Shown in pieces: positions 1 through 64,000 of a DNA stretch of 64,000 bases. Location: contig JAUISW010000001.1 of assembly GCA_030434875.1 (NCBI GenBank), forward strand, positions 2,243,501 through 2,307,500, in the 5' to 3' direction. A program made the position numbers and the translations under genes. Positions within the stretch are counted from its first letter, which is position 1, and every line of letters starts with the position of its first letter. Under the pieces are notes generated by a model. It had not been told where the DNA came from and did not search any database. It was given only the letters and a program-made list of their open reading frames with translations. This stretch comes from Lachnospiraceae bacterium C1.1 (GTDB lineage: Bacteria > Bacillota > Clostridia > Lachnospirales > Lachnospiraceae).

Positions 1-1242
1 ATCTTTATATATTATCAGTTCTTTATCCTCGCTGTAATCCGACTCCAGCTCGGTCTCCCCTGTTTTCCTGTTTATAAGCTGATATCTGTACTCAGGTGTA
101 AACCGGTCAGGCTCCGCACTCTCAAATTCCAATATGTAATTGGAGTCTCTATTATCGTAATCCAGCGTGGCGTTCACTGAAATAATACCGTCTATGTCTT
201 TTGAAAGATCATCCAGGTCTTCATAGAAATACTGAGACATATCTTCTCCTGCCTCATAATTTCTGACAACCTCTGCATAAGCCATGCTCGTTATCTCAGA
301 ACCTCTGCCGTTAAGATGCAGATCATCTGCAAAATCTGTTTCGACCAGCTCATCTCCCAGCTCTTTATGAAAATTCATATTGGCATAAAAAATACCATTT
401 CTATCAGCAATGTCATTATAATAATCGACAGCTGTCATATATCCGTCAGCATCGAAGAGCTGTCTCCTCGGAAGCGGCATTGATATCATCAGTACCTTTA
501 TCTCTCTTTCAATGCAGAGATCTATCATTTTCTGATAATATTCACCAATATACGGTGCAACCTCATCCATGTTGACCTCTAAATGAAAATTCCATTCTCC
601 GCCGTTTTCATCAATGTCATAATAATAACCATTTTTTACGTAGTATTCACTGTCACCTTCAACAGAGCCTATTTCCTCCGGTTCCCCGTTTCTTGCAAAA
701 TAATCCATTCTGCTCGTGAGATCAAAGATAAGATCACTAAGACTGTTGCCCTTTATAAATCTGAAGGTTGGAAGAAAGAGGATAGCCTCCCCAATGGTAA
801 AATCATCCCAGAAATATTCCAGCTTATTTTTAACACTCCTGATCCTGTCCATTGTTACATTTCTGTTGAACTCATTTTTTGTCTCAATTTTAAGAGAATT
901 CATACCAGCCTCTAAAACCACATATTTAGGCGTAAACGATTCCAACATATCTTTTAAGAGATAATATCGGCCCTTTACATCCTGTTCAGGCGAAGCAGCA
1001 TCACATACATTCTTGAGTCCAAGCTCATTCTCTATAATTTCCGGTGAGATACCCTGATATACCCTCGATGTTCCGACGAAGATCATATCAACATTTTCAC
1101 CTTTTTCAATAATATCTGAAATATCAGAATTCCAGTATAACGACCTGTAATTGTTACTGAAAAAGCAGAATGTAAGGAACTCGACAACTATCATAAGAAA
1201 CAATATAACAACAGGCAGCCTTAATTTTTTAATACTCTGCAT
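1..1242 (-). CDS. SGNH/DltD-like membrane-anchored partner of the MBOAT acyltransferase (partial)
   Basis: The reading frame opens with ATG at 1242 and stays open to the window edge (414 codons), so the C-terminus lies outside. An N-terminal membrane segment (about residues 7-27) is followed by an SGNH-type block I (MIFVGTSR, around residue 50) and a late DLHLNGRG motif that fits the Asp-x-x-His block, so a DltD/AlgJ/PatB-like fold is likely. Such proteins work with MBOAT proteins to put acyl groups on extracellular polymers. The start overlaps the 3' end of the MBOAT gene by 14 nt, which implies translational coupling and supports that partnership. The substrate is not shown by the sequence. 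Confidence 0.8.
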   Translation of the reverse strand, partial: MQSIKKLRLPVVILFLMIVVEFLTFCFFSNNYRSLYWNSDISDIIEKGENVDMIFVGTSRVYQGISPEIIENELGLKNVCDAASPEQDVKGRYYLLKDMLESFTPKYVVLEAGMNSLKIETKNEFNRNVTMDRIRSVKNKLEYFWDDFTIGEAILFLPTFRFIKGNSLSDLIFDLTSRMDYFARNGEPEEIGSVEGDSEYYVKNGYYYDIDENGGEWNFHLEVNMDEVAPYIGEYYQKMIDLCIEREIKVLMISMPLPRRQLFDADGYMTAVDYYNDIADRNGIFYANMNFHKELGDELVETDFADDLHLNGRGSEITSMAYAEVVRNYEAGEDMSQYFYEDLDDLSKDIDGIISVNATLDYDNRDSNYILEFESAEPDRFTPEYRYQLINRKTGETELESDYSEDKELIIYKD

Positions 1243-2818
1243 ATAGAAACCCCGAACTTGTGCCATTCATGCTTATGTTTAAGATTATCATGTATATTCC
1301 AAAAAGATAGACAAGACCTTTGACATATATCGGAAAATTCTTCATAAGCAGTATATCGCGCTTACCAATCTCTGTCAGTATATCAGACATGATCAAAGCC
1401 ACTGTTCCTATCAAAAAGAAAAATATCTTCATCTCGCTCATTCCCGGAAAAAGATCTATATAATCGCTGACTGATGAAAGCGATACTGCAAAACCCGTAA
1501 CAATTTTTTTATAATAAGCAAGAGCTGTATTCATATTATCGGAAAGTGCTATAATTCTGAAGGCACTTACTAAAAAGAAAGTTCTGGCCATCATGAATAC
1601 AGTCCAAATTCTGTTATCCTTACCTATCCTTAAGAAGCCTCTTATCTTCGAATAAACTTCCTCCAGCTCCATGCTTAAGATAATTACGATCATGTTGCAG
1701 TATCCCCAGACTATAAAGGTCCAGTTGGCTCCATGCCAAAAACCTGTCGCTGTCCATACAAACACAAGAGCCAGATAACTCGGCACAAGCTTTGCAGCCC
1801 TCATTTTACCCATTTTTCTGAAGCGTTTTCCCAGATTCTGGGCTGTTTTTCCCGTGGCTATAGGATAAAAAAGATAATCCTTAAACCATGCTCCAAGTGT
1901 AATATGCCATCTTCTCCAGTATTCTTCGACTGAGGTTGAAAAGTAAGGTCTCTCAAAGTTCTCTGCTATCTTTATTCCAAGAATTTCTGATATTCCGCAC
2001 ATAATGTCCATATATCCTGAAAAATCAGCATATATCTGCACGCCATAGAACAATGCCCCCAGTATTATATAAATACCGGTATACGGGCTATCGGAATAAA
2101 AGATCAGATTTACCGCAAGGGCTGCCGAATCAGCGATCGCAATTTTCTTTATATACCCCCAGAAAGCTCTTCTAAGTCCTTTCTCAAACCTGTCAAATGA
2201 AAAACTGTGTTCCTCAAAAAGAGTCTTTGACAACGTTCCAAAGCGGTCAAAAGGTCCCTGTATCATATGCGGAAAGTATGAAATGAAGCAGAAATATTTA
2301 AGGAAATTTCTTTCAGGTTCATACTTTCCCCTATAGACATCGACTATATAAGAAACCGCCAAAAAACTGTAATAGGAAATACCTATCGGTATAAAGAAAT
2401 CCGGGACCGGTATCTCCCTTCCGTGTTTAACGGTTCTCATAAGCCAGTCAATGTTTTCAACAAAGAATGCTCCATATTTTATAAGAAGCCATATACCAAG
2501 AATAAAGACCGCTCCAATAGCTGCCGCAAAAGTGACCTTCTTTTTACGTCCTGCAAGAAATGCCGTTCTCTCTTTTCTGTCTTTGATCTCATCTGCATCT
2601 GCTTTATTTTTAAGCTTGATCTTGTAAACTATTATTGCGCATATATATGATATGACCGAAGTCACGGCAATAAACGGTATCCCCAGGATTCCAAAGGAAG
2701 CAAAAAATACCAGATTTGCAATGATTATCAGATAAAACTGAAACTTCTTCGGAATAGTAAAATACAGAATAAAAAGCACAATAATAAACGCAATAAAATT
2801 AAACGAATTTAAAGACAT
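1229..2818 (-). CDS. MBOAT family membrane O-acyltransferase (DltB/AlgI-like)
   Basis: A 529-residue polytopic membrane protein. The MBOAT signature is visible: YWRRWHITLGAWFKDY-type motif in the middle third and GFWHGANWTFIVWG, whose His is the invariant catalytic residue of the family. Length and motif order match DltB/AlgI/PatA proteins, which pass an acyl group across the membrane to an extracellular acceptor. It sits between a TagD-like cytidylyltransferase gene (15 nt upstream) and an SGNH partner (overlapping downstream). This context suggests O-acetylation or D-alanylation of the polymer built by the operon. No dltA or dltC is present in the window, so acetyl transfer is the more economical guess. 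Confidence 0.93.
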   Translation of the reverse strand: MSLNSFNFIAFIIVLFILYFTIPKKFQFYLIIIANLVFFASFGILGIPFIAVTSVISYICAIIVYKIKLKNKADADEIKDRKERTAFLAGRKKKVTFAAAIGAVFILGIWLLIKYGAFFVENIDWLMRTVKHGREIPVPDFFIPIGISYYSFLAVSYIVDVYRGKYEPERNFLKYFCFISYFPHMIQGPFDRFGTLSKTLFEEHSFSFDRFEKGLRRAFWGYIKKIAIADSAALAVNLIFYSDSPYTGIYIILGALFYGVQIYADFSGYMDIMCGISEILGIKIAENFERPYFSTSVEEYWRRWHITLGAWFKDYLFYPIATGKTAQNLGKRFRKMGKMRAAKLVPSYLALVFVWTATGFWHGANWTFIVWGYCNMIVIILSMELEEVYSKIRGFLRIGKDNRIWTVFMMARTFFLVSAFRIIALSDNMNTALAYYKKIVTGFAVSLSSVSDYIDLFPGMSEMKIFFFLIGTVALIMSDILTEIGKRDILLMKNFPIYVKGLVYLFGIYMIILNISMNGTSSGFLYAEY

Positions 2819-2833
2819 AAAATATCCTTTATT

Positions 2834-3229
2834 TTAGAGATTCTTTTTTATTTCCGAGGAACAGATTCCGGGAGTTCTCTTAAGCCTCACAACTTCCTTG
2901 CCATGTTCCCTGCACCAGTCCATTGCCCTCAAAAAGCCTGCATGATTCTGATCTTCTCCTACCGCAAATACGTCAAAATCAATCTCTTTTACCTTTTCAT
3001 CTACATCCGTATAGCTTGTAACCTCATCAACAACCTTAAGTCCGCTGATAAGCTCTTCTCTCTGTTCTGTGCTGTAGAGTACCTTGGCGTCCGGTTTATA
3101 TTTAAGGATATAATCACCGTCCTGTACAGCAACTATTAAGTAATCGCCGTGTTCTTTTGCCTGCTTAAAGAGTCTTAAATGTCCAAGATGAAAATAATCA
3201 TAAACTCCGACTGTAAGTACCTTTTTCAT
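2834..3229 (-). CDS. TagD-like cytidylyltransferase
   Basis: A 131-residue nucleotidyltransferase of the glycerol-3-phosphate cytidylyltransferase family. It has the family's HxGH motif (YFHLGHLRL, near residue 16) and the C-terminal RTPGICSSEI motif, a variant of the RTxGISTT signature. It should join CTP to glycerol-3-phosphate or a related polyol phosphate, giving the donor for the CDP-glycerol-type transferase encoded immediately upstream. I take the ATG at 3229, which has an AGGA ribosome site 7-10 nt upstream; a TTG six bases earlier is the only alternative. Family relatives act on other alcohols, so the exact substrate is open. Confidence 0.88.
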   Translation of the reverse strand: MKKVLTVGVYDYFHLGHLRLFKQAKEHGDYLIVAVQDGDYILKYKPDAKVLYSTEQREELISGLKVVDEVTSYTDVDEKVKEIDFDVFAVGEDQNHAGFLRAMDWCREHGKEVVRLKRTPGICSSEIKKNL

Positions 3230-3231
3230 GA

Positions 3232-4497
3232 TCAAGCTTCCTTTCTGTTTTCTTCTGCCACTTGCTTTTCAATATTGAATGAAGTGAGGTAATCCACTGT
3301 CCTTTTTGCAGCCTCACCCGGATATTTCCATCTTTCTTCCCTTACTTCCGCTCTGCCCTTTGCCAGCGGATCTTTTTCCTTAAGTTCTTTTATGATATTT
3401 CCGATATCATCTAATTCATCCTCTTTTAAAGTCTTTCCAAGACGCTTATGCGCATCAAATCTGTAAAGACCCTCTTCATTGAGCCACCATGCATCATAAG
3501 GCGAAAGATCAAATGATGTATCCGCACACAATACAGGCTTATCAAAGATCAATGCATAATCAAATATTACACTTGAGAAATCCGTGATCATAATGTCCGA
3601 ACGGTTCAGAACTTCAAAGTTATCGTTGTCCCTGTTCCACTCCAGTCTGTCAGATTCAGGAAACTCCTTCATCAGACTTTCCATAAGCGGAATCTCAGAT
3701 ACAAATGACTGCGGATGAGGTCTTACAATCACATGATAATCAGTTTTATCTAAAAGTGTTTTAATAAGCTTTGCACCGAATCTCGAAAGAACTGAACTCT
3801 TTCCCCATGAGGAAGCAACTAATACGTTGATCTTATCATTATTTACACAGCCAAGATCTTCGAGTCTTTTTTTCATTACATCCATATAGGCAGAACCAAC
3901 ATAGACAAGTTCTTTCTTTTCTATATTTCTGAGCTTCTCCATGTTCCTTATGTTAGTTTCCTGGATACTTCCTGTTAAAAGAACAGCATCATAATAATCG
4001 AGACCGAACATTCTGTATAAAGCCGCATCTCCGGTTGAATGGAAAATATGAACATATCTGTCAACATCTGCCGATCTCTTCCACTGGTAGACATCAAGCC
4101 CCGGTGTCGTTGCAAGCACAGTTCCGGCCTTGGCAAAATTAAGCCTTGCAAAAGCCTTGTTTCCGGAACCTATAAATTCACATTTTACATGCTTATAGTT
4201 TTCCTTAAGTGCCGGATCCGCCTCGGCAGCAGTCCAGTATACCAGATCTATGCCTCTTCTCTCGAATTCGTCACATATAGGCTTAAAAATGCTCCAATAC
4301 CATTTATTATCACTAAAAATAAGATAGGGTATCTTTTTAGTTCCCGCTGCCGCTGCTTTTCCTCCGCTCAGGAGAAATTTAATTTTCAATATTGCTTTCT
4401 CTGCAAAGAATACCGCTGCCGCTGCAACACCAATCAAAACAGAAAAAAGCATGCTTCCCGTTCCGGGATCGATATAAAGTAGAATTCCCGTATTCAT
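3232..4497 (-). CDS. CDP-glycerol:glycerophosphate glycerophosphotransferase family protein (TagB/TagF-like)
   Basis: 421 residues. An N-terminal hydrophobic segment (about 15-35) tethers a GT-B-like polymerase domain with the family's conserved RPHPQS motif and the DFSSVIFDYAL motif that binds the CDP-activated polyol. Family members polymerise or prime glycerol- or ribitol-phosphate chains on the inner membrane face. The start has AGGAG 8 nt upstream. It lies 5 nt downstream of the YidC/sulfatase fusion and is directly followed by the TagD-like gene, so donor synthesis and polymerisation are in one operon. Whether it primes, polymerises or only decorates a glycan cannot be told from sequence. 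Confidence 0.9.
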   Translation of the reverse strand: MNTGILLYIDPGTGSMLFSVLIGVAAAAVFFAEKAILKIKFLLSGGKAAAAGTKKIPYLIFSDNKWYWSIFKPICDEFERRGIDLVYWTAAEADPALKENYKHVKCEFIGSGNKAFARLNFAKAGTVLATTPGLDVYQWKRSADVDRYVHIFHSTGDAALYRMFGLDYYDAVLLTGSIQETNIRNMEKLRNIEKKELVYVGSAYMDVMKKRLEDLGCVNNDKINVLVASSWGKSSVLSRFGAKLIKTLLDKTDYHVIVRPHPQSFVSEIPLMESLMKEFPESDRLEWNRDNDNFEVLNRSDIMITDFSSVIFDYALIFDKPVLCADTSFDLSPYDAWWLNEEGLYRFDAHKRLGKTLKEDELDDIGNIIKELKEKDPLAKGRAEVREERWKYPGEAAKRTVDYLTSFNIEKQVAEENRKEA

Positions 4498-4502
4498 GGA
4501 CT

Positions 4503-7256
4503 TTACTCCTCTGCCGCTTTATTATCGGCTCCTAAATTTGTCCAGTTACTGCTGTCAAAAATATCATCATGAACTGAATACCATGCCCAGTCGCCTGTAT
4601 CAAAGGTTTCACCATTGTTTTCCCTTACAGAATGATTATCCGCTGTGGTAACTATCTGATCATGAGCATTCTTTTCATCACTGCTTATAAGCTTTCCTGT
4701 GAAAGGATTCGTCATATCATCGATAAGGCCGCTCATAGCCATTGTTGGTACATCGGCATTTGTCATAAAGCTGTCATCCGTCTCGCTCTCACTGTCAGCA
4801 AAGTCTTTATACATGAGCAAGGGATTCAAAGCCTGAACATCAAGACCGTCATCCATTATCATATAATCAAACTGACCAAGTCCATATCCATGATCAGCTA
4901 CGATGATTATCCTTGTATTATCATAAACGCCCTCTTCTCTCAGGTAATCAAACCATTCTCCAAGTCTCATAAATGAAGACATATTTACATGATAATGATA
5001 AGGTGTCGGATCATTTAATACATCCGCAGTCACACCATCGATCGTATAATTTGATATATCCGTATAATCACCATTGTTCACATGCTGCTTTGGTGTATAA
5101 TCAGGCAGCTGAAGCTCAACAGGATTATGAGGCATCGAGTTCTGCATCATAAGGAACTGGTTCTGATCATCATCTGTTATTGTCGTAAGCTTTTCAAGAT
5201 TTGACAATACTGCATAACGCTCAAGAAACTTCTTGGTAATGTTTGCTTCTTCAACAGAAAGATAATAGCCCTTATCATATACCGAAGGCTGAAGCAGTCT
5301 CGGCATTACCCTGTAAAGACTGTAGAAGAAAAAGTTTCTGTATCTCTGCTGTGAATTATAGGATTTTTTCTCCTCATCGGAAAGAAGTGAAAAATACTCA
5401 CCGTTTTCCGTATTCACTGCCTTTATACCTGAAAGTCCATCATAGATCGAAAGATCCGGTGTTGTCTTATATCCTGCATTAGGCGGATCCGCAACAGTGA
5501 CATTATAGCCATTTTCAGAGAATAGAACAGGCATAACCTTCAACGCCTCATCCGATTTATCCTTAAGAAGCTCATCATCACGTGCATTCATTTCCGTCGG
5601 GGTATATTCATATCCTCCGAAAATAGCCGGAGCGCCGTAATTAGTATGCTCTCCGAAAGAAATAGTATTGGGGTAATAAGTAAATCCCGCAAACTGTTCT
5701 TTCAGTTCACTGTTTTCATTGAACATATACGGCACATAACCACTGATAGCACGGTCGAGCATAAGTACGATAACATTTTTTCCGCTCTTTGAAAGAGTTA
5801 TGAATGGTTCAGCATTTTCAGAAGCTGCCTTGGCCTCTTTAACGTCATCAGAAGCAGCAAGCTCTGAATTAACCTTCATAAGATTTACGCCTGTAAAGAT
5901 CAGCGAGCCAAGTAAAAGTGCAAGACTGACCTTTTCAATAACCTTGGGAAATCTGTGGAGAAGCCATGCTGCCACGATCATTATAATGAGCAGTACAAGT
6001 ATATTCACTGCCATTTCAGCAAGCGTAAACGAAGGTATCCTGTCAAATATCAGATCGATCGTTATGCTTCCGAAATTTCTGTTAAAGCACATATAATTTA
6101 CAACTGCTGCTATTGAAATAAGGTAAAGAACGAGATTATATACTCTTCTGCCCTTCTTATCCGAAAATCCGTAAAGGATTATCCCGCCCCATACCAAAAA
6201 ATATCCGGCACAGATTGAGAGATCCGTAAGAATATATCTCAAAGGATTGATGTAATCATCCTTATCCACAAACTCCAGCGGTGAAGCGCCTATAACTGCC
6301 AGCGGAATGATCGCTCCCATGAAAAAAGTAAGGAATACCCCAAAAGTAACCGTCATTTTAACCGATGCATTCTGGGGAATATATTCTGCAAATTTCTTCT
6401 TTAATATACCGCCTCTTTTAATAAATCCGGGATGCTCGATCCTGAATCTTGGGATATTGCATATTATAAAGGCAATGATCATAAGGGCATTTCTCGTAAC
6501 AGAGTAAAGAAGCCCTTTCTCTGCAGCCACGATAAATATCACAAGCGACGCATAAGAAATAAGATATGCCAGCACCTTCTTCGGATTGGGCACAAGCTTC
6601 ATAAAAATGTTTTTTGCCAGCGAGAAGAGATTGTTAAGTGTCCAGTAAAAAACAAGTCCTGATGGACAATGATAAAGAAATACCAGGAAGAAAAGAGCCA
6701 GTATATAAAGCTGAGCCTTATCCTTAAGCCTGAAACCTCTGGTATAAATATAGCCCGATATAAAATTGATCAATGTCATTAATATAGGAAGAAGATTGAG
6801 TGTAAGCCCTCCTATATGTATGAGCTGATCCGGAGTTCCAAGGTTCTTAAATATAAAGAAAGATGTCCCGTTCAGCAGGCTTAAGTTTGAAAGGTATCTG
6901 TAAGCTGCTGTAAAAAAAGGAATCTGAAGAAGCAGCGGCAGTGATCCTCTGAACACCATAAGAGGAGAATAATTCTGCTGCCTGTAATAGGCCTGCAGGA
7001 TCATAAAGCGCTCATCTCCCTTAAAGGATTTCCTTATATGTTTAATATAGGGCGCCATTTTTTTCTGGATCTCTCTCTCTTCATCCTGTATGGCATCCGC
7101 CCTTCTGTAAAGAGGGAATGATAAAAGATTAACTCCGAGACTGACTCCTATTATTGCAAGCCCCGGATTTGAAAACGCCCGGTAGCCTATCGAAAAGATA
7201 AGCTCCATGATCAAAACCAGCGGCATAATTATTATGTTATATAATATCGTAAGCAT
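4503..7256 (-). CDS. Fusion of YidC/Oxa1-like membrane domain and LtaS-like phosphoglycerol transferase/sulfatase domain
   Basis: 917 residues in two parts. Residues 1-235 look like YidC/Oxa1: five membrane segments, a charged cytosolic hairpin after TM1 (RRADAIQDEEREIQKKM) and the late NNLFSLAKN motif. Residues 236-460 add about six more membrane segments. From 485 onward there is an alkaline-phosphatase-superfamily domain with a metal-binding Asp (VLMLDRA, D501), a likely nucleophile Thr (EHTNYG, T538) and the DHG motif at 788-790. Such domains move phosphoglycerol onto teichoic acids or glycans outside the cell. It heads the teichoic-like operon, with AAGGAGC ahead of the ATG. No frameshift or internal start separates the halves, so the fusion seems genuine. 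Confidence 0.85.
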   Translation of the reverse strand: MLTILYNIIIMPLVLIMELIFSIGYRAFSNPGLAIIGVSLGVNLLSFPLYRRADAIQDEEREIQKKMAPYIKHIRKSFKGDERFMILQAYYRQQNYSPLMVFRGSLPLLLQIPFFTAAYRYLSNLSLLNGTSFFIFKNLGTPDQLIHIGGLTLNLLPILMTLINFISGYIYTRGFRLKDKAQLYILALFFLVFLYHCPSGLVFYWTLNNLFSLAKNIFMKLVPNPKKVLAYLISYASLVIFIVAAEKGLLYSVTRNALMIIAFIICNIPRFRIEHPGFIKRGGILKKKFAEYIPQNASVKMTVTFGVFLTFFMGAIIPLAVIGASPLEFVDKDDYINPLRYILTDLSICAGYFLVWGGIILYGFSDKKGRRVYNLVLYLISIAAVVNYMCFNRNFGSITIDLIFDRIPSFTLAEMAVNILVLLIIMIVAAWLLHRFPKVIEKVSLALLLGSLIFTGVNLMKVNSELAASDDVKEAKAASENAEPFITLSKSGKNVIVLMLDRAISGYVPYMFNENSELKEQFAGFTYYPNTISFGEHTNYGAPAIFGGYEYTPTEMNARDDELLKDKSDEALKVMPVLFSENGYNVTVADPPNAGYKTTPDLSIYDGLSGIKAVNTENGEYFSLLSDEEKKSYNSQQRYRNFFFYSLYRVMPRLLQPSVYDKGYYLSVEEANITKKFLERYAVLSNLEKLTTITDDDQNQFLMMQNSMPHNPVELQLPDYTPKQHVNNGDYTDISNYTIDGVTADVLNDPTPYHYHVNMSSFMRLGEWFDYLREEGVYDNTRIIIVADHGYGLGQFDYMIMDDGLDVQALNPLLMYKDFADSESETDDSFMTNADVPTMAMSGLIDDMTNPFTGKLISSDEKNAHDQIVTTADNHSVRENNGETFDTGDWAWYSVHDDIFDSSNWTNLGADNKAAEE

Positions 7257-7327
7257 ATTTTTGCTCCTTGTTTAAAAATCCACACAAACAACAATTATAC
7301 AATATTTGCATTTTTACTACAAGCAAG

Positions 7328-7357
7328 TTGTTAAAATGAGCCTTTTTGACGTATAAT
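7328..7357 (+). promoter_or_regulatory. Predicted sigma-A-type promoter of the CotH/GT-C gene pair
   Basis: TTGTTA at 7328-7333 and TATAAT at 7352-7357 are separated by 18 nt, a near-consensus vegetative promoter. The predicted start is about 30 nt ahead of the ATG at 7394. It lies in the divergent gap facing the teichoic-like operon. Confidence 0.55.
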
Positions 7358-7393
7358 ACATTGGTACAAAGATAAAAACAAAGGATTTTCAAA

Positions 7394-9400
7394 ATGCCCG
7401 ATAAGAAAAATTTACTCATAATAGTTTCAGTTATTCTAATATTAATACTTAGTACAGCCTACAGTTTTAACAGTGCCTTAAAAAATATGGCTGATCTTTC
7501 CGCTGATGAAGAAACAGTCAAAGAGGCCAACGTTTCATCAGATGATCTTTACTGGGATATTTCATCCGACCTCATTGCAACACGTACTCCCTCATCAAAT
7601 ACAGCGATGAGCAGTATATACTGCCTGGTAAATAAAGAAACAAATCCCGAAAAAATTTATATATCTGCAATCCAGGGATCAGAAAATATCTATTATTATT
7701 TCTTTCTTCCCGCTTTTGGAGATTTTTCCGAAACCAGACTTATGTTCGGAAATTACAGTACGGATATAAGTCATATAACTATTACCGATATAAACGGAAA
7801 TGCAGTTGACATTCATAATGGTGACACTATCTCCTTTGCAGCTGATGCCTCAATGTATACAGCAGAGTTCTATGATAATAACAACGAGATCTTTGACAGC
7901 GGTCTTCTTTTCTTTAAGAAAGCAAATGGAAACTCTTCTATATTTATAGACACAACAAGCGGTTCAATGGATAATGTCCATTCTGATAAATCCGTCAAGG
8001 AAAGCGGTAAGATCAGCATATTTAATGAAAGCGGTCATTCAGAGCTTTCATCTAAGCTTGATTATATTAAGGGTCACGGAAATTCCACCTGGAAAAGATG
8101 GAAGAAGCCCTATCAGATAAAGCTTAGTTCTGCAGCCGATATACTCGGAATGGGATCTGCTGATAAATGGATACTCCAAAGTAATGTCTATGACGCTTCC
8201 GCAATCCGCAATTCCCTTGTTTTCTCCCTTGCAGAAAAGGTCGGCCTCAAGTACACGCCTGAACAGAGACGCTGTGAACTCTATCTGAACGGAAGATATG
8301 CCGGTCTTTATCAGATTTCCGAAAAAGTTGAGATCTCAGAGGAACGTGTCAATATTAAAGACCTGGATTCAGCCAACAAAGAAGTTAATTCTTATTCAAG
8401 TCCGGTCAACAATCCCGGTGATATCAGCGGCGGTTACCTTTTAGAGCATGATTTTGCTGAAAGACTCACCTCCGGAGAAAGCTATTTCAGAACTGAGGGT
8501 GAAGACGGTTACGTTATCTGCAGCCCGAAATATACTACAGATGATGAAAGCGAATATATTTCAAATATATTCCAACAGGTAGAAGATGCTGTATGGAGTG
8601 GTGATGAAAACCTTTCCAAGCTCATCGATATGAAAAGCTTTGCTGATAAATATATCTTAGACGAACTTGTCATGAACGATGATGCCGGAATTACGAGTGC
8701 TTACTATTATAAAGATTCCGATATAAACAGCAGCCTGCTCTATGCAGGACCGGTTTGGGACTACGATCACTGTCTCGGCAAACATGCTAATCGCCTGATT
8801 GGTTATCCGGATACATTAAATTTCTGGACAGGAAATTACCGCAACTCAACAAAGCTCTTCTTCGGACTATACACATGTCATCCCGAATTCCTTGAGCTTA
8901 TCAAGTCAGAATGGACGGATAATTTTCTTCCGGCTATAAATGAGATGCTGGAAAGCGGTATTGCAGAGCTTTCAGCAGAGGTTGCCCTTGATAACGGAAT
9001 GAATGAGATACTTATAAACGAAAGTGCTGACACTGTATCAACCGATACAGAAACCGTAAGCTCACTTTTATCCTACAGACGTGATGTCTTAAGCAAGGTA
9101 TGGCAATATGATGCACCTCTTCATATCGTATATTTCTACGAAGAGGACGGACGTGATGCCACAGAGGTCGGAGTTCCCGACGGTAATGAGATCGGCTGGC
9201 TTCCCTGGGGCAATGAGGAGGAAAACACTGACAACGCCAATGATGAGCTTGAAGATGAGGGTTCCACTGACGACGATGCCGAAACCGGTGATGACGAAGA
9301 GGAATTCGAGGGCTGGTACGACATGGATACCGGCGAAGCTGTAACCCAGCATACGATAGTAACCAGAGATATGAGAGTAAAGGAAAAAACTGACGACTGA
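7394..9400 (+). CDS. CotH-kinase family surface protein
   Basis: 668 residues. An N-terminal membrane anchor (about 7-25) precedes a long extracellular region. The CotH kinase domain (about 200-510) shows KGHGNSTWKRWKKPYQIKL, the GLYQISEKVEI stretch and GPVWDYDHCLGKHANR, which carry the ATP and metal contacts of this atypical protein-kinase fold. The C-terminus is very acidic and ends in an InlB-repeat-like motif (GWYDMDTGEAV). In other bacteria CotH proteins phosphorylate spore-coat or surface proteins; here the context is glycan export, and its target is unknown. The next gene starts one base after its stop codon, so the two are cotranscribed. A second CotH gene lies at 13650-15938. Confidence 0.88.
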   Translation: MPDKKNLLIIVSVILILILSTAYSFNSALKNMADLSADEETVKEANVSSDDLYWDISSDLIATRTPSSNTAMSSIYCLVNKETNPEKIYISAIQGSENIYYYFFLPAFGDFSETRLMFGNYSTDISHITITDINGNAVDIHNGDTISFAADASMYTAEFYDNNNEIFDSGLLFFKKANGNSSIFIDTTSGSMDNVHSDKSVKESGKISIFNESGHSELSSKLDYIKGHGNSTWKRWKKPYQIKLSSAADILGMGSADKWILQSNVYDASAIRNSLVFSLAEKVGLKYTPEQRRCELYLNGRYAGLYQISEKVEISEERVNIKDLDSANKEVNSYSSPVNNPGDISGGYLLEHDFAERLTSGESYFRTEGEDGYVICSPKYTTDDESEYISNIFQQVEDAVWSGDENLSKLIDMKSFADKYILDELVMNDDAGITSAYYYKDSDINSSLLYAGPVWDYDHCLGKHANRLIGYPDTLNFWTGNYRNSTKLFFGLYTCHPEFLELIKSEWTDNFLPAINEMLESGIAELSAEVALDNGMNEILINESADTVSTDTETVSSLLSYRRDVLSKVWQYDAPLHIVYFYEEDGRDATEVGVPDGNEIGWLPWGNEEENTDNANDELEDEGSTDDDAETGDDEEEFEGWYDMDTGEAVTQHTIVTRDMRVKEKTDD

Positions 9401-9401
9401 T

Positions 9402-10991
9402 ATGAAAAATATAATTAATAAGATCAATTCACGAATACCGGCTATTATATGGGTTCTCCTCATATATACAGCAATAATGCTTTTCTTCGGCCATTATAAG
9501 ATTTACCTCTATGAAGATGAGGTTCTCTCTTATACAGCGGCAAATTACCACAGCCCTAATAAGGGTGTCCGCTTTGACCTGTCAGACAGGACCATGTATG
9601 ATGCATCGGATATCATGGATGCCATTACTGTATCAGAAGGTGAGCGATTTGATTATTCCAATGTCGTAAAAAATACTTCATATGATCCTCACCCTCCGCT
9701 TTTCCTATTCCTTCTGCATACGTTCTCATCTCTATTTCCTGGAGTTTTTTCAGTATGGTACGGACTGGCAATAAATATAATCTTTGGTCTTATGACCTTA
9801 TTTACCTTATATTTACTCGCAAAGGAAATAAGCGGCTCAAAGGTATTCTCAGTATTTGTAAGCCTGGTCTTTGCCTGCCTGGAGGCTTTTGTTAATATTT
9901 CTGACTATCTTAGGATGTATGTGATGCTCGGTTTCTTCACCCTGCTCCTGCTCCTGCAATATGTAAAACTCCTAAAAAAACCGGCAGATGAAAAGAAGCC
10001 TGATCTCAAGGCATTTGCTTTTCTTATTCTGACTACTGTTTTGGGAACACTTACTCAATATTATTTTCTTGTTTTTGCTTTTTATGCTGCATTCTTCTAC
10101 GAAATCGTCTGCTTAAAGAGAAAACAGTTCAAAACAGCCTTAATACACGCGCTGTCATACCTGATATCCGGAGGACTTGTTCTTCTCCTTTTCCCTTCTA
10201 TCATATGGCAGATGACCCAGAGTCATTCAGCAACAGCCTCCTTTGAGCTTGGCAGCCCCACAGAGCTGATCTCAAGGGTTTATCAGATGTTTGTTCTCTT
10301 AAACCTCGAGCTTTTTAACGGCAGAGTAAAGTGGATCATTCTGGCGCTGATAGCATTCTGCATATGGCGCTTTGTATTTCATAAAGAGAAAAATCCCCTG
10401 CTTCGGGATATTCCTTTGCTTCCCTATCTTTCTGTTATATGGGTCGCAATGATGTATTACATAACAGTTTCAGCCACTACACCGCATCTTACAGTAAGAT
10501 ATCTCTCTCCGGTCTATGCACCGGTTATATTAATTGTTTTGATCCTGTTAAGACCTGTGGTAGATTCAATATTTGCAGCAAAACCGGTAGGTTATTTTGC
10601 ACTGCTGCTCGTATTTTCAATCGGGCTCATCAGTGAGATAAAAGGCGGCTTATATGATGTAAATAAAGAGATCATGCAGAGAATCTCTTTAGAATATTCG
10701 AATGATTACTGCATTCTCTTCACAGTCAGTAATCCCGAAGAGAACTTCTTTGAGCTGATGAACTACAAGGGCTTCTACAGGATCCATATGAGCGAAAATG
10801 AGCCCATAGACGAAAGAATATCCTCCGCTGATGAACTCGTCATCTACGTACCCGAAAAACGCACTCTCGAGGAATGCGTAGAGTATATGCAGCAGTTCAA
10901 TCCCGAATTAAAGTATACCAGGCATCTCTATAAGGCATATTACTCTGATGCATATCTATTAAGCATTAACGAAGACATAAATGAAAATTGA
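9402..10991 (+). CDS. GT-C fold membrane glycosyltransferase (ArnT/PMT-like), copy 1
   Basis: 529 residues with about ten to twelve membrane segments. The first extracytoplasmic loop has YLYEDEVLSYTAANY, where the acidic pair fits the catalytic carboxylates of lipid-linked-sugar-dependent GT-C enzymes, and SYDPHPPLFLFLLHTFSS. A small soluble domain ends the protein. The protein at 22117-23700 is a full-length paralogue sharing these motifs and the C-terminal LYKAYYSDAYL. The likely job is transferring a sugar from a polyprenyl-phosphate donor to a surface polymer or protein. A terminator follows directly. Confidence 0.85.
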   Translation: MKNIINKINSRIPAIIWVLLIYTAIMLFFGHYKIYLYEDEVLSYTAANYHSPNKGVRFDLSDRTMYDASDIMDAITVSEGERFDYSNVVKNTSYDPHPPLFLFLLHTFSSLFPGVFSVWYGLAINIIFGLMTLFTLYLLAKEISGSKVFSVFVSLVFACLEAFVNISDYLRMYVMLGFFTLLLLLQYVKLLKKPADEKKPDLKAFAFLILTTVLGTLTQYYFLVFAFYAAFFYEIVCLKRKQFKTALIHALSYLISGGLVLLLFPSIIWQMTQSHSATASFELGSPTELISRVYQMFVLLNLELFNGRVKWIILALIAFCIWRFVFHKEKNPLLRDIPLLPYLSVIWVAMMYYITVSATTPHLTVRYLSPVYAPVILIVLILLRPVVDSIFAAKPVGYFALLLVFSIGLISEIKGGLYDVNKEIMQRISLEYSNDYCILFTVSNPEENFFELMNYKGFYRIHMSENEPIDERISSADELVIYVPEKRTLEECVEYMQQFNPELKYTRHLYKAYYSDAYLLSINEDINEN

Positions 10992-10992
10992 C

Positions 10993-11028
10993 AAAAAAAT
11001 TCCGGATCTGAATGATCCGGAATTTTTT
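10993..11028. terminator. Bidirectional intrinsic terminator
   Basis: An 11-bp perfect stem (AATTCCGGATC / GATCCGGAATT, loop TGAAT) is flanked by A-runs on one side and T-runs on the other. It lies between two convergent genes, so it can stop transcription from both. Confidence 0.9.
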
Positions 11029-11040
11029 ATTATATTAAAT

Positions 11041-12693
11041 TTAGAAAATACGTCTTACTGCTACTGCGCTTCTGTAGTTAGCGCTTGAAACCTTAATTCC
11101 TGTTTTTGCTGTGGAAGCATGTACAATCTGACCGCCTCCAATGTAAATTCCTACGTGACCTGAGTAACATACGATATCACCGGCCTGAGCATTAGCAAGA
11201 CCGCCGCTTACTGCATATCCTACAGATCTGTCAGCACCTGAACTATGTGGAAGTGAGATGCCGAACTTTCTATAAACGCTCATTACGAAACCTGAGCAGT
11301 CAGTACCATTTGTAAGTGATGATCCACCATATACGTAAGGATTACCGACAAACTGAAGAGCGTAATTAGCAACTGCCGATCCTGAACCACTTCCTGATGC
11401 TGAGTAGTTTGATCCACCCGATGAGGAACTGCTTCCTGAACTCTTACTTGATGAAGAGCTCTTACTGCTCTTGCTATTCTTACTATTCTTACTATTCTTT
11501 GCTCTTGCCGCTTCCTCCGCTTTTGCAGCAGCCTCAGCAGCTTTTCTGGCCTCTTCTCTTTCTCTTTCTTCTTTCTCGAGACGAGCTTCTTCTTCTGCCT
11601 TTGACTCAGCATGAACAAAATCTGTATAAATCTTTATAAATTCATCGCTGACGTATCCTTCACCTTCTTCGACTGAAACCTTAGCCCAGCCTTCGCTGTC
11701 TTCATCGATAACTGAAAGAACGTCATCCATCGGAACCATTCCGATAACTTCAGCATCCTTTGATGCATCAGATCTAACATAAAGTGTAGTTGTCAGAACC
11801 TTGGCATTTCTGCTTCCTACTTCTTTGGCAAGCTCCTCTGCCTCATCTCCTGTAACAACATATGAAGATTTAACATAACCTTCAGTATTTCCGGACTTGA
11901 TCTTGATCCAGTCTCCGCTTACCGAAAGCTTGTTACCTACTGAATTATTGTAAAGCTTACCTGTGTATTCGCTCTCTTCTGAAGGTTCTGAACGAACATA
12001 AACATAATTATCAACCTTGGCAATAACGAGATCAGTAAACTCCTCTTCTTCAGCATCATTTTCTGCTGCCGTAACAGCATCAACGAGGTTCATATCACCG
12101 CTATAATCATCATCAACTTCAACAGCTGTTCCTGCACCTGCTGAAATATTTTCTATAGAACCGGATGAAACTGTTGACGACTTCTTTGATGACTTGTTAT
12201 TGTCACTGTCTTCATCTTCTTCGTCATCATCCTCATCATCTTCTGCTGCCTCTGTCGAAGCAGTGTCTGACTCCATAACGCCAGCTCCGGCTGATGGAAG
12301 TGCCTCAAGTGTCGAAGATGTTGAACTCTTTTCTTCGTCTGACACAGTTGCCTCGGAAACCTCCGATGCCTCCGATTCCTTTTTTTCTGATTTATTTTCT
12401 TCAGATGAATTATCATCTTCAGTTGCAGACTCAACTTCTAAAGCTTCGCTAGTCTCACTCTCATTGTCATTGTCATCTTCCGGCTCTTCGATATCACCTA
12501 ACTGACTGTCAGCAACAACTATCTTGCTCTTAGTCTTAATGCTTACTTCCTCTCCAAAAGCTCTTGCAATACCAGCTGCCGGCATTAATGCCACGCGTGA
12601 TGAAGCTTCTGTAGAGTAGCTGTTCCCCCCTGCTACAAGCATTGCCCCTACAATACAGCATGCTGTAAGCTTATAAACTCTTTCTCTCTTCAT
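11041..12693 (-). CDS. Secreted NlpC/P60 peptidoglycan hydrolase with two SH3 domains
   Basis: 550 residues. A signal peptide (about 1-30, ending STEASS) leads into a very acidic, Ser/Glu-rich region (about 60-200). Two bacterial SH3 domains follow (YVYVRSEPSEES and TLYVRSDASKDA), then a Glu/Lys/Ala helix, a Ser/Lys/Asn-rich linker and a C-terminal NlpC/P60 domain. The catalytic set is visible: Cys466 in TDCSGF, His513 in GHVGIY and His525 in IVHAS. It should cleave gamma-D-Glu-diamino-acid bonds in cell-wall peptides during growth or separation. It stands alone, with an AGGAG about 16 nt before the ATG and a terminator after it. Confidence 0.95.
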   Translation of the reverse strand: MKRERVYKLTACCIVGAMLVAGGNSYSTEASSRVALMPAAGIARAFGEEVSIKTKSKIVVADSQLGDIEEPEDDNDNESETSEALEVESATEDDNSSEENKSEKKESEASEVSEATVSDEEKSSTSSTLEALPSAGAGVMESDTASTEAAEDDEDDDEEDEDSDNNKSSKKSSTVSSGSIENISAGAGTAVEVDDDYSGDMNLVDAVTAAENDAEEEEFTDLVIAKVDNYVYVRSEPSEESEYTGKLYNNSVGNKLSVSGDWIKIKSGNTEGYVKSSYVVTGDEAEELAKEVGSRNAKVLTTTLYVRSDASKDAEVIGMVPMDDVLSVIDEDSEGWAKVSVEEGEGYVSDEFIKIYTDFVHAESKAEEEARLEKEEREREEARKAAEAAAKAEEAARAKNSKNSKNSKSSKSSSSSKSSGSSSSSGGSNYSASGSGSGSAVANYALQFVGNPYVYGGSSLTNGTDCSGFVMSVYRKFGISLPHSSGADRSVGYAVSGGLANAQAGDIVCYSGHVGIYIGGGQIVHASTAKTGIKVSSANYRSAVAVRRIF

Positions 12694-12945
12694 TTTTTAA
12701 ATACTTATCTCCTGATTTTTTACTCCGCCGTCCTTAAATGAATTTTAAAACCCATATCAACGGCCGGAATTCACCAAAAAATACATTTATTACGAAATTA
12801 TTACGCGACTATAAAATAATAACACTATAGAGGCTTATTGTCAATTTGTACTGAATAAAAAACAAAATATTTTAGATAATTTTTATAATTTTGCTTTATA
12901 ATTGTTACAAAAACTCTAAGCAGATTTTTTTTTGGAGGATTTTTT

Positions 12946-13644
12946 ATGAGTTATGAACAAAAAACAGCATTTATTACAGGCGCTTCCAGAGGTATCGGAA
13001 ATTCAATCGCAAGACACTTAGCCAACGAAGGTTATGATCTCTATTTACTTTCGAGAAAAGATGTAAATGATCTATCGTCACTTCCCGGAAAGCATTATGC
13101 CGGAGATGTAGGAGATTACAAATTTATAGAAACTATTATCTCGGAAATGCCAAGAGTTGATGTAGTTATAAATAATGCCGGAATTTCAAAAATCGGCCTT
13201 CTTCAGGATCTTAATCCCGAAGACTGGGATGAGATCATAAGAACAAATCTTACATCCCTTTATAATGTATGTCACGCAGCCATCCCGAAAATGCTTAAGA
13301 ATCATTCAGGACGTATCATCAATATTTCCTCTGTCTGGGGTGTTGTCGGTTCTTCAACAGAGGTTGCCTATTCTGCCTCAAAAGGTGGAATAAATGCTTT
13401 CACGCGAGCCCTTGCAAAGGAGCTTGCTCCAAGTAACATTCAGGTAAACGCCATTGCCTGCGGTGTTATAGATACCGACATGAACAAATGCTTCAGTGAG
13501 GAAGAACGCAATGCCCTTATAGATGAGATCCCGGCCTGTCGCATGGGAACTCCCGGTGATGTTGCCGAGCTGGTATCATTACTCGTAAATACCAGCAATT
13601 ATCTTACCGGACAGATCATAAACTTAGATGGAGGCTGGATCTAA
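12946..13644 (+). CDS. Short-chain dehydrogenase/reductase (FabG-like)
   Basis: 232 residues with all classical SDR landmarks: TGASRGIG cofactor loop near residue 12, NNAG near 77, the catalytic Ser in INISS and YSASK around 145. This resembles 3-oxoacyl-ACP reductase (FabG), but FabG-like SDRs in polysaccharide loci often reduce sugars or aryl/acyl side groups. The TTTGGAGGA ribosome site is strong. It is monocistronic: the upstream gene is divergent, and the CotH gene converges on it with 5 nt between stop codons. I keep the generic name because nothing here fixes the substrate. Confidence 0.85.
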   Translation: MSYEQKTAFITGASRGIGNSIARHLANEGYDLYLLSRKDVNDLSSLPGKHYAGDVGDYKFIETIISEMPRVDVVINNAGISKIGLLQDLNPEDWDEIIRTNLTSLYNVCHAAIPKMLKNHSGRIINISSVWGVVGSSTEVAYSASKGGINAFTRALAKELAPSNIQVNAIACGVIDTDMNKCFSEEERNALIDEIPACRMGTPGDVAELVSLLVNTSNYLTGQIINLDGGWI

Positions 13645-13659
13645 AGATCTCAGCCTCCA
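13629..13659. terminator. Hairpin overlapping the SDR stop codon
   Basis: TGGAGGCT and AGCCTCCA arms, with GATC/GATC nearer a TAAA loop, form a strong hairpin spanning the stop codon of the SDR gene and the 3' end of the convergent CotH gene. The following T-tract is weak on the plus strand (ATTCTTCTTT), so termination is likely but not certain. Confidence 0.6.
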
Positions 13660-15938
13660 CATTCTTCTTTAACACATTCTTTTATGTATTCCGCACGTTC
13701 TCTCAAGAACATCCGCATTCTCTCTATCAGTTCATCAAAATCCTCTACTGTCATATCATCTGCAAAAAATCTGCCATATTCGTTTTCCACATATGGACGT
13801 ACTTCCTCTGCCAGTGCATCAAGCTTTGGTATGGTTTTATCAGGATCAAAGTTCTCATCAGATATTTCCAGGAATCTTTTATAAAATCTCTCTCTGAAAT
13901 CCTCATTTTCCATAAGCTTTGCAAAAAGCTCATCCCTGCTGTAGCTTCGGGTTCCGTATCTTGCCTTGTTCAAAGTATTCGTACTTACTGCTGAATAGTC
14001 AAAATTTGCATTATTATCAAAATTGATCCAACGCCAGCGGGTGTCTGTTTCTTCATTTTTATCATCATCTTCTATCATCCGCCAGAGAGCTGTATTCGTA
14101 TTTGGCCAGTCCATTCCTTCATCAATGAAGATCCTGAATGCAAAATAATCGATCAGACTATCCATATCCAGCATATTATTTATCTTCTCATAATCAGAAT
14201 CCACAGTAAAGTCCGCATGCCATACGAAATTCTGGAGTTCACCCCAAACCTTGTCTCCGGCTTCACCTCCGTCTGCAAGAAGGCTGTTCTTAACTACAGC
14301 TATATTGTCTTTGTCCGGTCCATAAAGATCAGAAAGCCACTCACTTCCAAGTTTATCTCCAACCCTGTAAATTCCCCAGAATTCACCGTCAATGAAAAGG
14401 TAATAGGGTTTTGTATATTCGGGAGTTGCAAAATCAAGTCCCTGAGCCAGCTCTGTTGCAAGTTCATCCTTAACAAAGGTATACATATCATTTCCACCGG
14501 AGAAAAGAACAGTCCGGCTGTATCCCTCATCTATGTCTCCAAGTCCGTTAAAATTTTTAACTCCGTATATATCTCTTGCATAAAGATTAAAGCTCTTCTT
14601 TGCAAAATTTCTCGTCCTATGGCCTTTTACCCTAAGCCCGCATAATCCATCAAATTCAAGATCATGATCTTCATCAAAAGCTGTGACCTGGGCTTCTCTC
14701 TCCCATTCAGTACCCTTTTGGATATAATTATAATTCAGGTACTCATGCATTTTTATTCCACAAACACTGACTGTACCGTCTGTAGGCGTTTCCGGATGCT
14801 CTTCGAGATATTTAACAGCGTTTTCACTTTCAGAGAGCTTCTCCCTGAAGCTTTCCACACCTATCTTTCCCATGACAAAATTTCCGTTCTCATATCCGAA
14901 AATACCATCCGGATCGGAGATCACTGAAATAACGCCAATGCCATCATAAGTCTTTTTCTTATCAAATCCGACAAAATATACTGCCGTTGAAACATCCGAT
15001 ATCTCACCATTTTCGCCAAATGCCGCCGCCCTGATAATATTACATTTATCTACAGGCCTTTCAGGTATCTTATATCGAAAATTCACATAACTCAGCAATT
15101 CTACGGAAACCTGCCATAATGATGAATAAATATTTTCTTTTTTGCTGACATCCGTTATTTCTATAGGATCTGTATATATGTAAGAGTTTTCATTCGGAAT
15201 CGAACCATCCAAAGTATACCTTATCGTCTCACCTTCATCTGCTGATATCTCGAGCTTAAAGTCCTCATCATAAAAACCGCTTTCCGCAGAAAATACCGGT
15301 TTTGAAAGACTCGGCAATACAAGTGCTTCCGATAGGGCATTTGTTTCTCCGGGAGTTGGTGTACGTCTCGAAAAAGTTCCTTTTCCATCCTCTTCCCTTG
15401 CCCATACGGTATCATATCTTAACTCAGGCACCTCAACCGAATCCAACAGGAATTTTTTATTATCCGATAAATAAAGGTTTTCCCCGGATGCCGATAAAGA
15501 GAAGTTTGTATGAAGTCCATTGCTTTCCGTCGCTATTGCTCTTCCGGTCATAATAAAATTTGTAAGACTCAGACTTTCATCCGTATCCGGCTCTGCCTCA
15601 GGAGTGTTATCTGCATACACCAGCAGAAATCCATTTGCAGAAATACTTGTTCCCTCCGGAAAAGTCCATTTATCAAGGTGATGCTCGGAATCAGACAGAA
15701 ACCATCCGGAAAGGTCCATTTCTTCATCTGATGAATTATAGAGTTCGATCCAGTCCGGATGCTCGCCCTTGTCATCATGCAGTGATGCAAGATTTGAGCT
15801 GCAGACTTCATTTATTTTTATGCTTTCAGCCGGTTCATTAAGCCTTATCCCGATAATGAGAAAAAGCAGAAAGATAAATACTGCAGCTAATGAAATTTTT
15901 ACTGTATTTCTTCTTAATGCTCTCCTCAAATTATCCAT
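13650..15938 (-). CDS. CotH-kinase protein with lamin-tail and chitobiase-like domains
   Basis: 762 residues. After an N-terminal membrane anchor (about 14-32) comes a lamin-tail domain (about 38-165; INEVCSSNLASLHDDKGEHP and WIELYNSSDEEMDLSGW). A chitobiase C-terminal-like beta domain follows (ETIRYTLDGSIPN, about 235), then a CotH kinase domain (about 380-700; RVKGHRTRNFAKKSFNLYAR, GIYRVGDKLG, WINFDNNANFDY). This arrangement is common in Clostridia for extracellular CotH proteins. The ribosome site is poor (an AGGA almost abutting the ATG), so expression may depend on coupling to the epimerase gene 26 nt upstream. It is the last gene of the neuA-epimerase-cotH run. Confidence 0.88.
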   Translation of the reverse strand: MDNLRRALRRNTVKISLAAVFIFLLFLIIGIRLNEPAESIKINEVCSSNLASLHDDKGEHPDWIELYNSSDEEMDLSGWFLSDSEHHLDKWTFPEGTSISANGFLLVYADNTPEAEPDTDESLSLTNFIMTGRAIATESNGLHTNFSLSASGENLYLSDNKKFLLDSVEVPELRYDTVWAREEDGKGTFSRRTPTPGETNALSEALVLPSLSKPVFSAESGFYDEDFKLEISADEGETIRYTLDGSIPNENSYIYTDPIEITDVSKKENIYSSLWQVSVELLSYVNFRYKIPERPVDKCNIIRAAAFGENGEISDVSTAVYFVGFDKKKTYDGIGVISVISDPDGIFGYENGNFVMGKIGVESFREKLSESENAVKYLEEHPETPTDGTVSVCGIKMHEYLNYNYIQKGTEWEREAQVTAFDEDHDLEFDGLCGLRVKGHRTRNFAKKSFNLYARDIYGVKNFNGLGDIDEGYSRTVLFSGGNDMYTFVKDELATELAQGLDFATPEYTKPYYLFIDGEFWGIYRVGDKLGSEWLSDLYGPDKDNIAVVKNSLLADGGEAGDKVWGELQNFVWHADFTVDSDYEKINNMLDMDSLIDYFAFRIFIDEGMDWPNTNTALWRMIEDDDKNEETDTRWRWINFDNNANFDYSAVSTNTLNKARYGTRSYSRDELFAKLMENEDFRERFYKRFLEISDENFDPDKTIPKLDALAEEVRPYVENEYGRFFADDMTVEDFDELIERMRMFLRERAEYIKECVKEECGG

Positions 15939-15964
15939 ATCCTATCACATATAATAAACTGCTA

Positions 15965-16939
15965 TTAAAGATTTTCCTTATACCAGTCTATTGCCTCTTT
16001 GATTCCACGTTCAAAACTATATTCCGGGTCGTAATTTAAGAGTTTCTTCGCCTTGGAAATATCGGCATTGCTGTGCTTGATATCTCCCGGTCTGTCCGGT
16101 CCGAAATTAGGTTCTATATCTTTTCCGAGTGCCTTTGTAAGAAGATAGTAAATATCAATAAGATATTCTCTTCCGCCGTAAGCGACATTAAAAGCCTCTC
16201 CGCCGGCCTCGTGCGGTGCAAGACAGGCTTTAAGATTTGCCTCTATAACATTTTCTATATATGTAAAATCTCTGCTCTGTTTGCCGTCACCGTTAATAGT
16301 AGGAGTCTCACCATTCATAAGCTGCTTTATAAATTTCGGAATAACTGCCGCATACGCTCCCTCCGGATCCTGACGGCGTCCAAAAACATTAAAGTATCTC
16401 AGTCCGTATGTATCAAGTCCGTAAAGTTTGTAATAAAGCTTTCCGTATTCCTCATCCACTCTCTTTGTCAGTGCATAGGGTGAAAGGAGATTTCCTTCCT
16501 GTCCTTCTGTCTTTGGAAGTACCGGATGATCTCCGTAAACGGACGAGCTGGAAGCATACACAAACTTCTTTACCTTGTTCTGTCTTGCAGCCTCCATCAT
16601 ATTTAATGTGCCTCTTATATTGACTTCTTCATAAAAAAGCGGCATCTCAATACTTCTGGGAACGCTTCCCCATGCAGCTTCATTCATGACATAATCAACG
16701 CCCTTGCAGGCCTCCATGCAGGTATCAAGATCCGTTATATCCCCCTTGATAAAACTGTAATTTGGATTATCCAAAAACATGTCAACATTTGACTGCTTAC
16801 CGGTTGAAAGATTATCAAGACATCTTACCTTATATCCCATTCTAAGAAGAGCCTCTACAAGGTTAGATCCTATAAATCCGGCTCCTCCGGTAACTAAAAA
16901 CAAAGAATTATCATCAAATTTAACATCAGTGTATGACAT
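15965..16939 (-). CDS. UDP-N-acetylglucosamine 4-epimerase (WbpP/TviC-like)
   Basis: 324-residue extended SDR: TGGAGFIGSNLVEALL Rossmann loop at the N-terminus, Ser in ASSSSVYGDHP and catalytic YALTK. It matches the WbpP/TviC/VipB branch through GSVPRSI, LRYFNVFGRRQDPEGAYAAV and INGDGKQSRDFTYIENV. That branch converts UDP-GlcNAc(A) to UDP-GalNAc(A). A TviB-like UDP-sugar 6-dehydrogenase is encoded at 23707-25023, so the pair probably makes UDP-GalNAcA as in Vi antigen synthesis. It lies 6 nt downstream of the neuA-like gene. General UDP-glucose epimerases are the main alternative, but these motifs favour the N-acetyl branch. Confidence 0.87.
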   Translation of the reverse strand: MSYTDVKFDDNSLFLVTGGAGFIGSNLVEALLRMGYKVRCLDNLSTGKQSNVDMFLDNPNYSFIKGDITDLDTCMEACKGVDYVMNEAAWGSVPRSIEMPLFYEEVNIRGTLNMMEAARQNKVKKFVYASSSSVYGDHPVLPKTEGQEGNLLSPYALTKRVDEEYGKLYYKLYGLDTYGLRYFNVFGRRQDPEGAYAAVIPKFIKQLMNGETPTINGDGKQSRDFTYIENVIEANLKACLAPHEAGGEAFNVAYGGREYLIDIYYLLTKALGKDIEPNFGPDRPGDIKHSNADISKAKKLLNYDPEYSFERGIKEAIDWYKENL

Positions 16940-16945
16940 AAAAAA

Positions 16946-17650
16946 TCAAGCCTCTTTTCTTTTCCTAAGTATTGCTTCTGCTATAAACAGATCAAAGGGT
17001 TCGTCTATATCAACTGAATCCTCAGCCTTCATAATATAAGGGATGCAGTTATTTCCATAAAGACTTCCCGTCTTACGATAAACATCGGTATATACAGCAT
17101 AAACGGCTGCCCCATTTCTTGCATAAAGATGAGGAAGAGCCTGACGGGTAGTATATTTTTCTCCATCCGCCTGATAAAAACTCAGCATTCCGTCATCTTC
17201 CAATTTCATAAGCTTCATTGGAAGATATTCATGCGGAAGATCAATAACACTTACTGTTGCATCAGCCTTTTCATTTGATATCATTGCTTCGAGTGCTTCA
17301 TCTATATGCCTGGCTGTTCTAAGTGGTGAAGTAGGCTGCAGTAGAATAAACGCATCGCTTTTATATCCTTCTTTTTCCAGCTCATCGAGATGATAATTTA
17401 TAACATCCTTCATAACTGCTGTGTCAGATGCCAGCTCTGCAGGTCTCATTCTGACCTCTATTCCCTCTTTTCTTGCATAGTCTGCAAATTCTTCATCATC
17501 AGTGGAAAGTATGGTTTTGGTGATCAGTCTGCTCTGCTTTGCAGCTTCAAAAGTGTATCCCATTAACGGCTTTCCTGCAAGATCTGTCATGTTTTTGTGG
17601 GGTATCCCCTTTGACCCGCCCCTTGCCGGTACTATCGCAAGTATTTCCAT
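16946..17650 (-). CDS. CMP-nonulosonic acid (sialic/legionaminic) synthetase
   Basis: 234 residues of the acylneuraminate cytidylyltransferase family: N-terminal AIVPARGGSKGIPHKN nucleotide-binding motif, LLQPTSPLRTARHI, and the late DIDEPFD metal-binding motif. It activates a nonulosonic acid with CTP for transfer. The ATG at 17650 has GAGGAA 7 nt upstream and gives the family's usual N-terminus; a longer frame starting 23 codons upstream has no ribosome site. NeuB- and NeuC-like genes lie at 19902-22063. Sialic versus legionaminic acid cannot be separated by eye. Confidence 0.9.
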   Translation of the reverse strand: MEILAIVPARGGSKGIPHKNMTDLAGKPLMGYTFEAAKQSRLITKTILSTDDEEFADYARKEGIEVRMRPAELASDTAVMKDVINYHLDELEKEGYKSDAFILLQPTSPLRTARHIDEALEAMISNEKADATVSVIDLPHEYLPMKLMKLEDDGMLSFYQADGEKYTTRQALPHLYARNGAAVYAVYTDVYRKTGSLYGNNCIPYIMKAEDSVDIDEPFDLFIAEAILRKRKEA

Positions 17651-17826
17651 AAATCGTTCCTCGATTCTATCTAAAAAGTCAGGTTTTATCACGAAATAGC
17701 AAGAATTAGTATACCCCAAATTCTCCTATTGCGCAAATTCAAGAATTATATTACGATTATTATGTCTATTGTATTTTTTTAGCTTCGAATAATAAAATAC
17801 ATAAAATAAAGAAGGACTTGTAAAAA

Positions 17827-18723
17827 ATGGAAGTTATAAATAAGGCGGCAATGCTTTTAAGCTACTTACATAATAAAACTCTTCGTGAAGAAGACTACCC
17901 TGCCGCACTAAAAAAATGGTACAAAAAAATAACGGGTCGTACACTTAACCTTGATGATCCAAAGACATACGACGAAAAAATCCAATGGCTCAAGCTTTAC
18001 GATAAAAACCCACTAAAAACTACTCTTTCAGATAAATACGCTGTAAGAGACTGGGTCAGGGATACGATCGGCGAAGAATATCTGATCCCACTCCTGGGAG
18101 CCTGGGACAGATTCGATGAAATTGATTTTTCAGCTCTTCCAAGAAGATTTGTACTAAAGGCAAATCATGCATCCGGCTGGAATATAATCGTAAGAAGCAA
18201 GAAAAACTTGAATATACGGGCAGCCCGACGAAAATTCAACCGCTGGATGAGTACTGATTTTGCACTGATCGAAGGATTCGAGCTTCAGTACAGAGATATA
18301 AAAAGAAAGATCATAGCCGAGGAATTCATAGAAAACGGCGGAAATAATCTTTTCGATTACAAATATCACTGTTTTAACGGAAAACCTGAATTTATAGAAT
18401 ATATAGGGGACAGGCTCTCCGGTCAGCCCCGGCTTATGTTTCTGGGTCTTGACTGGACGCCTGAAATTTTTACTGACGGCACCTATCCTCTTTATGATGA
18501 AGTTCCTCCAAGACCGGATTGTCTTGAGAAAATGAATGAACTTGCGTCAAAACTATGCAAGGGATTTCCTTATGTGAGGGTTGATCTGTATGCCATGGAT
18601 GATGGTTCTGTCAAATTTGGAGAAATGACATTTACTCCGGGCAGCGGCAAACATGGCGGATGGACTCCACAGGAATATGAACGTATTCTTGGAGATATGA
18701 TAGTTCTCCCGGAGACAAAATAA
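17827..18723 (+). CDS. TupA-like ATP-grasp protein
   Basis: 298 residues resembling the TupA-like ATP-grasp family found in polysaccharide and teichuronopeptide loci. Visible features are the start region TYDEKIQWLKLYD, the FVLKANHASGWNIIV strand and loop, IAEEFIENGGNN, DYKYHCFNGKPEFIE and the C-terminal FGEMTFTPGSGKHGGW. ATP-grasp enzymes form amide or ester bonds with ATP, and in this setting the protein may attach an amino acid or other acid to a glycan. It is followed 25 nt later by a dehydrogenase gene on the same strand, so they are likely cotranscribed. Confidence 0.85.
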   Translation: MEVINKAAMLLSYLHNKTLREEDYPAALKKWYKKITGRTLNLDDPKTYDEKIQWLKLYDKNPLKTTLSDKYAVRDWVRDTIGEEYLIPLLGAWDRFDEIDFSALPRRFVLKANHASGWNIIVRSKKNLNIRAARRKFNRWMSTDFALIEGFELQYRDIKRKIIAEEFIENGGNNLFDYKYHCFNGKPEFIEYIGDRLSGQPRLMFLGLDWTPEIFTDGTYPLYDEVPPRPDCLEKMNELASKLCKGFPYVRVDLYAMDDGSVKFGEMTFTPGSGKHGGWTPQEYERILGDMIVLPETK

Positions 18724-18748
18724 AAGCTAAAATTGAGGGGTGACAATT

Positions 18749-19852
18749 ATGCTTATAAATATTCGTAATCCGGAAAAATACCTTTCAGAACCGGATGCAC
18801 TAAAAAATTGCGGAAGATATACCAGCCAGTATGGCCACAGGATTTTCGCGATCGGAGGTAAACGAGCACTTGATGCAGTTATGGGAAAGGTTAAGGAAGC
18901 TCTCCTTGCCTCCGAATGTGAAGTTGAATTTCACATAATGGAGGGTTATCCGACGCACGAAAAGATCATAGAGTATACTATACTCTCCTATCAGTTCAAT
19001 GCAGATCTGATAATGGGCATCGGCGGCGGACGCGTTATAGATATCGCAAAAGCAGTCGGAAACTACAGGAGCCTTCCTGTTGTATGTATTCCTACTGTCG
19101 CAACTTCTGCCGCATCCTGGACTTCAAAGACTATTCTTTATAAGAATGATGGAAGCTACGATTTTACACAGCTTAATAAAAACAATTCCAAGCTTGTGAT
19201 CGCAGATACGGATATTATACGGGCAGCTCCCAAACGGTATCTGATAGCCGGAGTTTTGGAATCTCTGTCCTATTATTTTGAACTTGAACCTTTGCTTGAT
19301 AAATATGCTCCCGATATCGTCTTAAGCCAGATGATATCTATCGCAAGAGAAATGCGTACAATAATCAACAATTCTCAGGACAAGCTTCTTTTTGGCGAAC
19401 TCAATAATGACGATCTGCAGGAACTTATCGACTGTATCATCTTCCTTGGAGGAAGCTGCTCAAGCGTAAACAAGGGACTGGTCTATCGAGGTTTTGCACA
19501 TCCTTTTGCACAGGCATGCTCAAAAGAAGCCGCTACAAGCTATATTTTATATGAAGAAAAAGTTGCCTACGGTCTTTTGGTTCAGTTCATCTTAAAAGAA
19601 AAGACTGATGATTTTATTGAAAACTATGCTCAGTTCCTAAAGAACTGTAAAAGCATATTCACTTTCAGTTCACTTGAGTATGGTGAGGATGAAATATATG
19701 AACTATCAAAACGTGTGATCAGGGAAACACCTATGGTTAGAGCCACAGGTTTTGCAGATGATGCTGTTCAGATAACAAGAGCTATTCAGAAAGCTGATGC
19801 TCTTTTAGACTCGATCGCAGTCAAATCAGACTGCATTCCACGCACAGAATAA
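18749..19852 (+). CDS. Iron-containing alcohol dehydrogenase/glycerol dehydrogenase-like protein
   Basis: 367 residues of the GldA/dehydroquinate-synthase-like superfamily. The NAD-binding MGIGGGRVIDIAKAVGNY and the following IPTVATSAASWTS strand are clear, and later His residues (FAHPFAQACS) fit the metal site. I chose ATG 18749 with GAGGGG 8 nt upstream rather than the GTG at 18740 that overlaps that ribosome site. In a surface-glycan operon it could reduce a keto or aldehyde precursor of a polyol such as glycerol-1-phosphate or ribitol, but the substrate is not shown. A strong terminator follows. Confidence 0.85.
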   Translation: MLINIRNPEKYLSEPDALKNCGRYTSQYGHRIFAIGGKRALDAVMGKVKEALLASECEVEFHIMEGYPTHEKIIEYTILSYQFNADLIMGIGGGRVIDIAKAVGNYRSLPVVCIPTVATSAASWTSKTILYKNDGSYDFTQLNKNNSKLVIADTDIIRAAPKRYLIAGVLESLSYYFELEPLLDKYAPDIVLSQMISIAREMRTIINNSQDKLLFGELNNDDLQELIDCIIFLGGSCSSVNKGLVYRGFAHPFAQACSKEAATSYILYEEKVAYGLLVQFILKEKTDDFIENYAQFLKNCKSIFTFSSLEYGEDEIYELSKRVIRETPMVRATGFADDAVQITRAIQKADALLDSIAVKSDCIPRTE

Positions 19853-19857
19853 ATATT

Positions 19858-19892
19858 AAAAGCTCACGAAAGAAAAATTCGTGAGCTTTTTT
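19858..19892. terminator. Bidirectional intrinsic terminator
   Basis: A stem AAAGCTCACGAA / TTCGTGAGCTTT with a 7-nt A-rich loop is followed by a T-run and preceded by A residues. It lies between the convergent dehydrogenase and neuC-like genes and can serve both. Confidence 0.9.
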
Positions 19893-19901
19893 ATTCATTA
19901 T

Positions 19902-21059
19902 TTAATATGCAATTCTCTTCTGAATATTAACCTCTACCTTTGAAAGAATATCAGCAATTTTTTCACCGGCATGTCCATCGCCATAAATAGTCTCAGAACT
20001 GTAAGGGCCATGCTCTATCTGCTTCATGATAGCCTCATAGATTGCATTTTCCTCATCGGGAGTATCAATTACATTCTGTCCTCTCTCACGTCCATTCTGT
20101 CTTGTTCCTACATTAACACAGGGAGTACCGATAAATGCTCCTTCACGTATACCCGATGATGAATTTCCTACCAGACAGGCTGTATTCTTCATAAGACGGA
20201 CATATACACTGATCGGAAGATTCTTGAAAACGTGAATTTTTGCTGTAGGGTACTGCTCTCTGTATCTTCTGATACCTGTTGAAATTCCCTCTGAACCTGC
20301 ATCAGCATTAGGCCAGAGCATTATGATATTAAGTCCTGTCTTCATGCAGGCATGGATCGTCTCTGTTATCTGCTCTTTAGCTTCACTGTACTCAGTAGTT
20401 ACAGAATGCTGTGACACAAGGATGAAAGGCTCATCAAGACTGAACTTAGGTCCTACTCCGCCTTCCTTCTCATAAATGTCATAAGGAATTGATGAATCAT
20501 TATCAAGAATTCTCTTAATGTTGTCAATTCTGGGACAGCCAACGGTAAATACATCTTCTTCCTTTTCACCAAGCTTGATGATTCGCTCTGCTGCCTCTTT
20601 ATTTGCAGGGAAATGAACATGTGCAAACTTTGTGATAGCATGACGTATGCTCTCATCAATTGTTCCTGTAACCTCGCCGCCCATTGTATGAGCAACTCTG
20701 ATATTCATATAAGCAGCTGCTATAGTTGCAGCCATAACCTCATATCTGTCACCGATTACGATAACAAAATCCGGCTGAAGTCTTTCATACGCATCAGCAA
20801 GACCAAGCATTCCAAGTCCTGCAGTCTTTACCATGGCATTCGGCTTATCACCTTCTACCTGCATATAAACCTTCTCATCGATAGAAAAACCATCTCTCTC
20901 AAGGATTCCTTCAAGATCACCAAATTTATCTACAAGGCCTGATCCTCCTAAGATAACCTGAAGTTCAAGGTCAGGATGCGCCTGAATAGCCTGCATTGCA
21001 GATTTGATCGAACTGTAATTTGCACGACCGCCAATAAATACACAAATTTTTCTCTTCAC
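19902..21059 (-). CDS. UDP-N-acetylglucosamine 2-epimerase (hydrolysing), NeuC/LegG-like
   Basis: 385 residues of the hydrolysing 2-epimerase family. Landmarks are the N-terminal FIGGRANYSSIKSAMQAI, VIVIGDRYEVMAATIAAAYM, AHTMGGEVTGTIDESIRHAI and the C-terminal GNSSSGIREG nucleotide-binding motif. It should release N-acetylmannosamine (or a 6-deoxy diamino analogue) from its UDP-sugar as the first committed step of a nonulosonic acid. The start overlaps the 3' end of the neuB-like gene by 4 nt, so the two are translationally coupled. The GDRYEV and GE(V/I)T motifs fit both NeuC and LegG. Confidence 0.9.
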   Translation of the reverse strand: MKRKICVFIGGRANYSSIKSAMQAIQAHPDLELQVILGGSGLVDKFGDLEGILERDGFSIDEKVYMQVEGDKPNAMVKTAGLGMLGLADAYERLQPDFVIVIGDRYEVMAATIAAAYMNIRVAHTMGGEVTGTIDESIRHAITKFAHVHFPANKEAAERIIKLGEKEEDVFTVGCPRIDNIKRILDNDSSIPYDIYEKEGGVGPKFSLDEPFILVSQHSVTTEYSEAKEQITETIHACMKTGLNIIMLWPNADAGSEGISTGIRRYREQYPTAKIHVFKNLPISVYVRLMKNTACLVGNSSSGIREGAFIGTPCVNVGTRQNGRERGQNVIDTPDEENAIYEAIMKQIEHGPYSSETIYGDGHAGEKIADILSKVEVNIQKRIAY

Positions 21060-22063
21060 CAGTTTATATCCTCGCTTTTAATAATATCATCAAAGTGTAA
21101 GTCACGTTTTGCTGTCTTTCCGACTATATCCTTATAATACTTCGTCTCAAGACCTGTTCCGGGTTTTTTATAACCAAGCATTGAAAGCTCTATCGGTGTA
21201 CCCGCAGGAATATCCTGAATTGCAACTATGCTCTTCTGGAAGATAACCTTCATGTCCTCATAAGCAGAAACATCTGCCTTGTTTACAGGACTGTTAATAG
21301 CTCTTTCTATATTTTTTATAGAAGTGCAAAGCTGGGTCATCTCATCCGGATCCATCGACATTTTTGCATCAGGTCCATACATCTTTTTACTAAGTGTAAA
21401 ATGCTTCTCTATAAGATGTGCTCCCTTCATAAATGCACCTATCGAAGCCCATTCTCCAGATGTATGATCAGAAAATCCCAGTGGAACTCCCGGGAACTTT
21501 TCCCTGTACTCATCAATAACATTATATCCTACGTGTTCAGGATCACAGGGATATTCGCTGGTGCACTGCATAAGAGCTACGTTGCAGTTCTTCTTAAGGA
21601 AAATCTCCATGCAGTCTTCTACTTCCTGCTCCGAACTCATACCGCTCGAAACGATCACCGGCTGCTGGGTATCAGCAAGATACTCTAGATAAGGTATATT
21701 AGTTATCTCACCCGAAGGTACCTTGATCGCATCTATTCCAAGCTCTACAAGAAACTTTATAGCTTCGATCGAAAAAGGCGAAGAAATAAACTCAACTTTA
21801 TTCTCCCTTGCACATTCTTTAAGATCCTTCCACTGATCCATAGTAAAGGCAGTCCTCTTAAAATATTCGTATCTTGGTTCTGCCTTGAAATATGGCGGCT
21901 GAGGTGCATTATGTATAGTTTCCGCTTCCGATATATGCGTCTGAAGCTTTACCGCATCAACACCGCACTCAGCGGCGGCTTTTATCATAGCTTCTGCCTG
22001 ACCAAAACTTCCGTCATGCGTCATTCCTAATTCAGCTATTATTTTTCTCTTATTAAAGTCCAT
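21056..22063 (-). CDS. N-acetylneuraminate/legionaminate synthase (NeuB-like)
   Basis: 335 residues. An N-terminal TIM-barrel NeuB domain (KIIAELGMTHDGSFGQAEAM; AVKLQTHISEAETIH; GFSDHTSGEW) is followed by a C-terminal SAF/antifreeze-like domain (about 275-335; FQKSIVAIQDIPAGTPI, MLGYKKPGTGL). It condenses phosphoenolpyruvate with a six-carbon N-acetyl sugar to form a nonulosonic acid. I take the ATG at 22063 because a GGGAG lies 5 nt before it and homologues start here; the frame extends eight codons further without support. It is the partner of the overlapping neuC-like gene and the neuA-like gene at 16946. Confidence 0.92.
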   Translation of the reverse strand: MDFNKRKIIAELGMTHDGSFGQAEAMIKAAAECGVDAVKLQTHISEAETIHNAPQPPYFKAEPRYEYFKRTAFTMDQWKDLKECARENKVEFISSPFSIEAIKFLVELGIDAIKVPSGEITNIPYLEYLADTQQPVIVSSGMSSEQEVEDCMEIFLKKNCNVALMQCTSEYPCDPEHVGYNVIDEYREKFPGVPLGFSDHTSGEWASIGAFMKGAHLIEKHFTLSKKMYGPDAKMSMDPDEMTQLCTSIKNIERAINSPVNKADVSAYEDMKVIFQKSIVAIQDIPAGTPIELSMLGYKKPGTGLETKYYKDIVGKTAKRDLHFDDIIKSEDINW

Positions 22064-22116
22064 TTCTTCTCCCTGTATAAATATCATTTATAGGCCCGGC
22101 TGCAATAATATTTAAT

Positions 22117-23700
22117 TCAGTTCATTAAATATGCATCTGCATAATAAGCCTTATAAAGCAAGGTATATTCATCAATTCCGTCCACATACCTTTTCAAATA
22201 ATCCATATAAACCTGTGGATCTTTGCCCTTCGGTACGTAAACAACCAGTTCTTCAGAATCTGCAATACGACTGTCGATCTCATCCGGAGCTTCCTCATCA
22301 TTAAGCTTTATCTTAAAGAGCCCGGCATATTTTTCAAGCTCGAAATAATTTTCCTCCAGAGTCATTCCGCTCCAGGTAATGCAATAGTGATCTGAATATT
22401 CCGATGCGATCCTCTGCATTTCAACCTTGTTACGATCCGTAAGTCCGGCGGAAACTTCCTGATAAAGGGGAAAAAGGAAGATCGCGGTCAATACTGCAAT
22501 TCCAAATCTTCCATCCTTAAAGATCAGTTTTATCAATGGTTCTGCCAGATATATCAGTATCATGACCAAAAGAGGATATACCGGTGTAAGATATCTCGAC
22601 GAACCATACGGTGTTGTGATGGAAACCAACGTCAAATATCCAACTGACACAACAAAGGTAAAAAGTATTTTCTCAGAAATATGGTATTCCGGTCTCTTTT
22701 TTTCATAAAGTAAAATATAGATCAGCAGTGCTGCAAAAGCAAGCACGAAATATTTTAAAAAGCCATTAAAGAAATCCAGATTAAACTCTATGAACATCTC
22801 TCTGGCTCTTGAGATCAATACTCCTATCCCTGCAGCACCTTCTGATGATTCACTCATGGGATCGCTGGAACTTATCTGCCAGAGCATTGACGGAAAGATC
22901 ATTAACGATGCAGCTGCTGCAAAAACATATGTCAGCAGATGTCCCGCAAAAGCTCTGAAATTCTTTTTAAGCAAAAGCCATATACTGTAAAATGCTGCTG
23001 CAAAAAAAGCAAAGATCAGAAAATAATAATGTGTCATCGTTCCGGCTACAACATTTATGAGCAAAATGCCGGCCGCTTTCAATCCTGTCTTTTTTCTTTT
23101 CCATAAATCCGAATTCTCAAAAAAACAGAGATAATTATAGAAAAGAGCCATCGCAAATGCCGTCATCATCGGATACATTCTTAAAAATGTTATCTTATCC
23201 ATAAATGCTGTCGAAAATGCCAGCATAATCACCGATGCATAAATCTGCTCTTTTTTCTTGAAAATCTTAGAAGCCGCAAGATAGCTGAATATAAGGATCA
23301 CTATCCCGGATACGATATTTATTCCAAGTGCAAACCATTTTGAATAAACTCCCGGCATCAATGAAGATATCGTATGCAGCAAATAAAGATAGAAAGGCGG
23401 GTGCGGATCATCAGATGTATTCTTTGCAGTGTTGGCATAATCAAAACGGTGTGCACTATCCACAGCCAGAGCATTTCTGATAAATTCCTTCCCGTCAGTC
23501 AATGTATATCTATCATACTTGGGTCTGAGCCCGTTCAGCGAATTTGCCGCAGTATAAGAAAGTACCTCATCCTCATAAAGATAAGCCTTATAATGTCCAA
23601 AAACTATTGAAAGCCCTAAAAAAAGAATCAGTATTAATATCAGACCGACAGGAATCTTATTCAGTTTTTCTCTTAAATTAATTTCCTGTCCTGTCTCCAT
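22117..23700 (-). CDS. GT-C fold membrane glycosyltransferase, copy 2
   Basis: 527-residue polytopic membrane protein, paralogous to the protein at 9402-10991 along its length (shared FGHYKAYLYEDEVLSYTAAN, DPHPPFYLYLLHTISSLMPG, NLDFFNGFLK and C-terminal LLYKAYYADAYL). The acidic YEDE loop is the probable catalytic site. It lies 6 nt downstream of the TviB-like dehydrogenase gene and 53 nt upstream of the neuB-like start, so it belongs to the capsule-precursor operon, whereas copy 1 pairs with CotH. An AGGAG abuts the ATG, an unusually short spacing. The donor and acceptor are unknown. Confidence 0.83.
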   Translation of the reverse strand: METGQEINLREKLNKIPVGLILILILFLGLSIVFGHYKAYLYEDEVLSYTAANSLNGLRPKYDRYTLTDGKEFIRNALAVDSAHRFDYANTAKNTSDDPHPPFYLYLLHTISSLMPGVYSKWFALGINIVSGIVILIFSYLAASKIFKKKEQIYASVIMLAFSTAFMDKITFLRMYPMMTAFAMALFYNYLCFFENSDLWKRKKTGLKAAGILLINVVAGTMTHYYFLIFAFFAAAFYSIWLLLKKNFRAFAGHLLTYVFAAAASLMIFPSMLWQISSSDPMSESSEGAAGIGVLISRAREMFIEFNLDFFNGFLKYFVLAFAALLIYILLYEKKRPEYHISEKILFTFVVSVGYLTLVSITTPYGSSRYLTPVYPLLVMILIYLAEPLIKLIFKDGRFGIAVLTAIFLFPLYQEVSAGLTDRNKVEMQRIASEYSDHYCITWSGMTLEENYFELEKYAGLFKIKLNDEEAPDEIDSRIADSEELVVYVPKGKDPQVYMDYLKRYVDGIDEYTLLYKAYYADAYLMN

Positions 23701-23706
23701 CTCCTG

Positions 23707-25023
23707 TTACAGTCTCCAATATAAGTAACCTGCATCCTTGAATGCCTTTTTATCAAGTATTCCCTTAACATCACTGATAACCTTTCGGTTGCCGCTCAGA
23801 TCATCAAACATTGCATCAAAATCAGCGATCTCATATTTCTTAAACTCTTCATGAGCAACTGCAAGTACCACCGCATCACAGTCTTTAACTTCAGATATAT
23901 CAGTAAATTCTATTCCATAGAGCATCTTAGCCTCTGCTGCATCAGCCTGAGGGTCTGCAACTATAGGATTTATACCGTATTCCCTGAGCTCATTTACTAT
24001 ATCTATAACTTTGCTGTTTCTTGTATCAGGACAATTTTCCTTAAAAGTGAAACCAAGAATAGCAACTCTGGCATTTCTTACCGGGATCTCTGCTCTTATA
24101 AGGTTCTTTACAAGGCTTTCTGCCACATATTTACCCATATCATCATTGATACGTCGTCCCGAAAGAATGATCTGGCTGTGGTATCCAAGCTGTTCAGCCT
24201 TATATGTAAGATAATAAGGATCAACCCCTATACAGTGACCGCCTACAAGACCGGGTTTGAAATTAAGGAAATTCCACTTTGTTCCCGCAGCATTTAAGAC
24301 AGCCTGTGTATCAATACCCATTTTATTGAAGATCATTGAAAGCTCATTCATAAAAGCAATGTTTATGTCTCTCTGGCTGTTCTCAATAACCTTAGCTGCC
24401 TCAGCAACTTTTATGCTCTCTGCCCTGTATACGCCTGCCTTAACAACTATGCTGTATACATTAGCGACTTCTTCTAAGGTCTCTGCATCCATTCCGGAAA
24501 CGATCTTTGTTATTGTCTCAAGTCTGTGTACTTTGTCACCTGGATTGATTCTCTCCGGTGAATAGCCCACTTTGAAATCAACTCCGCATTTGAGACCTGA
24601 CTCAGCCTCAAGTATCGGTACACAGATATCCTCTGTAACACCCGGATAAACAGTTGATTCAAATACGACTATAGATCCTTTTGTAAGATTTTTTCCCAAT
24701 GTATGACTGGCACCCTCTACCGGTCTGAGATCAGGTGTATGGTCATCATTAACGGGTGTAGGCACAGCAACGATATGGAACTTTGCCTCTTTAAGTCTCT
24801 CTCCGACTGATGTAAAATCAACCTTTGAGTTTTTAACACCTTCATCACCGACTTCATTTGTCGGATCGATTCCTGCCTTATATTTTTCAATTTTTTCAGA
24901 ATTGATATCAAAACCTATTACATCAATATGCTCCGAAAAAGATACCGCTATAGGCATTCCGACATAACCCAGACCAACAAGTGAGAGTTTGGTCTTTTTA
25001 TTTACAAGATCCTCATAAACTGA
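23707..25023 (-). CDS. UDP-N-acetyl-hexosamine 6-dehydrogenase (TviB/WbpO-like)
   Basis: 438 residues of the UDP-glucose/GDP-mannose dehydrogenase family: N-terminal LSLVGLGYVGMPIAVSFS, VFESTVYPGVTED, VGYSPERINPGDKVHRL, KVAEAAKVIENSQRDINIA and the catalytic Cys in VGGHCIGVDPYYLTYKAE. The match to TviB is close over all motifs, pointing to oxidation of UDP-GlcNAc to UDP-GlcNAcA. With the TviC/WbpP-like epimerase at 15965 it would give UDP-GalNAcA. I chose the ATG at 25023, which matches the family N-terminus; the frame is open 21 codons further but has no ribosome site there. Confidence 0.9.
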   Translation of the reverse strand, partial: SVYEDLVNKKTKLSLVGLGYVGMPIAVSFSEHIDVIGFDINSEKIEKYKAGIDPTNEVGDEGVKNSKVDFTSVGERLKEAKFHIVAVPTPVNDDHTPDLRPVEGASHTLGKNLTKGSIVVFESTVYPGVTEDICVPILEAESGLKCGVDFKVGYSPERINPGDKVHRLETITKIVSGMDAETLEEVANVYSIVVKAGVYRAESIKVAEAAKVIENSQRDINIAFMNELSMIFNKMGIDTQAVLNAAGTKWNFLNFKPGLVGGHCIGVDPYYLTYKAEQLGYHSQIILSGRRINDDMGKYVAESLVKNLIRAEIPVRNARVAILGFTFKENCPDTRNSKVIDIVNELREYGINPIVADPQADAAEAKMLYGIEFTDISEVKDCDAVVLAVAHEEFKKYEIADFDAMFDDLSGNRKVISDVKGILDKKAFKDAGYLYWRL

Positions 25024-25212
25024 CATTTCTAAAATTACCAGCCTTTCCCAGCTATCCTCTGCGCGCCGAAAAGTCACCGGCGCCATAACTTAAATATTAT
25101 AGTCCACTTTTCATAGCCATGTCAAACCTCCGCCGCAGTTTGTGGATTTTTTATTTCTTTTGTTGTATGATACTAAAGTTGGTGTCAATTCTCATAATAA
25201 GGAGTTTAACCT

Positions 25213-26697
25213 ATGAAAATCACTATTCCTGAAAAAATATACAATTATTCAAAAGATGAATCCCATTCAAATAAACTCGCTGTCGCTGACAGTAAAAAAT
25301 CACTCAGTTATTCCGAGCTCTGGTCTGATATCAGCGGTTTTTCAGATCATCTATCTTCCCTGGGTCTTTCAAAAGGCGATTTCTGTCTGCTCCACTGCTC
25401 ACAGAACGTTGAATATATCACGGCATTATTCGCTCTTCAACTACTCGGAGCAATCCCCGTACCCGTAGAAGATGGTGCAGGTGCAGAACGCATTGACGAA
25501 ATGCTTAATGACACCGGAGCAAAATTCTTTATAACACACAAAGTAAACAGGGAAGATATAAAATGTATTTCTATGGAAGAAGCTCTTCTTCATTCCGATA
25601 ATAACCAGAACAGAACTTTCGACTTTTCTTTAGAAACTGACACTGCAGAAATACTGTTTTCCACAGGAACTACAGGAAAATCAAAAGGAATCGAACTTAC
25701 ACATTCTTCAAATACAGCCATCGCTGAAAATGTTATCCAGGGCGTAAATATGAGTCCTGACAATATAGAACTGGTTCCAATGCCGCTTTCCCACAGTCAC
25801 GGGATCCGTCGTGCTTATGCTAACTTCTATAATGGAAGCTCTGTTGTCCTTATAAACGGCGTTATGCAGATGAAGATCTTCTATGAACTCATGGACAGAT
25901 ATCATGTTACAGCCATTGATATGTCTCCTTCTATATTAAACATTATTTTCAAGCTCTCAAAAGACAGAATAGGCAATTATAAGGACAGCCTTGACTATAT
26001 TCAGATAGGAAGTGCCGCCCTTACAGAAGAGGATAAAGAGCACTTAAGCAGTCTTCTTCCAAATACAAGACTTTATAATTTCTATGGCACAACAGAATCC
26101 GGCTGCTCATGTATTCTCGATTTCAATGAAATGAAGAATATAAAAGGCTGTATCGGAAGACCGGCCGTTAATGCAAAATTCATTTTCGTTGATGAGAATC
26201 GCAATCCGGTCAATGCTACGGCTGAAAATCCCGGTTTTATCGCAACCTCAGGTGCTATTAATATGAAGGGATATTTCAAGGCAAAAGAGCTTACTGATTC
26301 CGTTATGGCAAATGGATTTATTTATACCAACGATCTGGGATACACTGATGAAAGCGGTCTCATCTATTACATTGGAAGAAGTGACGATGTCATCAACTGC
26401 GCAGGCGTTAAAATAAGCCCTGATGAAATAGAAAAAACCGCTTCTGATTTTCCGGGTATCAAGGATTGTGCTTGCATTCCGATTGCAGACAAGATCCAAG
26501 GACAGGTTCCGAAGCTTATCATCTCTCTTGAAGATATCTCTCTTGCAGATGATCTCAGCGGATTTAAGAATTACTTAAAGGAAAAATTAGACGGTAATAA
26601 ATACCCCAAGAAAATTGAAATAATAGACGAAGTTCCAAGAACTTCAAACGGAAAGCTCCAGCGCAAAAAGCTCATCGAGCGTGAGAAATCACTCTAA
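25213..26697 (+). CDS. AMP-dependent acyl/aryl-CoA or acyl-carrier ligase
   Basis: 494 residues of the class I adenylate-forming enzymes. The ATP-binding P-loop ILFSTGTTGKSKGIELTH (about 155), the YGTTESG motif (about 300), YTNDLGY (about 375) and the final GKLQRKK catalytic lysine region (about 485) are present and in order. The N-terminal CoA or carrier side is normal in length. In a surface-polysaccharide locus it may activate an acid used to acylate sugars, perhaps with the FabG-like SDR at 12946. It is transcribed alone from the gap facing the tviB-like operon and ends in a terminator. Confidence 0.88.
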   Translation: MKITIPEKIYNYSKDESHSNKLAVADSKKSLSYSELWSDISGFSDHLSSLGLSKGDFCLLHCSQNVEYITALFALQLLGAIPVPVEDGAGAERIDEMLNDTGAKFFITHKVNREDIKCISMEEALLHSDNNQNRTFDFSLETDTAEILFSTGTTGKSKGIELTHSSNTAIAENVIQGVNMSPDNIELVPMPLSHSHGIRRAYANFYNGSSVVLINGVMQMKIFYELMDRYHVTAIDMSPSILNIIFKLSKDRIGNYKDSLDYIQIGSAALTEEDKEHLSSLLPNTRLYNFYGTTESGCSCILDFNEMKNIKGCIGRPAVNAKFIFVDENRNPVNATAENPGFIATSGAINMKGYFKAKELTDSVMANGFIYTNDLGYTDESGLIYYIGRSDDVINCAGVKISPDEIEKTASDFPGIKDCACIPIADKIQGQVPKLIISLEDISLADDLSGFKNYLKEKLDGNKYPKKIEIIDEVPRTSNGKLQRKKLIEREKSL

Positions 26698-26708
26698 TAA
26701 ATATAAAG

Positions 26709-26751
26709 GCCGGGTCTTAAGATCATAAAATCATAAGCCCCGGCATCATTT
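26709..26751 (+). terminator. Intrinsic terminator of the adenylate-forming ligase gene
   Basis: GCCGGG / CCCGGC arms, extended by TCTTA/TAAG pairing around an AT-rich loop, are followed by ATCATTTTTTC. It lies between convergent genes; polarity favours the plus strand. Confidence 0.75.
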
Positions 26752-26759
26752 TTTCTAAA

Positions 26760-27137
26760 TTATAAATCATCGCTCGCCTCAGCATTTTCTTTCATGGCCT
26801 TACTTTCAGCGATTCTTTTTTCTTTTTGTTTTTCACTTTCTTCTTCAATAGCTTCTTTGATCTTATCCTGTGCCTTGTCAAATGTCGAAATGAGTTTATT
26901 CCATTCTTTTACCGTAAATGACTGACCCCCTGTCGGAATTGATTCCTCGGTCTCTCCATTACGGATCTTTTCCTCCATTTCTTCCATTTTTGCTTTAAGC
27001 ATATCCATATAGTTAACTTCACCCTCAGCCTTATCTGCTGTGAACGATTTCACTGCTTTTACCGCCTTTACAGGCTTTACGCCCGAAACAGGGGATATTG
27101 CCGATACAGCAGAAATATCATCATCATAGTAGGACAT
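26760..27137 (-). CDS. Conserved hypothetical, charged helical protein
   Basis: 125 residues with no membrane segment or signal peptide. The N-terminus is a small low-complexity stretch rich in Ser, Val and Ala with repeated VKAVKAVK. The middle and C-terminus are strongly charged and predicted helical (MLKAKMEEMEEKIRNGE; DKAQDKIKEAIEEESEKQKEK), separated by the better ordered FTVKEWNKLISTFDKA. A very good ribosome site (AAGGAGG, 6 nt before ATG) says it is expressed. I do not recognise a function; coiled-coil or regulatory protein is a guess only. It is monocistronic, divergent from the GT2 gene. Confidence 0.7.
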   Translation of the reverse strand: MSYYDDDISAVSAISPVSGVKPVKAVKAVKSFTADKAEGEVNYMDMLKAKMEEMEEKIRNGETEESIPTGGQSFTVKEWNKLISTFDKAQDKIKEAIEEESEKQKEKRIAESKAMKENAEASDDL

Positions 27138-27298
27138 AGCATACCTCCTTGTTTTGCTTCGCTTTGTTTTACATATTTTTTATCGTCGCCAAAAGCTTTT
27201 TTCGCAAGTCATACAGAATTTTTTCTCGTTTATATTTTTTTTACCAAATCAATGCTATAATTAGAAAAGTTTCGTTAATAGCTAATAATCTATGACTT

Positions 27299-27415
27299 CT
27301 TGTGGGTCAATCAAGGAAAAGACCCACAAGAATCCGGCTTCGCCGGACACGCCTTCACCTTCCGGTGAAGCCTGGTCCAATACGATTCCCGTTTTTCTGA
27401 GGAAAAACAGGAATC
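27299..27415 (+). other. Run of four hairpins in the leader of the GT2 gene
   Basis: This gap of about 310 bases carries four consecutive stem-loops: CTTGTGGGTC/GACCCACAAG (27299-27330, perfect 10 bp), TCCGGC/GCCGGA (27333-27347), CTTCACC/GGTGAAG with TTCC loop (27353-27370), and GATTCC(c)GTTTTTC/GGAAAAAC(a)GGAATC (27384-27415). None has a proper T-run, so it does not look like a simple terminator. It may be a structured leader RNA or a small non-coding RNA. No riboswitch class is recognised. Confidence 0.55.
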
Positions 27416-27449
27416 TATAGTTTCTTAAATCTAAAAAAAGGGTCGATAA

Positions 27450-28343
27450 ATGAAAAAAGTAAGCTGCATTATAACTAGCTATAAAAGAGAAGGAAAAATT
27501 CTTAGGCGGGCTTTAAGGAGTGTTTTGGAGCAGACCTGGGAAAATATAGAGGTACTCGTCGTTGACGATAACCGTGGAAAGGGTTCGGAAGTCTACAGCG
27601 AGGAAATAATGAAGATCACCGATGAAGCAGGTGATAAGGTAAGATACCTTAAAAGTGAAGAGCCACGAGGTGCACAGGCTGCCAGAAATACCGGAATAAA
27701 GAATGCGACCGGAGAATATGTTGCATTTCTCGATGATGATGATGAGTGGATGCCTGAAAAGATCAAAAAGCAGGTAGAGCTTATGGAAAAGGAAACTGAT
27801 GCCGGGCTCTGCTATTGTGATGGTTTCAGAGTTAATGACAATACCAATCCGCCAACCGTCAAAAGACGTTTTAATATAGGATTCAAAACCCGTGTAAGCT
27901 ATAAGGACATGCTTTCTTCCGATGAGATCGGTTCTACTTCACAGGCAATGATAAGAAAAAAAGTCTTTGATGAAGTCGGAGGCTTCGATCTGAGCTTCCC
28001 GGCAAGACAGGACTATGAAATGTGGCTAAGAATAACTAAAAAATATCCTGCCGTGGGTATTAATGAACCTCTGTTTAAGTACCATGTCGGAGCCAACGGA
28101 CAGGTATCCAAAAACTGGAAAAAATGTATTGAAGGACATGAACTTTTATATAGAAAATACAAGGCTGATATAGATCATATTGAAAAAGCCAGATTCAACG
28201 TTGCTTTTTACCTGGCTCATTACTATAGAATGGACGGTCAAAATTTAAGAGCTCTTCTTCAATATGCAAAATCCTTCTTTATTTCTCCTGCAGGATTTTT
28301 CGAAAAAGGCAAAATTAAGATTGGACAGATGAAATCTAAATAA
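27450..28343 (+). CDS. Family 2 glycosyltransferase
   Basis: 297 residues with a GT-A fold. The N-terminal VSCIITSYKREGKILRRALR, EVLVVDDNRGKG, the RGAQAARNTGIKNATGEY segment and the metal-binding DDDDEW (about residue 97) mark a GT2 enzyme; the later FPARQDYEMWLRI motif carries the usual ED-like acidic pair. It probably adds a sugar to a lipid-linked oligosaccharide at the inner face of the membrane. There is no strong ribosome site (AAAAAGGGTCG before the ATG). It is the last gene of the glycan region and stands alone behind an unusual structured leader. Confidence 0.88.
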   Translation: MKKVSCIITSYKREGKILRRALRSVLEQTWENIEVLVVDDNRGKGSEVYSEEIMKITDEAGDKVRYLKSEEPRGAQAARNTGIKNATGEYVAFLDDDDEWMPEKIKKQVELMEKETDAGLCYCDGFRVNDNTNPPTVKRRFNIGFKTRVSYKDMLSSDEIGSTSQAMIRKKVFDEVGGFDLSFPARQDYEMWLRITKKYPAVGINEPLFKYHVGANGQVSKNWKKCIEGHELLYRKYKADIDHIEKARFNVAFYLAHYYRMDGQNLRALLQYAKSFFISPAGFFEKGKIKIGQMKSK

Positions 28344-28373
28344 TGGCTATTTTTGACGTTCACTATAAATTTA

Positions 28374-28401
28374 AATGCACGGCTTTCGCCGTGCATTTTC
28401 T
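28374..28401 (+). terminator. Intrinsic terminator after the GT2 gene
   Basis: AATGCACGGC/GCCGTGCATT with a TTTC loop followed by TTCTTTACTT. It separates the GT2 gene from a convergent gene. Confidence 0.8.
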
Positions 28402-28407
28402 TTACTT

Positions 28408-28436
28408 GTAACTGTTCATGGTACCTGAACAGTTAC
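28408..28436. repeat. 29-bp palindrome, solo copy of the element end found at 37963
   Basis: GTAACTGTTCA and TGAACAGTTAC flank a short TGGTACC centre. The same palindrome, with one central difference, forms the left end of the miniature element at 37963. It sits immediately 3' of the convergent gene that ends at 28439. Confidence 0.7.
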
Positions 28437-28438
28437 CT

Positions 28439-29221
28439 TTACTTTATCTCTTCAAGTTTTATAAATTCAACAGGCTTATCAGATGCGAAATCCTCTATAT
28501 TTGAAAGTCTCTGCCTGTAATCCTCCTCGGTAAGGGCTTCCCAGCTGCTTCCACTATCATAGGATACAGACCATTTATCCCCGCTGCTTTCCGTTTCATT
28601 TGATTTTAAAGCATATTGGAAGAACAGTTCATCGGAATTAGGCAGCAGGTCATGCGTCCTTATCACGTTCCCTCCATCACTGTCTGACGTATATTCCGCA
28701 AGTGTTGACCCATATACCTTGAAATAATCTTCCGGATTGCCCGAGATCACGTGTGCCGCTTTTCCATCTATGGCGGCAAAAACATCATAGATTTCCTTAG
28801 TTTCCACATCACCTATGACCATTTCATCCACGCCGTCAAGATTAAAGTCTGTATAGCAGAACCCCATTGTCTCCAGAGGGTCTTTAACATCATAATATAC
28901 AGGACTGAGATTTTCTGCCTCAAGCTCATCTGCACTCTTGGCATTCTCTATCTTATCTGCTATCTCTTTAACCAGATCACCATAAATATCCTCGCCCCTT
29001 GTTCCGGCTCCATCTTCATAGCTCCCGCCATCAGCCGATGTGATCGAAGACGCTATCTCTCTCGCATTTTCATAGAGTCCACCATAGGTTTCCGGCATAT
29101 CCTTATTATTTACATAATCCCACTGTACATCTGACGGGTAAGATAACAGAATATGATAAAGCTTTCCGTCGCTTTCCGTGAGTTCACCTATCTTTGTTCT
29201 CATTCCCCCTTGATCTTTCAA
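28439..29221 (-). CDS. Hypothetical protein with a DxNxDG-type calcium-loop motif, possibly 5'-truncated
   Basis: 260 residues, acidic, with no signal peptide or membrane segment. The one recognisable motif is TDFNLDGVDEMVIGD, a DxNxDG loop of the dockerin/FG-GAP type often seen in extracellular Clostridia proteins. The start is doubtful: the frame opens with TTG right after in-frame stops, and the later ATG has its ribosome site almost touching it. Relatives of such proteins usually carry a lipoprotein or secretion signal, so I suspect loss of the true N-terminus. It follows the acetolactate decarboxylase gene by 6 nt. Function unknown. Confidence 0.5.
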   Translation of the reverse strand: MKDQGGMRTKIGELTESDGKLYHILLSYPSDVQWDYVNNKDMPETYGGLYENAREIASSITSADGGSYEDGAGTRGEDIYGDLVKEIADKIENAKSADELEAENLSPVYYDVKDPLETMGFCYTDFNLDGVDEMVIGDVETKEIYDVFAAIDGKAAHVISGNPEDYFKVYGSTLAEYTSDSDGGNVIRTHDLLPNSDELFFQYALKSNETESSGDKWSVSYDSGSSWEALTEEDYRQRLSNIEDFASDKPVEFIKLEEIK

Positions 29222-29227
29222 ACTTCA

Positions 29228-29965
29228 TTAACCTTTGCCCTGCTCTACGCTTTTGATGTCATCCTGTGATGCACCCTTCAGTGCATAAGTATCAAACGCC
29301 GGCGTATCCGGTATCTTCACCTCCACACTTGTAATCCTGCAAAAAGCAGCATCAGCTTTCATAAGGCTCATATCAAATACATGACCGCCGCATTTTTTAT
29401 CTTCCGAAAGGAAATGCAGGTGCCATCCCGAAGCGTTTATCCCGTCCATATAGTCGGGAAAATACACGCAGACAAGAATGCCCCTGATATTTTCAAAAAT
29501 AAATGCCTTCTGTGTCACGCTCAGCGCATCCTTCAGAGTCACATGATGCGCTTTCGTTCCGGACTCCGACCTTGCATCTATCTTGGAAAACTCGCCCTCG
29601 ATCCGAACCGCATACATGGAATTCAGTCCGAAATCCTCCTCGATCTTCAACGTCAGCCATTCCTTCAGTTGGCTGATCGTATCTGTTTTCTCCAATATTT
29701 CCTGTCTCTGCGGCTGAAAACGGCAGACTGCAGCAAACGGGACACCCCTTTCATTCTCAGCAGGAACCACCTCCCCATTATTTTGGGCACGGTAACATTT
29801 TCCATCTAATACGATCATTTCACCATCAACATCCTCAAATGTTCCAAGCCCCATATCCCCCTGGGTAAGCAGTTCTTCCACAGTTATCACGGATTTTGAA
29901 AATCCAAGCGATAAAGCCTGCAAGGTTGATACCTGATAAAATTTCCCATCGTTATGATTCATCAT
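29228..29965 (-). CDS. alsD: Alpha-acetolactate decarboxylase
   Basis: 245 residues. The family hallmarks are present: GDMGLGTFEDVDGEMIVLDG at the N-terminal domain and GWHLHFLSEDKKCGGHVFD, whose His residues are the zinc ligands, in the C-terminal domain. The enzyme converts alpha-acetolactate to acetoin, diverting pyruvate from branched-chain amino acid synthesis and neutralising acid. The ribosome site is AAAGGCGG 5 nt before ATG. No alsS is in the window; the downstream neighbour is a doubtful hypothetical gene. Confidence 0.93.
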   Translation of the reverse strand: MMNHNDGKFYQVSTLQALSLGFSKSVITVEELLTQGDMGLGTFEDVDGEMIVLDGKCYRAQNNGEVVPAENERGVPFAAVCRFQPQRQEILEKTDTISQLKEWLTLKIEEDFGLNSMYAVRIEGEFSKIDARSESGTKAHHVTLKDALSVTQKAFIFENIRGILVCVYFPDYMDGINASGWHLHFLSEDKKCGGHVFDMSLMKADAAFCRITSVEVKIPDTPAFDTYALKGASQDDIKSVEQGKG

Positions 29966-30189
29966 AGTTACCGCCTTTACTCTGAAAATGTTTACATTTG
30001 ATACCGGATATGCATATGAAGTCTGTTATAAAAAAATTATAGCAATTTTAATCAGCCGCTTCAACATCATAAACTGCCCTCAATCATAACTTGCTTTTGC
30101 AAAAAAACATTTTTTCCTTTTCAATTAATGTATAATTACTCCAAAAGTGTTTCTTATGGATGCACGAAAATTATAGGGAGGATACTGAT

Positions 30190-31452
30190 ATGTCCGGATA
30201 TGATTTTGATTCGTATACACTTTATGAAATAAAAAAACGCAACGTATATTCTGTAAAAATCAGGGTAATCCTGAAAGAAAAAATCAATGGTGACATTCTC
30301 AGAAAATCTGCTGAAAGGGCATTCAAACGATTCCCATATTATTGCCGGACTGTCAGTGTGAATGATGAAGGAGCCTATATACTTGAGCCATGTGACAAGC
30401 CGATCACAGTTACTGAAGGCAACACTGTAGTCCGGCTTGGAACTGAGGAAACAAACGGGCTGCTTTTTGCCATAACTTATGAAGGTGATGATATTTATTT
30501 TAATTTTGCCCATAATTTCTGCGGCGGATGTGGTTCAATGAGGTGGATAAAATCCACTCTATGGTGCTATTTAACGGATTTGGGTTACAATATTGATAAG
30601 ACAGGCATCATGACCCCTGATATGCCAGTAACTCCTGAAGAACAGACAGAACCTGATATTGATTCTTTATCAGCAGAGGAGCCATTGGGGAAATTAAATT
30701 TTTCAAAAGACACATTTACTATGATAGATGACTATATGGCATTTATGAAAGATCCCAACAGGATCAACGGATATTTTACCATAACCATTCCCAAAAAGGC
30801 TCTGATGAAATATGCACATGATAATGATGGAAGCCCTAACTCCATCATTGCCGCTGCACTGTTCAAAATGTGTGTGAAAGTTTTTCCAGATAAAAGTAAA
30901 TTTACAGTCGGAATAGCCAACAATTACCGTAACGATGTCGGTTGTCCGGAAACCTACCGGGACATGGTCAGACAGATGTATGTACAGTACGATATCGGCA
31001 TGAAAGACTGGTCCATCGAAAAACTGTCCACAGTTACAAGAAGCCGTATGTATCTCCAGATGCAGCCTGAATACAGTTGGAAGACGTGCAGAGAAGTTGA
31101 AGAATTCAGAAAGCAGATAGATGCCAGACCGGATCTTGAAAGCAAAGTCAACTATGCCGTAGACAATAGTCCTACCACCCACGGAATTCCATCCACTTTT
31201 CATATAAGCTATGTCGGAAAGGTTGAATGGGGAGCATTGGGAGCTTTTATCAGGGCTGTTTATTCGCTGACATTCGGGCATCTGCTGTTAGAAATAAATG
31301 CAACTGACGAGAATTTCTGTATAAACTTTCAGACGGTACGCAAGGATGATAAATATTTAAAAGAATTTCTACAGGTTCTCGATGAAGAAGGCATAAGCTA
31401 TTCTGCCGGAGGATATGGAGACAGGAAACTTCCCGAAATAATATTGCCATAA
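30190..31452 (+). CDS. CAT/condensation-fold acyltransferase-like protein
   Basis: 420 residues. The layout resembles the chloramphenicol acetyltransferase / condensation-domain / alcohol acetyltransferase superfamily: an N-terminal strand-helix module (KIRVILKEKINGDILRKSAERAF), then YFNFAHNFCGGCGSMRW where an HHxxxDG motif would be expected, and a C-terminal half with TVGIANNYRND and HISYVGKVEWG. The motif is degenerate: the second His is replaced by Asn and the Asp by Cys, though one His remains. ATG 30190 has AGGGAGG 8 nt upstream; ten extra upstream codons are unsupported. Function is uncertain; it could be a lipid or peptide acyltransferase. Confidence 0.6.
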   Translation: MSGYDFDSYTLYEIKKRNVYSVKIRVILKEKINGDILRKSAERAFKRFPYYCRTVSVNDEGAYILEPCDKPITVTEGNTVVRLGTEETNGLLFAITYEGDDIYFNFAHNFCGGCGSMRWIKSTLWCYLTDLGYNIDKTGIMTPDMPVTPEEQTEPDIDSLSAEEPLGKLNFSKDTFTMIDDYMAFMKDPNRINGYFTITIPKKALMKYAHDNDGSPNSIIAAALFKMCVKVFPDKSKFTVGIANNYRNDVGCPETYRDMVRQMYVQYDIGMKDWSIEKLSTVTRSRMYLQMQPEYSWKTCREVEEFRKQIDARPDLESKVNYAVDNSPTTHGIPSTFHISYVGKVEWGALGAFIRAVYSLTFGHLLLEINATDENFCINFQTVRKDDKYLKEFLQVLDEEGISYSAGGYGDRKLPEIILP

Positions 31453-31497
31453 TTTCCCATATCTATATAGGTCTGCGCTGAAACCGCCATTGTTTAA

Positions 31498-31578
31498 TCC
31501 TGCAGCAATGCATCGTTCATAATCACAAAAGCTGACTGCAGTAATGGACTCATTGAATTTCTGCATAAAATTGTATGA
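31498..31578 (+). pseudogene. Remnant of a YcxB-like gene 3' end
   Basis: In frame 31516-31578 this reads FIITKADCSNGLIEFLHKIV-stop, closely matching the last 21 codons of the gene at 39179-39643 (FIVRKADCSRELIDFLHKIA). The similarity extends 3' of the stop into the non-coding GATAAAACGTATGTA sequence. Upstream the frame is broken at once. It is therefore a decayed second copy. The rest of the 249-base gap (31453-31701) shows nothing else supportable, apart from a GTAACTATTCAGCAG half-end at 31626 resembling the 37963 element. Confidence 0.75.
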
Positions 31579-31701
31579 GTTCTTTACTGCAGCGCAACAT
31601 TCTGATAAAACGTATGTAAACTTTTGTAACTATTCAGCAGCCAATGTCAGTAAAGTTAAGATCTGTTAGTCTGCTCCGTACCGGGAAATCATGCAACTGC
31701 A

Positions 31702-32736
31702 TTATTTCATATATATTCTCTCTGCGTTTTTATAAAGGATCATCTGCGCATCATCCTCACTTATTCCGCAGTTTCTGACAAAATCAGCCCCACTTGTCAT
31801 CCACTCTTCTTTAACCGGATAGGATGAGCCATAGATAATCTTATCTACTCCAAGTATACTCACTGCGGTTTTTATCAGTTCTTTTCCCCAGGGCTGTGAG
31901 TGTGACATTTCAAAATATATATTATTATCCAGCCATTTTCTTATATTTTCTGTCCCTGTAGTTTCAAACCTTCCTCCTCCGCTGCCGTGAGGCATCAGCA
32001 TCTCCTTAAAGGCAAAATACCCTCCTCCAAGCATGGAATGGATAAACCTGAGGTTGGGGAGTTCCTCAAACATTCCTGAAAAAAGCTCCCGCCCTATAGC
32101 CGTTATCTGATCCTGGCATCTGCCGAAGGAACGTCTCAGATTGTTATAATCAGCTATGCTCGAATAATCCACCGGTAAAGGTGTATGGTGTACATAGACT
32201 GGAATTTCCATATCATTGACCTTCCTTAGGAAGTCTCTGAATATCTCATCGTCAAGATATCTCGTTCCATAATGTGCCGAGAGCTGGATTCCTTTAAGCC
32301 CAAGCTTATTTATTGACCTTTCCAGCTCTTCGAGACAACCATCATCCGCAAAAGGAGGTACTGCCGCGAGTGCTTCCATCCTGCCACCTGATGCCGCTGC
32401 ATGCTTTGCTGCGGCATCATTATAAAATCTGCATAGTTCAAGGCTCATCCACTCCTGACATCCAGGAAGTTTCATGAGCGCCCTGTCTATTCCTCCTTTG
32501 TCCATATCCGAAATCTGTTTTTCAAAAGTATAATCCGACTCGAAATAATTGAGGTTATCGCAGCCAAATGGCTTCTCTATCTTTATCGCCCTGTCACCCT
32601 TATCATTTTTATAAGCAACGGCTCTCACCCCGTATTCTCTGGGAACAGACCTTATAAATTCGTCTCTGATCGTCTTATCAGAAAACAGTTCCTGTGGGAG
32701 CCAGTAAACATTCGCATCTATTGTTTTTCTCTTCAT
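31702..32736 (-). CDS. Amidohydrolase-2 family protein with altered metal site
   Basis: 344 residues with the TIM-barrel layout of PF04909-type amidohydrolases: KRKTIDANVYWLP at the N-terminus, GIQLSAHYGTRYLDDEIF, PVYVHHTPL in the middle, LRFIHSMLGGGYFAF and a C-terminal IIYGSSYPVKEEW. In active relatives the N-terminus has a DxHxH pair and the C-terminus GSDYP; here both His of the first motif and the Asp of the second are replaced. One or two central His remain. The enzyme may be a non-metal hydrolase/decarboxylase or inactive. It follows a Sel1-repeat gene by 8 nt in one transcript. Confidence 0.78.
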   Translation of the reverse strand: MKRKTIDANVYWLPQELFSDKTIRDEFIRSVPREYGVRAVAYKNDKGDRAIKIEKPFGCDNLNYFESDYTFEKQISDMDKGGIDRALMKLPGCQEWMSLELCRFYNDAAAKHAAASGGRMEALAAVPPFADDGCLEELERSINKLGLKGIQLSAHYGTRYLDDEIFRDFLRKVNDMEIPVYVHHTPLPVDYSSIADYNNLRRSFGRCQDQITAIGRELFSGMFEELPNLRFIHSMLGGGYFAFKEMLMPHGSGGGRFETTGTENIRKWLDNNIYFEMSHSQPWGKELIKTAVSILGVDKIIYGSSYPVKEEWMTSGADFVRNCGISEDDAQMILYKNAERIYMK

Positions 32737-32744
32737 TTATTATA

Positions 32745-33263
32745 TTACCCCAAAAGTCTTTCCAAGGCTTTTATTGCAGGTTCGGAAATCCTGTCTCCTC
32801 TCGCTGCGGATTTCTTATAGTACTCTATAGCCTTCTCAATGTCCTTTCGGACACCCGTTCCTTTTTCGTAAGCTTCACCCAGATAATAAAGACTCGTTAT
32901 ATCGCCCTTCTCTGCACCTATCCTGAAATATTCAAAAGCTTTTTCAACATCTTTTTTATTTCTGTAATAAATCCCCAGATGTCTGGGGGCTTTCATATCG
33001 CCCCCATCCATTGCTTTCAAAAAATATTTCATTGCCCTGTCTTCATTTCTTTCAACAAAATACCCATTCATATAGAGGATTCCAAGGTTTGTATATGCCC
33101 TTATGTATCCGGCTTTTGCCGCTCTCTCCGAAAGTTCAAAAGCCTTTTCATAATTTATCTCAAGTCCTTTATTGCCATAAAGACAGCACTCTCCTAAAAT
33201 CCCCATCGATTCGGAATCGCCCCTTTTTACTCCCTCAAGCAGATCCTCAACGCTGTGAGACAT
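32745..33263 (-). CDS. Sel1-repeat (tetratricopeptide-like) protein
   Basis: 172 residues made almost wholly of about four Sel1-like repeats of 36 residues. Each has the A-x-x-x-G-x-x-x-A helix signature (AAKAGYIRAYTNLGILYMNG; AMDGGDMKAPRHLGIYYRN; GAEKGDITSLYYLGEAYEKG). There is no signal peptide, so a cytoplasmic adaptor role is likely. AGGAGGT lies before the ATG. It is the first gene of a two-gene unit with the amidohydrolase-like gene. Confidence 0.85.
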   Translation of the reverse strand: MSHSVEDLLEGVKRGDSESMGILGECCLYGNKGLEINYEKAFELSERAAKAGYIRAYTNLGILYMNGYFVERNEDRAMKYFLKAMDGGDMKAPRHLGIYYRNKKDVEKAFEYFRIGAEKGDITSLYYLGEAYEKGTGVRKDIEKAIEYYKKSAARGDRISEPAIKALERLLG

Positions 33264-33388
33264 AATTTACCTCCTCTAATAGCACCTGTTATTATCTGAT
33301 TAACACTGTCGGATGCCGCATCTGTATGTCACATGCTGACGCATGTTCCGACAGCTGCTGGCTCCTCATATAAACACATATTTAAAGC

Positions 33389-33550
33389 TTAGGAACTGTT
33401 CATAAATAAATTGAACAATTTGCGCAGAGAAAATTTTCATATGCAAGGAAGAAAACGTAGACGTAGCGAGCTACGGCGAGGCTTTCTGACGAAGCATATG
33501 GAAACTTTTCTCAAGTCAAATGTTCAAGTTATTTTGTAACAGTTCCTTAG
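33389..33550. repeat. Palindromic miniature element (about 160 bp)
   Basis: The gap between the Sel1 gene and the PTS gene is mostly occupied by a long imperfect palindrome. It begins TTAGGAACTGTTCA and ends TGTAACAGTTCCTTAG; inner arms include TTGAACAATTTG/CAAATGTTCAA, GAAAATTTTCATATGC/GCATATGGAAACTTTTC and a GTAGCGAGCTAC centre. No coding frame is present. This fits a MITE or repetitive extragenic palindrome that can fold into one long hairpin. No clear target duplication was seen. Confidence 0.7.
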
Positions 33551-33553
33551 GAT

Positions 33554-34996
33554 TCAGTCCTTTTTTGCCCCGAAAAATAATGCTGTACAAAGGCCTGTAA
33601 GAAAAGCGACTGCCGCACCGACCATCAGTCCTATAAAACCTCCGTCAACTCCTGCCGGATTTATGAAACAGGGTGTTCCGAAAATTCCGCTTGCTCCGAA
33701 AGCCCAAAGCTTTGACCCTGCAAAACCGGCAATTGCCCCTCCTATTCCTGCCGAAAGAAAGCATGAAAGCATTACTTTTTTTCTGGGAATGAGCACACCA
33801 TAAAGTGAAGGTTCATTTACTCCGAAAAATGCAGATATGAGTGCCGGGATTTCTATGCTTCTCTCTTCCGCTTTCTTTTCCCTGATGATTATTCCAAGCA
33901 CTGACCCCATCGTTGCAATGGATCCTGAATAGATAAGGGGATTAATTACATCATATCCATACTGTGCAATATTGATGGCAAAAAATGGTATCACTGCCCA
34001 ATGAAGTCCGAACATTACAAGCACGCTCCAGAGTGAACCGATGGCAAGTCCTGCAATGCCCTCATTTATACCTACAAGGAATATCACTGCCTGACTAAGA
34101 AGATTCTGAACAAACATTGCAACAGGTCCGAATATCAGAAGTCCCAGAACACTTCCAAGGGAAGTCGTCACAAGTGGAACCGCAAATGACTGTATGACTG
34201 ACGGGCATATTTTCTTTATCCATTTGTAGATATAGCTGGATATCCACGTTATCAGAATTATCGGAATAACAGATGTTGAATAATCACGAAGTATTACCGG
34301 AATTCCCAGAAAACTCAGCTGTACATCTGCTGCAAACGCCGTTCCTTCAAAAAGTGTGAACAGTGGTGTTCCTCCCGCTGCCGCCGTTATCGCAGGATAA
34401 ACCAAAACTCCTCCCAATACCATTCCATAGGTTTCTTTCAGACCGAATTTTTTTGCAGCACTCCATCCGAGAATTACAGGAAAGAAATAAAATACCGAAT
34501 CCCCAACAGCATTCAATATTATATAAGCTCCACTCTCACTGGTGAGAATGCCTGTAAGCTGCAGAAGTACAAGTACTGCCTTTACCATACCTCCTGCACA
34601 GAGCAAACCCAGTACCGGCGAGAATATTCCGCTCACCAGTCCTAAAAATCGTGAAAGCAGGTCATTGCTCTTCTTTCTTTTTTCTGCTGCCTTTACAAGC
34701 GCATCCTCCTCTTCTTCAGCAATGACGCCTTCTTTGAAATTTCCCTCTTTCATTACAGCGTCAAAGACCTTATTAACCTCGTTTCCAACGACTATCTGGT
34801 ACTGTCCACCCTGCTTGATCAGTGTCATCACGCCTTTAAGGCTTTTTATTTTTTCATCATCTGCCTTTGTCTCATCCTTTAAAACGAATCTTACCCTGGT
34901 AACGCAATGCATTACGGATATGACATTCCCTTCTCCGCCGATATTTGCAATTATTGCTTTTGCAAGCTCTTCATAGTTTACAGATTCTTTAGCCAT
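33554..34996 (-). CDS. PTS EIIBC component, glucose/beta-glucoside-type family
   Basis: 480 residues. The EIIB domain (about 1-90) has the phosphorylated Cys31 in VMHCVTRVRF and LKGVMTLIKQGGQYQIVVG. The EIIC domain (about 110-475) has some ten membrane segments with SGIFSPVLGLLCAGGMVKAV and the sugar-site motif FFGVNEPSLYGVLIPRKK. The C-terminal EIIA domain of BglF-type proteins is missing, so EIIA must come from elsewhere. The start overlaps the 3' end of the hydrolase gene by 8 nt and a PRD regulator is upstream, so it is probably an inducible uptake system. Sugar specificity is not readable. Confidence 0.92.
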   Translation of the reverse strand: MAKESVNYEELAKAIIANIGGEGNVISVMHCVTRVRFVLKDETKADDEKIKSLKGVMTLIKQGGQYQIVVGNEVNKVFDAVMKEGNFKEGVIAEEEEDALVKAAEKRKKSNDLLSRFLGLVSGIFSPVLGLLCAGGMVKAVLVLLQLTGILTSESGAYIILNAVGDSVFYFFPVILGWSAAKKFGLKETYGMVLGGVLVYPAITAAAGGTPLFTLFEGTAFAADVQLSFLGIPVILRDYSTSVIPIILITWISSYIYKWIKKICPSVIQSFAVPLVTTSLGSVLGLLIFGPVAMFVQNLLSQAVIFLVGINEGIAGLAIGSLWSVLVMFGLHWAVIPFFAINIAQYGYDVINPLIYSGSIATMGSVLGIIIREKKAEERSIEIPALISAFFGVNEPSLYGVLIPRKKVMLSCFLSAGIGGAIAGFAGSKLWAFGASGIFGTPCFINPAGVDGGFIGLMVGAAVAFLTGLCTALFFGAKKD

Positions 34997-36248
34997 TTGT
35001 ACCCTCCTGATTCAAATCCAATAACCTGTTTGCTTCTTTGAATTTGTCGATTATCTTTTCACTTTCCCCCGGCGGAACAGGATTTCCTATGGTTTCAAAA
35101 GAAATCCCGTAATCCTCTTTTTTTAAAAAATAATGATGAAATCCGTTTGCATATCCCGCTATTATAACCTTCTTCTCCGTTGCACTCCTGAGTTCTTCTC
35201 CGAAAGCCGAGGCCAGTTCTCCCGGAAATACGTCAAACCTCAGATTACCTATATCAATTACCTCAAATGTTATATTCAGTTTAAATGCCGGTTTTTTCAG
35301 CTCCGCTTCGCACTTCTCTATAAGGTGGGACTGAGGCATGTCGCCACACGTTTTAGTTTCACCTTTCCTGATTTTTTCGAGACTTTTCCTCAAATGCTCA
35401 TGATATTTGCTTACATCCGGAGCTATCTCATGTGAAAGGCTTATTTTCCTTATTTTCCCAAGTTCTATCTCTTCATCGGTTCTGATCTCTGCAATCAGGG
35501 CACTAAGCCCGTCAGTCTCTCTCTCAAGCTCATCAAAACCCTTTCCTTTTCTGTCAAAGCGATTACTTGAATCACCTGCAGCACCGTTTATCATCACAGG
35601 ATAGAATCCCCATTTTTCTCCGAGTTTTCTATCCACGTTCCCTGCAAGATCTCCGGTAAGGTACATATTTGAAGCACCCATTGCAGTTGAATGTACCGCC
35701 CAGTTAACTATTGCCGCGAAAGCATTTCCCGTTTCGTCAAAAAATTTCACTACCTGAACCTTATTATCTGACAGTTCTCCTTCATGATTCCGGTTTGAAT
35801 AGTATCCCTTTACCAGCTCTGATCCATATCTTGCCGACGCTATCCTCTTATTTCCTTCTGCTTCCCTGTAAGCCCTTACTACGCTATCCATGAGAAATTC
35901 GTCATATTGGGGATTATACTGTCCAAATTCCCAGTTTCTGTGAAAATCCCTGACCGAACTGTGATCGTGCATTACCCCCAAAATGATGTTATCCCTGTCT
36001 ATTCCGAAATTATCCGAAAGTCTGGTCTTTATATCCATCGCCGTTTCATCCGGAAGCTCCAGCAGATCCGCCGTCCAGAGAAACAGCTTATCCTCTCCGT
36101 TATCAAAAAGCAGGGCATTCGCAAATATGTGGTCGTGTATTCCCTTCGCCGGTTCATTTCTCAATGGTGTCTTATACCCCAGCAGGTAGAATCTGTCTGA
36201 CTCATTAGGACTTATGTCGATTCTTGAATGACCGATTTTTATTACCAT
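34989..36248 (-). CDS. Neutral/alkaline ceramidase-like metallohydrolase
   Basis: 419 residues resembling the N-terminal domain of neutral/alkaline non-lysosomal ceramidases: IGHSRIDISPNESDRFYLLGY, HDHIFANALLF, the MHDHSSVRDFH metal-binding His pair, IVNWAVHSTAMGASNMYLTGDLAG and MINGAAGDSSNR. No signal peptide is visible, so it is likely cytoplasmic and probably not a true ceramidase. Coupling to a PTS transporter suggests it acts on an imported glycoside or its amide. The ATG at 36248 has AAAGG 7 nt upstream; that ribosome site lies within a 15-bp inverted repeat. Confidence 0.78.
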   Translation of the reverse strand: MVIKIGHSRIDISPNESDRFYLLGYKTPLRNEPAKGIHDHIFANALLFDNGEDKLFLWTADLLELPDETAMDIKTRLSDNFGIDRDNIILGVMHDHSSVRDFHRNWEFGQYNPQYDEFLMDSVVRAYREAEGNKRIASARYGSELVKGYYSNRNHEGELSDNKVQVVKFFDETGNAFAAIVNWAVHSTAMGASNMYLTGDLAGNVDRKLGEKWGFYPVMINGAAGDSSNRFDRKGKGFDELERETDGLSALIAEIRTDEEIELGKIRKISLSHEIAPDVSKYHEHLRKSLEKIRKGETKTCGDMPQSHLIEKCEAELKKPAFKLNITFEVIDIGNLRFDVFPGELASAFGEELRSATEKKVIIAGYANGFHHYFLKKEDYGISFETIGNPVPPGESEKIIDKFKEANRLLDLNQEGTNG

Positions 36249-36254
36249 AAAAAC

Positions 36255-36309
36255 AACCTTTCTTTGATATATATCTGATCTGATGATCACATTCTATCAA
36301 AGAAAGGTT
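36255..36309 (-). promoter_or_regulatory. 15-bp inverted repeat masking the hydrolase ribosome site
   Basis: AACCTTTCTTTGATA (36255-36269) and TATCAAAGAAAGGTT (36295-36309) are perfect arms around a 25-nt loop. In the minus-strand transcript the AAAGG of the hydrolase ribosome site is in the second arm, so folding would hide it. It could equally be a DNA operator for the adjacent PRD regulator. There is no T-run, so it is not a plain terminator. Confidence 0.65.
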
Positions 36310-36364
36310 TCATTTTGTTATATGCATTTGTTCTTAACTTACACCAATTTAAGATCAGGAACTG

Positions 36365-37903
36365 TTAACCGGTAAATTTTATTTTCTCCAGTTCTTTCCT
36401 GCTTTCCAATAACTTTGAAAATTCTTTAAGATCCCAGTTTTTTGTGAGGCTGTCATCAATATACACTAGTTCTGTCTTATCCTTGTTTATCAGTCCATCC
36501 AGCAGATCACTCTTAAGATTATGCACGAGTATATCATATTCCTCATTTTTCTTCCCACAGACTTCTGTATATTCTGCCGCCCTTATTTCCGATATGAAGC
36601 TTCCATATTCGCTCTTTATCAGATCCACGCAAAATTCCGCATGCCTGATGCCATATCTGGAGAGCACAAGAACCCGGCATTTGATCGTTTTTTTATATAT
36701 TTCGTATAAAATCCTCAAAATACAATAATAGATGTCTGTGAACTGTCTTATTGAAAATTTTTGGTCATATTTATCTTCAAAAAAGCCGGATAATTCAACG
36801 CATATCTTTTTGACTATCGGGTTTGGCATTTCAAATTCCCTGGAATCCTCATCATCGGGCGTAAGATGAAAAGCCTGCCTGCTTCGGACTCCCGCCCAGC
36901 AACAAAGAATATCTTCATCATTTATATGCTCTGTTTCTGCAAATCTTTTCCCTAAAAGCCTTTTTATATCCCGGAGATCGGAACTGAGAAAGTTCACCTC
37001 ATCCTCTGTAAGATAGCTCTTATCCGGAATTGTGCGAAATGCAAGCAGCAGCATTGCATAAGTCCGTATCTCGGTTTCATTCCTGATATATTCCCTGCCT
37101 GCTGCGCTGAGTATCCTTTCTGCCTCTTCTGTTATGCCGCTTCTTTCTATATACTCACTCTGTTCATCCGATATCCTTATCCCGAAAGCATAGTTTTCCC
37201 TGTTTTTTATGAGCGGTATATAATTTGTCAGTATCTGGAGATTGGTCATTTTGAAGGCAAGCCTGCTGCTTTTGTATATGGCATTGCGGACTGCATGTCT
37301 TTTTTTTCTGACGTTTTCATTCCCCAGCCCAAATACCCTGGAAAAATTTTCTTCAAGCCGCTTATAACTTTCATCCAGATTTACAAATACCTTATGCTGT
37401 GCAAGCAGGCAGAGCCTTTTTCCCCACTCGTTTCCCTCTATGGTATATCCTTCTCCTCTTTTCAGAGTGAGGATCAGATCATAATCCGCAAGATAACTCT
37501 CAATTTTTTTCAGATCCCGGCGTACCGAACTCACGGAATAAAAAAGTTCATCGCAGAGTATCTCCAGCGGGACTCTGCATTTTGAAACAAGAAGTCGTCT
37601 GATTATATAATTTGTCTTGTACTCCTGGCTCGTCTGTTTTCCAAACAGCGGATTTCCGGTTCTGTCATTTATCGCCCTGAAAAAAATCCTGGCTTTTTCC
37701 TTATTTTTTACTTTAAGCGAAAAACCCACCGAAGTTCTTGAAACTATCTCAAGACCATTTTCGAGCATGATATATCTCAGATTCCCGATATATTTTCTTG
37801 CAGTATTTACGGATACTCCGCATTCTTTTGCGATTTCCGCGCCGCTTATCCCGGTCATATTTTTCTGAAGTATCGTAATTATCCTAAGCTCAAGATCTGT
37901 CAT
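36365..37903 (-). CDS. PRD-domain transcriptional activator (MtlR/LicR-like)
   Basis: 512 residues. The N-terminus has a winged helix (LRIITILQKNMTGISGAEIAKECGVSVNTARKYI) and a second HTH module (CDELFYSVSSVRRDLKKIESYL). The middle (about 180-400) fits one or two PTS-regulation domains, and the C-terminus has an EIIB-like fold (CRVLVLSRYGIRHAEFCVDLI). No EIIA domain ends the protein. PTS proteins phosphorylate PRDs to signal sugar availability. It sits 116 nt upstream of the hydrolase and EIIBC genes on the same strand and is the obvious regulator of that unit. Confidence 0.87.
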   Translation of the reverse strand: MTDLELRIITILQKNMTGISGAEIAKECGVSVNTARKYIGNLRYIMLENGLEIVSRTSVGFSLKVKNKEKARIFFRAINDRTGNPLFGKQTSQEYKTNYIIRRLLVSKCRVPLEILCDELFYSVSSVRRDLKKIESYLADYDLILTLKRGEGYTIEGNEWGKRLCLLAQHKVFVNLDESYKRLEENFSRVFGLGNENVRKKRHAVRNAIYKSSRLAFKMTNLQILTNYIPLIKNRENYAFGIRISDEQSEYIERSGITEEAERILSAAGREYIRNETEIRTYAMLLLAFRTIPDKSYLTEDEVNFLSSDLRDIKRLLGKRFAETEHINDEDILCCWAGVRSRQAFHLTPDDEDSREFEMPNPIVKKICVELSGFFEDKYDQKFSIRQFTDIYYCILRILYEIYKKTIKCRVLVLSRYGIRHAEFCVDLIKSEYGSFISEIRAAEYTEVCGKKNEEYDILVHNLKSDLLDGLINKDKTELVYIDDSLTKNWDLKEFSKLLESRKELEKIKFTG

Positions 37904-37962
37904 ACTGCAAATTCCTCTCCATTCGCTATTACTTCAGTTTTTCATTATTTGGAGCGATATTA

Positions 37963-38096
37963 GTAACTGTTCAGGTACCCTGAACAGTTACGCCGCCCCG
38001 AGGCCTGTCGGCATGGAAAGTTCGGGGCGGCACTTGCTGTTTTAGGTTACTGGGCAGTCGCTCAGCAGCAAGTGCTTCGCGCTGCTGAATAGTTAC
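37963..38096. mobile_element. Miniature inverted-repeat element with 8-bp target duplication
   Basis: A 134-bp non-coding element begins GTAACTGTTCAG and ends CTGAATAGTTAC (terminal inverted repeats with one mismatch). It is bounded by CGATATTA at 37955-37962 and again at 38097-38104, a perfect 8-bp duplication. Inside are the GTAACTGTTCA.../...TGAACAGTTAC palindrome and a GCCGCCCCGA/TCGGGGCGGC hairpin. This is a MITE mobilised in trans by a transposase that makes 8-bp duplications. Confidence 0.85.
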
Positions 38097-38156
38097 CGAT
38101 ATTATTCTTTTGTCATGAATCATTCAGGATAAATCATGTTATTTCATATCAGGTCC

Positions 38157-39008
38157 TTACTTTTCCCTTGTCAGCATCTGCTGAATCTCCTCTACAGTTG
38201 CCCCTTTGCTGATCGCCCTTAATACATCATCAGCTGTTTGCGACTTTCCCTCTTTTATTCCTTCTGATCTTCCTTCCTCTCTTGCCTCTTCCTTTAACAT
38301 TTCCATCGTTTCGGCTTCATTGTACTCAGTCAGACACATATTTGTCACCTCCGCCCTGTTCAGTTCTACAAATTCCCGGATCACGAAATCTCCGGGCATA
38401 TCCCTCAGTGCTTTATCAACTGCTTCTTTAATCTCCATTTTCTGCCTGTTGTTTCTGATACTGTCAATCAGCCATGAATATTCAAACAGCGGTCTGCAAG
38501 CCTTTACAAGCTCCTCATTATGACCCGGGTTGATGTTGATCATCCTCACTCTTACCTCAACATCCGAATGCATCCTGTATTCTTCATCAAATAAGTCTGT
38601 CAATTTGAGAATGCCATCTTCATGCTGTTCAGTACCATTGTAAAATGTGACAAGTTTCGGAACAGGCAGCTTTATCCGGTGTTTTCCATAAATATTCAGC
38701 CTGTGGCCATGTATATATTTATCATACAGCTTTCCAAGATACATCAAATCTCTTACCGGCATATTTGGATTATACGTGCTCTGCTGCTCATATAAGCTTA
38801 AGAAGCTGCCTAACAGGAATGACACATCATTCTTCATTCCCATATACAGGACATCATCTATAGTATTGATCTCAATGTCATCCTCATTTGAATAATCCGT
38901 TCCATTTATGGCATTGTACAGCTCCAATGTCCACTTCTTATTCTCTTCCCTGCCAAATATAAACGTGAAAAGTCTGTCTTTATGTTCTCTGTTTATCCCT
39001 TCTACCAT
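38157..39008 (-). CDS. Rpn family recombination-promoting nuclease/putative transposase
   Basis: 283 residues of the Rpn/transposase-31-like PD-(D/E)XK family. The core shows MKNDVSFLLGSFLSLYEQQS, where the Asp and E-x-Q fit the nuclease motif, then KLPVPKLVTFYNGTEQ. The C-terminus carries a typical charged EEAREEGRSEGIKEGKSQ stretch and a short helical module (RAISKGATVEEIQQML). The ATG at 39008 has GGAAGGA upstream; a further 20 codons of open frame lack support. Such genes occur in many copies in Lachnospiraceae. A partial second copy lies at 39715-39984. Confidence 0.88.
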   Translation of the reverse strand: MVEGINREHKDRLFTFIFGREENKKWTLELYNAINGTDYSNEDDIEINTIDDVLYMGMKNDVSFLLGSFLSLYEQQSTYNPNMPVRDLMYLGKLYDKYIHGHRLNIYGKHRIKLPVPKLVTFYNGTEQHEDGILKLTDLFDEEYRMHSDVEVRVRMININPGHNEELVKACRPLFEYSWLIDSIRNNRQKMEIKEAVDKALRDMPGDFVIREFVELNRAEVTNMCLTEYNEAETMEMLKEEAREEGRSEGIKEGKSQTADDVLRAISKGATVEEIQQMLTREK

Positions 39009-39178
39009 TATAATTTCCTTCCATTGATAGTTACTTGTAAAATTAACGGTAAGAAGATACCTAAACATACATTCGTTTATATTATAAATTTAGCATATAT
39101 AAATCATGTTGTAAAGAAATTGCAGACAGGGATCGCATATGCTATAATCAGCTTTTGGAAAAACGAAGGAAATAAGTG

Positions 39179-39643
39179 ATGTTTGAAGCTGAGACTGTTT
39201 ACACATTAGAAGAGTGCAGAAAAGCCGCCTGGGCTGTATGGCTGCACTCAAAAAAGACTATGGCTTTCTTTATATGTCTTGTTTTTATGCTGGTAGTAGG
39301 GATATTGTCCATTTCTTTTGGCTCATATGATACCGGAAGTAAGATCCTACTGCTAACAGGTATATATATCTTAATGCTTTTTGTACTGATTGAAAGACAG
39401 ATACGATATGGTTTTAAAACTAACAGGATAATCCGGAATTCAAAAGTGCACTTTGATTTTTATGACGAATATTTTGATGTAATCAGCGAATCCGGAAATA
39501 GTCACATAGAATACAATCAGCTTTACAGGCTGATGGAGACAAAAGAAAATTTTTACCCTATGATATCCTGCAATAATATGTTCATAGTCAGAAAAGCCGA
39601 CTGCAGCAGGGAACTCATTGATTTTTTGCATAAAATTGCATGA
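39179..39643 (+). CDS. YcxB-like membrane protein
   Basis: 154 residues. Two close membrane segments (about 27-46 and 55-75) are followed by a small soluble domain resembling YcxB-like C-termini (VHFDFYDEYFDVISESG, IEYNQLYRLMETKENFYPM, and FIVRKADCSRELIDFLHKIA). AAGGA lies 8 nt before ATG 39179. Cellular role unknown. A decayed copy of its last exon-like 21 codons is found at 31516-31578. Confidence 0.75.
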   Translation: MFEAETVYTLEECRKAAWAVWLHSKKTMAFFICLVFMLVVGILSISFGSYDTGSKILLLTGIYILMLFVLIERQIRYGFKTNRIIRNSKVHFDFYDEYFDVISESGNSHIEYNQLYRLMETKENFYPMISCNNMFIVRKADCSRELIDFLHKIA

Positions 39644-39714
39644 GCTTCTCACTGCAGCACAGCTTTCTGATAAAACGTATGTAGACTTTTCTTAATCCCA
39701 AAGTAAAGTTCAAA

Positions 39715-39984
39715 TTATTTTTTAGCAGTTCCTGACTTTTCTTTTGTCAGCATCTTCTGAATATCCTCTACCGTTGCCCCTCCGCTGATTGCCCTTAATA
39801 CAGCATCAGCTGTTTGAGACATTCCTTCCTTTATTCCTTCTGATCTTCCTTCTTCTCTTGCTTCTTCCCTTAACATTTCCATCGTTTCGGCTTCATTGTA
39901 CTCAGTCAGACACATATTTGTCACCTCTGTCCTGTTCACTCCGAGCATTTTAAGCATCGAGTAATCTAAATTCACTTCCATCAA
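39715..39984 (-). pseudogene. C-terminal fragment of a second Rpn-family gene
   Basis: From about 39936 down to 39715 the frame reads NRTEVTNMCLTEYNEAETMEM and continues with the EEAREEGRSEGIKEG and RAISGGATVEDIQKML elements, nearly identical to the C-terminus of the Rpn protein at 38157. The nuclease core is missing, so it is a truncated duplicate. It has no ribosome site. Confidence 0.85.
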
Positions 39985-40232
39985 GTTCAGCCATCAGGTT
40001 AAAGGTATCTGTATGCCATATTTCTGCCGCAAATCCCGCATCCTGATTGATCGTTCTTCCACTTGCAACCTTTTCACTTAAATGTTTCTGCATCTCTTTT
40101 ATCGAGTTTTCTACTTTACTTCCATAGGCTTCTCCTTTTAACGATGCCAATGCTGTACCTGTATATTTTGAAGCATACTCCCACCCTGCCTTGAATTTTT
40201 CGGCATCTATGTTTGCAATATATTCTCTTATA
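39950..40232 (-). pseudogene. Gene fragment truncated at its 5' end by the IS1380 copy
   Basis: The open frame reads into the IS1380 end at 40233 and from there encodes about 94 residues (IREYIANIDAEKFKAGWEYA ... GFAAEIWHTDTFNLMAELDG) before a stop at 39950. The residues translated from the IS end are not native. The original protein is not recognised. The fragment directly abuts the Rpn fragment, so this is a site of repeated decay. Confidence 0.6.
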
Positions 40233-40659
40233 CCTGAATCCGTGAACCTAACCTCATAATAGATGGGGTGGCTGTTCTCACCCCGCACATGGCACTATAT
40301 TGCCATTGAACCTTTGGCAGATGACATATTCAGTTTGCCGTCCTTAGGTAGAAAGAGCAAAACAATCGTATATCCGCTTGAAGGTGAATCTCCACCGATT
40401 GCTCTTTCCTATCGACAGCACAAGTCTCCCGGCGTGTTCCGTTAGGTGCCCGGCGAATTGCATCAAGTTGCTGATAACAGTTCTTATCCTGCGCCTGCGA
40501 ACCTTCTTGCGTGTTGGAGCATCTGCCTTCTTCAGAGACTCCTGACCAATGATTCGCAGAATGTTATAGGCAATAACGGTTAGTTCAAGAACAAGTTTGT
40601 TGCTGTCAAACTTGCCAGACGGAAGTCTTTCAACATCCATATCCGTTTTTATCTCGCTA
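40233..40659. mobile_element. Truncated IS1380-like element carrying an empty IS110 site
   Basis: It begins with the terminal repeat CCTGAATCCGTGAACCTAA and matches the 3' part of the element at 55000-59151 almost base for base until TATCTCGCTA at 40659, where similarity stops. It keeps the transposase C-terminus but lacks the other end, so it cannot move by itself. At 40306-40313 it has the uninterrupted sequence AACCTTTGG where the other copy carries an IS110 insertion. Confidence 0.88.
40344..40640 (-). pseudogene. IS1380 transposase, C-terminal fragment
   Basis: 98 codons (MDVERLPSGKFDSNKLVLEL ... KRIYDCFALST) identical, except for a few residues, to the C-terminal part of the transposase remnant at 57525-58127. 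The DDE core is absent. Confidence 0.88.
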
Positions 40660-40729
40660 CGTAAAGACGGAAGAGACGAAGGTGTACTACGTTGCCGATG
40701 GGGATATTACGGGTGACATTGACATTTAA
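40660..40729 (+). pseudogene. Possible 3' tail of a gene cut by the IS fragment
   Basis: Directly after the IS homology ends, the plus strand reads VKTEETKVYYVADGDITGDI and then DI-stop. It has the look of the acidic C-terminus of a real gene, but is too short to identify. Confidence 0.3.
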
Positions 40730-40739
40730 TACTATAATG

Positions 40740-40767
40740 GGGTGCAGAGCTGTATGGCTCTGCACCC
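40740..40767. terminator. Hairpin after the DUF4230 gene
   Basis: GGGTGCAGAGC and GCTCTGCACCC form a perfect 11-bp stem with a 6-nt loop, 18 bases 3' of the DUF4230 stop codon. There is no T-run on the minus strand, so termination may be weak or the hairpin may protect the mRNA 3' end. Confidence 0.5.
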
Positions 40768-40784
40768 TATCGTATGCTCATGTA

Positions 40785-41414
40785 TTACATATAGATTATT
40801 TCGTAATCAACAAATTCCGAGAAAAATCCATTTATTACAACTTTGAGATTTTTTTCAGCGGCATCATAAATCCCTTTACTTTCAGCCTGTTTTAACCCCT
40901 TTGCCTCAATTTCGGAAATAACATTTTGATATTGGGATATTTCTATAGGGTTTAATGGTGTGTTCACCTCGTTGCATTGCATAGAATCCCAGATAACGTA
41001 GTTATCGTTTAATTGGGCTTTTGGAATTGATATATAAATTTTATCATCACCAACTTTCACTTTAATGTCAGAAACGTCATAACCAACCTTAACAATCCCT
41101 CGTGCTGTAATGTCAATAGTATTGGTTGTTCCAAGTATTTCTAACGAGCTGAAATACCTTGATTCCTGTTCGCTTTGAGAAACTGTATATTCGCAAGAAT
41201 ATGTTGTTAATTCTGACATTTCCTTAAGTTTTGCCTCAATATCATCTTTTGTGACAGTCCTTTTTACAGTTTCCCCCGGAAGCTGTATTTTGCGTTCTAC
41301 TATACGTTCTGAAACTATTTCCTTCGGTGGGATAGTGTACTTGGCAAATAAAAACCCCGAAAGAAAAAATATGATAAAACTTGTCATGAATACAACAATT
41401 TTCCTTTTTGTCAT
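40785..41414 (-). CDS. DUF4230 family membrane-anchored protein
   Basis: 209 residues. One N-terminal membrane segment (about 7-27) is followed by a coil and a DUF4230-like domain (LTTYSCEYTVSQSEQE, ARGIVKVGYDVSDIKVKVGDDKIYISIPKAQL). The domain faces out of the cytoplasm if the positive-inside rule holds. DUF4230 proteins have no firm function. Its ATG overlaps the stop of the NERD gene (ATGA), so the two are translationally coupled, and both belong to a transcript with the shared TGTCCA promoter. This ties it to the CRISPR island. Confidence 0.8.
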   Translation of the reverse strand: MTKRKIVVFMTSFIIFFLSGFLFAKYTIPPKEIVSERIVERKIQLPGETVKRTVTKDDIEAKLKEMSELTTYSCEYTVSQSEQESRYFSSLEILGTTNTIDITARGIVKVGYDVSDIKVKVGDDKIYISIPKAQLNDNYVIWDSMQCNEVNTPLNPIEISQYQNVISEIEAKGLKQAESKGIYDAAEKNLKVVINGFFSEFVDYEIIYM

Positions 41415-42439
41415 AATGTCTCCTTTCCAACCCGACAGTTATTGTTAAATGGGTTAAATATAGTACCTGCAAGCTTGAGGTTAATGAGATTCTTCATATT
41501 CCTGATAAAGCAATCCAAAAATGTAAGCTTTTTTACCTTATCTATTCCGGTATTTGATAAAGCTTTTGAATATGCGACATACGCTTCAGCAAATGACATT
41601 TTGACACTCATCGGATCAAACCTTATTGAAAAGCGTTTTTTGATTGAGGTCATATTTTCAAGTACGTTATTCAACGATTTCAATTCTTTATAAGTGTAAT
41701 TCGTAGTGCTTTGGAAATTATCTATCCTTCTGTAAAGTGTACCTCTGAATCCGTAATTTTCCTTTTTGTATTCATCATGAACCTGTATCCTTACGCCGGA
41801 CGGTGTTGAAAAAACAATCATGCTATCTACAATTACTCTTTTATTGATTCCAAGTCTGTGAAATTCATCTGTGAGGATTTTTGACAGAAGATACCTCTTC
41901 TTATCCATCTTTTCGCCAATGTTAACTTCATGCTTACATATCGAATTACTCATTAACAACCTACCATCCTTAGTAATGGTCACATCCTCTTTGGCATTCT
42001 TGATTTCAAGTATAATGAAACCATTCCTGGTCAAAACAATTGTGTCTATCTCGGTTTCATTGAATCCATCTGAAAGATAAATGTTTCTATAAAATGAAGC
42101 ATCGTCTCTCTTCACATACTGATAAGTATCAGCGACCCTTTCTTCTCCACACTTTCCAGCAAATGCAATCGCAATTTCCGTATTAAGAAAGTTTAATGTC
42201 TCTATTCCATTTGAAGTAAAGGTATTATCTGTGCCGCCCTCTATCTGTGAACTTCCAAGGATATCTGCAACTTCATTCAGCCTTTTTATGTTCCCATCAG
42301 GATTGCCTGTTATTATTTCGGAAACTGTTTCCTGATATTTATTCAACTGATTAACGTATTCCTCAAATGTATAGTCGGATCTCGTAAAAATCCCTCTTTT
42401 CTCGAATATGGAGATAATATCTTCTACTGTATAGTTCAT
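41411..42439 (-). CDS. NERD-domain nuclease-like protein
   Basis: 342 residues. The N-terminal 100 residues are helical. From about residue 105 a NERD domain shows GKCGEERVADTYQYV, the ETEIDTIVLTRNGFIILEIKN core (Asp then E-x-K, the PD-(D/E)XK signature) and the LLMSNSICKHEV strand after it. NERD domains are predicted DNases common in defence and mobile loci. The ATG at 42439 follows a near-perfect AAGGAGGTGA. It lies 16 nt after a 28-codon membrane-peptide gene and overlaps the DUF4230 gene. An immune effector role alongside Cas13a is my inference. Confidence 0.83.
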   Translation of the reverse strand: MNYTVEDIISIFEKRGIFTRSDYTFEEYVNQLNKYQETVSEIITGNPDGNIKRLNEVADILGSSQIEGGTDNTFTSNGIETLNFLNTEIAIAFAGKCGEERVADTYQYVKRDDASFYRNIYLSDGFNETEIDTIVLTRNGFIILEIKNAKEDVTITKDGRLLMSNSICKHEVNIGEKMDKKRYLLSKILTDEFHRLGINKRVIVDSMIVFSTPSGVRIQVHDEYKKENYGFRGTLYRRIDNFQSTTNYTYKELKSLNNVLENMTSIKKRFSIRFDPMSVKMSFAEAYVAYSKALSNTGIDKVKKLTFLDCFIRNMKNLINLKLAGTIFNPFNNNCRVGKETL

Positions 42440-42455
42440 AATTTGCATCACCTCC

Positions 42456-42542
42456 TTAAATCCATGCAGTAATAAATACTGCGATATAGAATAACACAAT
42501 TAACCCAACAATAAATAAAGCGACTTTCATGATTTTTGCCAT
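42456..42542 (-). CDS. 28-residue single-span membrane peptide
   Basis: MAKIMKVALFIVGLIVLFYI followed by AVFITAWI: a short positive N-terminus and one hydrophobic helix filling the rest. AAGGAGG lies 8 nt before the ATG. It is the first gene of the peptide-NERD-DUF4230 transcript, with its start about 38 nt from the predicted transcription start. Size and context suggest a small membrane toxin, sensor or assembly factor; none is demonstrated. Confidence 0.7.
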   Translation of the reverse strand: MAKIMKVALFIVGLIVLFYIAVFITAWI

Positions 42543-42586
42543 GTATGTACCTCCTTTTTTGATATGTGTTTTCTTTTGTTGAGACA

Positions 42587-42620
42587 ATAATAGCAATTCT
42601 GTTTTTTGAAAATTTGGACA
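42587..42620 (-). promoter_or_regulatory. Island promoter A (TGTCCA-22-TATTAT)
   Basis: On the minus strand TGTCCA (42615-42620) is 22 nt upstream of TATTAT (42587-42592). The sequence right after the hexamer is AATTTTCAAAAAAC, matching the same stretch in promoters B and C at 49777 and 51001. A consensus -35 box is absent, so an activator or a repressor overlapping -35 is likely. Confidence 0.65.
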
Positions 42621-42643
42621 CTTGAACTGATGCTTAAAATCAA

Positions 42644-42680
42644 AGAAGACATGATTTATCAAATCTAAATCATGTCTTCT
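42644..42680 (-). terminator. Terminator of the CRISPR array transcript
   Basis: AGAAGACATGATTTA and TAAATCATGTCTTCT are perfect 15-bp arms with a 7-nt loop, followed on the minus strand by TTTGATTTT. It lies 55 bases beyond the last decayed repeat, in the right place to end pre-crRNA synthesis before promoter A. Confidence 0.7.
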
Positions 42681-42735
42681 GGTTTTTAACATCAAACTTT
42701 AATGCAATTTTTCAATCAGACAAGGTGTCATCTAA

Positions 42736-43579
42736 TGGCATCTATATCTATATTTAGCCTTTCTCAATCTTTTAGCATACTTATTGGGGAGAAATCCAAC
42801 TATCGTCAACTCTATTTGGCTTTTCTCAATAATAACTACGTAGATATCTATGTAGAAGTTATGGAGTCTATTGCCATCTTTATCTGGCTTTTCTCAATCG
42901 TGTTCTCAGATCTATGCCTTCAGCTAACTACAGCTAGTCTATTGCCATCTTTATCTGGCTTTTCTCAATCTTGAAACTTTGTATGAATCAATGAAGATAT
43001 ATTGTCTATTGCCATCTTTATCTGGCTTTTCTCAATCAAGCCTACAATTTCAGGCAAAGATATTGTTTTAGGGTCTATTGCCATCTTTATCTGGCTTTTC
43101 TCAATCTTAAAAGAGTTTGATTGTGTAGTCGTTCATTCCTGTCTATTGCCATCTTTATCTGGCTTTTCTCAATCTATAATGATGTTGATACAAAAACTAT
43201 TGAATCGTCTATTGCCATCTTTATCTGGCTTTTCTCAATCCAACAACAAGAAATCCAGTTCGATTGAGTATACTGGTCTATTGCCATCTTTATCTGGCTT
43301 TTCTCAATCTGGTATTGAATTTCTATATGCAAAATCTACGGAAGTCTATTGCCATCTTTATCTGGCTTTTCTCAATCCATAACATCGTTGAGAAAGAAAA
43401 GGATGAAACAGGTCTATTGCCATCTTTATCTGGCTTTTCTCAATCGAGATCTGGACATTGATCGAATACGAGAAACGGTCTATTGCCATCTTTATCTGGC
43501 TTTTCTCAATCAAATAACTGCAACATCCATGCTTGATGCGATCAAGTCTATTGCCATCTTTATCTGGCTTTTCTCAATC
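42736..43579 (-). CRISPR. Type VI-A CRISPR array, 11 intact and 2 decayed repeats
   Basis: Eleven identical 34-bp repeats start at 42866, 42937, 43004, 43073, 43141, 43207, 43276, 43344, 43412, 43478 and 43546; on the plus strand each begins GTCTATTGCCATC and ends GGCTTTTCTCAATC. Ten spacers of 32-37 nt separate them. Two decayed repeats end at 42769 and 42830, marking the trailer end, so transcription is on the minus strand. The crRNA repeat then starts GATTGAG, can pair GCCA with TGGC around an 8-nt loop, and ends AATAGAC, as in Lachnospiraceae Cas13a arrays. The spacer follows the repeat 3', as Cas13a needs. Confidence 0.97.
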
Positions 43580-43724
43580 CCTATCTTTTGTAGGGCTTAT
43601 TTTATATGGCTTAGAATAATATTTTGCGGCGCAAACGCGATTAAGACATTCATAATTAACAATTTAATCCCAATTTCATCGTAACAAAGTGCTCAAACAT
43701 TGAAATTACTGGTTGCGGCGCAAA
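43580..43724 (-). promoter_or_regulatory. CRISPR leader with two TTGCGGCGCAAA dyads
   Basis: This AT-rich stretch between the cas2 stop and the first repeat is the leader by position. TTGCGGCGCAAA, a near-palindrome, occurs at 43624-43635 and again at 43713-43724, about 89 bp apart, in an otherwise GC-poor region. They may be binding sites for adaptation or a regulator. A promoter must lie here but I cannot fix its boxes. Confidence 0.6.
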
Positions 43725-44018
43725 TTAAAGCCATCTGTAGGTTTCTTTCTGCAACACAGGATTTTTTCCAATATGAACCTGCTTACAGTCATTTTGAAGC
43801 TTATAAATTCTTATACTGTCATTTTCTTTATCTGCAATCTTCATAGCTTCCCTGATCATTTTCTTGTAAAGGAATGAGTGTATCCACACCTCGAAAGCAG
43901 ATTTTTGAACCCTGATTCCGTATTTATTCAAGGTTTTTGCAAATTTTTCCCTTCGTCTGTTGTCAACTATATCATATATGACAAGAGCATATACTTTGTC
44001 ATCATCCATTAGAATCAC
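43725..44018 (-). CDS. cas2: CRISPR-associated endoribonuclease Cas2
   Basis: 97 residues with a ferredoxin-like fold: YALVIYDIVDNRRREKFAKT with the conserved Asp after the first strand, GIRVQKSAFEVWI and a late SIRIYKLQNDC strand. It forms the integration complex with Cas1. Its start overlaps the cas1 stop by 4 nt, and the array leader begins right at its stop codon. Confidence 0.95.
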   Translation of the reverse strand: MILMDDDKVYALVIYDIVDNRRREKFAKTLNKYGIRVQKSAFEVWIHSFLYKKMIREAMKIADKENDSIRIYKLQNDCKQVHIGKNPVLQKETYRWL

Positions 44019-45025
44019 CTCAATACAATTGGCTGGTAATCAGATGAATGCTGGTTTTTAACCATGAATCTGAATGAATGTATCTGGTGCGCTACTGCTT
44101 CATAAAAGGTTAGCTTCCTTTCAGCTCCATGAATATACTGACACTTTGACTGCATTTTACCATGCAGTTTATTAATAAGTTTTCTTATTCCGTTTTTTCC
44201 AAGATAGACGGCATTTTCGAGAAAATCAAAGTCCACCGGTAAAAGTTCATTTCCCAAAAGCATTCCAATTACAGTAGAATCAACGATGGGCTGTCGCCAT
44301 TCTTCCATCAAATCACATGATAAGGCCGGCCTGTTGTACCCGTTCGAGTGTAACATTCCTATTTCTGCTACAAGCCCCTCACTGCTGATCCTTGCAGTCA
44401 GAATATTGAGAAGAAAGGTATATCCCATGCTCAGAGCTGCATTGAATGGGTCTTTTGGAGGACGTTTATTTCTCCCCTTAAATGTGAACCTGCTTTCGGA
44501 AAAGAGGCTTCCGAGAGCCTTAAAGTAAATTTTTCCGGATATTCCCTCAATACCCATTATTTCTGACTGTTTCTCTGCCCTCATTAAACGGTTTTTCATT
44601 GATTTTAGCATAGCTTCATAATTCGGACAATCGCTTTTCTCACTAAAGTTGTGAGTTCTGTCATATCGTCTAAGAACAGTAAGCTGGTTGTTGATCTTGG
44701 CCTCAATAATGCTTTTATCAAAACTCAGTCTCTCAGCAGAATTATCTAAAAATTTGCATTGATTGATAACCACGTCTGACCTCATGACATCTTCTGATGA
44801 GATTTTACCGTTATAATGTCCACCGTATGAGTAATACAGTATCGGAATGTCCTCACTTAAACACGTATTAATGGCCTGAGTTGTCATTTGAACATTCCCA
44901 AACATCGAGATTGATTCTACCATGTGTAACGGCAGACGAGCTGTACTTTCCGTATTCCTTTTTATCACAAACAGGTTGTTGATGCAGGAAATATGGGTTC
45001 CCTGATCATAGATGTATACATCCAT
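44015..45025 (-). CDS. cas1: CRISPR-associated integrase Cas1
   Basis: 336 residues. The N-terminal beta domain (NLFVIKRNTESTARLPLHMV) and C-terminal helical domain are clear; the catalytic set fits the DPFNAALSMGYTFLLN region, His in GMLHSNGYNRP and the acidic cluster in CDLMEEWRQPIVD. It inserts spacers at the leader end. Ten nt separate it from cas13a, so effector and adaptation genes are one operon. Many type VI-A loci lack cas1 and cas2, so this is a complete, self-sufficient version. Confidence 0.95.
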   Translation of the reverse strand: MDVYIYDQGTHISCINNLFVIKRNTESTARLPLHMVESISMFGNVQMTTQAINTCLSEDIPILYYSYGGHYNGKISSEDVMRSDVVINQCKFLDNSAERLSFDKSIIEAKINNQLTVLRRYDRTHNFSEKSDCPNYEAMLKSMKNRLMRAEKQSEIMGIEGISGKIYFKALGSLFSESRFTFKGRNKRPPKDPFNAALSMGYTFLLNILTARISSEGLVAEIGMLHSNGYNRPALSCDLMEEWRQPIVDSTVIGMLLGNELLPVDFDFLENAVYLGKNGIRKLINKLHGKMQSKCQYIHGAERKLTFYEAVAHQIHSFRFMVKNQHSSDYQPIVLR

Positions 45026-45035
45026 TATAGCCTCA

Positions 45036-48000
45036 TTATTTTAATTTTATATCTGACAAATTAAGCAGGTCACCAATTGATGAACCAAACCTGCTGTTAT
45101 TTGATTTTGGTTTCCCAAAATTCAGCTCTCTTTTACCTTTTGTATTTCCGGTATGAGCTTGACTGTCTTTTGAGCCGTTCATCGGTGTACTGCTTCTGAC
45201 GACCTCGACAGCGATATCATCAGGATAGGAGATAATCCTGGCAACGTTATTCAGAAAATCCTTGCTGCGTGCAGGAATTTCTGTTGGCTTAGTGGAATCT
45301 TTGAGCTTATATACATATTTGTCGGAATCAACGCCATTTTTTTCTCTAAGTGTACAGTAAGCAGATGGCTTTTTTATATTCTTTTCCTTTCCAACAGATT
45401 TCTCTCCGCTTTCGAAGGTATAAGCAGTAACAACCTGATGCGACAGAAGGATATTATACATCATATTGATGACATTTTTTCTCAGACGGAAATCATAACT
45501 TAAAAATCTGTCAAATATCTCACTGTAAATGCTGAGCATACTCCTGTCATACTTGTTGAAATATGCAAAATGCTCAATATATCTTCGAAGTTCGACCATG
45601 TTATCATGTTCGGCAATATTTTCAAAAATCTCCATCCCAGACAGATATATTTTTCCTCCATAATTCTGCCTGTCTGGATCAAGACCATTACCGTAGGATA
45701 GAAAATATTTTATTTTGACACCTATTGACTCGTTGGCATTTGTAGTCCCTTCAATAACCTTATTCTTTTTGAAATTGTATCTGGACGATATATAGTCAGT
45801 ATCTTCATTCTTGTAATACTGCTTTAACCCATTGGTATACATGGAAACTATCTGGTAAAGGATTGCTCCATTCAAAGTTTTACCATCTGTGCTTATACAA
45901 GCATATCCATCGGGCTTGTAACTGTCATTGTTTAAGCAGCAATAATGGAACCCAAGCTGGAAGTACATAAGGTCTCTCTCTCTAAGATAAACCCATTTTA
46001 TGAGCTGCCCCTGCAGTTCATTTAGTATTTCCGAATATTCTACGATATCACGAAGCTCGACTCTGTTTTTAAGCTCCTGGTACTTCTTTAGTGTTTTTTG
46101 CTCTTCTTCATTACGACATATACCGTTTTTCTGGTACCCTGCAATTTTGTCCTGCTGATTCATATAGCTGCTTATCATATCAATGTTTACCGGATCGAGT
46201 TTGGCAGATATGGGACCAAGCATGCCGTACATCTTACAGAGAACCACATTTCTGTTAACAATGGGGTTCAGCCCATCATAGTATATGCCGATTTTTTTGC
46301 CGGATATTTCCTGGTTGCAGAAAGTTCTTAACGCAACTGATGATTTTTCATTCCCATAATCAAGGTATTTCCCTACATATTCTGAATATTCATCCTCATC
46401 CCTGAAATAATCACTGATTTCATTGCTTGTTGTTCCGTTAAGCTTTGTGCATATATCAAGTATTTCAAGGATATGGACAATATCTATCGTCATGTTGTAG
46501 TCCTTGATTGCATTTCCGGTTTCTTCGGCACGTCTCAAAATATTATTTACATACTGCTGATAGTGTCTTAAATCGCCAGCAAAAAGATTGACCTGTCTAG
46601 GATTTATGAGCCTGCCTAAAACATACCATTTTTGAAGCTCAGGAGACGTTTTTACGATAGCAATAATACCGGCAAATCTGTCTGATCTGAACTCAGGAAG
46701 AAATTTATCAATATCGGGTAGTCCATCTGGCTTTTTAACGGGATGCTTTATAAAGCCGTAATGATCCTCATTTTCCATGAGATAGGTCATAAATGACTGA
46801 CGCAATCCTTCAAGCAGAGCCATCTTATAATGCTGGAATTTCTTGGGATGCATTTTTTCGGCATAATGCGATTGCTTTTTACCTCCAACATTACTCTGAT
46901 TCTGATGGTTGTATTCGGTCATGATCTGTTGGCAAAGCTCTGATAATGAAATATCAGCATTACTGTAATGCCTGACAGCGGCTTTGAAATTTTCAGCAGG
47001 TTTTGTTTCTTTAGTGGTTTTTCCTTTTTCATCCTTTTCTATCTTGAGATTATTTACATAGTCAAGGAAGAGCTCAAGTGATCTTTTTCCCTGCAGGAAG
47101 TCATTATAGTATATTTCCTTGAAGAGAAAATACACAGCATTCTGCCACTTCTGCACATCAGCATCAGTATCGAAAGAAGCTTTATATCCGTTCCTGATAA
47201 GACACTCCGGAAAGTTCTTTCTTACAAAGACACTATTAAAAGCTGAAACCTGCGAAGCCCTTTCGTAATAACTGCCATAAAGTCTTTTAAGAACCTTTTC
47301 GAGTGATGTGTCAGAATAATACATAGGTAGATTGCTTGAATAAAACCTGTTCCTGATAACCTTAAATGTTCTGAAACAGTCATTTTCAAACATCTTTCCA
47401 ATAAAGGACATATTCCAACTGCCATTATTAACGTTCTCTGTAGCAAAGTGGAAGGAAGAGTTTCTAAGCGAGTAAATTATGTCCTTCATATCTTTGAGCA
47501 GGGAGAGCTCGTCGTAATCTACTGTAAAGTTACTGTCACAGAAATCCTTCCACGCTGAATAGCCGCCGAAAAATTGCATTATGTTATGTGCTATTCCCGG
47601 AACAGCGAATTTCTTCAGCTTGTCGTCATCCAAAGTCAGGAAATCATTCTTTTCCGCAGTTTCTTCATCCAAAGAAACCGTTGCATTAGCAAGGTAGTTG
47701 GCTGCAAATGCAACATTTACAGATAATTCCCTTTGCAATGTTTCTTCAGCCTTTGTAAGTTCGTACATGAAGGAAGTTATCCCATTACTGTATTTTTGCT
47801 CAATCTCACCGAATCTGAGTTCTTCCTTTCCGGAATGAATATCCTGCATCGTACAGTTATATACAGCTTTGCCAATGGCTATGTATTTAATACTGATATA
47901 ATTTATGATGCTTTTCCATACTTTTTCACTGATATAGCCTGAGCTGAATTTGTAATCACTATTATACTTTATAAATCTGAACAGCTTTTCTACCTCATTT

Positions 48001-49007
48001 TCGATATAATGTATCCAGAAAATGTTAATGTCCATATCTTCAAAAAAAGCTGAGGGAGTGGATTTAACATATTTGACGCTCCGTCTGTAGAGCATAATGT
48101 TCTTCTCCCTTACGGAATCCCTTATTACATCAGCATCATAGCCTTCCTTTTTGTTATTATGCGAATCAATGACCGTTTTCTTGACTATTTCAACAAATCC
48201 GTCAGTAATGGATTTTTTCAGTTCATGGTCTTTCCATTCGTCAAAATCCTGTTCATTTACAGCTTCTGAACCATAAAAATACAGATTCACAATCCTTCTC
48301 AGTTTCAGCCGCATTCTATGACGTAAGGAATCGTCAAGTACTGCATATTCCGAAAGGAATCGCTTAAATGCCTTTTTCTCAACAGCATTTCCTCCCTTTT
48401 GTGAAACCTGTGGAAGTTCAAGGGTTTTGGTTTCAATATCATACTGGACTACCATATTCTGATTTTTTATTGAATCAGGAACACAAGTTTTTATATCCGA
48501 TTTGGAATACTCCTTTATAAGCTTTTTAATAAAGCAGTCCTCAATGAGTTTCCTGTCAGAATCATCAATGTTCTGATCAAGTCCTGATATATATTCAAGA
48601 AGCTTTCTGACTGCAGCTTTAGTATTCCCGTTCCGGAAGCTCTTTTTCAGCCTGATATCCAAGATTTCATTGATTAAGTCATCATTTACCTTAACACCCT
48701 TACAGTTACTGATAAGGGACTCGCTAAGGATTTCAAAGGTAAGGGAATTATTTATTCTTCGGCTTTTTGCCAGTTCACGTATTGATATATTGAAATTTTT
48801 GGCGAGGTCTTTTGATTTTTTTGCATATTCTATTTTGTTATTATTAAATATATTGAATAGGATTTTCGTTGCATTTGCACGTTCATTAACAATGTCGGAC
48901 AAACTCTTGTTTTCGTGATTAGGATCCTGATATATGAACCCGCCTATTTTGTGCTCAGTTATTTTTCCAACAGCAGTACGCCGATGGTCAACTTTGGAAA
49001 TTTTCAT
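45036..49007 (-). CDS. cas13a: Type VI-A RNA-guided RNase Cas13a (C2c2)
   Basis: 1323 residues, in the normal Cas13a range. Two HEPN catalytic motifs are present: R515-N-S-S-F-H520 (SLRNSSFHFATENV) in the middle and R1141-R-Y-I-E-H1146 (ELRRYIEHFAYFNKYDRSML) near the C-terminus. That spacing is the Cas13a layout; Cas13b has them at the extreme ends. The LRERDLMYFQLGFHYCC stretch and FLSYDFRLRKNVINMM are also Cas13a-like. Both HEPN pairs are intact, so crRNA-guided target cleavage and collateral RNA cleavage are expected. AGGAGG precedes the ATG. The last 40 residues are a Ser/Asn/Lys-rich tail. Confidence 0.96.
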   Translation of the reverse strand: MKISKVDHRRTAVGKITEHKIGGFIYQDPNHENKSLSDIVNERANATKILFNIFNNNKIEYAKKSKDLAKNFNISIRELAKSRRINNSLTFEILSESLISNCKGVKVNDDLINEILDIRLKKSFRNGNTKAAVRKLLEYISGLDQNIDDSDRKLIEDCFIKKLIKEYSKSDIKTCVPDSIKNQNMVVQYDIETKTLELPQVSQKGGNAVEKKAFKRFLSEYAVLDDSLRHRMRLKLRRIVNLYFYGSEAVNEQDFDEWKDHELKKSITDGFVEIVKKTVIDSHNNKKEGYDADVIRDSVREKNIMLYRRSVKYVKSTPSAFFEDMDINIFWIHYIENEVEKLFRFIKYNSDYKFSSGYISEKVWKSIINYISIKYIAIGKAVYNCTMQDIHSGKEELRFGEIEQKYSNGITSFMYELTKAEETLQRELSVNVAFAANYLANATVSLDEETAEKNDFLTLDDDKLKKFAVPGIAHNIMQFFGGYSAWKDFCDSNFTVDYDELSLLKDMKDIIYSLRNSSFHFATENVNNGSWNMSFIGKMFENDCFRTFKVIRNRFYSSNLPMYYSDTSLEKVLKRLYGSYYERASQVSAFNSVFVRKNFPECLIRNGYKASFDTDADVQKWQNAVYFLFKEIYYNDFLQGKRSLELFLDYVNNLKIEKDEKGKTTKETKPAENFKAAVRHYSNADISLSELCQQIMTEYNHQNQSNVGGKKQSHYAEKMHPKKFQHYKMALLEGLRQSFMTYLMENEDHYGFIKHPVKKPDGLPDIDKFLPEFRSDRFAGIIAIVKTSPELQKWYVLGRLINPRQVNLFAGDLRHYQQYVNNILRRAEETGNAIKDYNMTIDIVHILEILDICTKLNGTTSNEISDYFRDEDEYSEYVGKYLDYGNEKSSVALRTFCNQEISGKKIGIYYDGLNPIVNRNVVLCKMYGMLGPISAKLDPVNIDMISSYMNQQDKIAGYQKNGICRNEEEQKTLKKYQELKNRVELRDIVEYSEILNELQGQLIKWVYLRERDLMYFQLGFHYCCLNNDSYKPDGYACISTDGKTLNGAILYQIVSMYTNGLKQYYKNEDTDYISSRYNFKKNKVIEGTTNANESIGVKIKYFLSYGNGLDPDRQNYGGKIYLSGMEIFENIAEHDNMVELRRYIEHFAYFNKYDRSMLSIYSEIFDRFLSYDFRLRKNVINMMYNILLSHQVVTAYTFESGEKSVGKEKNIKKPSAYCTLREKNGVDSDKYVYKLKDSTKPTEIPARSKDFLNNVARIISYPDDIAVEVVRSSTPMNGSKDSQAHTGNTKGKRELNFGKPKSNNSRFGSSIGDLLNLSDIKLK

Positions 49008-49125
49008 ATATTTTGTCCTCCTGGATTTTTTACGCTATCCACCATATTTTATATCGACATATCATGCTTAAATGATAAGGTGCTTTTTCATTGTTACGTG
49101 CATTATTTCAGGTTCATGATTGGGA

Positions 49126-49170
49126 GGGTCATAAGGATTCTTACATTACGAAGAATATTCCTTATGACCC
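49126..49170 (-). other. Long hairpin in the cas13a leader
   Basis: GGGTCATAAGGA (49126-49137) and TCCTTATGACCC (49159-49170) pair perfectly and TTCTT/AAGAA extends the stem. No T-run follows, so it is not a standard terminator. It separates the 58-aa gene from cas13a; a TATAAA box downstream (about 49046-49051) could be a cas13a promoter. It may be an attenuator, an mRNA-processing site or an operator. Confidence 0.6.
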
Positions 49171-49187
49171 TTATATGACGATAAATA

Positions 49188-49364
49188 TCAATATCCGTCG
49201 TCGTTCATTGCCTGTTCCCATTCATCCGGAGTATCGGTTACACAGTCCAAATCCCCGTTTGAATCATACCAGTCAGTACGCCCTTCACCATCGTCATAAC
49301 CTTCAAAAATCTGTCCGTCATCGTTTCTCCAGTATCTGTCCGGTTCATCATGATAGTTTGCCAT
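49188..49364 (-). CDS. 58-residue highly acidic protein upstream of cas13a
   Basis: The frame runs from ATG 49364 with AAAGGTGG nine nt upstream to TGA at 49188. The protein (MANYHDEPDRYWRNDDGQIF..., ...DEWEQAMNDDGY) is rich in Asp, Glu, Tyr and Trp with few Lys or Arg, so its net charge is strongly negative. No membrane segment or known motif is present. It lies between a glycine-zipper gene and cas13a on the same strand. Acidic small proteins often mimic nucleic acid, so a Cas13a inhibitor, regulator or immunity protein are all possible; this is inference. Confidence 0.65.
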   Translation of the reverse strand: MANYHDEPDRYWRNDDGQIFEGYDDGEGRTDWYDSNGDLDCVTDTPDEWEQAMNDDGY

Positions 49365-49430
49365 AAGTTAATACCACCTTTCTTATTTGAGCTTTTAAAT
49401 CAAATGAATGTGCTCAATGCGCTTTTTGGG

Positions 49431-49634
49431 TTACATACGGTCAATCTCGCTTCCAACCTTGTTTCCACCGAGTAGTCCTATTATGCCTCCTATGATTGCA
49501 CATGGTATGGTGCCTGCTACAGCTCCAACAGGACCGCCTACGGCTATTCCTATATGCGCTCCTTTTATTGCACCGGCAGCTGCTCCTGCCGCCATTCCGG
49601 TTAAGCTTCCGATAATTTCTGATGTTCTTTCCAT
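49431..49634 (-). CDS. 67-residue glycine-zipper membrane protein
   Basis: Nearly all of residues 8-57 is hydrophobic with GxxxG/AxxxG spacing (GMAAGAAAGAIKGAHIGIAV; IGGIIGLLGG) as in glycine-zipper and class II bacteriocin-like peptides. One Lys, one His and a Cys break the helix pair. AGGCAGG precedes the ATG. It is the first sizeable gene after promoter B and lies 66 nt before the acidic 58-aa gene. It probably oligomerises in membranes; pore formation as an immune effector is inference. Confidence 0.68.
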   Translation of the reverse strand: MERTSEIIGSLTGMAAGAAAGAIKGAHIGIAVGGPVGAVAGTIPCAIIGGIIGLLGGNKVGSEIDRM

Positions 49635-49776
49635 ATAATTTACCTGCCTTTCATAGATTTAACACTTCCTGAGAGCAAAAAATAATTACTCACAGGATGT
49701 TGACCTGCCTGATTGTGAATTGAAATTGATTAACATCGCCTCCCTTCGTATGGTTACTTGTTTTCCTGATAGTAGG

Positions 49777-49810
49777 ATTATATCAAGGCGTATTTCGGAT
49801 TTTTTGGACA
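49777..49810 (-). promoter_or_regulatory. Island promoter B (TGTCCA-22-TATAAT)
   Basis: TGTCCA (49805-49810) is 22 nt upstream of a perfect TATAAT (49777-49782) on the minus strand. The hexamer is followed by AAAAAATCCGAAAT, nearly identical to promoter C. It drives the glycine-zipper, 58-aa and possibly cas13a genes. A short ORF, MLINFNSQSGRSTSCE (49686-49736), with AAGGG before its ATG lies in the leader and might be a leader peptide. Confidence 0.72.
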
Positions 49811-49811
49811 C

Positions 49812-50843
49812 CTATTCAAACAGGCTGAAGAATCCACCTACTACGTTGCCAACCCCTTCTGCTATATCACCTGCAAAGTCGATTGTATTACAGATAGCAT
49901 CGAAAGTTGTATCAACGGATTTATCTATTGAATCAAAAACCGCATCGCTTGCCGTATCAAAGAATTCTTCAACGGTACTCCCAACCTCGTCAGCAATCGT
50001 TTCGGCTATAGAACCTACACCTTCTGCTACTACACCTGTAACTTCACCGATTTCATCACATACTTCAGATACAGCTTCTCCTGCTACACCACCGGCAACA
50101 ACACCGGCACCTATTCCTATAGCAACTTTTGCAACCAGGGGAATAGGAGCCACCGCCAGTAAAGCCATTGTTCCTTCCGATGCTGCGGCTCCTACTCCCG
50201 AAGAAACAGCACCATTAAGGGCACTGGATGTTATATTCGCCGTAGCGGTTTCTAAATCGTCACCATCTGCAATGGATTTTATTGCCGCAATCCCTCCTGA
50301 TATAGCACCTCCTGTCTTAGCAGCAGAAAAAACAATATTACCCATGCCTGTTACAGATGATATATTATTAAACTTATTGCTGATCCGACTTGTATCATTA
50401 GTGGATATTCCTGAATCTTTCATTACTTTTTTTATTCCTGAGCCTGCGGCTTTGGAATTGAAAGCAGATGATGTTTCGCTTGTACCTACAAGCTGTGCTG
50501 CATCATATTTCCCACTTTTAACCTGTTTAATGGTTTTTGCTATACCGGATGTACTTGGAGTATCCTTGCATTGAATCCTCTCAAAAACCTTAGAATTCTT
50601 CATAGTTACCAGATCTACCTGCTTAGCAGTAGGAGATTTGGTAAAAACTGTACTCATATTTCCATCACTGAATAGATTCCTGAGATTAGACTTATCTGAA
50701 TACATTACCTCTAAGGCAATCCCTTTGCCTCCCTTTACTGACTCAGCACCAGCCCTGCCTGCCATCCTACTTGCAACGGAATAATCATAGGCTTCTGTTA
50801 ATATTGTTCCTGAAGTTCTTCCCTTATTGTCTTTTTTGTTCAT
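49812..50843 (-). CDS. Predicted nuclease-like protein with glycine-rich membrane C-terminus
   Basis: 343 residues in two parts. The N-terminus (about 12-130) has KGGKGIALEVMYSDKSN and QVDLVTMKNSKVFERIQCKD; Asp77, Gln91 and Lys93 fit the D...QxK variant of PD-(D/E)XK nucleases. The C-terminus (about 155-343) is Gly/Ala/Val-rich with several possible membrane helices (PLVAKVAIGIGAGVVAGGVA) and acidic amphipathic stretches, ending GNVVGGFFSLFE. AGAGAGG precedes the ATG. It has its own copy of the island promoter. Not recognised as a named family; a membrane-targeted DNase is my reading of the layout. Confidence 0.6.
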   Translation of the reverse strand: MNKKDNKGRTSGTILTEAYDYSVASRMAGRAGAESVKGGKGIALEVMYSDKSNLRNLFSDGNMSTVFTKSPTAKQVDLVTMKNSKVFERIQCKDTPSTSGIAKTIKQVKSGKYDAAQLVGTSETSSAFNSKAAGSGIKKVMKDSGISTNDTSRISNKFNNISSVTGMGNIVFSAAKTGGAISGGIAAIKSIADGDDLETATANITSSALNGAVSSGVGAAASEGTMALLAVAPIPLVAKVAIGIGAGVVAGGVAGEAVSEVCDEIGEVTGVVAEGVGSIAETIADEVGSTVEEFFDTASDAVFDSIDKSVDTTFDAICNTIDFAGDIAEGVGNVVGGFFSLFE

Positions 50844-51000
50844 ATTAGATACCTCTCTTCTAAAATTTCGTCAGATTACATGTCTGTATCTTGCCAATCT
50901 ATCCAATTCATACATTATTGCTACAATTTGTTCCACAGCTTGTTACTGTAGTATCCGCCTCCTTCCTGCTTTTCTAAGTACTTTTATATTTGATATTGTA

Positions 51001-51034
51001 AATATATCATTGTTAATTTTGGATTTTTTGGACA
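51001..51034 (-). promoter_or_regulatory. Island promoter C (TGTCCA-22-TATATT)
   Basis: TGTCCA (51029-51034) is followed by AAAAAATCCAAAAT and, 22 nt from the hexamer, TATATT (51001-51006) on the minus strand. It serves the 343-residue gene and lies back to back with the original promoter of the WYL regulator. Confidence 0.68.
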
Positions 51035-51067
51035 GTATTAAGAGCAATGAAATAAGCAGGGGAATGC

Positions 51068-51073
51068 TATAAT
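51068..51073 (+). promoter_or_regulatory. Original -10 box of the WYL regulator gene, now separated by an IS
   Basis: A perfect TATAAT ends 6 bases before the IS. Removing the IS and one copy of its target duplication joins it to the TAGGAGG and ATG of the WYL gene with about 30 nt between -10 and start codon. No clear -35 is seen. Confidence 0.6.
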
Positions 51074-51177
51074 GAAAATGATAGTGTCAAATGATCTATG
51101 AAAAAACAGGGTATAAAAAATAGGCTCAGATGAACCTTGAAAATTGCAGATATATAGGTTGAGGTAGCCGGACGCCA

Positions 51178-51298
51178 CCCTTGACAGCACAAAAAATAAC
51201 TGCTGACGGTAAATCACCGACGGCGAAGAACTCAAGAACAATCAGATTTTCTCCGTCGATTACAGCAGTGTAGCAGTTATTTTTTGTGCCATCAAGGG
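51178..51298. other. Long structured stem in the IS non-coding region
   Basis: CCCTTGACAGCACAAAAAAT... (51178-51204) pairs with ...ATTTTTTGTGCCATCAAGGG (51272-51298), 27 nt with only a two-base mismatch; an inner GACGG/CCGTC pair and an outer GTAGCC/GGCTA pair extend the fold. It occupies the IS part with no gene. It may insulate the transposase from outside transcription or be a functional RNA. Confidence 0.6.
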
Positions 51299-51354
51299 CA
51301 ATGCCGCTAACGCGGTGGCTAGGTTGATACCTCGGGCTCAGAATCTAAGAACAA

Positions 51355-52806
51355 TCAGCTGGCTTCCTGAAGCTCCAGTATCTTTTTCTGGCCGAAGTAT
51401 ATCATTGTTTGCCATTTGGCTGGCATGTTTTCAGCTTTTGAGAGTATGTCATCTACAACTGGAGGCTTGAAGCCATTGTGTTTGTGCGGCCTCAGAAAGT
51501 TGTAATACGCAACCCAGAGAGTCAGATCATAGTTGGCACCATCGTAATTATCGAATCCATTGGTGATGCGATATGAGGCTTTGTAAGTACGGTTAAGGCG
51601 TTCTATCATCTGCTTAAATGGACGATATTCCTTGGATACTTCGTCATTGTTTTGGAGACCGATTACCTGGGTGATTTCAAACTTGAACTTTTCTCCAAAC
51701 TGGCGGAAGAACTGCTGTGCAGCTAAAGGATATGCGCTGTAACCATCAGCTATGAACTTAAAGTTTTTGGGGAGTTCAGTGATACCTTTGAAGGCCATTC
51801 GCATGGCAAGAATGCAGGGACCGACACCACGATTGTCAGATATCTGATAACCAATGATGGCTCTGGTGGCAGCATTGAGTATAAGCCAAACATAACCTTT
51901 GATTCCGCGGACTTTGATATATGTTTCGTCAGCAGCAAATGCAGAGCCCTTTTCGTAGGGATAGTTATCTACAAAAGGTTTAACACAGATGGCTGCTGTT
52001 TTGCAGTAGTTGGCGATCTGCTGATGGGATATAGATATGCCATATAGATCAGATAATGCCTGCCTTGTTTTACGAAGAGATAATCCAAGATTGACGTGGA
52101 ATGTAAGGCAAAGAGACATGATATATGCGTTGTGCTTATTAAACTTAAGCGATGATGCATTCTTCGGAAGAGAATTTAAGTCCATCTTAAAGAAATCTAT
52201 CGTGAATTCGCGGTAGATGTAGTGAAGCTTATATTTATTCTTCCCATAGTCTTCATCAAGGTCTTCTTTATCAACTTTCTTTAGATTGCGGAGATAGTAA
52301 GAACACTTGGGATTAACGCACTTATGGATGACGAAATGCTTACGGTCTTTCTTGCGGACAAGAGTGTGCTGACAGTGCGGACACTTTAGAGACATCTGAT
52401 TATCAAAGCGGTTGTCACCAGGAGTGAATGCAGTCTGGCAGATCTTACACAGTATCTGGCCTGCCTTGCCATTGTTTTTGTAGAGATAAGGCTGAGGTGC
52501 ATGACATGAAGGGCATGTGCAATCCTCCGGAATGTCAAACTCAGAGCGTCTCTTGATAGGCTTAACAGGTTTACCATAGCGCTGGGTATAGTAGTTGTTG
52601 AGATCTTTCCAATCCCAATCATGATGGTAATAGACAATCTTAGGCAGTTCATCAACTTTGAACTTTTGATATTTTGGTGAATGGGAGTCATCGAAAGCCC
52701 ATTGCTTAAGCGGTACATATCTGCAGATGAAATTTATCAGCCAGCAGTTTTGTTGATAGAGTTGTTGAATGATTTGTAGTAAATAAAGTATAATGTTCAC
52801 GAGCAT
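51355..52806 (-). CDS. DDE-type IS transposase with zinc ribbons
   Basis: 483 residues. The N-terminus has two zinc-ribbon-like Cys clusters (CTCPSCHAPQPY...CKIC; LKCPHCQHTL...CVNPKC). An HTH (LGLSLRKTRQALSDLYGISI) precedes the catalytic domain with DDE candidates in FAADETYIKVRGIKGYVWLI, FKFIADGYSAYP and MIERLNRTYKASYR. The frame is intact and the IS ends are complete, so it should be active. The N-terminal zinc region is longer than in standard IS6 enzymes. Confidence 0.9.
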   Translation of the reverse strand: MLVNIILYLLQIIQQLYQQNCWLINFICRYVPLKQWAFDDSHSPKYQKFKVDELPKIVYYHHDWDWKDLNNYYTQRYGKPVKPIKRRSEFDIPEDCTCPSCHAPQPYLYKNNGKAGQILCKICQTAFTPGDNRFDNQMSLKCPHCQHTLVRKKDRKHFVIHKCVNPKCSYYLRNLKKVDKEDLDEDYGKNKYKLHYIYREFTIDFFKMDLNSLPKNASSLKFNKHNAYIMSLCLTFHVNLGLSLRKTRQALSDLYGISISHQQIANYCKTAAICVKPFVDNYPYEKGSAFAADETYIKVRGIKGYVWLILNAATRAIIGYQISDNRGVGPCILAMRMAFKGITELPKNFKFIADGYSAYPLAAQQFFRQFGEKFKFEITQVIGLQNNDEVSKEYRPFKQMIERLNRTYKASYRITNGFDNYDGANYDLTLWVAYYNFLRPHKHNGFKPPVVDDILSKAENMPAKWQTMIYFGQKKILELQEAS

Positions 52807-52959
52807 TGTCTCCTTGGTTTATGAAGGTTTGGTCGCTGACATTATACCAAAAAGGGAGGTCAATGCTCATTTTATTTTAACCTCCCGATAAATCAAGGTT
52901 TTAGAACTAAAAACGGGTAGTAAATTTGACACTACCATGAAAATGTAGGAGGCATCTAT

Positions 52960-54999
52960 ATGAAGAAAAAAGATGAAAGAAAAAAATGGATATTGGACTA
53001 TCTGGAAAAGAATGATAATGAGGGAATATCAAGCAGAATATTCATGGAAGGATGTGGAGTTAACAGTAAATCAACTTTTAAGAATTATATAGATGAGCTT
53101 ATAATTGAAGGGTATATAAATAGCGAACCCTTAGTGAAAAACGGAACTCCTTTCTATTTATTGAAAACGGATGATAAAACTGGATTTTACTATGAACCTA
53201 TTAACAAGAACGTATACCATAAAGCCATAATTCTCTTCACAATTTCGCTTTCGGATATGAAAGGTATTGCTATTACCGAATTGTTCAATAGGATTACAGA
53301 TTATGAGAACGATGGAGACTCAGGTTATATAACGATTGAAATAAGTGACAATAAGCTTAGGGAGTATCTTAATGAACTTGAAGCTGAAAAGAAAATAGTA
53401 AACATCTCTGAATCTAACGAAAAAATCTATAGGGTTGTCGAAAGATATTGTCTGATAGATGAATTAAAGGATTATTTTAATGAGGCTTTTATAGATAGGT
53501 TTTATAATCTTCACGATATGGATTATATCAGGAAATACTCCGAGTTATCGTACTTGCTGGGAATTGATCATAATATTGGGCGAATTATCAATCCATCGGC
53601 AATTACAATGATAAGTGAAAATGAAAGAAAAATAAGTAGTTGTCTCAGGTTAAGGTATGATGGGGTACCATCCGGGCTTATAGACTCAAACAAAAGAATG
53701 TTGGATCGTATTTCGGTAAATCCTGACAATTCCCTAATACATGAAGGAGAAAATCAGGATAAGAATTTCGAAGTAAGATATGAGAACAAATTTTACTATG
53801 ATAAACTGATTAAAACAATACATACACTTGGCAAGGTCTGTACTGTTATCAAGCCCGCTTCAGTTATTAACACAATCAGATCAAATCAGGAAAGACTGAT
53901 TGACTTTTACGCTACCGGAATGATCAAAGCGGATAAGAAAACAGATAGTAAAGTCATGGATATTGAAGGTATAAAACCTGATAATAATTTTTTGTTAAAA
54001 GCATATTTCAGGATCAATATTTATATCAACGAATTAACATCTAAGAATTTTAAAGAGATTTCAGCCGGTGTATCTATTTCAGACATTGCCAATAGATATG
54101 ATATTCCCATAGAAATTGTACGAAATGATATATGTGCCATTTTGTTTTCTTATAAGGAATGTATGCCGTTTTACAAAAAGGAATATATTGATGATAAACA
54201 GAAGTCTTATACGGACTTTAACCGAAACAGCATTCTGGAAGGCAATTTTGATCAAGTAAATATATATACCGAGTTCAAAGATTTTGGTATATATAGGCTG
54301 GATCAAAGTATAGTTGATTTAATCGACAGACTATCTATAAAGGATACTTCTTCGGATTATAAAGATATATTAGACAGATTATGTAATGCTATATCAAAAA
54401 GGAAGCAAGTACTTATAAGGGTATCCGGTGAGAAAAGGCCAAAGTTAGTAAATCCTGTTGATTTATTATACGACCCTTTTGCAGACGAAATCTTATTGCT
54501 TTATGGAATTGATAACAATTTTAGTAGCGTTAAGCTTTCAAAGCTGAAAAAATTCAGAATTGATGACTGGTATGATCCCAGAAATGTTCCTAAGTACATA
54601 GAAGAAATTAAGGATAAAGTTATACTTAAAGAAATTTTACGAAAGGATAGCTATGTGATTATTCTCACATGGGATAGCCGGTATAATGCCGAGAAACTAA
54701 ACGATATTGAAAAGCATGTTTGGGGAGCAGGATATGACAAGGCAGCAGTAAATGTTAAGGCTAAGTTTCACAAATGTATTTATGAGGAAGTACTAAATGA
54801 CTGTAAGTTTACAGATTTAAAGAATACCATATCCGATATAGAGGGGGATTATTTCTACTTTGAAGACGTAGTATATGGAATTGACTCATTCAAGAAGTGG
54901 CTAAGAAGTTACTTACCATATGCAGTTCTTATTGAACCTAAGCAGGATGCGGAAGAAATGCTAAATAGAGTAAAACTGACATTGAAAAACTATCAATAA
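52960..54999 (+). CDS. WYL-domain transcriptional regulator of the CRISPR island
   Basis: 679 residues. A winged-helix domain (KKWILDYLEKNDNEGISSRI; GVNSKSTFKNYIDELIIEGY) starts the protein. The long middle is mostly helical with another HTH-like GVSISDIANRYDIPIEIVRN. The C-terminus has a WYL domain (about 480-545; RKQVLIRVSGEKRPKLVNPV, LLYDPFADEILLLYG) and a WCX-like extension (SYLPYAVLIEPKQDAEEML). WYL proteins regulate or bind ligands in CRISPR and phage-defence loci, and accompany Cas13d. AGGAGG precedes the ATG. The stop codon abuts the IS1380 end, so the last residues could be altered. Confidence 0.85.
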   Translation: MKKKDERKKWILDYLEKNDNEGISSRIFMEGCGVNSKSTFKNYIDELIIEGYINSEPLVKNGTPFYLLKTDDKTGFYYEPINKNVYHKAIILFTISLSDMKGIAITELFNRITDYENDGDSGYITIEISDNKLREYLNELEAEKKIVNISESNEKIYRVVERYCLIDELKDYFNEAFIDRFYNLHDMDYIRKYSELSYLLGIDHNIGRIINPSAITMISENERKISSCLRLRYDGVPSGLIDSNKRMLDRISVNPDNSLIHEGENQDKNFEVRYENKFYYDKLIKTIHTLGKVCTVIKPASVINTIRSNQERLIDFYATGMIKADKKTDSKVMDIEGIKPDNNFLLKAYFRINIYINELTSKNFKEISAGVSISDIANRYDIPIEIVRNDICAILFSYKECMPFYKKEYIDDKQKSYTDFNRNSILEGNFDQVNIYTEFKDFGIYRLDQSIVDLIDRLSIKDTSSDYKDILDRLCNAISKRKQVLIRVSGEKRPKLVNPVDLLYDPFADEILLLYGIDNNFSSVKLSKLKKFRIDDWYDPRNVPKYIEEIKDKVILKEILRKDSYVIILTWDSRYNAEKLNDIEKHVWGAGYDKAAVNVKAKFHKCIYEEVLNDCKFTDLKNTISDIEGDYFYFEDVVYGIDSFKKWLRSYLPYAVLIEPKQDAEEMLNRVKLTLKNYQ

Positions 55000-56105
55000 C
55001 CTGAATCCGTGAACCTAACCTCATAATAGATGGGGTGGCTGTTCTCACCCCGCACATGGCACTATATTGCCATTGAACCTTGCTACGAAAATAAGCGACA
55101 TTGTAGCCAATACACTTTAACAGGAGTGTTAGAATTATATGGCACTTCAAGAATTAGTTGGATATCAAGCTAAAAAAGCGCATGATATATAAACACTGTC
55201 AGAAAACAGTATTCGCACATTGAAAATTATGATAATAGCTTAATTACGATGCAGATGTTTGTTGGGTATTATGCATTAGCTTCGACATGATAACCGCGTT
55301 TTTCTAACTCTTTACGATAATGATTTATTAGTCGTTTTTCTTGGCTGATTCGTCTTGATGTAAAATGGCTTTCATCGTACATTGTTCCTTTCTTGAACAT
55401 TGTATATATTATGACCAATAGTTTTCTTGCCAAGGCTATGATTGCCTTCTTTGCTCCTTTTTTCTGTTTGAGTCGCCAATACCATCCAGAGAGATAGGTT
55501 TTTCGTTTGCCTGCTATCACCCAGGAAATTTCACAGAGCATGGATTTGACATAAGGATTACCTTTGGTTATGTGAGCATGTTTTCGTTTCCCAGCACTCT
55601 CGTTATTGCCAGGACTTAATCCGGCCCATGAACAGATATGCTCGGCGGTTTTGAAATGAGACATGTCCGTACCTATTTCTGCTATTATTGCACAAGCTGC
55701 AATGGTACTGATTCCATAAATGCTGCATAGTTGCTCCACATGAGATTCGAAGGACTCCATGTCCTTTTGCAAGAGGGCTTCAACTTCGGATAGATGTTGA
55801 TTTAGTGCTTCATAATGTTGCATTAAGGTCTTTAAGAACATACGCTGATGATCAGACAATGTGCCATTAACTGACATAAGGATTTCATCTATATGATTTC
55901 TTGTCTGAGTCTTAAGGCATTTATCCATATCGTCACGTGTAATATTTCCATGTTCCATAAGGTGATGTATTATGTTACGACCTGATACACCAAAGATATT
56001 TGAAAGAAATGAGGATAGCCTGAATCCGGAGGCCTGAAGAAATTTCTCGATTCTGTTCTTTTGACGAGTAATATCTTCGGTGATGCTTTTTCTGTAGCGG
56101 TTCAA

Positions 56106-56788
56106 AGTCATAACCACCAGCTCTGCTGGTGGTTTGAGTTAGCCCTTCCAGGGCTTGTTGCGTTTCCGCCTAAAGGCGGTCTAGCAAACCATTCATCATG
56201 TTACTGGTAGCCGCTTAAAAGCGGCTCATAATCTTTTGGTCTCTCCTTCCAGTCGATCCCTTTCATACTGTTCAGCAATATACTTTATTATTGTTGCCTC
56301 ATTAACATTACCGATTGTTTCACAGTAATATCCTCTTGCCCAAAAATTTCTGTTATATCTTTCGCGATATTCTGGATGTCTATCGAATAGCATCAATGAG
56401 CTTTTGCCCTTTATCCTTCCAACTACTTTTGATACAGCCATTTTAGGTGGAATTGAAACATACATATGTACATGATCTGGTAATGTTGCAGCCTTTATTA
56501 TTGTCACTCCCTCAAGCTTGCATATTTTTCCAATTGCTTCTCCAACCTCTTTTCTCAAATTTCCAAACATCACCTTACGACGATATTTTGGAATAAAAAC
56601 GATATGGTAGGTGCAATTGTATCTACTATGTGATAGACTTAAATTGTCCATGGACACCTCCGTTGTATTCACTGTGGTTTGCTAGACCTACAGCTATTAT
56701 ATAGCGGAGGTTATTATTTTGTTACTTCGTTTATCGCCACTTGCGTCCTCTGGTCTCCCCAGCTCTGCTGGGGGTTTGAGAAGGATTC
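56106..56788. mobile_element. IS200/IS605-like element (tnpA only)
   Basis: About 683 bp inserted in the IS110 recombinase gene with no target duplication, as usual for this family. Near-identical subterminal hairpins (CCACCAGCTCTGCTGGTGG at 56114 and CCCAGCTCTGCTGGGG at 56758) fit TnpA recognition sites. More small stem-loops (CCGCCTAAAGGCGG, GCCGCTTAAAAGCGGC) lie 3' of tnpA. No tnpB is present. Exact ends are uncertain by a few bases. Confidence 0.85.
56226..56651 (-). CDS. tnpA: IS200-type HUH transposase TnpA
   Basis: 141 residues of the Y1 transposase family: NCTYHIVFIPKYRRKVM, HUH in LPDHVHMYVSIPPKMAVS, the RNFWARGYYCETIGN stretch and NEATIIKYIAEQ with the probable catalytic Tyr. ATG 56651 has GGAGGTG 3 nt upstream. 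The frame is intact. It makes single-strand cuts and joins, and excises precisely. Confidence 0.94.
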   Translation of the reverse strand: MDNLSLSHSRYNCTYHIVFIPKYRRKVMFGNLRKEVGEAIGKICKLEGVTIIKAATLPDHVHMYVSIPPKMAVSKVVGRIKGKSSLMLFDRHPEYRERYNRNFWARGYYCETIGNVNEATIIKYIAEQYERDRLEGETKRL

Positions 56789-57215
56789 AATCACGGAACT
56801 CACGGATTTCTTTACTTGGAATAAAGCTTGCGTTAAGAAGTCCGGCACGAAGAAGTGAAGAAATCCATTCCGCGTCGCGAATATCGGTTTTCTTTCCGGG
56901 GACATTTTTCATATGGCGAGGATTAACAACTAAAAGGTTTATATTACCATCAAATGCAGTTTCAAGAGTTTCGTACACTGGAATCCAATATATTCCGGTG
57001 CTTTCCATAGCAACATCATGACAATCACATGATACGATCCATTCACGTAATGCTATGAGATCTTGAATCAAAGTCGAGAATTCTTTTGTTTCAGATGATG
57101 GCGTGGTACCAAGTGGTCCAGAAAGTATGTTTACAACAATCTTTTCTTTGTGAACATCAAGTCCGCAGGAACGCTCAAGAATATCATTCATAACAGCCTC
57201 CTTTCTATATAACAA

Positions 57216-57493
57216 TAGTTAGTGACAGGAGTCCTACCCGAGATGATACGAACTTTGCTACACGTGCTATCCGAAGATGCAACAATATGCTGTGCTCAAA
57301 GGCAGGAAACTTACGTTGACAAACGGGGTATAAATCCACCAAGGTGCAACCAAGATTTGTCCTGTCAATTCTATTATAAGTGATGGAGACATAGTTTAGC
57401 TATTTTCATAATAGGCTGTGAGTGCGAAGCAGCCATGGGACGTTGATAATTCCATACATTTACGTTCAACGAATAAGCCTCGGCACATACGGC
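57216..57493 (-). ncRNA. Candidate IS110 bridge RNA region
   Basis: This 278-bp non-coding stretch lies between the recombinase start and the element end, the place where IS110-group elements encode their bridge RNA. It holds several short inverted pairs and GC-richer segments, for example GGAGTCCTACCCGAGATGAT and GGCTGTGAGTGCGAAGCAGCC. I cannot draw the two guide loops by eye; the call rests on position and family knowledge. Confidence 0.45.
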
Positions 57494-57524
57494 TTTGGCA
57501 GATGACATATTCAGTTTGCCGTCC

Positions 57525-58963
57525 TTAGGTAGAAAGAGCAAAACAATCGTATATCCGCTTGAAGGTGAATCTCCACCGATTGCTCTTTCCTATCGACAGC
57601 ACAAGTCTCCCGGCGTGTTCCGTTAGGTGCCCGGCGAATTGCATCAAGTTGCTGATAACAGTTCTTATCCTGCGCCTGCGAACCTTCTTGCGTGTTGGAG
57701 CATCTGCCTTCTTCAGAGACTCCTGACCAATGATTCGCAGAATGTTATAGACAATAACGGTTAGTTCAAGAACGAGTTTGTTGCTGTCAAACTTGCCAGA
57801 CGAAAGTCTTTCAACATCCATATCCGTTTTTATCTCGCTATGGTATTGTTCGCTTTCCCCATGAGCATGATAGAGGTCTATGATCTCCTGATCCGATATC
57901 GGAAGGTTGGTCCAATACGTTTCCAGTTCTATATCGGGAACTAAAAAGTATTGACCATGTTTGTCAATGGTACGCTCCGTAATCTCATAGATTGTGCGTA
58001 TGCCTACGGTCTTTTCCGTTCCGTCTGTGAAAGTATAGGTCACATCGCGAAATGTCTGACCGATATAAACTGTCTTTCCATCGCGAGGAGTCTGTATATT
58101 AGTACAACAGTCCTTTACGGAAGACAACCATTTCTCCTTGCTTTCCTGTCGGGGGTTCCTCTTTATGATGAAGGATACATTGTTATACTTGTAGCTTTAC
58201 TCCATAAATATGCCGATGTTTTCGGATGCATCATTACCGGAATCAAGACGTATGAGCAACGGCTTATCAGTAAGCTGGCGGCAGAGGTCGATGGTCTCCC
58301 TTAAAAAATCCGGCGTTTCCTTTTGACAATGCTGCTTTCCAACGCGTAGTTCCGTATTGATACAGTATCCTTCGGTACCAATGTAAGCCATGATCGGGGC
58401 ATATCCATCAAAACCTTTGTAGGTTCTGGAAACACCCTCTTTTTGTGTCTTCGAGTTATCAAAGGGTGTAACGTCGATGTCCACGGGAACGTATCCATTT
58501 TTCAGGGCTGATGGTTCGATCTTCATTTCACGGATCATGTCGACGTTAGCCTGCAGAATATCCTTTCTCAGTGTGTCACCAATCATGTCAAATCGCTGAC
58601 GAAGGGTTTCTGCCGAAGGAATGGCATACGCAATCCCGAGAGCGTATTTATAATAGTCTGGGTCATCCATCATCTCTCGGACGGCTTCATACTGAGTGAA
58701 CAGGCGGCTGAAAGTGGTAACGCGTCTACGTCATCCATCATCTCTCGGACGGCTTCATACTGAGGCTTGCCCTGACAGAGCATACCAATGTACGTCAAAA
58801 GGATGTCGCCGTTTTTGATCTGCTTCTGCAGATACTCTTTTGATATGGGAGCGCGATTAATTCTCTTGACGAAATAGCTTTTGCCCAGAATCTGTCCGAC
58901 AAACACAAGACCGCTCGGGGTAATAAGTCTCTCATCGCTGAATTCAACATGTATGGTTCTCAT
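57525..58963 (-). pseudogene. IS1380 transposase, broken by a 68-bp duplication and a nonsense codon
   Basis: Three pieces cover the gene: N-terminus (58963-58670; MRTIHVEFSDERLITPSGLV), DDE core (58673-58197; VDIDVTPFDNSKTQKEGVSR and IRLDSGNDAS) and C-terminus (58127-57525; EIKTDMDVERL). A 35-bp direct repeat (58662-58696 and 58730-58764) offset by 68 bp shifts the frame between the first two, and an in-frame TAA at 58197 splits the last two. It is not functional. Confidence 0.9.
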
Positions 58964-59221
58964 GGCTATCTCCTCCGTGAATGTATCTATGAATATATTA
59001 TACAGGATATAGCATTATGATTCAGCAGAAATACTATATTTTGCATCACCAAATGGGTGAGATGCTAAAAGCTTTTCAAGATACATGTAAAAAGCGAGAG
59101 AATATGGTATTTTGAGCATCAACTATCTGAAATTAGGTTCACGGATTCAGGTATTTAACAACAATTAGTATTACAAATGCGACTAACACTTAATTCTTTC
59201 TTCTCAATCCCATCCCTGCAT

Positions 59222-59860
59222 TTATTGCAGATTCCACTCTTCTATCTGTTCCTCTGTAATGCCATATTCATTAAAAGCATAGTCCTTTAACAAATCCTTA
59301 ATCGTATTCTCATTGTATCTTTTTTGGATCTCACTTAAATATGCACGTACACATATTGCATCATAAACACTGGCATCATCTGAAGTTAAATATTGACTTA
59401 AAAAATCCCCAGATATCCTTATTTTTTCAAGTGCTTCCGAACCGTTTGTAATTATTTCAAGTGCCCAGTCTTTTGTTATCATTTTCCTGTTTTCATCATC
59501 CAAAAAATAGTAACCAAAACAAACATAATCCATAATGGATGTCATACATCTTTCACAATTTGTCGTTAAACTCACGCAATTATCTGTTAGTTCACTATTT
59601 ACTGCAATGCCATTAGCCTGGAATTCTTCCATTATTTCACTGATATTATCATCATTCAGATTATAAAGACCATTCACTATCAGTTCCTTTTTTTCAAGAT
59701 CAGCTTCTAATTCCCTTATCTGATTTTGCTTATTCTGGTTAATTGAAAAGACAAAACCGCCGCAAATAAAAGCCGTTATAAGAACTGCTAAAATTGCCTT
59801 ATTCCTAACTTCCATTCCCTGAGTATGATTGGAAGCATCGTTATATTGTGTACCATCCAT
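59222..59860 (-). CDS. Hypothetical single-span membrane protein
   Basis: 212 residues. A short cytoplasmic N-terminus, one membrane helix (about 22-40; AILAVLITAFICGGFVFSI) and a coiled-coil stretch (QIRELEADLEKKELIVNGLY) are followed by an acidic helical domain with two Cys (NCERCMTS). No family is recognised. It is the last of four same-strand genes (62508 to 59222) with 38-82 nt gaps that share a membrane or secretion topology, so they may work together at the cell surface. Confidence 0.68.
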   Translation of the reverse strand: MDGTQYNDASNHTQGMEVRNKAILAVLITAFICGGFVFSINQNKQNQIRELEADLEKKELIVNGLYNLNDDNISEIMEEFQANGIAVNSELTDNCVSLTTNCERCMTSIMDYVCFGYYFLDDENRKMITKDWALEIITNGSEALEKIRISGDFLSQYLTSDDASVYDAICVRAYLSEIQKRYNENTIKDLLKDYAFNEYGITEEQIEEWNLQ

Positions 59861-59898
59861 ACTTACATATCCCCTTTTTTCACATACACTGTAACATT

Positions 59899-60825
59899 TT
59901 AATTTACACTTAAACTTGACAATTTATTCGAGATTCTGAGCATAACATCTAAGTAATATGCCAATTCCTCAGAACTCAAATCGTCTGTTTTAAGTTCCTC
60001 CAATGCTTTCATTGTTTTTGAAAACTGTGACATCATACTTATATATTTACCTAGCATGGAAAGATCCGATGAATCATAAGAGTCAAGAAAAGAACAGTAT
60101 TCATCAAAAAACTTTTCGTAAGTATCGAGTGCTTCTTTGAATTGTGGGCGGATTCCCTGCATCGACGAATAACCTTCACTTCTATCATCATAGTCCATTA
60201 CTCCATTACCATTTTTTCTCTTTCCCTCCAAAGCTTCATTAATCGTATTCACAGTTTCAGCCATACATGCAAGGGCATAAATTTTATCGCCCAAATTTGA
60301 TTTCTCCTGAAGCCATACGTTACTGAGTTCATTAAACTCATTCTCCCATTCTTCTCCACATTTCTTACTATCCTTACTAAGTCTGTCTGCTTCGTTCTTA
60401 GTTAATGTCAGGTTATTTTCCCTTATATCATTTGCATAATATATATATTCAGCCCATTCATTTGTTTTATCTTCAACCCTGTTCCCAATCTCAATTACAT
60501 AATTATGCAGCTCAAATATATTATTATTATTTTCTTCTGTATGAAAATAACTGACCAGATTTCTTGCATTTTCAATTTCCGAATTTCTATAATCATCTAT
60601 TACGGAATCATCTGCTGCAATTTTTTCCTTCAGGTCAGCAATTTTTTCATCACTTTTTTTATTAATGTAAATCCCCATTCCACCAATTACCAATACTGTA
60701 ACTACAACAGCAAGCACAATGATGGTTCTTTTTTTTCTATCATTTATAGCATCTGAAATTTCATTATTATCTTCATCAAGGTGTATTTCCTGATTTGGGT
60801 TTTCTGTTTCCTTATATTCATCCAT
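59899..60825 (-). CDS. Membrane-anchored protein with DUF6591-like domain
   Basis: 308 residues. An acidic N-terminus and one membrane helix (about 34-53) precede a long helical domain and a C-terminal region (about 225-305; PQFKEALDTYEKFFDEYCSF ... LAYYLDVMLRISNKLSSL) that matches the C-terminus of the protein at 61846-62508. I take this shared region as DUF6591-like. AGAGGG precedes the ATG. Function unknown; the pairing suggests a surface complex. Confidence 0.72.
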   Translation of the reverse strand: MDEYKETENPNQEIHLDEDNNEISDAINDRKKRTIIVLAVVVTVLVIGGMGIYINKKSDEKIADLKEKIAADDSVIDDYRNSEIENARNLVSYFHTEENNNNIFELHNYVIEIGNRVEDKTNEWAEYIYYANDIRENNLTLTKNEADRLSKDSKKCGEEWENEFNELSNVWLQEKSNLGDKIYALACMAETVNTINEALEGKRKNGNGVMDYDDRSEGYSSMQGIRPQFKEALDTYEKFFDEYCSFLDSYDSSDLSMLGKYISMMSQFSKTMKALEELKTDDLSSEELAYYLDVMLRISNKLSSLSVN

Positions 60826-60863
60826 ATGCCATCCCTCTAAAGACAGTTGCCTTCAAATCGAAA

Positions 60864-61763
60864 TCAAAATTTCCTGATCTGCCTAAACGCCTCTTTTACT
60901 AATGCCGAGCCTATGCCCATTCCAACACCAGTTGCTACTGACTGCCCCATAGAGTTTCTGCTATTATCATTTCTGTTATTACCGTTTCTTCTGCTTTGTT
61001 CTTCCATTCTTCTCTGGCTTTCAAGCTGCTCTTTCTGCATACTTTCCATGCGGTTCCTATAGCAGTATTCCTCAAATTGATTTATTGCCTGACTGATATT
61101 AATTGCCCTCTTATTTCTAAGTGCGTCATAAATATAATTAACTGCATAACTGTTTAGATACGAATTCGGAACTGCTCCCAAATTACAGGTATCTTCAAGA
61201 TCTTTCATCTCTTTTTTGTTTTTTTCAATAATGCTGTTCATATTTTCAATTTGTTTGCCTGTCTGTGCTACATCAATTTCCTGATTTAACTTAATAAAAA
61301 GGAAGGTACCTATAGCTGCTGCTATAAACACAAGTACAACTCCCGCACTTGCGCCTTCAGATGCACATGCCATAGCCAGTAGAATACAGGCAGCAGACAC
61401 TATAACATTCAGATACTTTGAAAACCCTCCCTCCAATTGTGATTTTTTACGCTTAAGTCCTTCCAGTCTTTTCTGAGCGTTTACATTGTTTGCATGAAGT
61501 CTCTCTAATTCAGGAAGAGTAGCAGCTAATTTTCCAACTTCCTCAATCAGTTCTTTATCTGCACCTTCGGATTGTGCACTGATTCTACCCCTCTCAAATT
61601 CATAACCGCCCTCACGTACATTTTCAAAAGATACTTTTACATGCTTAGCCTCATCATCAAGCATAATTTTATGCTGACAATATGAGCAGTAATAAATATT
61701 TCTACCCTCTTCTACATTTATATCCGCCCCACACGCAGGGCACTGCAATGTTATAAGCCTCAT
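60864..61763 (-). CDS. Zinc-ribbon membrane protein
   Basis: 299 residues. The N-terminus is a zinc ribbon (LQCPACGADINVEEGRNIYY then CSYCQHKI). A helical segment, two close membrane helices (about 130-170) and a coiled coil (QIENMNSIIEKNKKEMKDLE) follow; the C-terminus is Arg/Asn-rich (RRMEEQSRRNGNNRNDNSR) with a final GxGxG-rich hydrophobic stretch. ATG 61763 has AAGAGGT 8 nt upstream. Possibly a scaffold; not a named family. Confidence 0.7.
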   Translation of the reverse strand: MRLITLQCPACGADINVEEGRNIYYCSYCQHKIMLDDEAKHVKVSFENVREGGYEFERGRISAQSEGADKELIEEVGKLAATLPELERLHANNVNAQKRLEGLKRKKSQLEGGFSKYLNVIVSAACILLAMACASEGASAGVVLVFIAAAIGTFLFIKLNQEIDVAQTGKQIENMNSIIEKNKKEMKDLEDTCNLGAVPNSYLNSYAVNYIYDALRNKRAINISQAINQFEEYCYRNRMESMQKEQLESQRRMEEQSRRNGNNRNDNSRNSMGQSVATGVGMGIGSALVKEAFRQIRKF

Positions 61764-61845
61764 ACTTTCATACCTCTTTTTCAAATATTCTCTATATGTA
61801 CGAAAATCAGCAAACTAAACAACTTCTTTTAATTCTTTTAGCTCA

Positions 61846-62508
61846 TCAGTATGATATATCCTCTAGCTTTTTATATATTCTAGCCATGACCTCTGTATAA
61901 TATTGCAGTTCTTCTGTAGAAAGTTCTTCTGAATCGATTTCATCAAGTTCTTCCATCATATCTGAATATTTTTGCATCCACTTAAGATAGTCATTCAGCA
62001 TCGAGAAACTTGATGATGAATTGGAATTATAGTATTTTTTCATGAATTTAACATATTCATCAAAAAATTCTTCATAACTATCCATGGCTGCCTTAAATTT
62101 GGGATCTATTCCGGCTGTTTTATTTGAACTTGTACTCTTGGAGGATTTTTCTTTCGATAACGATGAATCTGAAGAGTCCTTACTTTTAGATGAAGAACCA
62201 TAATTTTTCGAGTATAGATCGGAGTATGTATTCAATGTATCTGAATATGAATCAAGCGCATCTGAATAAGACTTGCCATATTCCTTCATGGCATCAGAAT
62301 ATGCGTCCTTATACTCTTTCATAGCATCTGAATACGCGTCCTTATATTCTTTCATAGCATCAGAATATGCGTCCTTGTATTCTTTTATGGCTCCGGAATA
62401 TGCCTTTGAAAAAGGATTGCTTCCTGCTGCATAACATGAAAACGGCTGTTGAATACATGTTACTGTAAAAATCGTAGCAAAAACTGACGCAATAATATTT
62501 TTTCTCAT
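61846..62508 (-). CDS. Secreted protein with 11-residue tandem repeats and DUF6591-like domain
   Basis: 220 residues. A signal peptide (1-28, cleaved near CYAAGS) is followed by four near-exact 11-residue repeats (YSDAMKEYKDA type) that fade into YSDALDSYSDTLNTYSD, a Ser/Lys-rich linker, and a C-terminal helical domain (DPKFKAAMDSYEEFFDEYVK) shared with the 59899-60825 protein. AGGAGGGAG precedes the ATG. It is the first gene of its run. Likely an extracellular helical fibre or binding protein. Confidence 0.75.
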   Translation of the reverse strand: MRKNIIASVFATIFTVTCIQQPFSCYAAGSNPFSKAYSGAIKEYKDAYSDAMKEYKDAYSDAMKEYKDAYSDAMKEYGKSYSDALDSYSDTLNTYSDLYSKNYGSSSKSKDSSDSSLSKEKSSKSTSSNKTAGIDPKFKAAMDSYEEFFDEYVKFMKKYYNSNSSSSFSMLNDYLKWMQKYSDMMEELDEIDSEELSTEELQYYTEVMARIYKKLEDISY

Positions 62509-62657
62509 AACTCCCTCCTACCCACTATTCATAGTGAAATACCTATTTTAATCTTATCATATTTTACCATTCAATTGAGTACTATTCGACATACAATTGA
62601 ACTCTATTTTGATTTTTGTCTATGCAATAAAATGTTATAAAAAAAGGATTATCGTAC

Positions 62658-62963
62658 ATGGATATAATAAAAAGAATTGACTATCTAATGAAAGAAAGAA
62701 AATGGTCAGATTACAGACTATCAAAGGAATCCGGTCTATCTTCCTCTACAATAGCCAATATTCACCGGCGTAATACTGTTCCATCTATTGCAACACTTGA
62801 GCTTATATGCAACGCATTTGGAATTACCTTGTCACAATTTTTCAACGATGACTCAGCATATGTCCAGCTTAATAAGGAACAGCAGCATCTGTTTTCGAAA
62901 TGGCTTTCTCTTACAAACAGCCAGAAGCAGTTAATCTTAAAACTTATTGAAGAATTCAAATAA
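62658..62963 (+). CDS. XRE/Cro-type transcriptional regulator
   Basis: 101 residues with an N-terminal HTH (WSDYRLSKESGLSSSTIANIHRR; residues about 15-37) and the following TVPSIATLELICNAFGITLSQFF typical of XRE repressors. AAAGGA is 9 nt before ATG. It is divergent from the DUF6591-type gene run and may control it. Confidence 0.88.
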   Translation: MDIIKRIDYLMKERKWSDYRLSKESGLSSSTIANIHRRNTVPSIATLELICNAFGITLSQFFNDDSAYVQLNKEQQHLFSKWLSLTNSQKQLILKLIEEFK

Positions 62964-63055
62964 AATATCTGTATCTTTTTGTATGCTATTTTTCAGCTTC
63001 ATCCACATCTTATTACGGGACGAAGCTGAATCCTTCAGTACATCTCACCTGATCT

Positions 63056-63520
63056 TTATTCCTGTGTCCCACTCGGTCTCAAAGGCTCCAGTTTATTTGC
63101 AAGCAGCATCTCATTCACGTCGATGATGCTGCCGGGATGCTCATTGAAACAGGTCATAAGCAATGCGTCCCTTGTATCCCTTGCATAGAGTTTTCCCATG
63201 CCGTAGAGTTTCAGTGCCTCCTGGGTCTCACTCAGTGTAAATCCGGCTCCATAGCATATGCGAAGGATGAAGTCCCTTTGTCCCGTTGTTCTTTCGCCGG
63301 AAAGGATTTTATAACCATATTTCAGAGGAACATCTGCCCTGAGAAAAACATCCTGTTTCAGGAGTCCCTTTTCTTTTAGTCTTTCTCTTACGTATATAAC
63401 AAAATCTTTTTTCCCGTTAAGCAGGTTTTCCTCATTTTCCTCTACAAAATCCGCTATATTTCCCGGATGTGTGTGTTCGAGGATCTGTTCAAGTTCCGCA
63501 GTATCTTTTTTGTACATCAT
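63056..63520 (-). CDS. Small helical HTH-like protein paired with the kinase gene
   Basis: About 154 residues, no membrane segment. The middle contains an HTH-like stretch (LKQDVFLRADVPLKYGYKIL) and SGERTTGQRDFILRICYGAGF, resembling phage-repressor-like domains. Either of two adjacent ATG codons (63520, 63517) fits the AGGGGTG ribosome site. It is divergent from a Ser/Thr kinase gene 44 nt away, a pairing that suggests it is a regulator or substrate of the kinase. Confidence 0.7.
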   Translation of the reverse strand: MMYKKDTAELEQILEHTHPGNIADFVEENEENLLNGKKDFVIYVRERLKEKGLLKQDVFLRADVPLKYGYKILSGERTTGQRDFILRICYGAGFTLSETQEALKLYGMGKLYARDTRDALLMTCFNEHPGSIIDVNEMLLANKLEPLRPSGTQE

Positions 63521-63564
63521 TATCACCCCTATCTGTGTTATACTGTTTTCAGGAGGCAGATATC

Positions 63565-64000
63565 ATGTTTAATAACAGACTCCCAGTTTCCTATTACAAA
63601 GAGCTGGCTGCACTTTCTGAAAAGCATAAGGTTTACATTGTTCAACATGTTGAAAACAAAAAAATCTTTCTAAAAAAAATTTTAACTGTCTACAATCTAA
63701 ATGTCTATGAGCAGCTCTTTCGCCAGCCTGCAAGGAATGTTCCAAGGATCCATGCCATGTATGAAAGTGATGGTATGCTGACTATTATTGAAGAATATAT
63801 ATCCGGGGATACTCTCGAGGAAATAGTAAATATCTGCGGAAAAATCCCCGAAGCTGAAGCTGTTTCCTATTGTATGAAATTGTGTGATATACTCCATGAG
63901 CTTCATTCCAGAAAACCGCCCATTATCCATCGTGACATCAAGCCCTCCAACATCATGCTCACCGAAGATGAAAGGATTGTCCTGATAGACTTTAACGCTG
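63565..64000 (+). CDS. Serine/threonine protein kinase (partial, runs off the window)
   Basis: 145 codons are visible. From AGGAGG and ATG 63565 the protein shows a short N-lobe (IVQHVENKKIFLKKILTVY with the probable ATP-binding Lys), the hinge IIEEYISGDTLEEIV and the catalytic loop IIHRDIKPSNIML, ending at VLIDFNA where the DFG-equivalent is DFN. This is a Hanks-type kinase. The glycine-rich loop is not obvious, as is common in this Lachnospiraceae group. Confidence 0.9.
   Translation, partial: MFNNRLPVSYYKELAALSEKHKVYIVQHVENKKIFLKKILTVYNLNVYEQLFRQPARNVPRIHAMYESDGMLTIIEEYISGDTLEEIVNICGKIPEAEAVSYCMKLCDILHELHSRKPPIIHRDIKPSNIMLTEDERIVLIDFNA

Follow-up and report, generated by a model that had tools for sequence, protein, structure and literature searches.

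A promoter class shared among Lachnospiraceae type VI-A CRISPR-Cas loci, with a tandem WYL-domain protein as its candidate regulator

PafBC, a tandem WYL-domain regulator of mycobacteria and other actinobacteria that is fused into one chain in some species, is described as acting at RecA-NDp promoters, where it uses a non-palindromic site and recruits the housekeeping polymerase by sigma adaptation (PMC6789036, PMC11804915). Regulators of the PafBC type have two HTH-WYL-WCX units, in a single chain or split over two, and respond to ssDNA. DriD, a WYL activator of Caulobacter, is described as working with the housekeeping holoenzyme (PMC12340889). BrxR is reported as a WYL repressor that is encoded with a phage-defence system and binds inverted repeats (PMC9122601), and WYL1 of type VI-D (Cas13d) systems as a protein that boosts effector function (PMC6547453).

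The locus analysed here, in a window of 64,000 nt from Lachnospiraceae bacterium C1.1, resembles each of these in part. As described for PafBC, there is an apparently tandem WYL protein and a non-palindromic element, its putative target, in promoters that lack a -35. However, PafBC and SiwR are described as acting at about -26, whereas the hexamer here lies at -40 to -35 with a tract reaching -23 (counted from a predicted start), and the PafBC arrangement of a site near -26 next to the -10 is not found in the Cas13a-locus element. PafBC is also described as driving DNA-damage genes, whereas the genes here are CRISPR neighbours. DriD is reported to be a homodimer that binds a 20-bp pseudo-palindrome at varying positions, unlike the tandem protein, asymmetric site and single fixed position of this locus. 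BrxR and CapW share with our protein that they are WYL regulators encoded with a defence system (PMC9122601, PMC9122588). WYL1 shares its place beside a Cas13 effector and is described as an effector booster (PMC6547453), whereas the tandem protein here looks like a DNA-binding transcription factor.

The window locus and its three promoters

The locus is a type VI-A CRISPR-Cas system on the minus strand, with cas13a (45036..49007, 1323 aa; PADLOC Cas13a, E 6.9e-182), cas1 (44015..45025; Pfam Cas_Cas1, E 4e-78), cas2 (43725..44018, 97 aa) and a CRISPR array (42746..43579). The cas2 gene is named by its place after cas1, which its relatives also adjoin in several loci. The array, whose minus orientation is inferred, comprises 11 near-identical repeats and two degenerate copies at its low end. 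No Rfam match to a known structured RNA was found in the window.

Three minus-strand promoters surround this system. A preliminary description had placed TGTCCA exactly 22 nt before a -10 box at each, and we recovered the pattern TGTCCA-N22-TATWWT at the same coordinates (42587-42620, 49777-49810 and 51001-51034) and nowhere else in the window. Its judgement that such spacing exceeds chance also held, as shuffled windows are expected to contain 0.06 matches and none of 100 shuffles reached three. From their sequences, we classify the sites as extended -10 promoters without a good -35, with predicted starts. All three have the TGN extension and, at a fixed place 5 bases past the -10, the tetramer YAWC. 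None is among the 35 sigma-70-like sites called in 42400-51200, which agrees with the lack of a consensus -35 noted in that description.

In promoter W1 (42575..42620), TGTCCA at -40 to -35 is followed by an A/T tract and the extended -10 TGCTATTAT, and the predicted start is the A at 42580. Downstream on the same strand lie genes for a 28-aa membrane peptide (42456..42542), with a 29-aa counterpart in MA2020 read from the sequence (L030:3003), for a 342-aa NERD-domain protein (41411..42439; Pfam NERD, E 2.3e-12; 60% identity to MA2020 over residues 1-288) and for a 209-aa DUF4230 protein (40785..41414; Pfam E 9.7e-19; 60% identity in MA2020). A terminator-like hairpin on the minus strand (42644..42680) stands between the array and W1; seven such hairpins were found against 5.1 expected in shuffles. 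Promoter W2 (49765..49810), with TGTCCA, the extended -10 TGATATAAT and a predicted start at the A at 49770, precedes genes for a 67-aa glycine-zipper protein (49431..49634, minus strand; Pfam Gly-zipper_Omp at 24.8 bits, just under the cut-off of 25, E 2.1e-05) and a 58-aa protein (49188..49364, minus strand), followed by cas13a, cas1 and cas2. The W2 element begins immediately past the stop codon of a 343-aa gene (49812..50843, minus strand), which itself lies downstream of promoter W3 (50989..51034; TGTCCA, extended -10 TGATATATT, predicted start at the A at 50994). The C-terminal half of the 343-aa protein is glycine-rich and hydrophobic; the protein is 62% identical to its MA2020 relative over residues 12-327, and its sole Pfam match, DUF6236, is below the cut-off.

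An IS240-type insertion element (51080..52936, minus strand; DDE_Tnp_IS240), flanked by the 8-bp duplication ATGAAAAT and repeated elsewhere in the genome as two copies of 100% identity, lies between W3 and the WYL gene. The plus-strand TGCTATAAT (51065..51073) probably served as the -10 of the WYL gene before the insertion came between them. Plasmid records gave no match to the 343-aa or the WYL protein.

Specificity and conservation of the element

TGTCCA by itself is not enriched (30 seen against 26.3 expected), and over the whole genome the bare TGTCCA-N22-TATWWT pattern had 9 matches against 8 for its reversed control. This is background, so the hexamer and -10 alone do not prove a regulon, and we rejected the bare pattern as the signature of a genome-wide one. 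The fuller 34-nt pattern TGTCCAAAWWWTCNNAAAN7TGMTATWWT, with up to 3 mismatches, found only the three window sites in 4.23 Mb and nothing with its control, but it was built from those sites, and independent support comes from other genomes. The preliminary description would have been undone by the same motif at many unrelated genes; among 387 genomes of the family, an exact 43-nt pattern including TG and YAWC picked up, besides the three sites of the window, a single further place, in genome G140, with no match for the reversed control. We take the G140 match as chance, as tblastn found no relative of the WYL, Cas13a, NERD, DUF4230, 343-aa or 694-aa queries within the 18 kb fetched around it. 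Seven matches in viral contigs are likewise taken as chance, no tblastn relatives being found in the fetched stretches. Without TG, exact matches to the 43-nt pattern numbered four in the window genome (one of them elsewhere, at G000:C1:46631), one in MA2020, three each in SIG312 and SRR873597, and none in OR37, YAB3001, NK4A179 or RGIG4848. With one mismatch this looser pattern was near background (for example, 3 against 7 for the control in SIG312 and 7 against 5 in MA2020), and we used its exact matches only, together with a second MA2020 site that was already known.

A search of related Cas13a loci, which the preliminary description had proposed, found the element upstream of the corresponding MA2020 genes, again at a spacing of 22 nt; W1 has its counterpart at L030:2922 and W3 at L030:7053. 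Across 23 loci defined by Cas13a, the generalised form TGNNCA-N22-TANNNT has 20 sites in 7 genomes, of which all but two carry the extended -10 TG (18/20) and all but three YAWC (17/20). YAWC was present in 11/11 of the first sites, three of which had been found with a pattern containing it, against 126 of 6322 background positions. The middle letters of TGNNCA are uniform among the sites kept per genome and differ between lineages: TC in the window and MA2020, TT in two Pseudobutyrivibrio, CA in NK4A179 and RGIG4848, and TA in YAB3001. The TGCACA sites of NK4A179 and RGIG4848 were recognised after WYL pairs had been found there; in both, a DUF4230 gene lies directly downstream of the element (Pfam E 1.9e-17 and 2.2e-19, respectively), and DUF4230 is also part of the W1-type operon in the window and MA2020.

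The single fixed distance to the -10 in these 20 sites was partly demanded by the searches, and a spacing spectrum is free of that demand. Over 12 loci with a WYL pair or motif, a group set apart from 16 others when the sites were already known, the N19-TG spacing gave 21 matches against 50 over 20 other spacings (mean 2.5), with YAWC in 15/21 and 0/50, respectively. In leave-one-genome-out models of the first 18 bases, the known sites ranked 1, 2 and 6 in the window, 1, 2 and 4 in SIG312, and 1, 2 and 3 in SRR873597; in MA2020 one site ranked first and the other fell outside the best ten listed. A promoter family at Cas13a loci is thus well supported.

The family does not extend to every locus. 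No element was found in the Cas13a locus of Kineothrix (L040), which has WYL-pair matches, between the WYL genes and the cas13a operon in L032 and L052, or in the cas13a promoter region of Pseudobutyrivibrio, and L033 had no scoring element. An upstream-model match at L033:8724 has TATAAT at the right distance and was set aside, as it begins CGTTCA and lacks YAWC. A candidate before a 794-aa gene in Pseudobutyrivibrio OR37 (L031:1076) was set aside for want of an in-register extended -10 and YAWC; the OR37 genome had no tandem WYL match. The earlier proposal of a regulon enclosing the CRISPR locus stands as a shared promoter class around it, although in some relatives the element lies mainly before accessory genes rather than cas13a.

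A tandem WYL protein as candidate activator

The WYL protein of the window (52960..54999, plus strand; 679 aa; PADLOC WYL, E 5.9e-9) has two related units, and its halves align with each other (hhalign, 95%). Such tandem proteins, fused as in the window or encoded as a gene pair, occur in 7/7 motif genomes; in the two fused ones the first unit is shorter, with an apparently reduced WYL part. The Fisher table over 23 genomes reads 7,1;0,15, where most genomes were covered by their Cas13a locus only and related genomes are not independent. Apart from the locus-defining Cas13a, the WYL protein alone among the searched window proteins has relatives in each of five other motif loci (MA2020, both Pseudobutyrivibrio, NK4A179 and RGIG4848). 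Phage records gave no WYL match, and viral contigs no relatives of WYL or Cas13a. Against PDB sequences, PafBC chains included, the protein had no match (best E 0.53). In a fold search with its predicted model, which is of low confidence (mean pLDDT 67, pTM 0.39), the best solved match was fused PafBC (E 1.3e-9), followed by DriD, with BrxR and CapW lower. BrxR and CapW have one WYL unit per chain, and CapW is also a repressor. The co-occurrence and the modelled fold fit a possible role of the WYL protein at these promoters.

On the strength of the sequences, the model and the analogy with PafBC, we consider it fairly probable that the tandem WYL protein activates the housekeeping polymerase at a class of promoters that are controlled together in Lachnospiraceae type VI-A loci. 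Each promoter would consist of an asymmetric recognition element from about -40 to -23, TGNNCA and then an A/T tract, and of a mostly extended -10 that has no -35 to go with it and leads into a start region with YAWC at a fixed place. The regulator would bind the element as a pseudo-dimer and, as PafBC does, give the polymerase the contact that the absent -35 cannot. A nucleic-acid ligand produced in infection or damage may be the switch-on signal. The output would be the short membrane peptides and the glycine-zipper, NERD and DUF4230 proteins and, judging by position in the window, MA2020 and NK4A179, the cas13a transcription unit as well. The element, its spacing, conservation and lineage-specific spelling, and its co-occurrence with the tandem protein are observed; we infer that the WYL protein binds there and activates, along with its ligand and the transcription starts.

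The same protein could instead be a repressor on the element, freed by a phage-derived ligand in the manner of BrxR, which is described as repressing its own defence locus (PMC9122601). The element overlaps the place of sigma's -35 contact, where a bound protein could block polymerase, but an activator would better account for the single distance to the -10 in 20/20 sites and for the missing -35, and the fold is nearer to PafBC and DriD than to BrxR and CapW. BrxR is described as binding inverted repeats, whereas the best dyad in our sites fills 39/66 cells, a figure without a null, and has one arm inside the -10 hexamer; a 9-bp direct repeat, present in several of the sites, scores higher, at 51/77 cells (14 of 5000 permutations were equally good), though it is nearly missing in MA2020 (0/7 and 2/7). 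We regard repression as unlikely.

The element might be read by another factor, whether a regulator other than the WYL protein or an alternative sigma factor, with the WYL protein a mere neighbour. The WYL-positive locus L040 without an element speaks for this, as does YAB3001, in which the WYL pair lies outside the fetched Cas13a locus. Yet the -10, its extension and the predicted start all look housekeeping-like, the confinement of the element to these loci fits a locus-specific factor, and it is the WYL protein that recurs in the other motif loci; such a reader is, in our estimate, rather improbable.

Spread of a promoter cassette by duplication within genomes, with no dedicated regulator, appears very unlikely. 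At the YAB3001 locus, four of five sites are nearly identical to one another, and some same-genome pairs share 36 and 40 of 44 positions, but seven genomes retain the pattern at one spacing while spelling it differently, and other pairs within a genome differ as much as pairs taken from two genomes. With YAB3001 left out, mean likeness was 30.2/44 within genomes (11 pairs) and 25.4 between them (80 pairs), with overlapping ranges; W1 scores 26 to W2 and W3, 26 to the MA2020 site M1 and 29 to M2. The notion that whole sites group cleanly by genome is thereby weakened. A chance match picked out in the preliminary description, for which the background frequency of the bare pattern might speak, is refuted by the 34-nt genome search, the MA2020 sites, the leave-out models, the 387-genome search and the spacing spectrum.

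Meaning for type VI-A systems

Among the matches listed in the literature, with subscription papers and bioRxiv mostly outside the scope, no title or abstract opening mentioned such promoters at Cas13a loci. The finding bears on what turns type VI-A systems on and on which neighbours belong to them, as a shared promoter code points straight to candidate member genes. If the code holds, Cas13a would have functional partners, rather than bystanders, in the short membrane peptides and in the glycine-zipper, NERD and DUF4230 proteins. The four spellings of the element may offer a natural series of regulators and sites for DNA recognition by WYL proteins, and the system may be an example of sigma adaptation within Firmicutes. 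More tentatively, and with somewhat less than even confidence, we propose that the WYL sensor and TGNNCA changed together in each lineage as a private promoter code, giving an insulated, infection-induced programme, a second, inducible arm of RNA-targeting defence and an instance of sigma adaptation outside actinobacteria. If true, Cas13a would be supplemented in this programme by nuclease-like proteins and by peptides that act on membranes.

Three promoters and a longer common element

The preliminary description had claimed three minus-strand places where TGTCCA precedes a −10-like hexamer by exactly 22 nt, and this holds: the window has exactly three such matches, with 0.06 expected, and they lie in promoters W1 (42575-42620), W2 (49765-49810) and W3 (50989-51034). 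TGTCCA alone is common in the window, and over the whole 4.23-Mb genome the bare TGTCCA and −10 pattern showed no excess, with 9 matches against 8 for a reversed control. What sets the three sites apart is a longer common element, TGTCCAAAWWWTC, followed by more A residues and then TGN-TATWWT; allowing up to three mismatches, we found no fourth copy in the 4.23-Mb genome. Since this pattern was derived from the same three sites, other genomes were needed to decide. Across 387 family genomes, exact matches to the 43-nt pattern fell at the three window sites and at a single unrelated place, and its reversed control had none. Two degenerate CRISPR repeat copies (42746-42839) mark an array end adjoining W1.

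The element in related Cas13a loci

A search with a Cas13a alignment against one genome per species yielded 23 loci from 22 genomes, going by record titles. The motif search that had been proposed, over the genome and related Cas13a loci, placed the long element at only the three sites in the genome and gave 20 sites across seven genomes, to which TGNNCA-N22-TANNNT is common, with the TG of an extended −10 in 18/20 and the start region YAWC, five bases after the −10, in 17/20.

The layout closest to the window is that of MA2020 (NERD 60%, DUF4230 60%, 343-aa protein 62%, full-length WYL protein 30%), where TGTCCA-N22-TACTAT precedes the peptide-NERD-DUF4230 operon and TGTCCA-N22-TATTAT separates the WYL gene from a divergent run of genes that leads through the 343-aa relative to cas13a. 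This locus also holds a second, partial copy of its 59-aa, 343-aa-type and cas1/cas2 region (L030:18299-20596); the promoter element was sought in the stretch before it and none was found. A weight matrix identified related sites in two Pseudobutyrivibrio genomes, SIG312 and SRR873597, with TGTTCA replacing TGTCCA, and whole-genome searches of the two added three more, either on contigs with similar neighbourhood genes (cas1/cas2, 694-aa-type gene) or, in one case, next to a glutamine synthetase gene where the contig ends. Two Pseudobutyrivibrio sites (L105:5531-5573 and L032:9783-9825), both lacking the extended −10 TG, stand before similar receiver-like genes and have a common leader sequence. 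Intergenic regions of NK4A179 and RGIG4848 contain TGCACA-N22-TANNNT with an extended −10. In NK4A179 one such site is upstream of cas13a and another immediately precedes a DUF4230 gene; the RGIG4848 site precedes a DUF4230 gene that adjoins cas13a. The Cas13a locus of Butyrivibrio YAB3001 contains five TGTACA sites, four of these near-identical copies; a sixth precedes a gene adjoining the WYL pair of this genome, which is NERD-like (Pfam 20.2 bits, cut-off 22.1).

The spelling of TGNNCA changes from lineage to lineage, the middle dinucleotide being TC in the window (three sites) and MA2020 (two), TT in SIG312 and SRR873597 (three each), CA in NK4A179 (two) and RGIG4848 (one), and TA in YAB3001 (six). 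The window and MA2020 yielded three further TGNNCA-N19-TG matches (TGTACA, TGTTCA and TGGTCA), which lack YAWC and were counted as chance. At N19, the same spacing counted to the TG, the 12 loci concerned gave 21 matches, and 20 alternative spacings together gave 50, with YAWC after 15 of the former and none of the latter, and 16 other Cas13a loci gave two N19 matches, neither with YAWC; this grouping of loci was made with the sites already known. YAWC is present in 11/11 sites of the first four genomes, three of them (L103, L104 and L105) found with a YAWC-based search and eight without YAWC in the search, against 126/6322 background positions. Taking the A of the fixed YAWC as +1 places the hexamer at −40 to −35 from this predicted start.

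Models of the first 18 bases only, trained with the tested genome left out, ranked the sites of the window 1, 2 and 6, those of SIG312 1, 2 and 4, and those of SRR873597 1, 2 and 3; of the two MA2020 sites, one came first and one was absent from the ten listed. With YAB3001 left out, whole-site likeness averaged 30.2/44 within genomes and 25.4/44 between them, with overlapping ranges. The MA2020 sites M1 and M2 (36) and the window pair W2 and W3 (33) are more alike than W1 and M1 (26), yet W1 is no closer to W2 and W3. Such likeness may be taken as weak added evidence for a trans-acting factor.

A tandem WYL protein as putative activator

The window encodes a tandem WYL-domain regulator of 679 aa (52960-54999, plus strand), and tandem WYL proteins occur in 7/7 element genomes, fused in the window and MA2020 and as gene pairs in the other five. 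NK4A179 and RGIG4848 carry their pairs downstream of cas13a and of a gene of 746 or 732 aa, all co-directional. These WYL-A/WYL-B pairs (L047:7337-9672 and L037:16614-18957), with cas13a and the 750-aa-type gene ahead of them, differ from the divergent WYL genes found in the window and in MA2020. The first member of the YAB3001 pair, truncated where the retrieved sequence ends, aligns to the first-unit profile at 97%. The OR37 genome (Cas13a 46% identical) gave neither a tandem WYL match nor a convincing site, and the Kineothrix locus has WYL matches with the element site absent. Across 23 genomes, seven have both WYL and site, one WYL only and 15 neither (Fisher 3.3e-5, with most genomes judged from the Cas13a locus alone and kinship ignored).

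The two halves of the WYL protein family align to each other (95%). A sequence search of PDB chains returned no match; an AlphaFold model of modest quality (pLDDT 67, pTM 0.39) had as its best solved fold match the PafBC from Arthrobacter, a natural fusion (E 1.3e-9), followed by DriD, with BrxR and CapW weaker. At the promoters it controls, PafBC is described as reprogramming housekeeping holoenzyme, and as activated by ssDNA (PMC11804915); its site is given as non-palindromic and the protein as fused in some species (PMC6789036). We favour a reading in which the WYL protein would activate the promoters studied here, because a −35 is missing from them, most retain the extended −10, and the asymmetric element always stands equally far away; several sites also contain a 9-bp direct repeat. 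The element lies at −40 to −23 from the predicted start, whereas −26 is the position indicated for PafBC and SiwR, and therefore the contacts would not be identical. The Cas13a promoters of Rhodobacter capsulatus are called stress-responsive in PMC11089165, their mechanism being left open by its authors; among the papers listed by our literature searches, no description of promoters like ours at Cas13a loci was found.

An IS240-type element (51080-52936) separates W3 from the WYL start codon in the window strain, and two copies elsewhere in the genome are 100% identical. It is apparently intact, with an 8-bp target duplication. On its far side, TGCTATAAT (51065-51073) is probably the stranded −10 of the WYL gene, whose reading frame is intact.

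Neighbouring genes and genes behind the element

A ~750-aa gene (L031:1196-3457) has relatives in 13/23 loci (L030-L052), in several directly before or after cas13a; MA2020 has none, and a Pfam scan gave no family above the cut-off. A protein of 694 aa (L032:10308-12392) shows very weak similarity to DHH and has a hydrophobic C-terminus; in Pseudobutyrivibrio OR37 a relative with 51% identity is encoded near cas13a. In YAB3001, a GTPase-like gene with a glycine-rich end comes after the first site.

Judged by position, cas13a itself is served by the element in the window, MA2020 and NK4A179. The Pseudobutyrivibrio sites serve accessory genes, and in L032 and L052 the element is absent from the region of the cas13a promoter. 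DUF4230 genes recur as targets in four genomes, three genomes have NERD or NERD-like targets, and a glycine-zipper protein is a target in the window. Short hydrophobic peptides also follow the element: the window has one of 28 aa, MA2020 one of 29 aa and YAB3001 four of 24 to 31 aa. The four element-preceded YAB3001 ORFs (L041:3951-4760), three of them near-repeats, have lysine-rich ends and look like small membrane-active peptides. We infer that an inducible membrane-acting arm may stand beside Cas13a.
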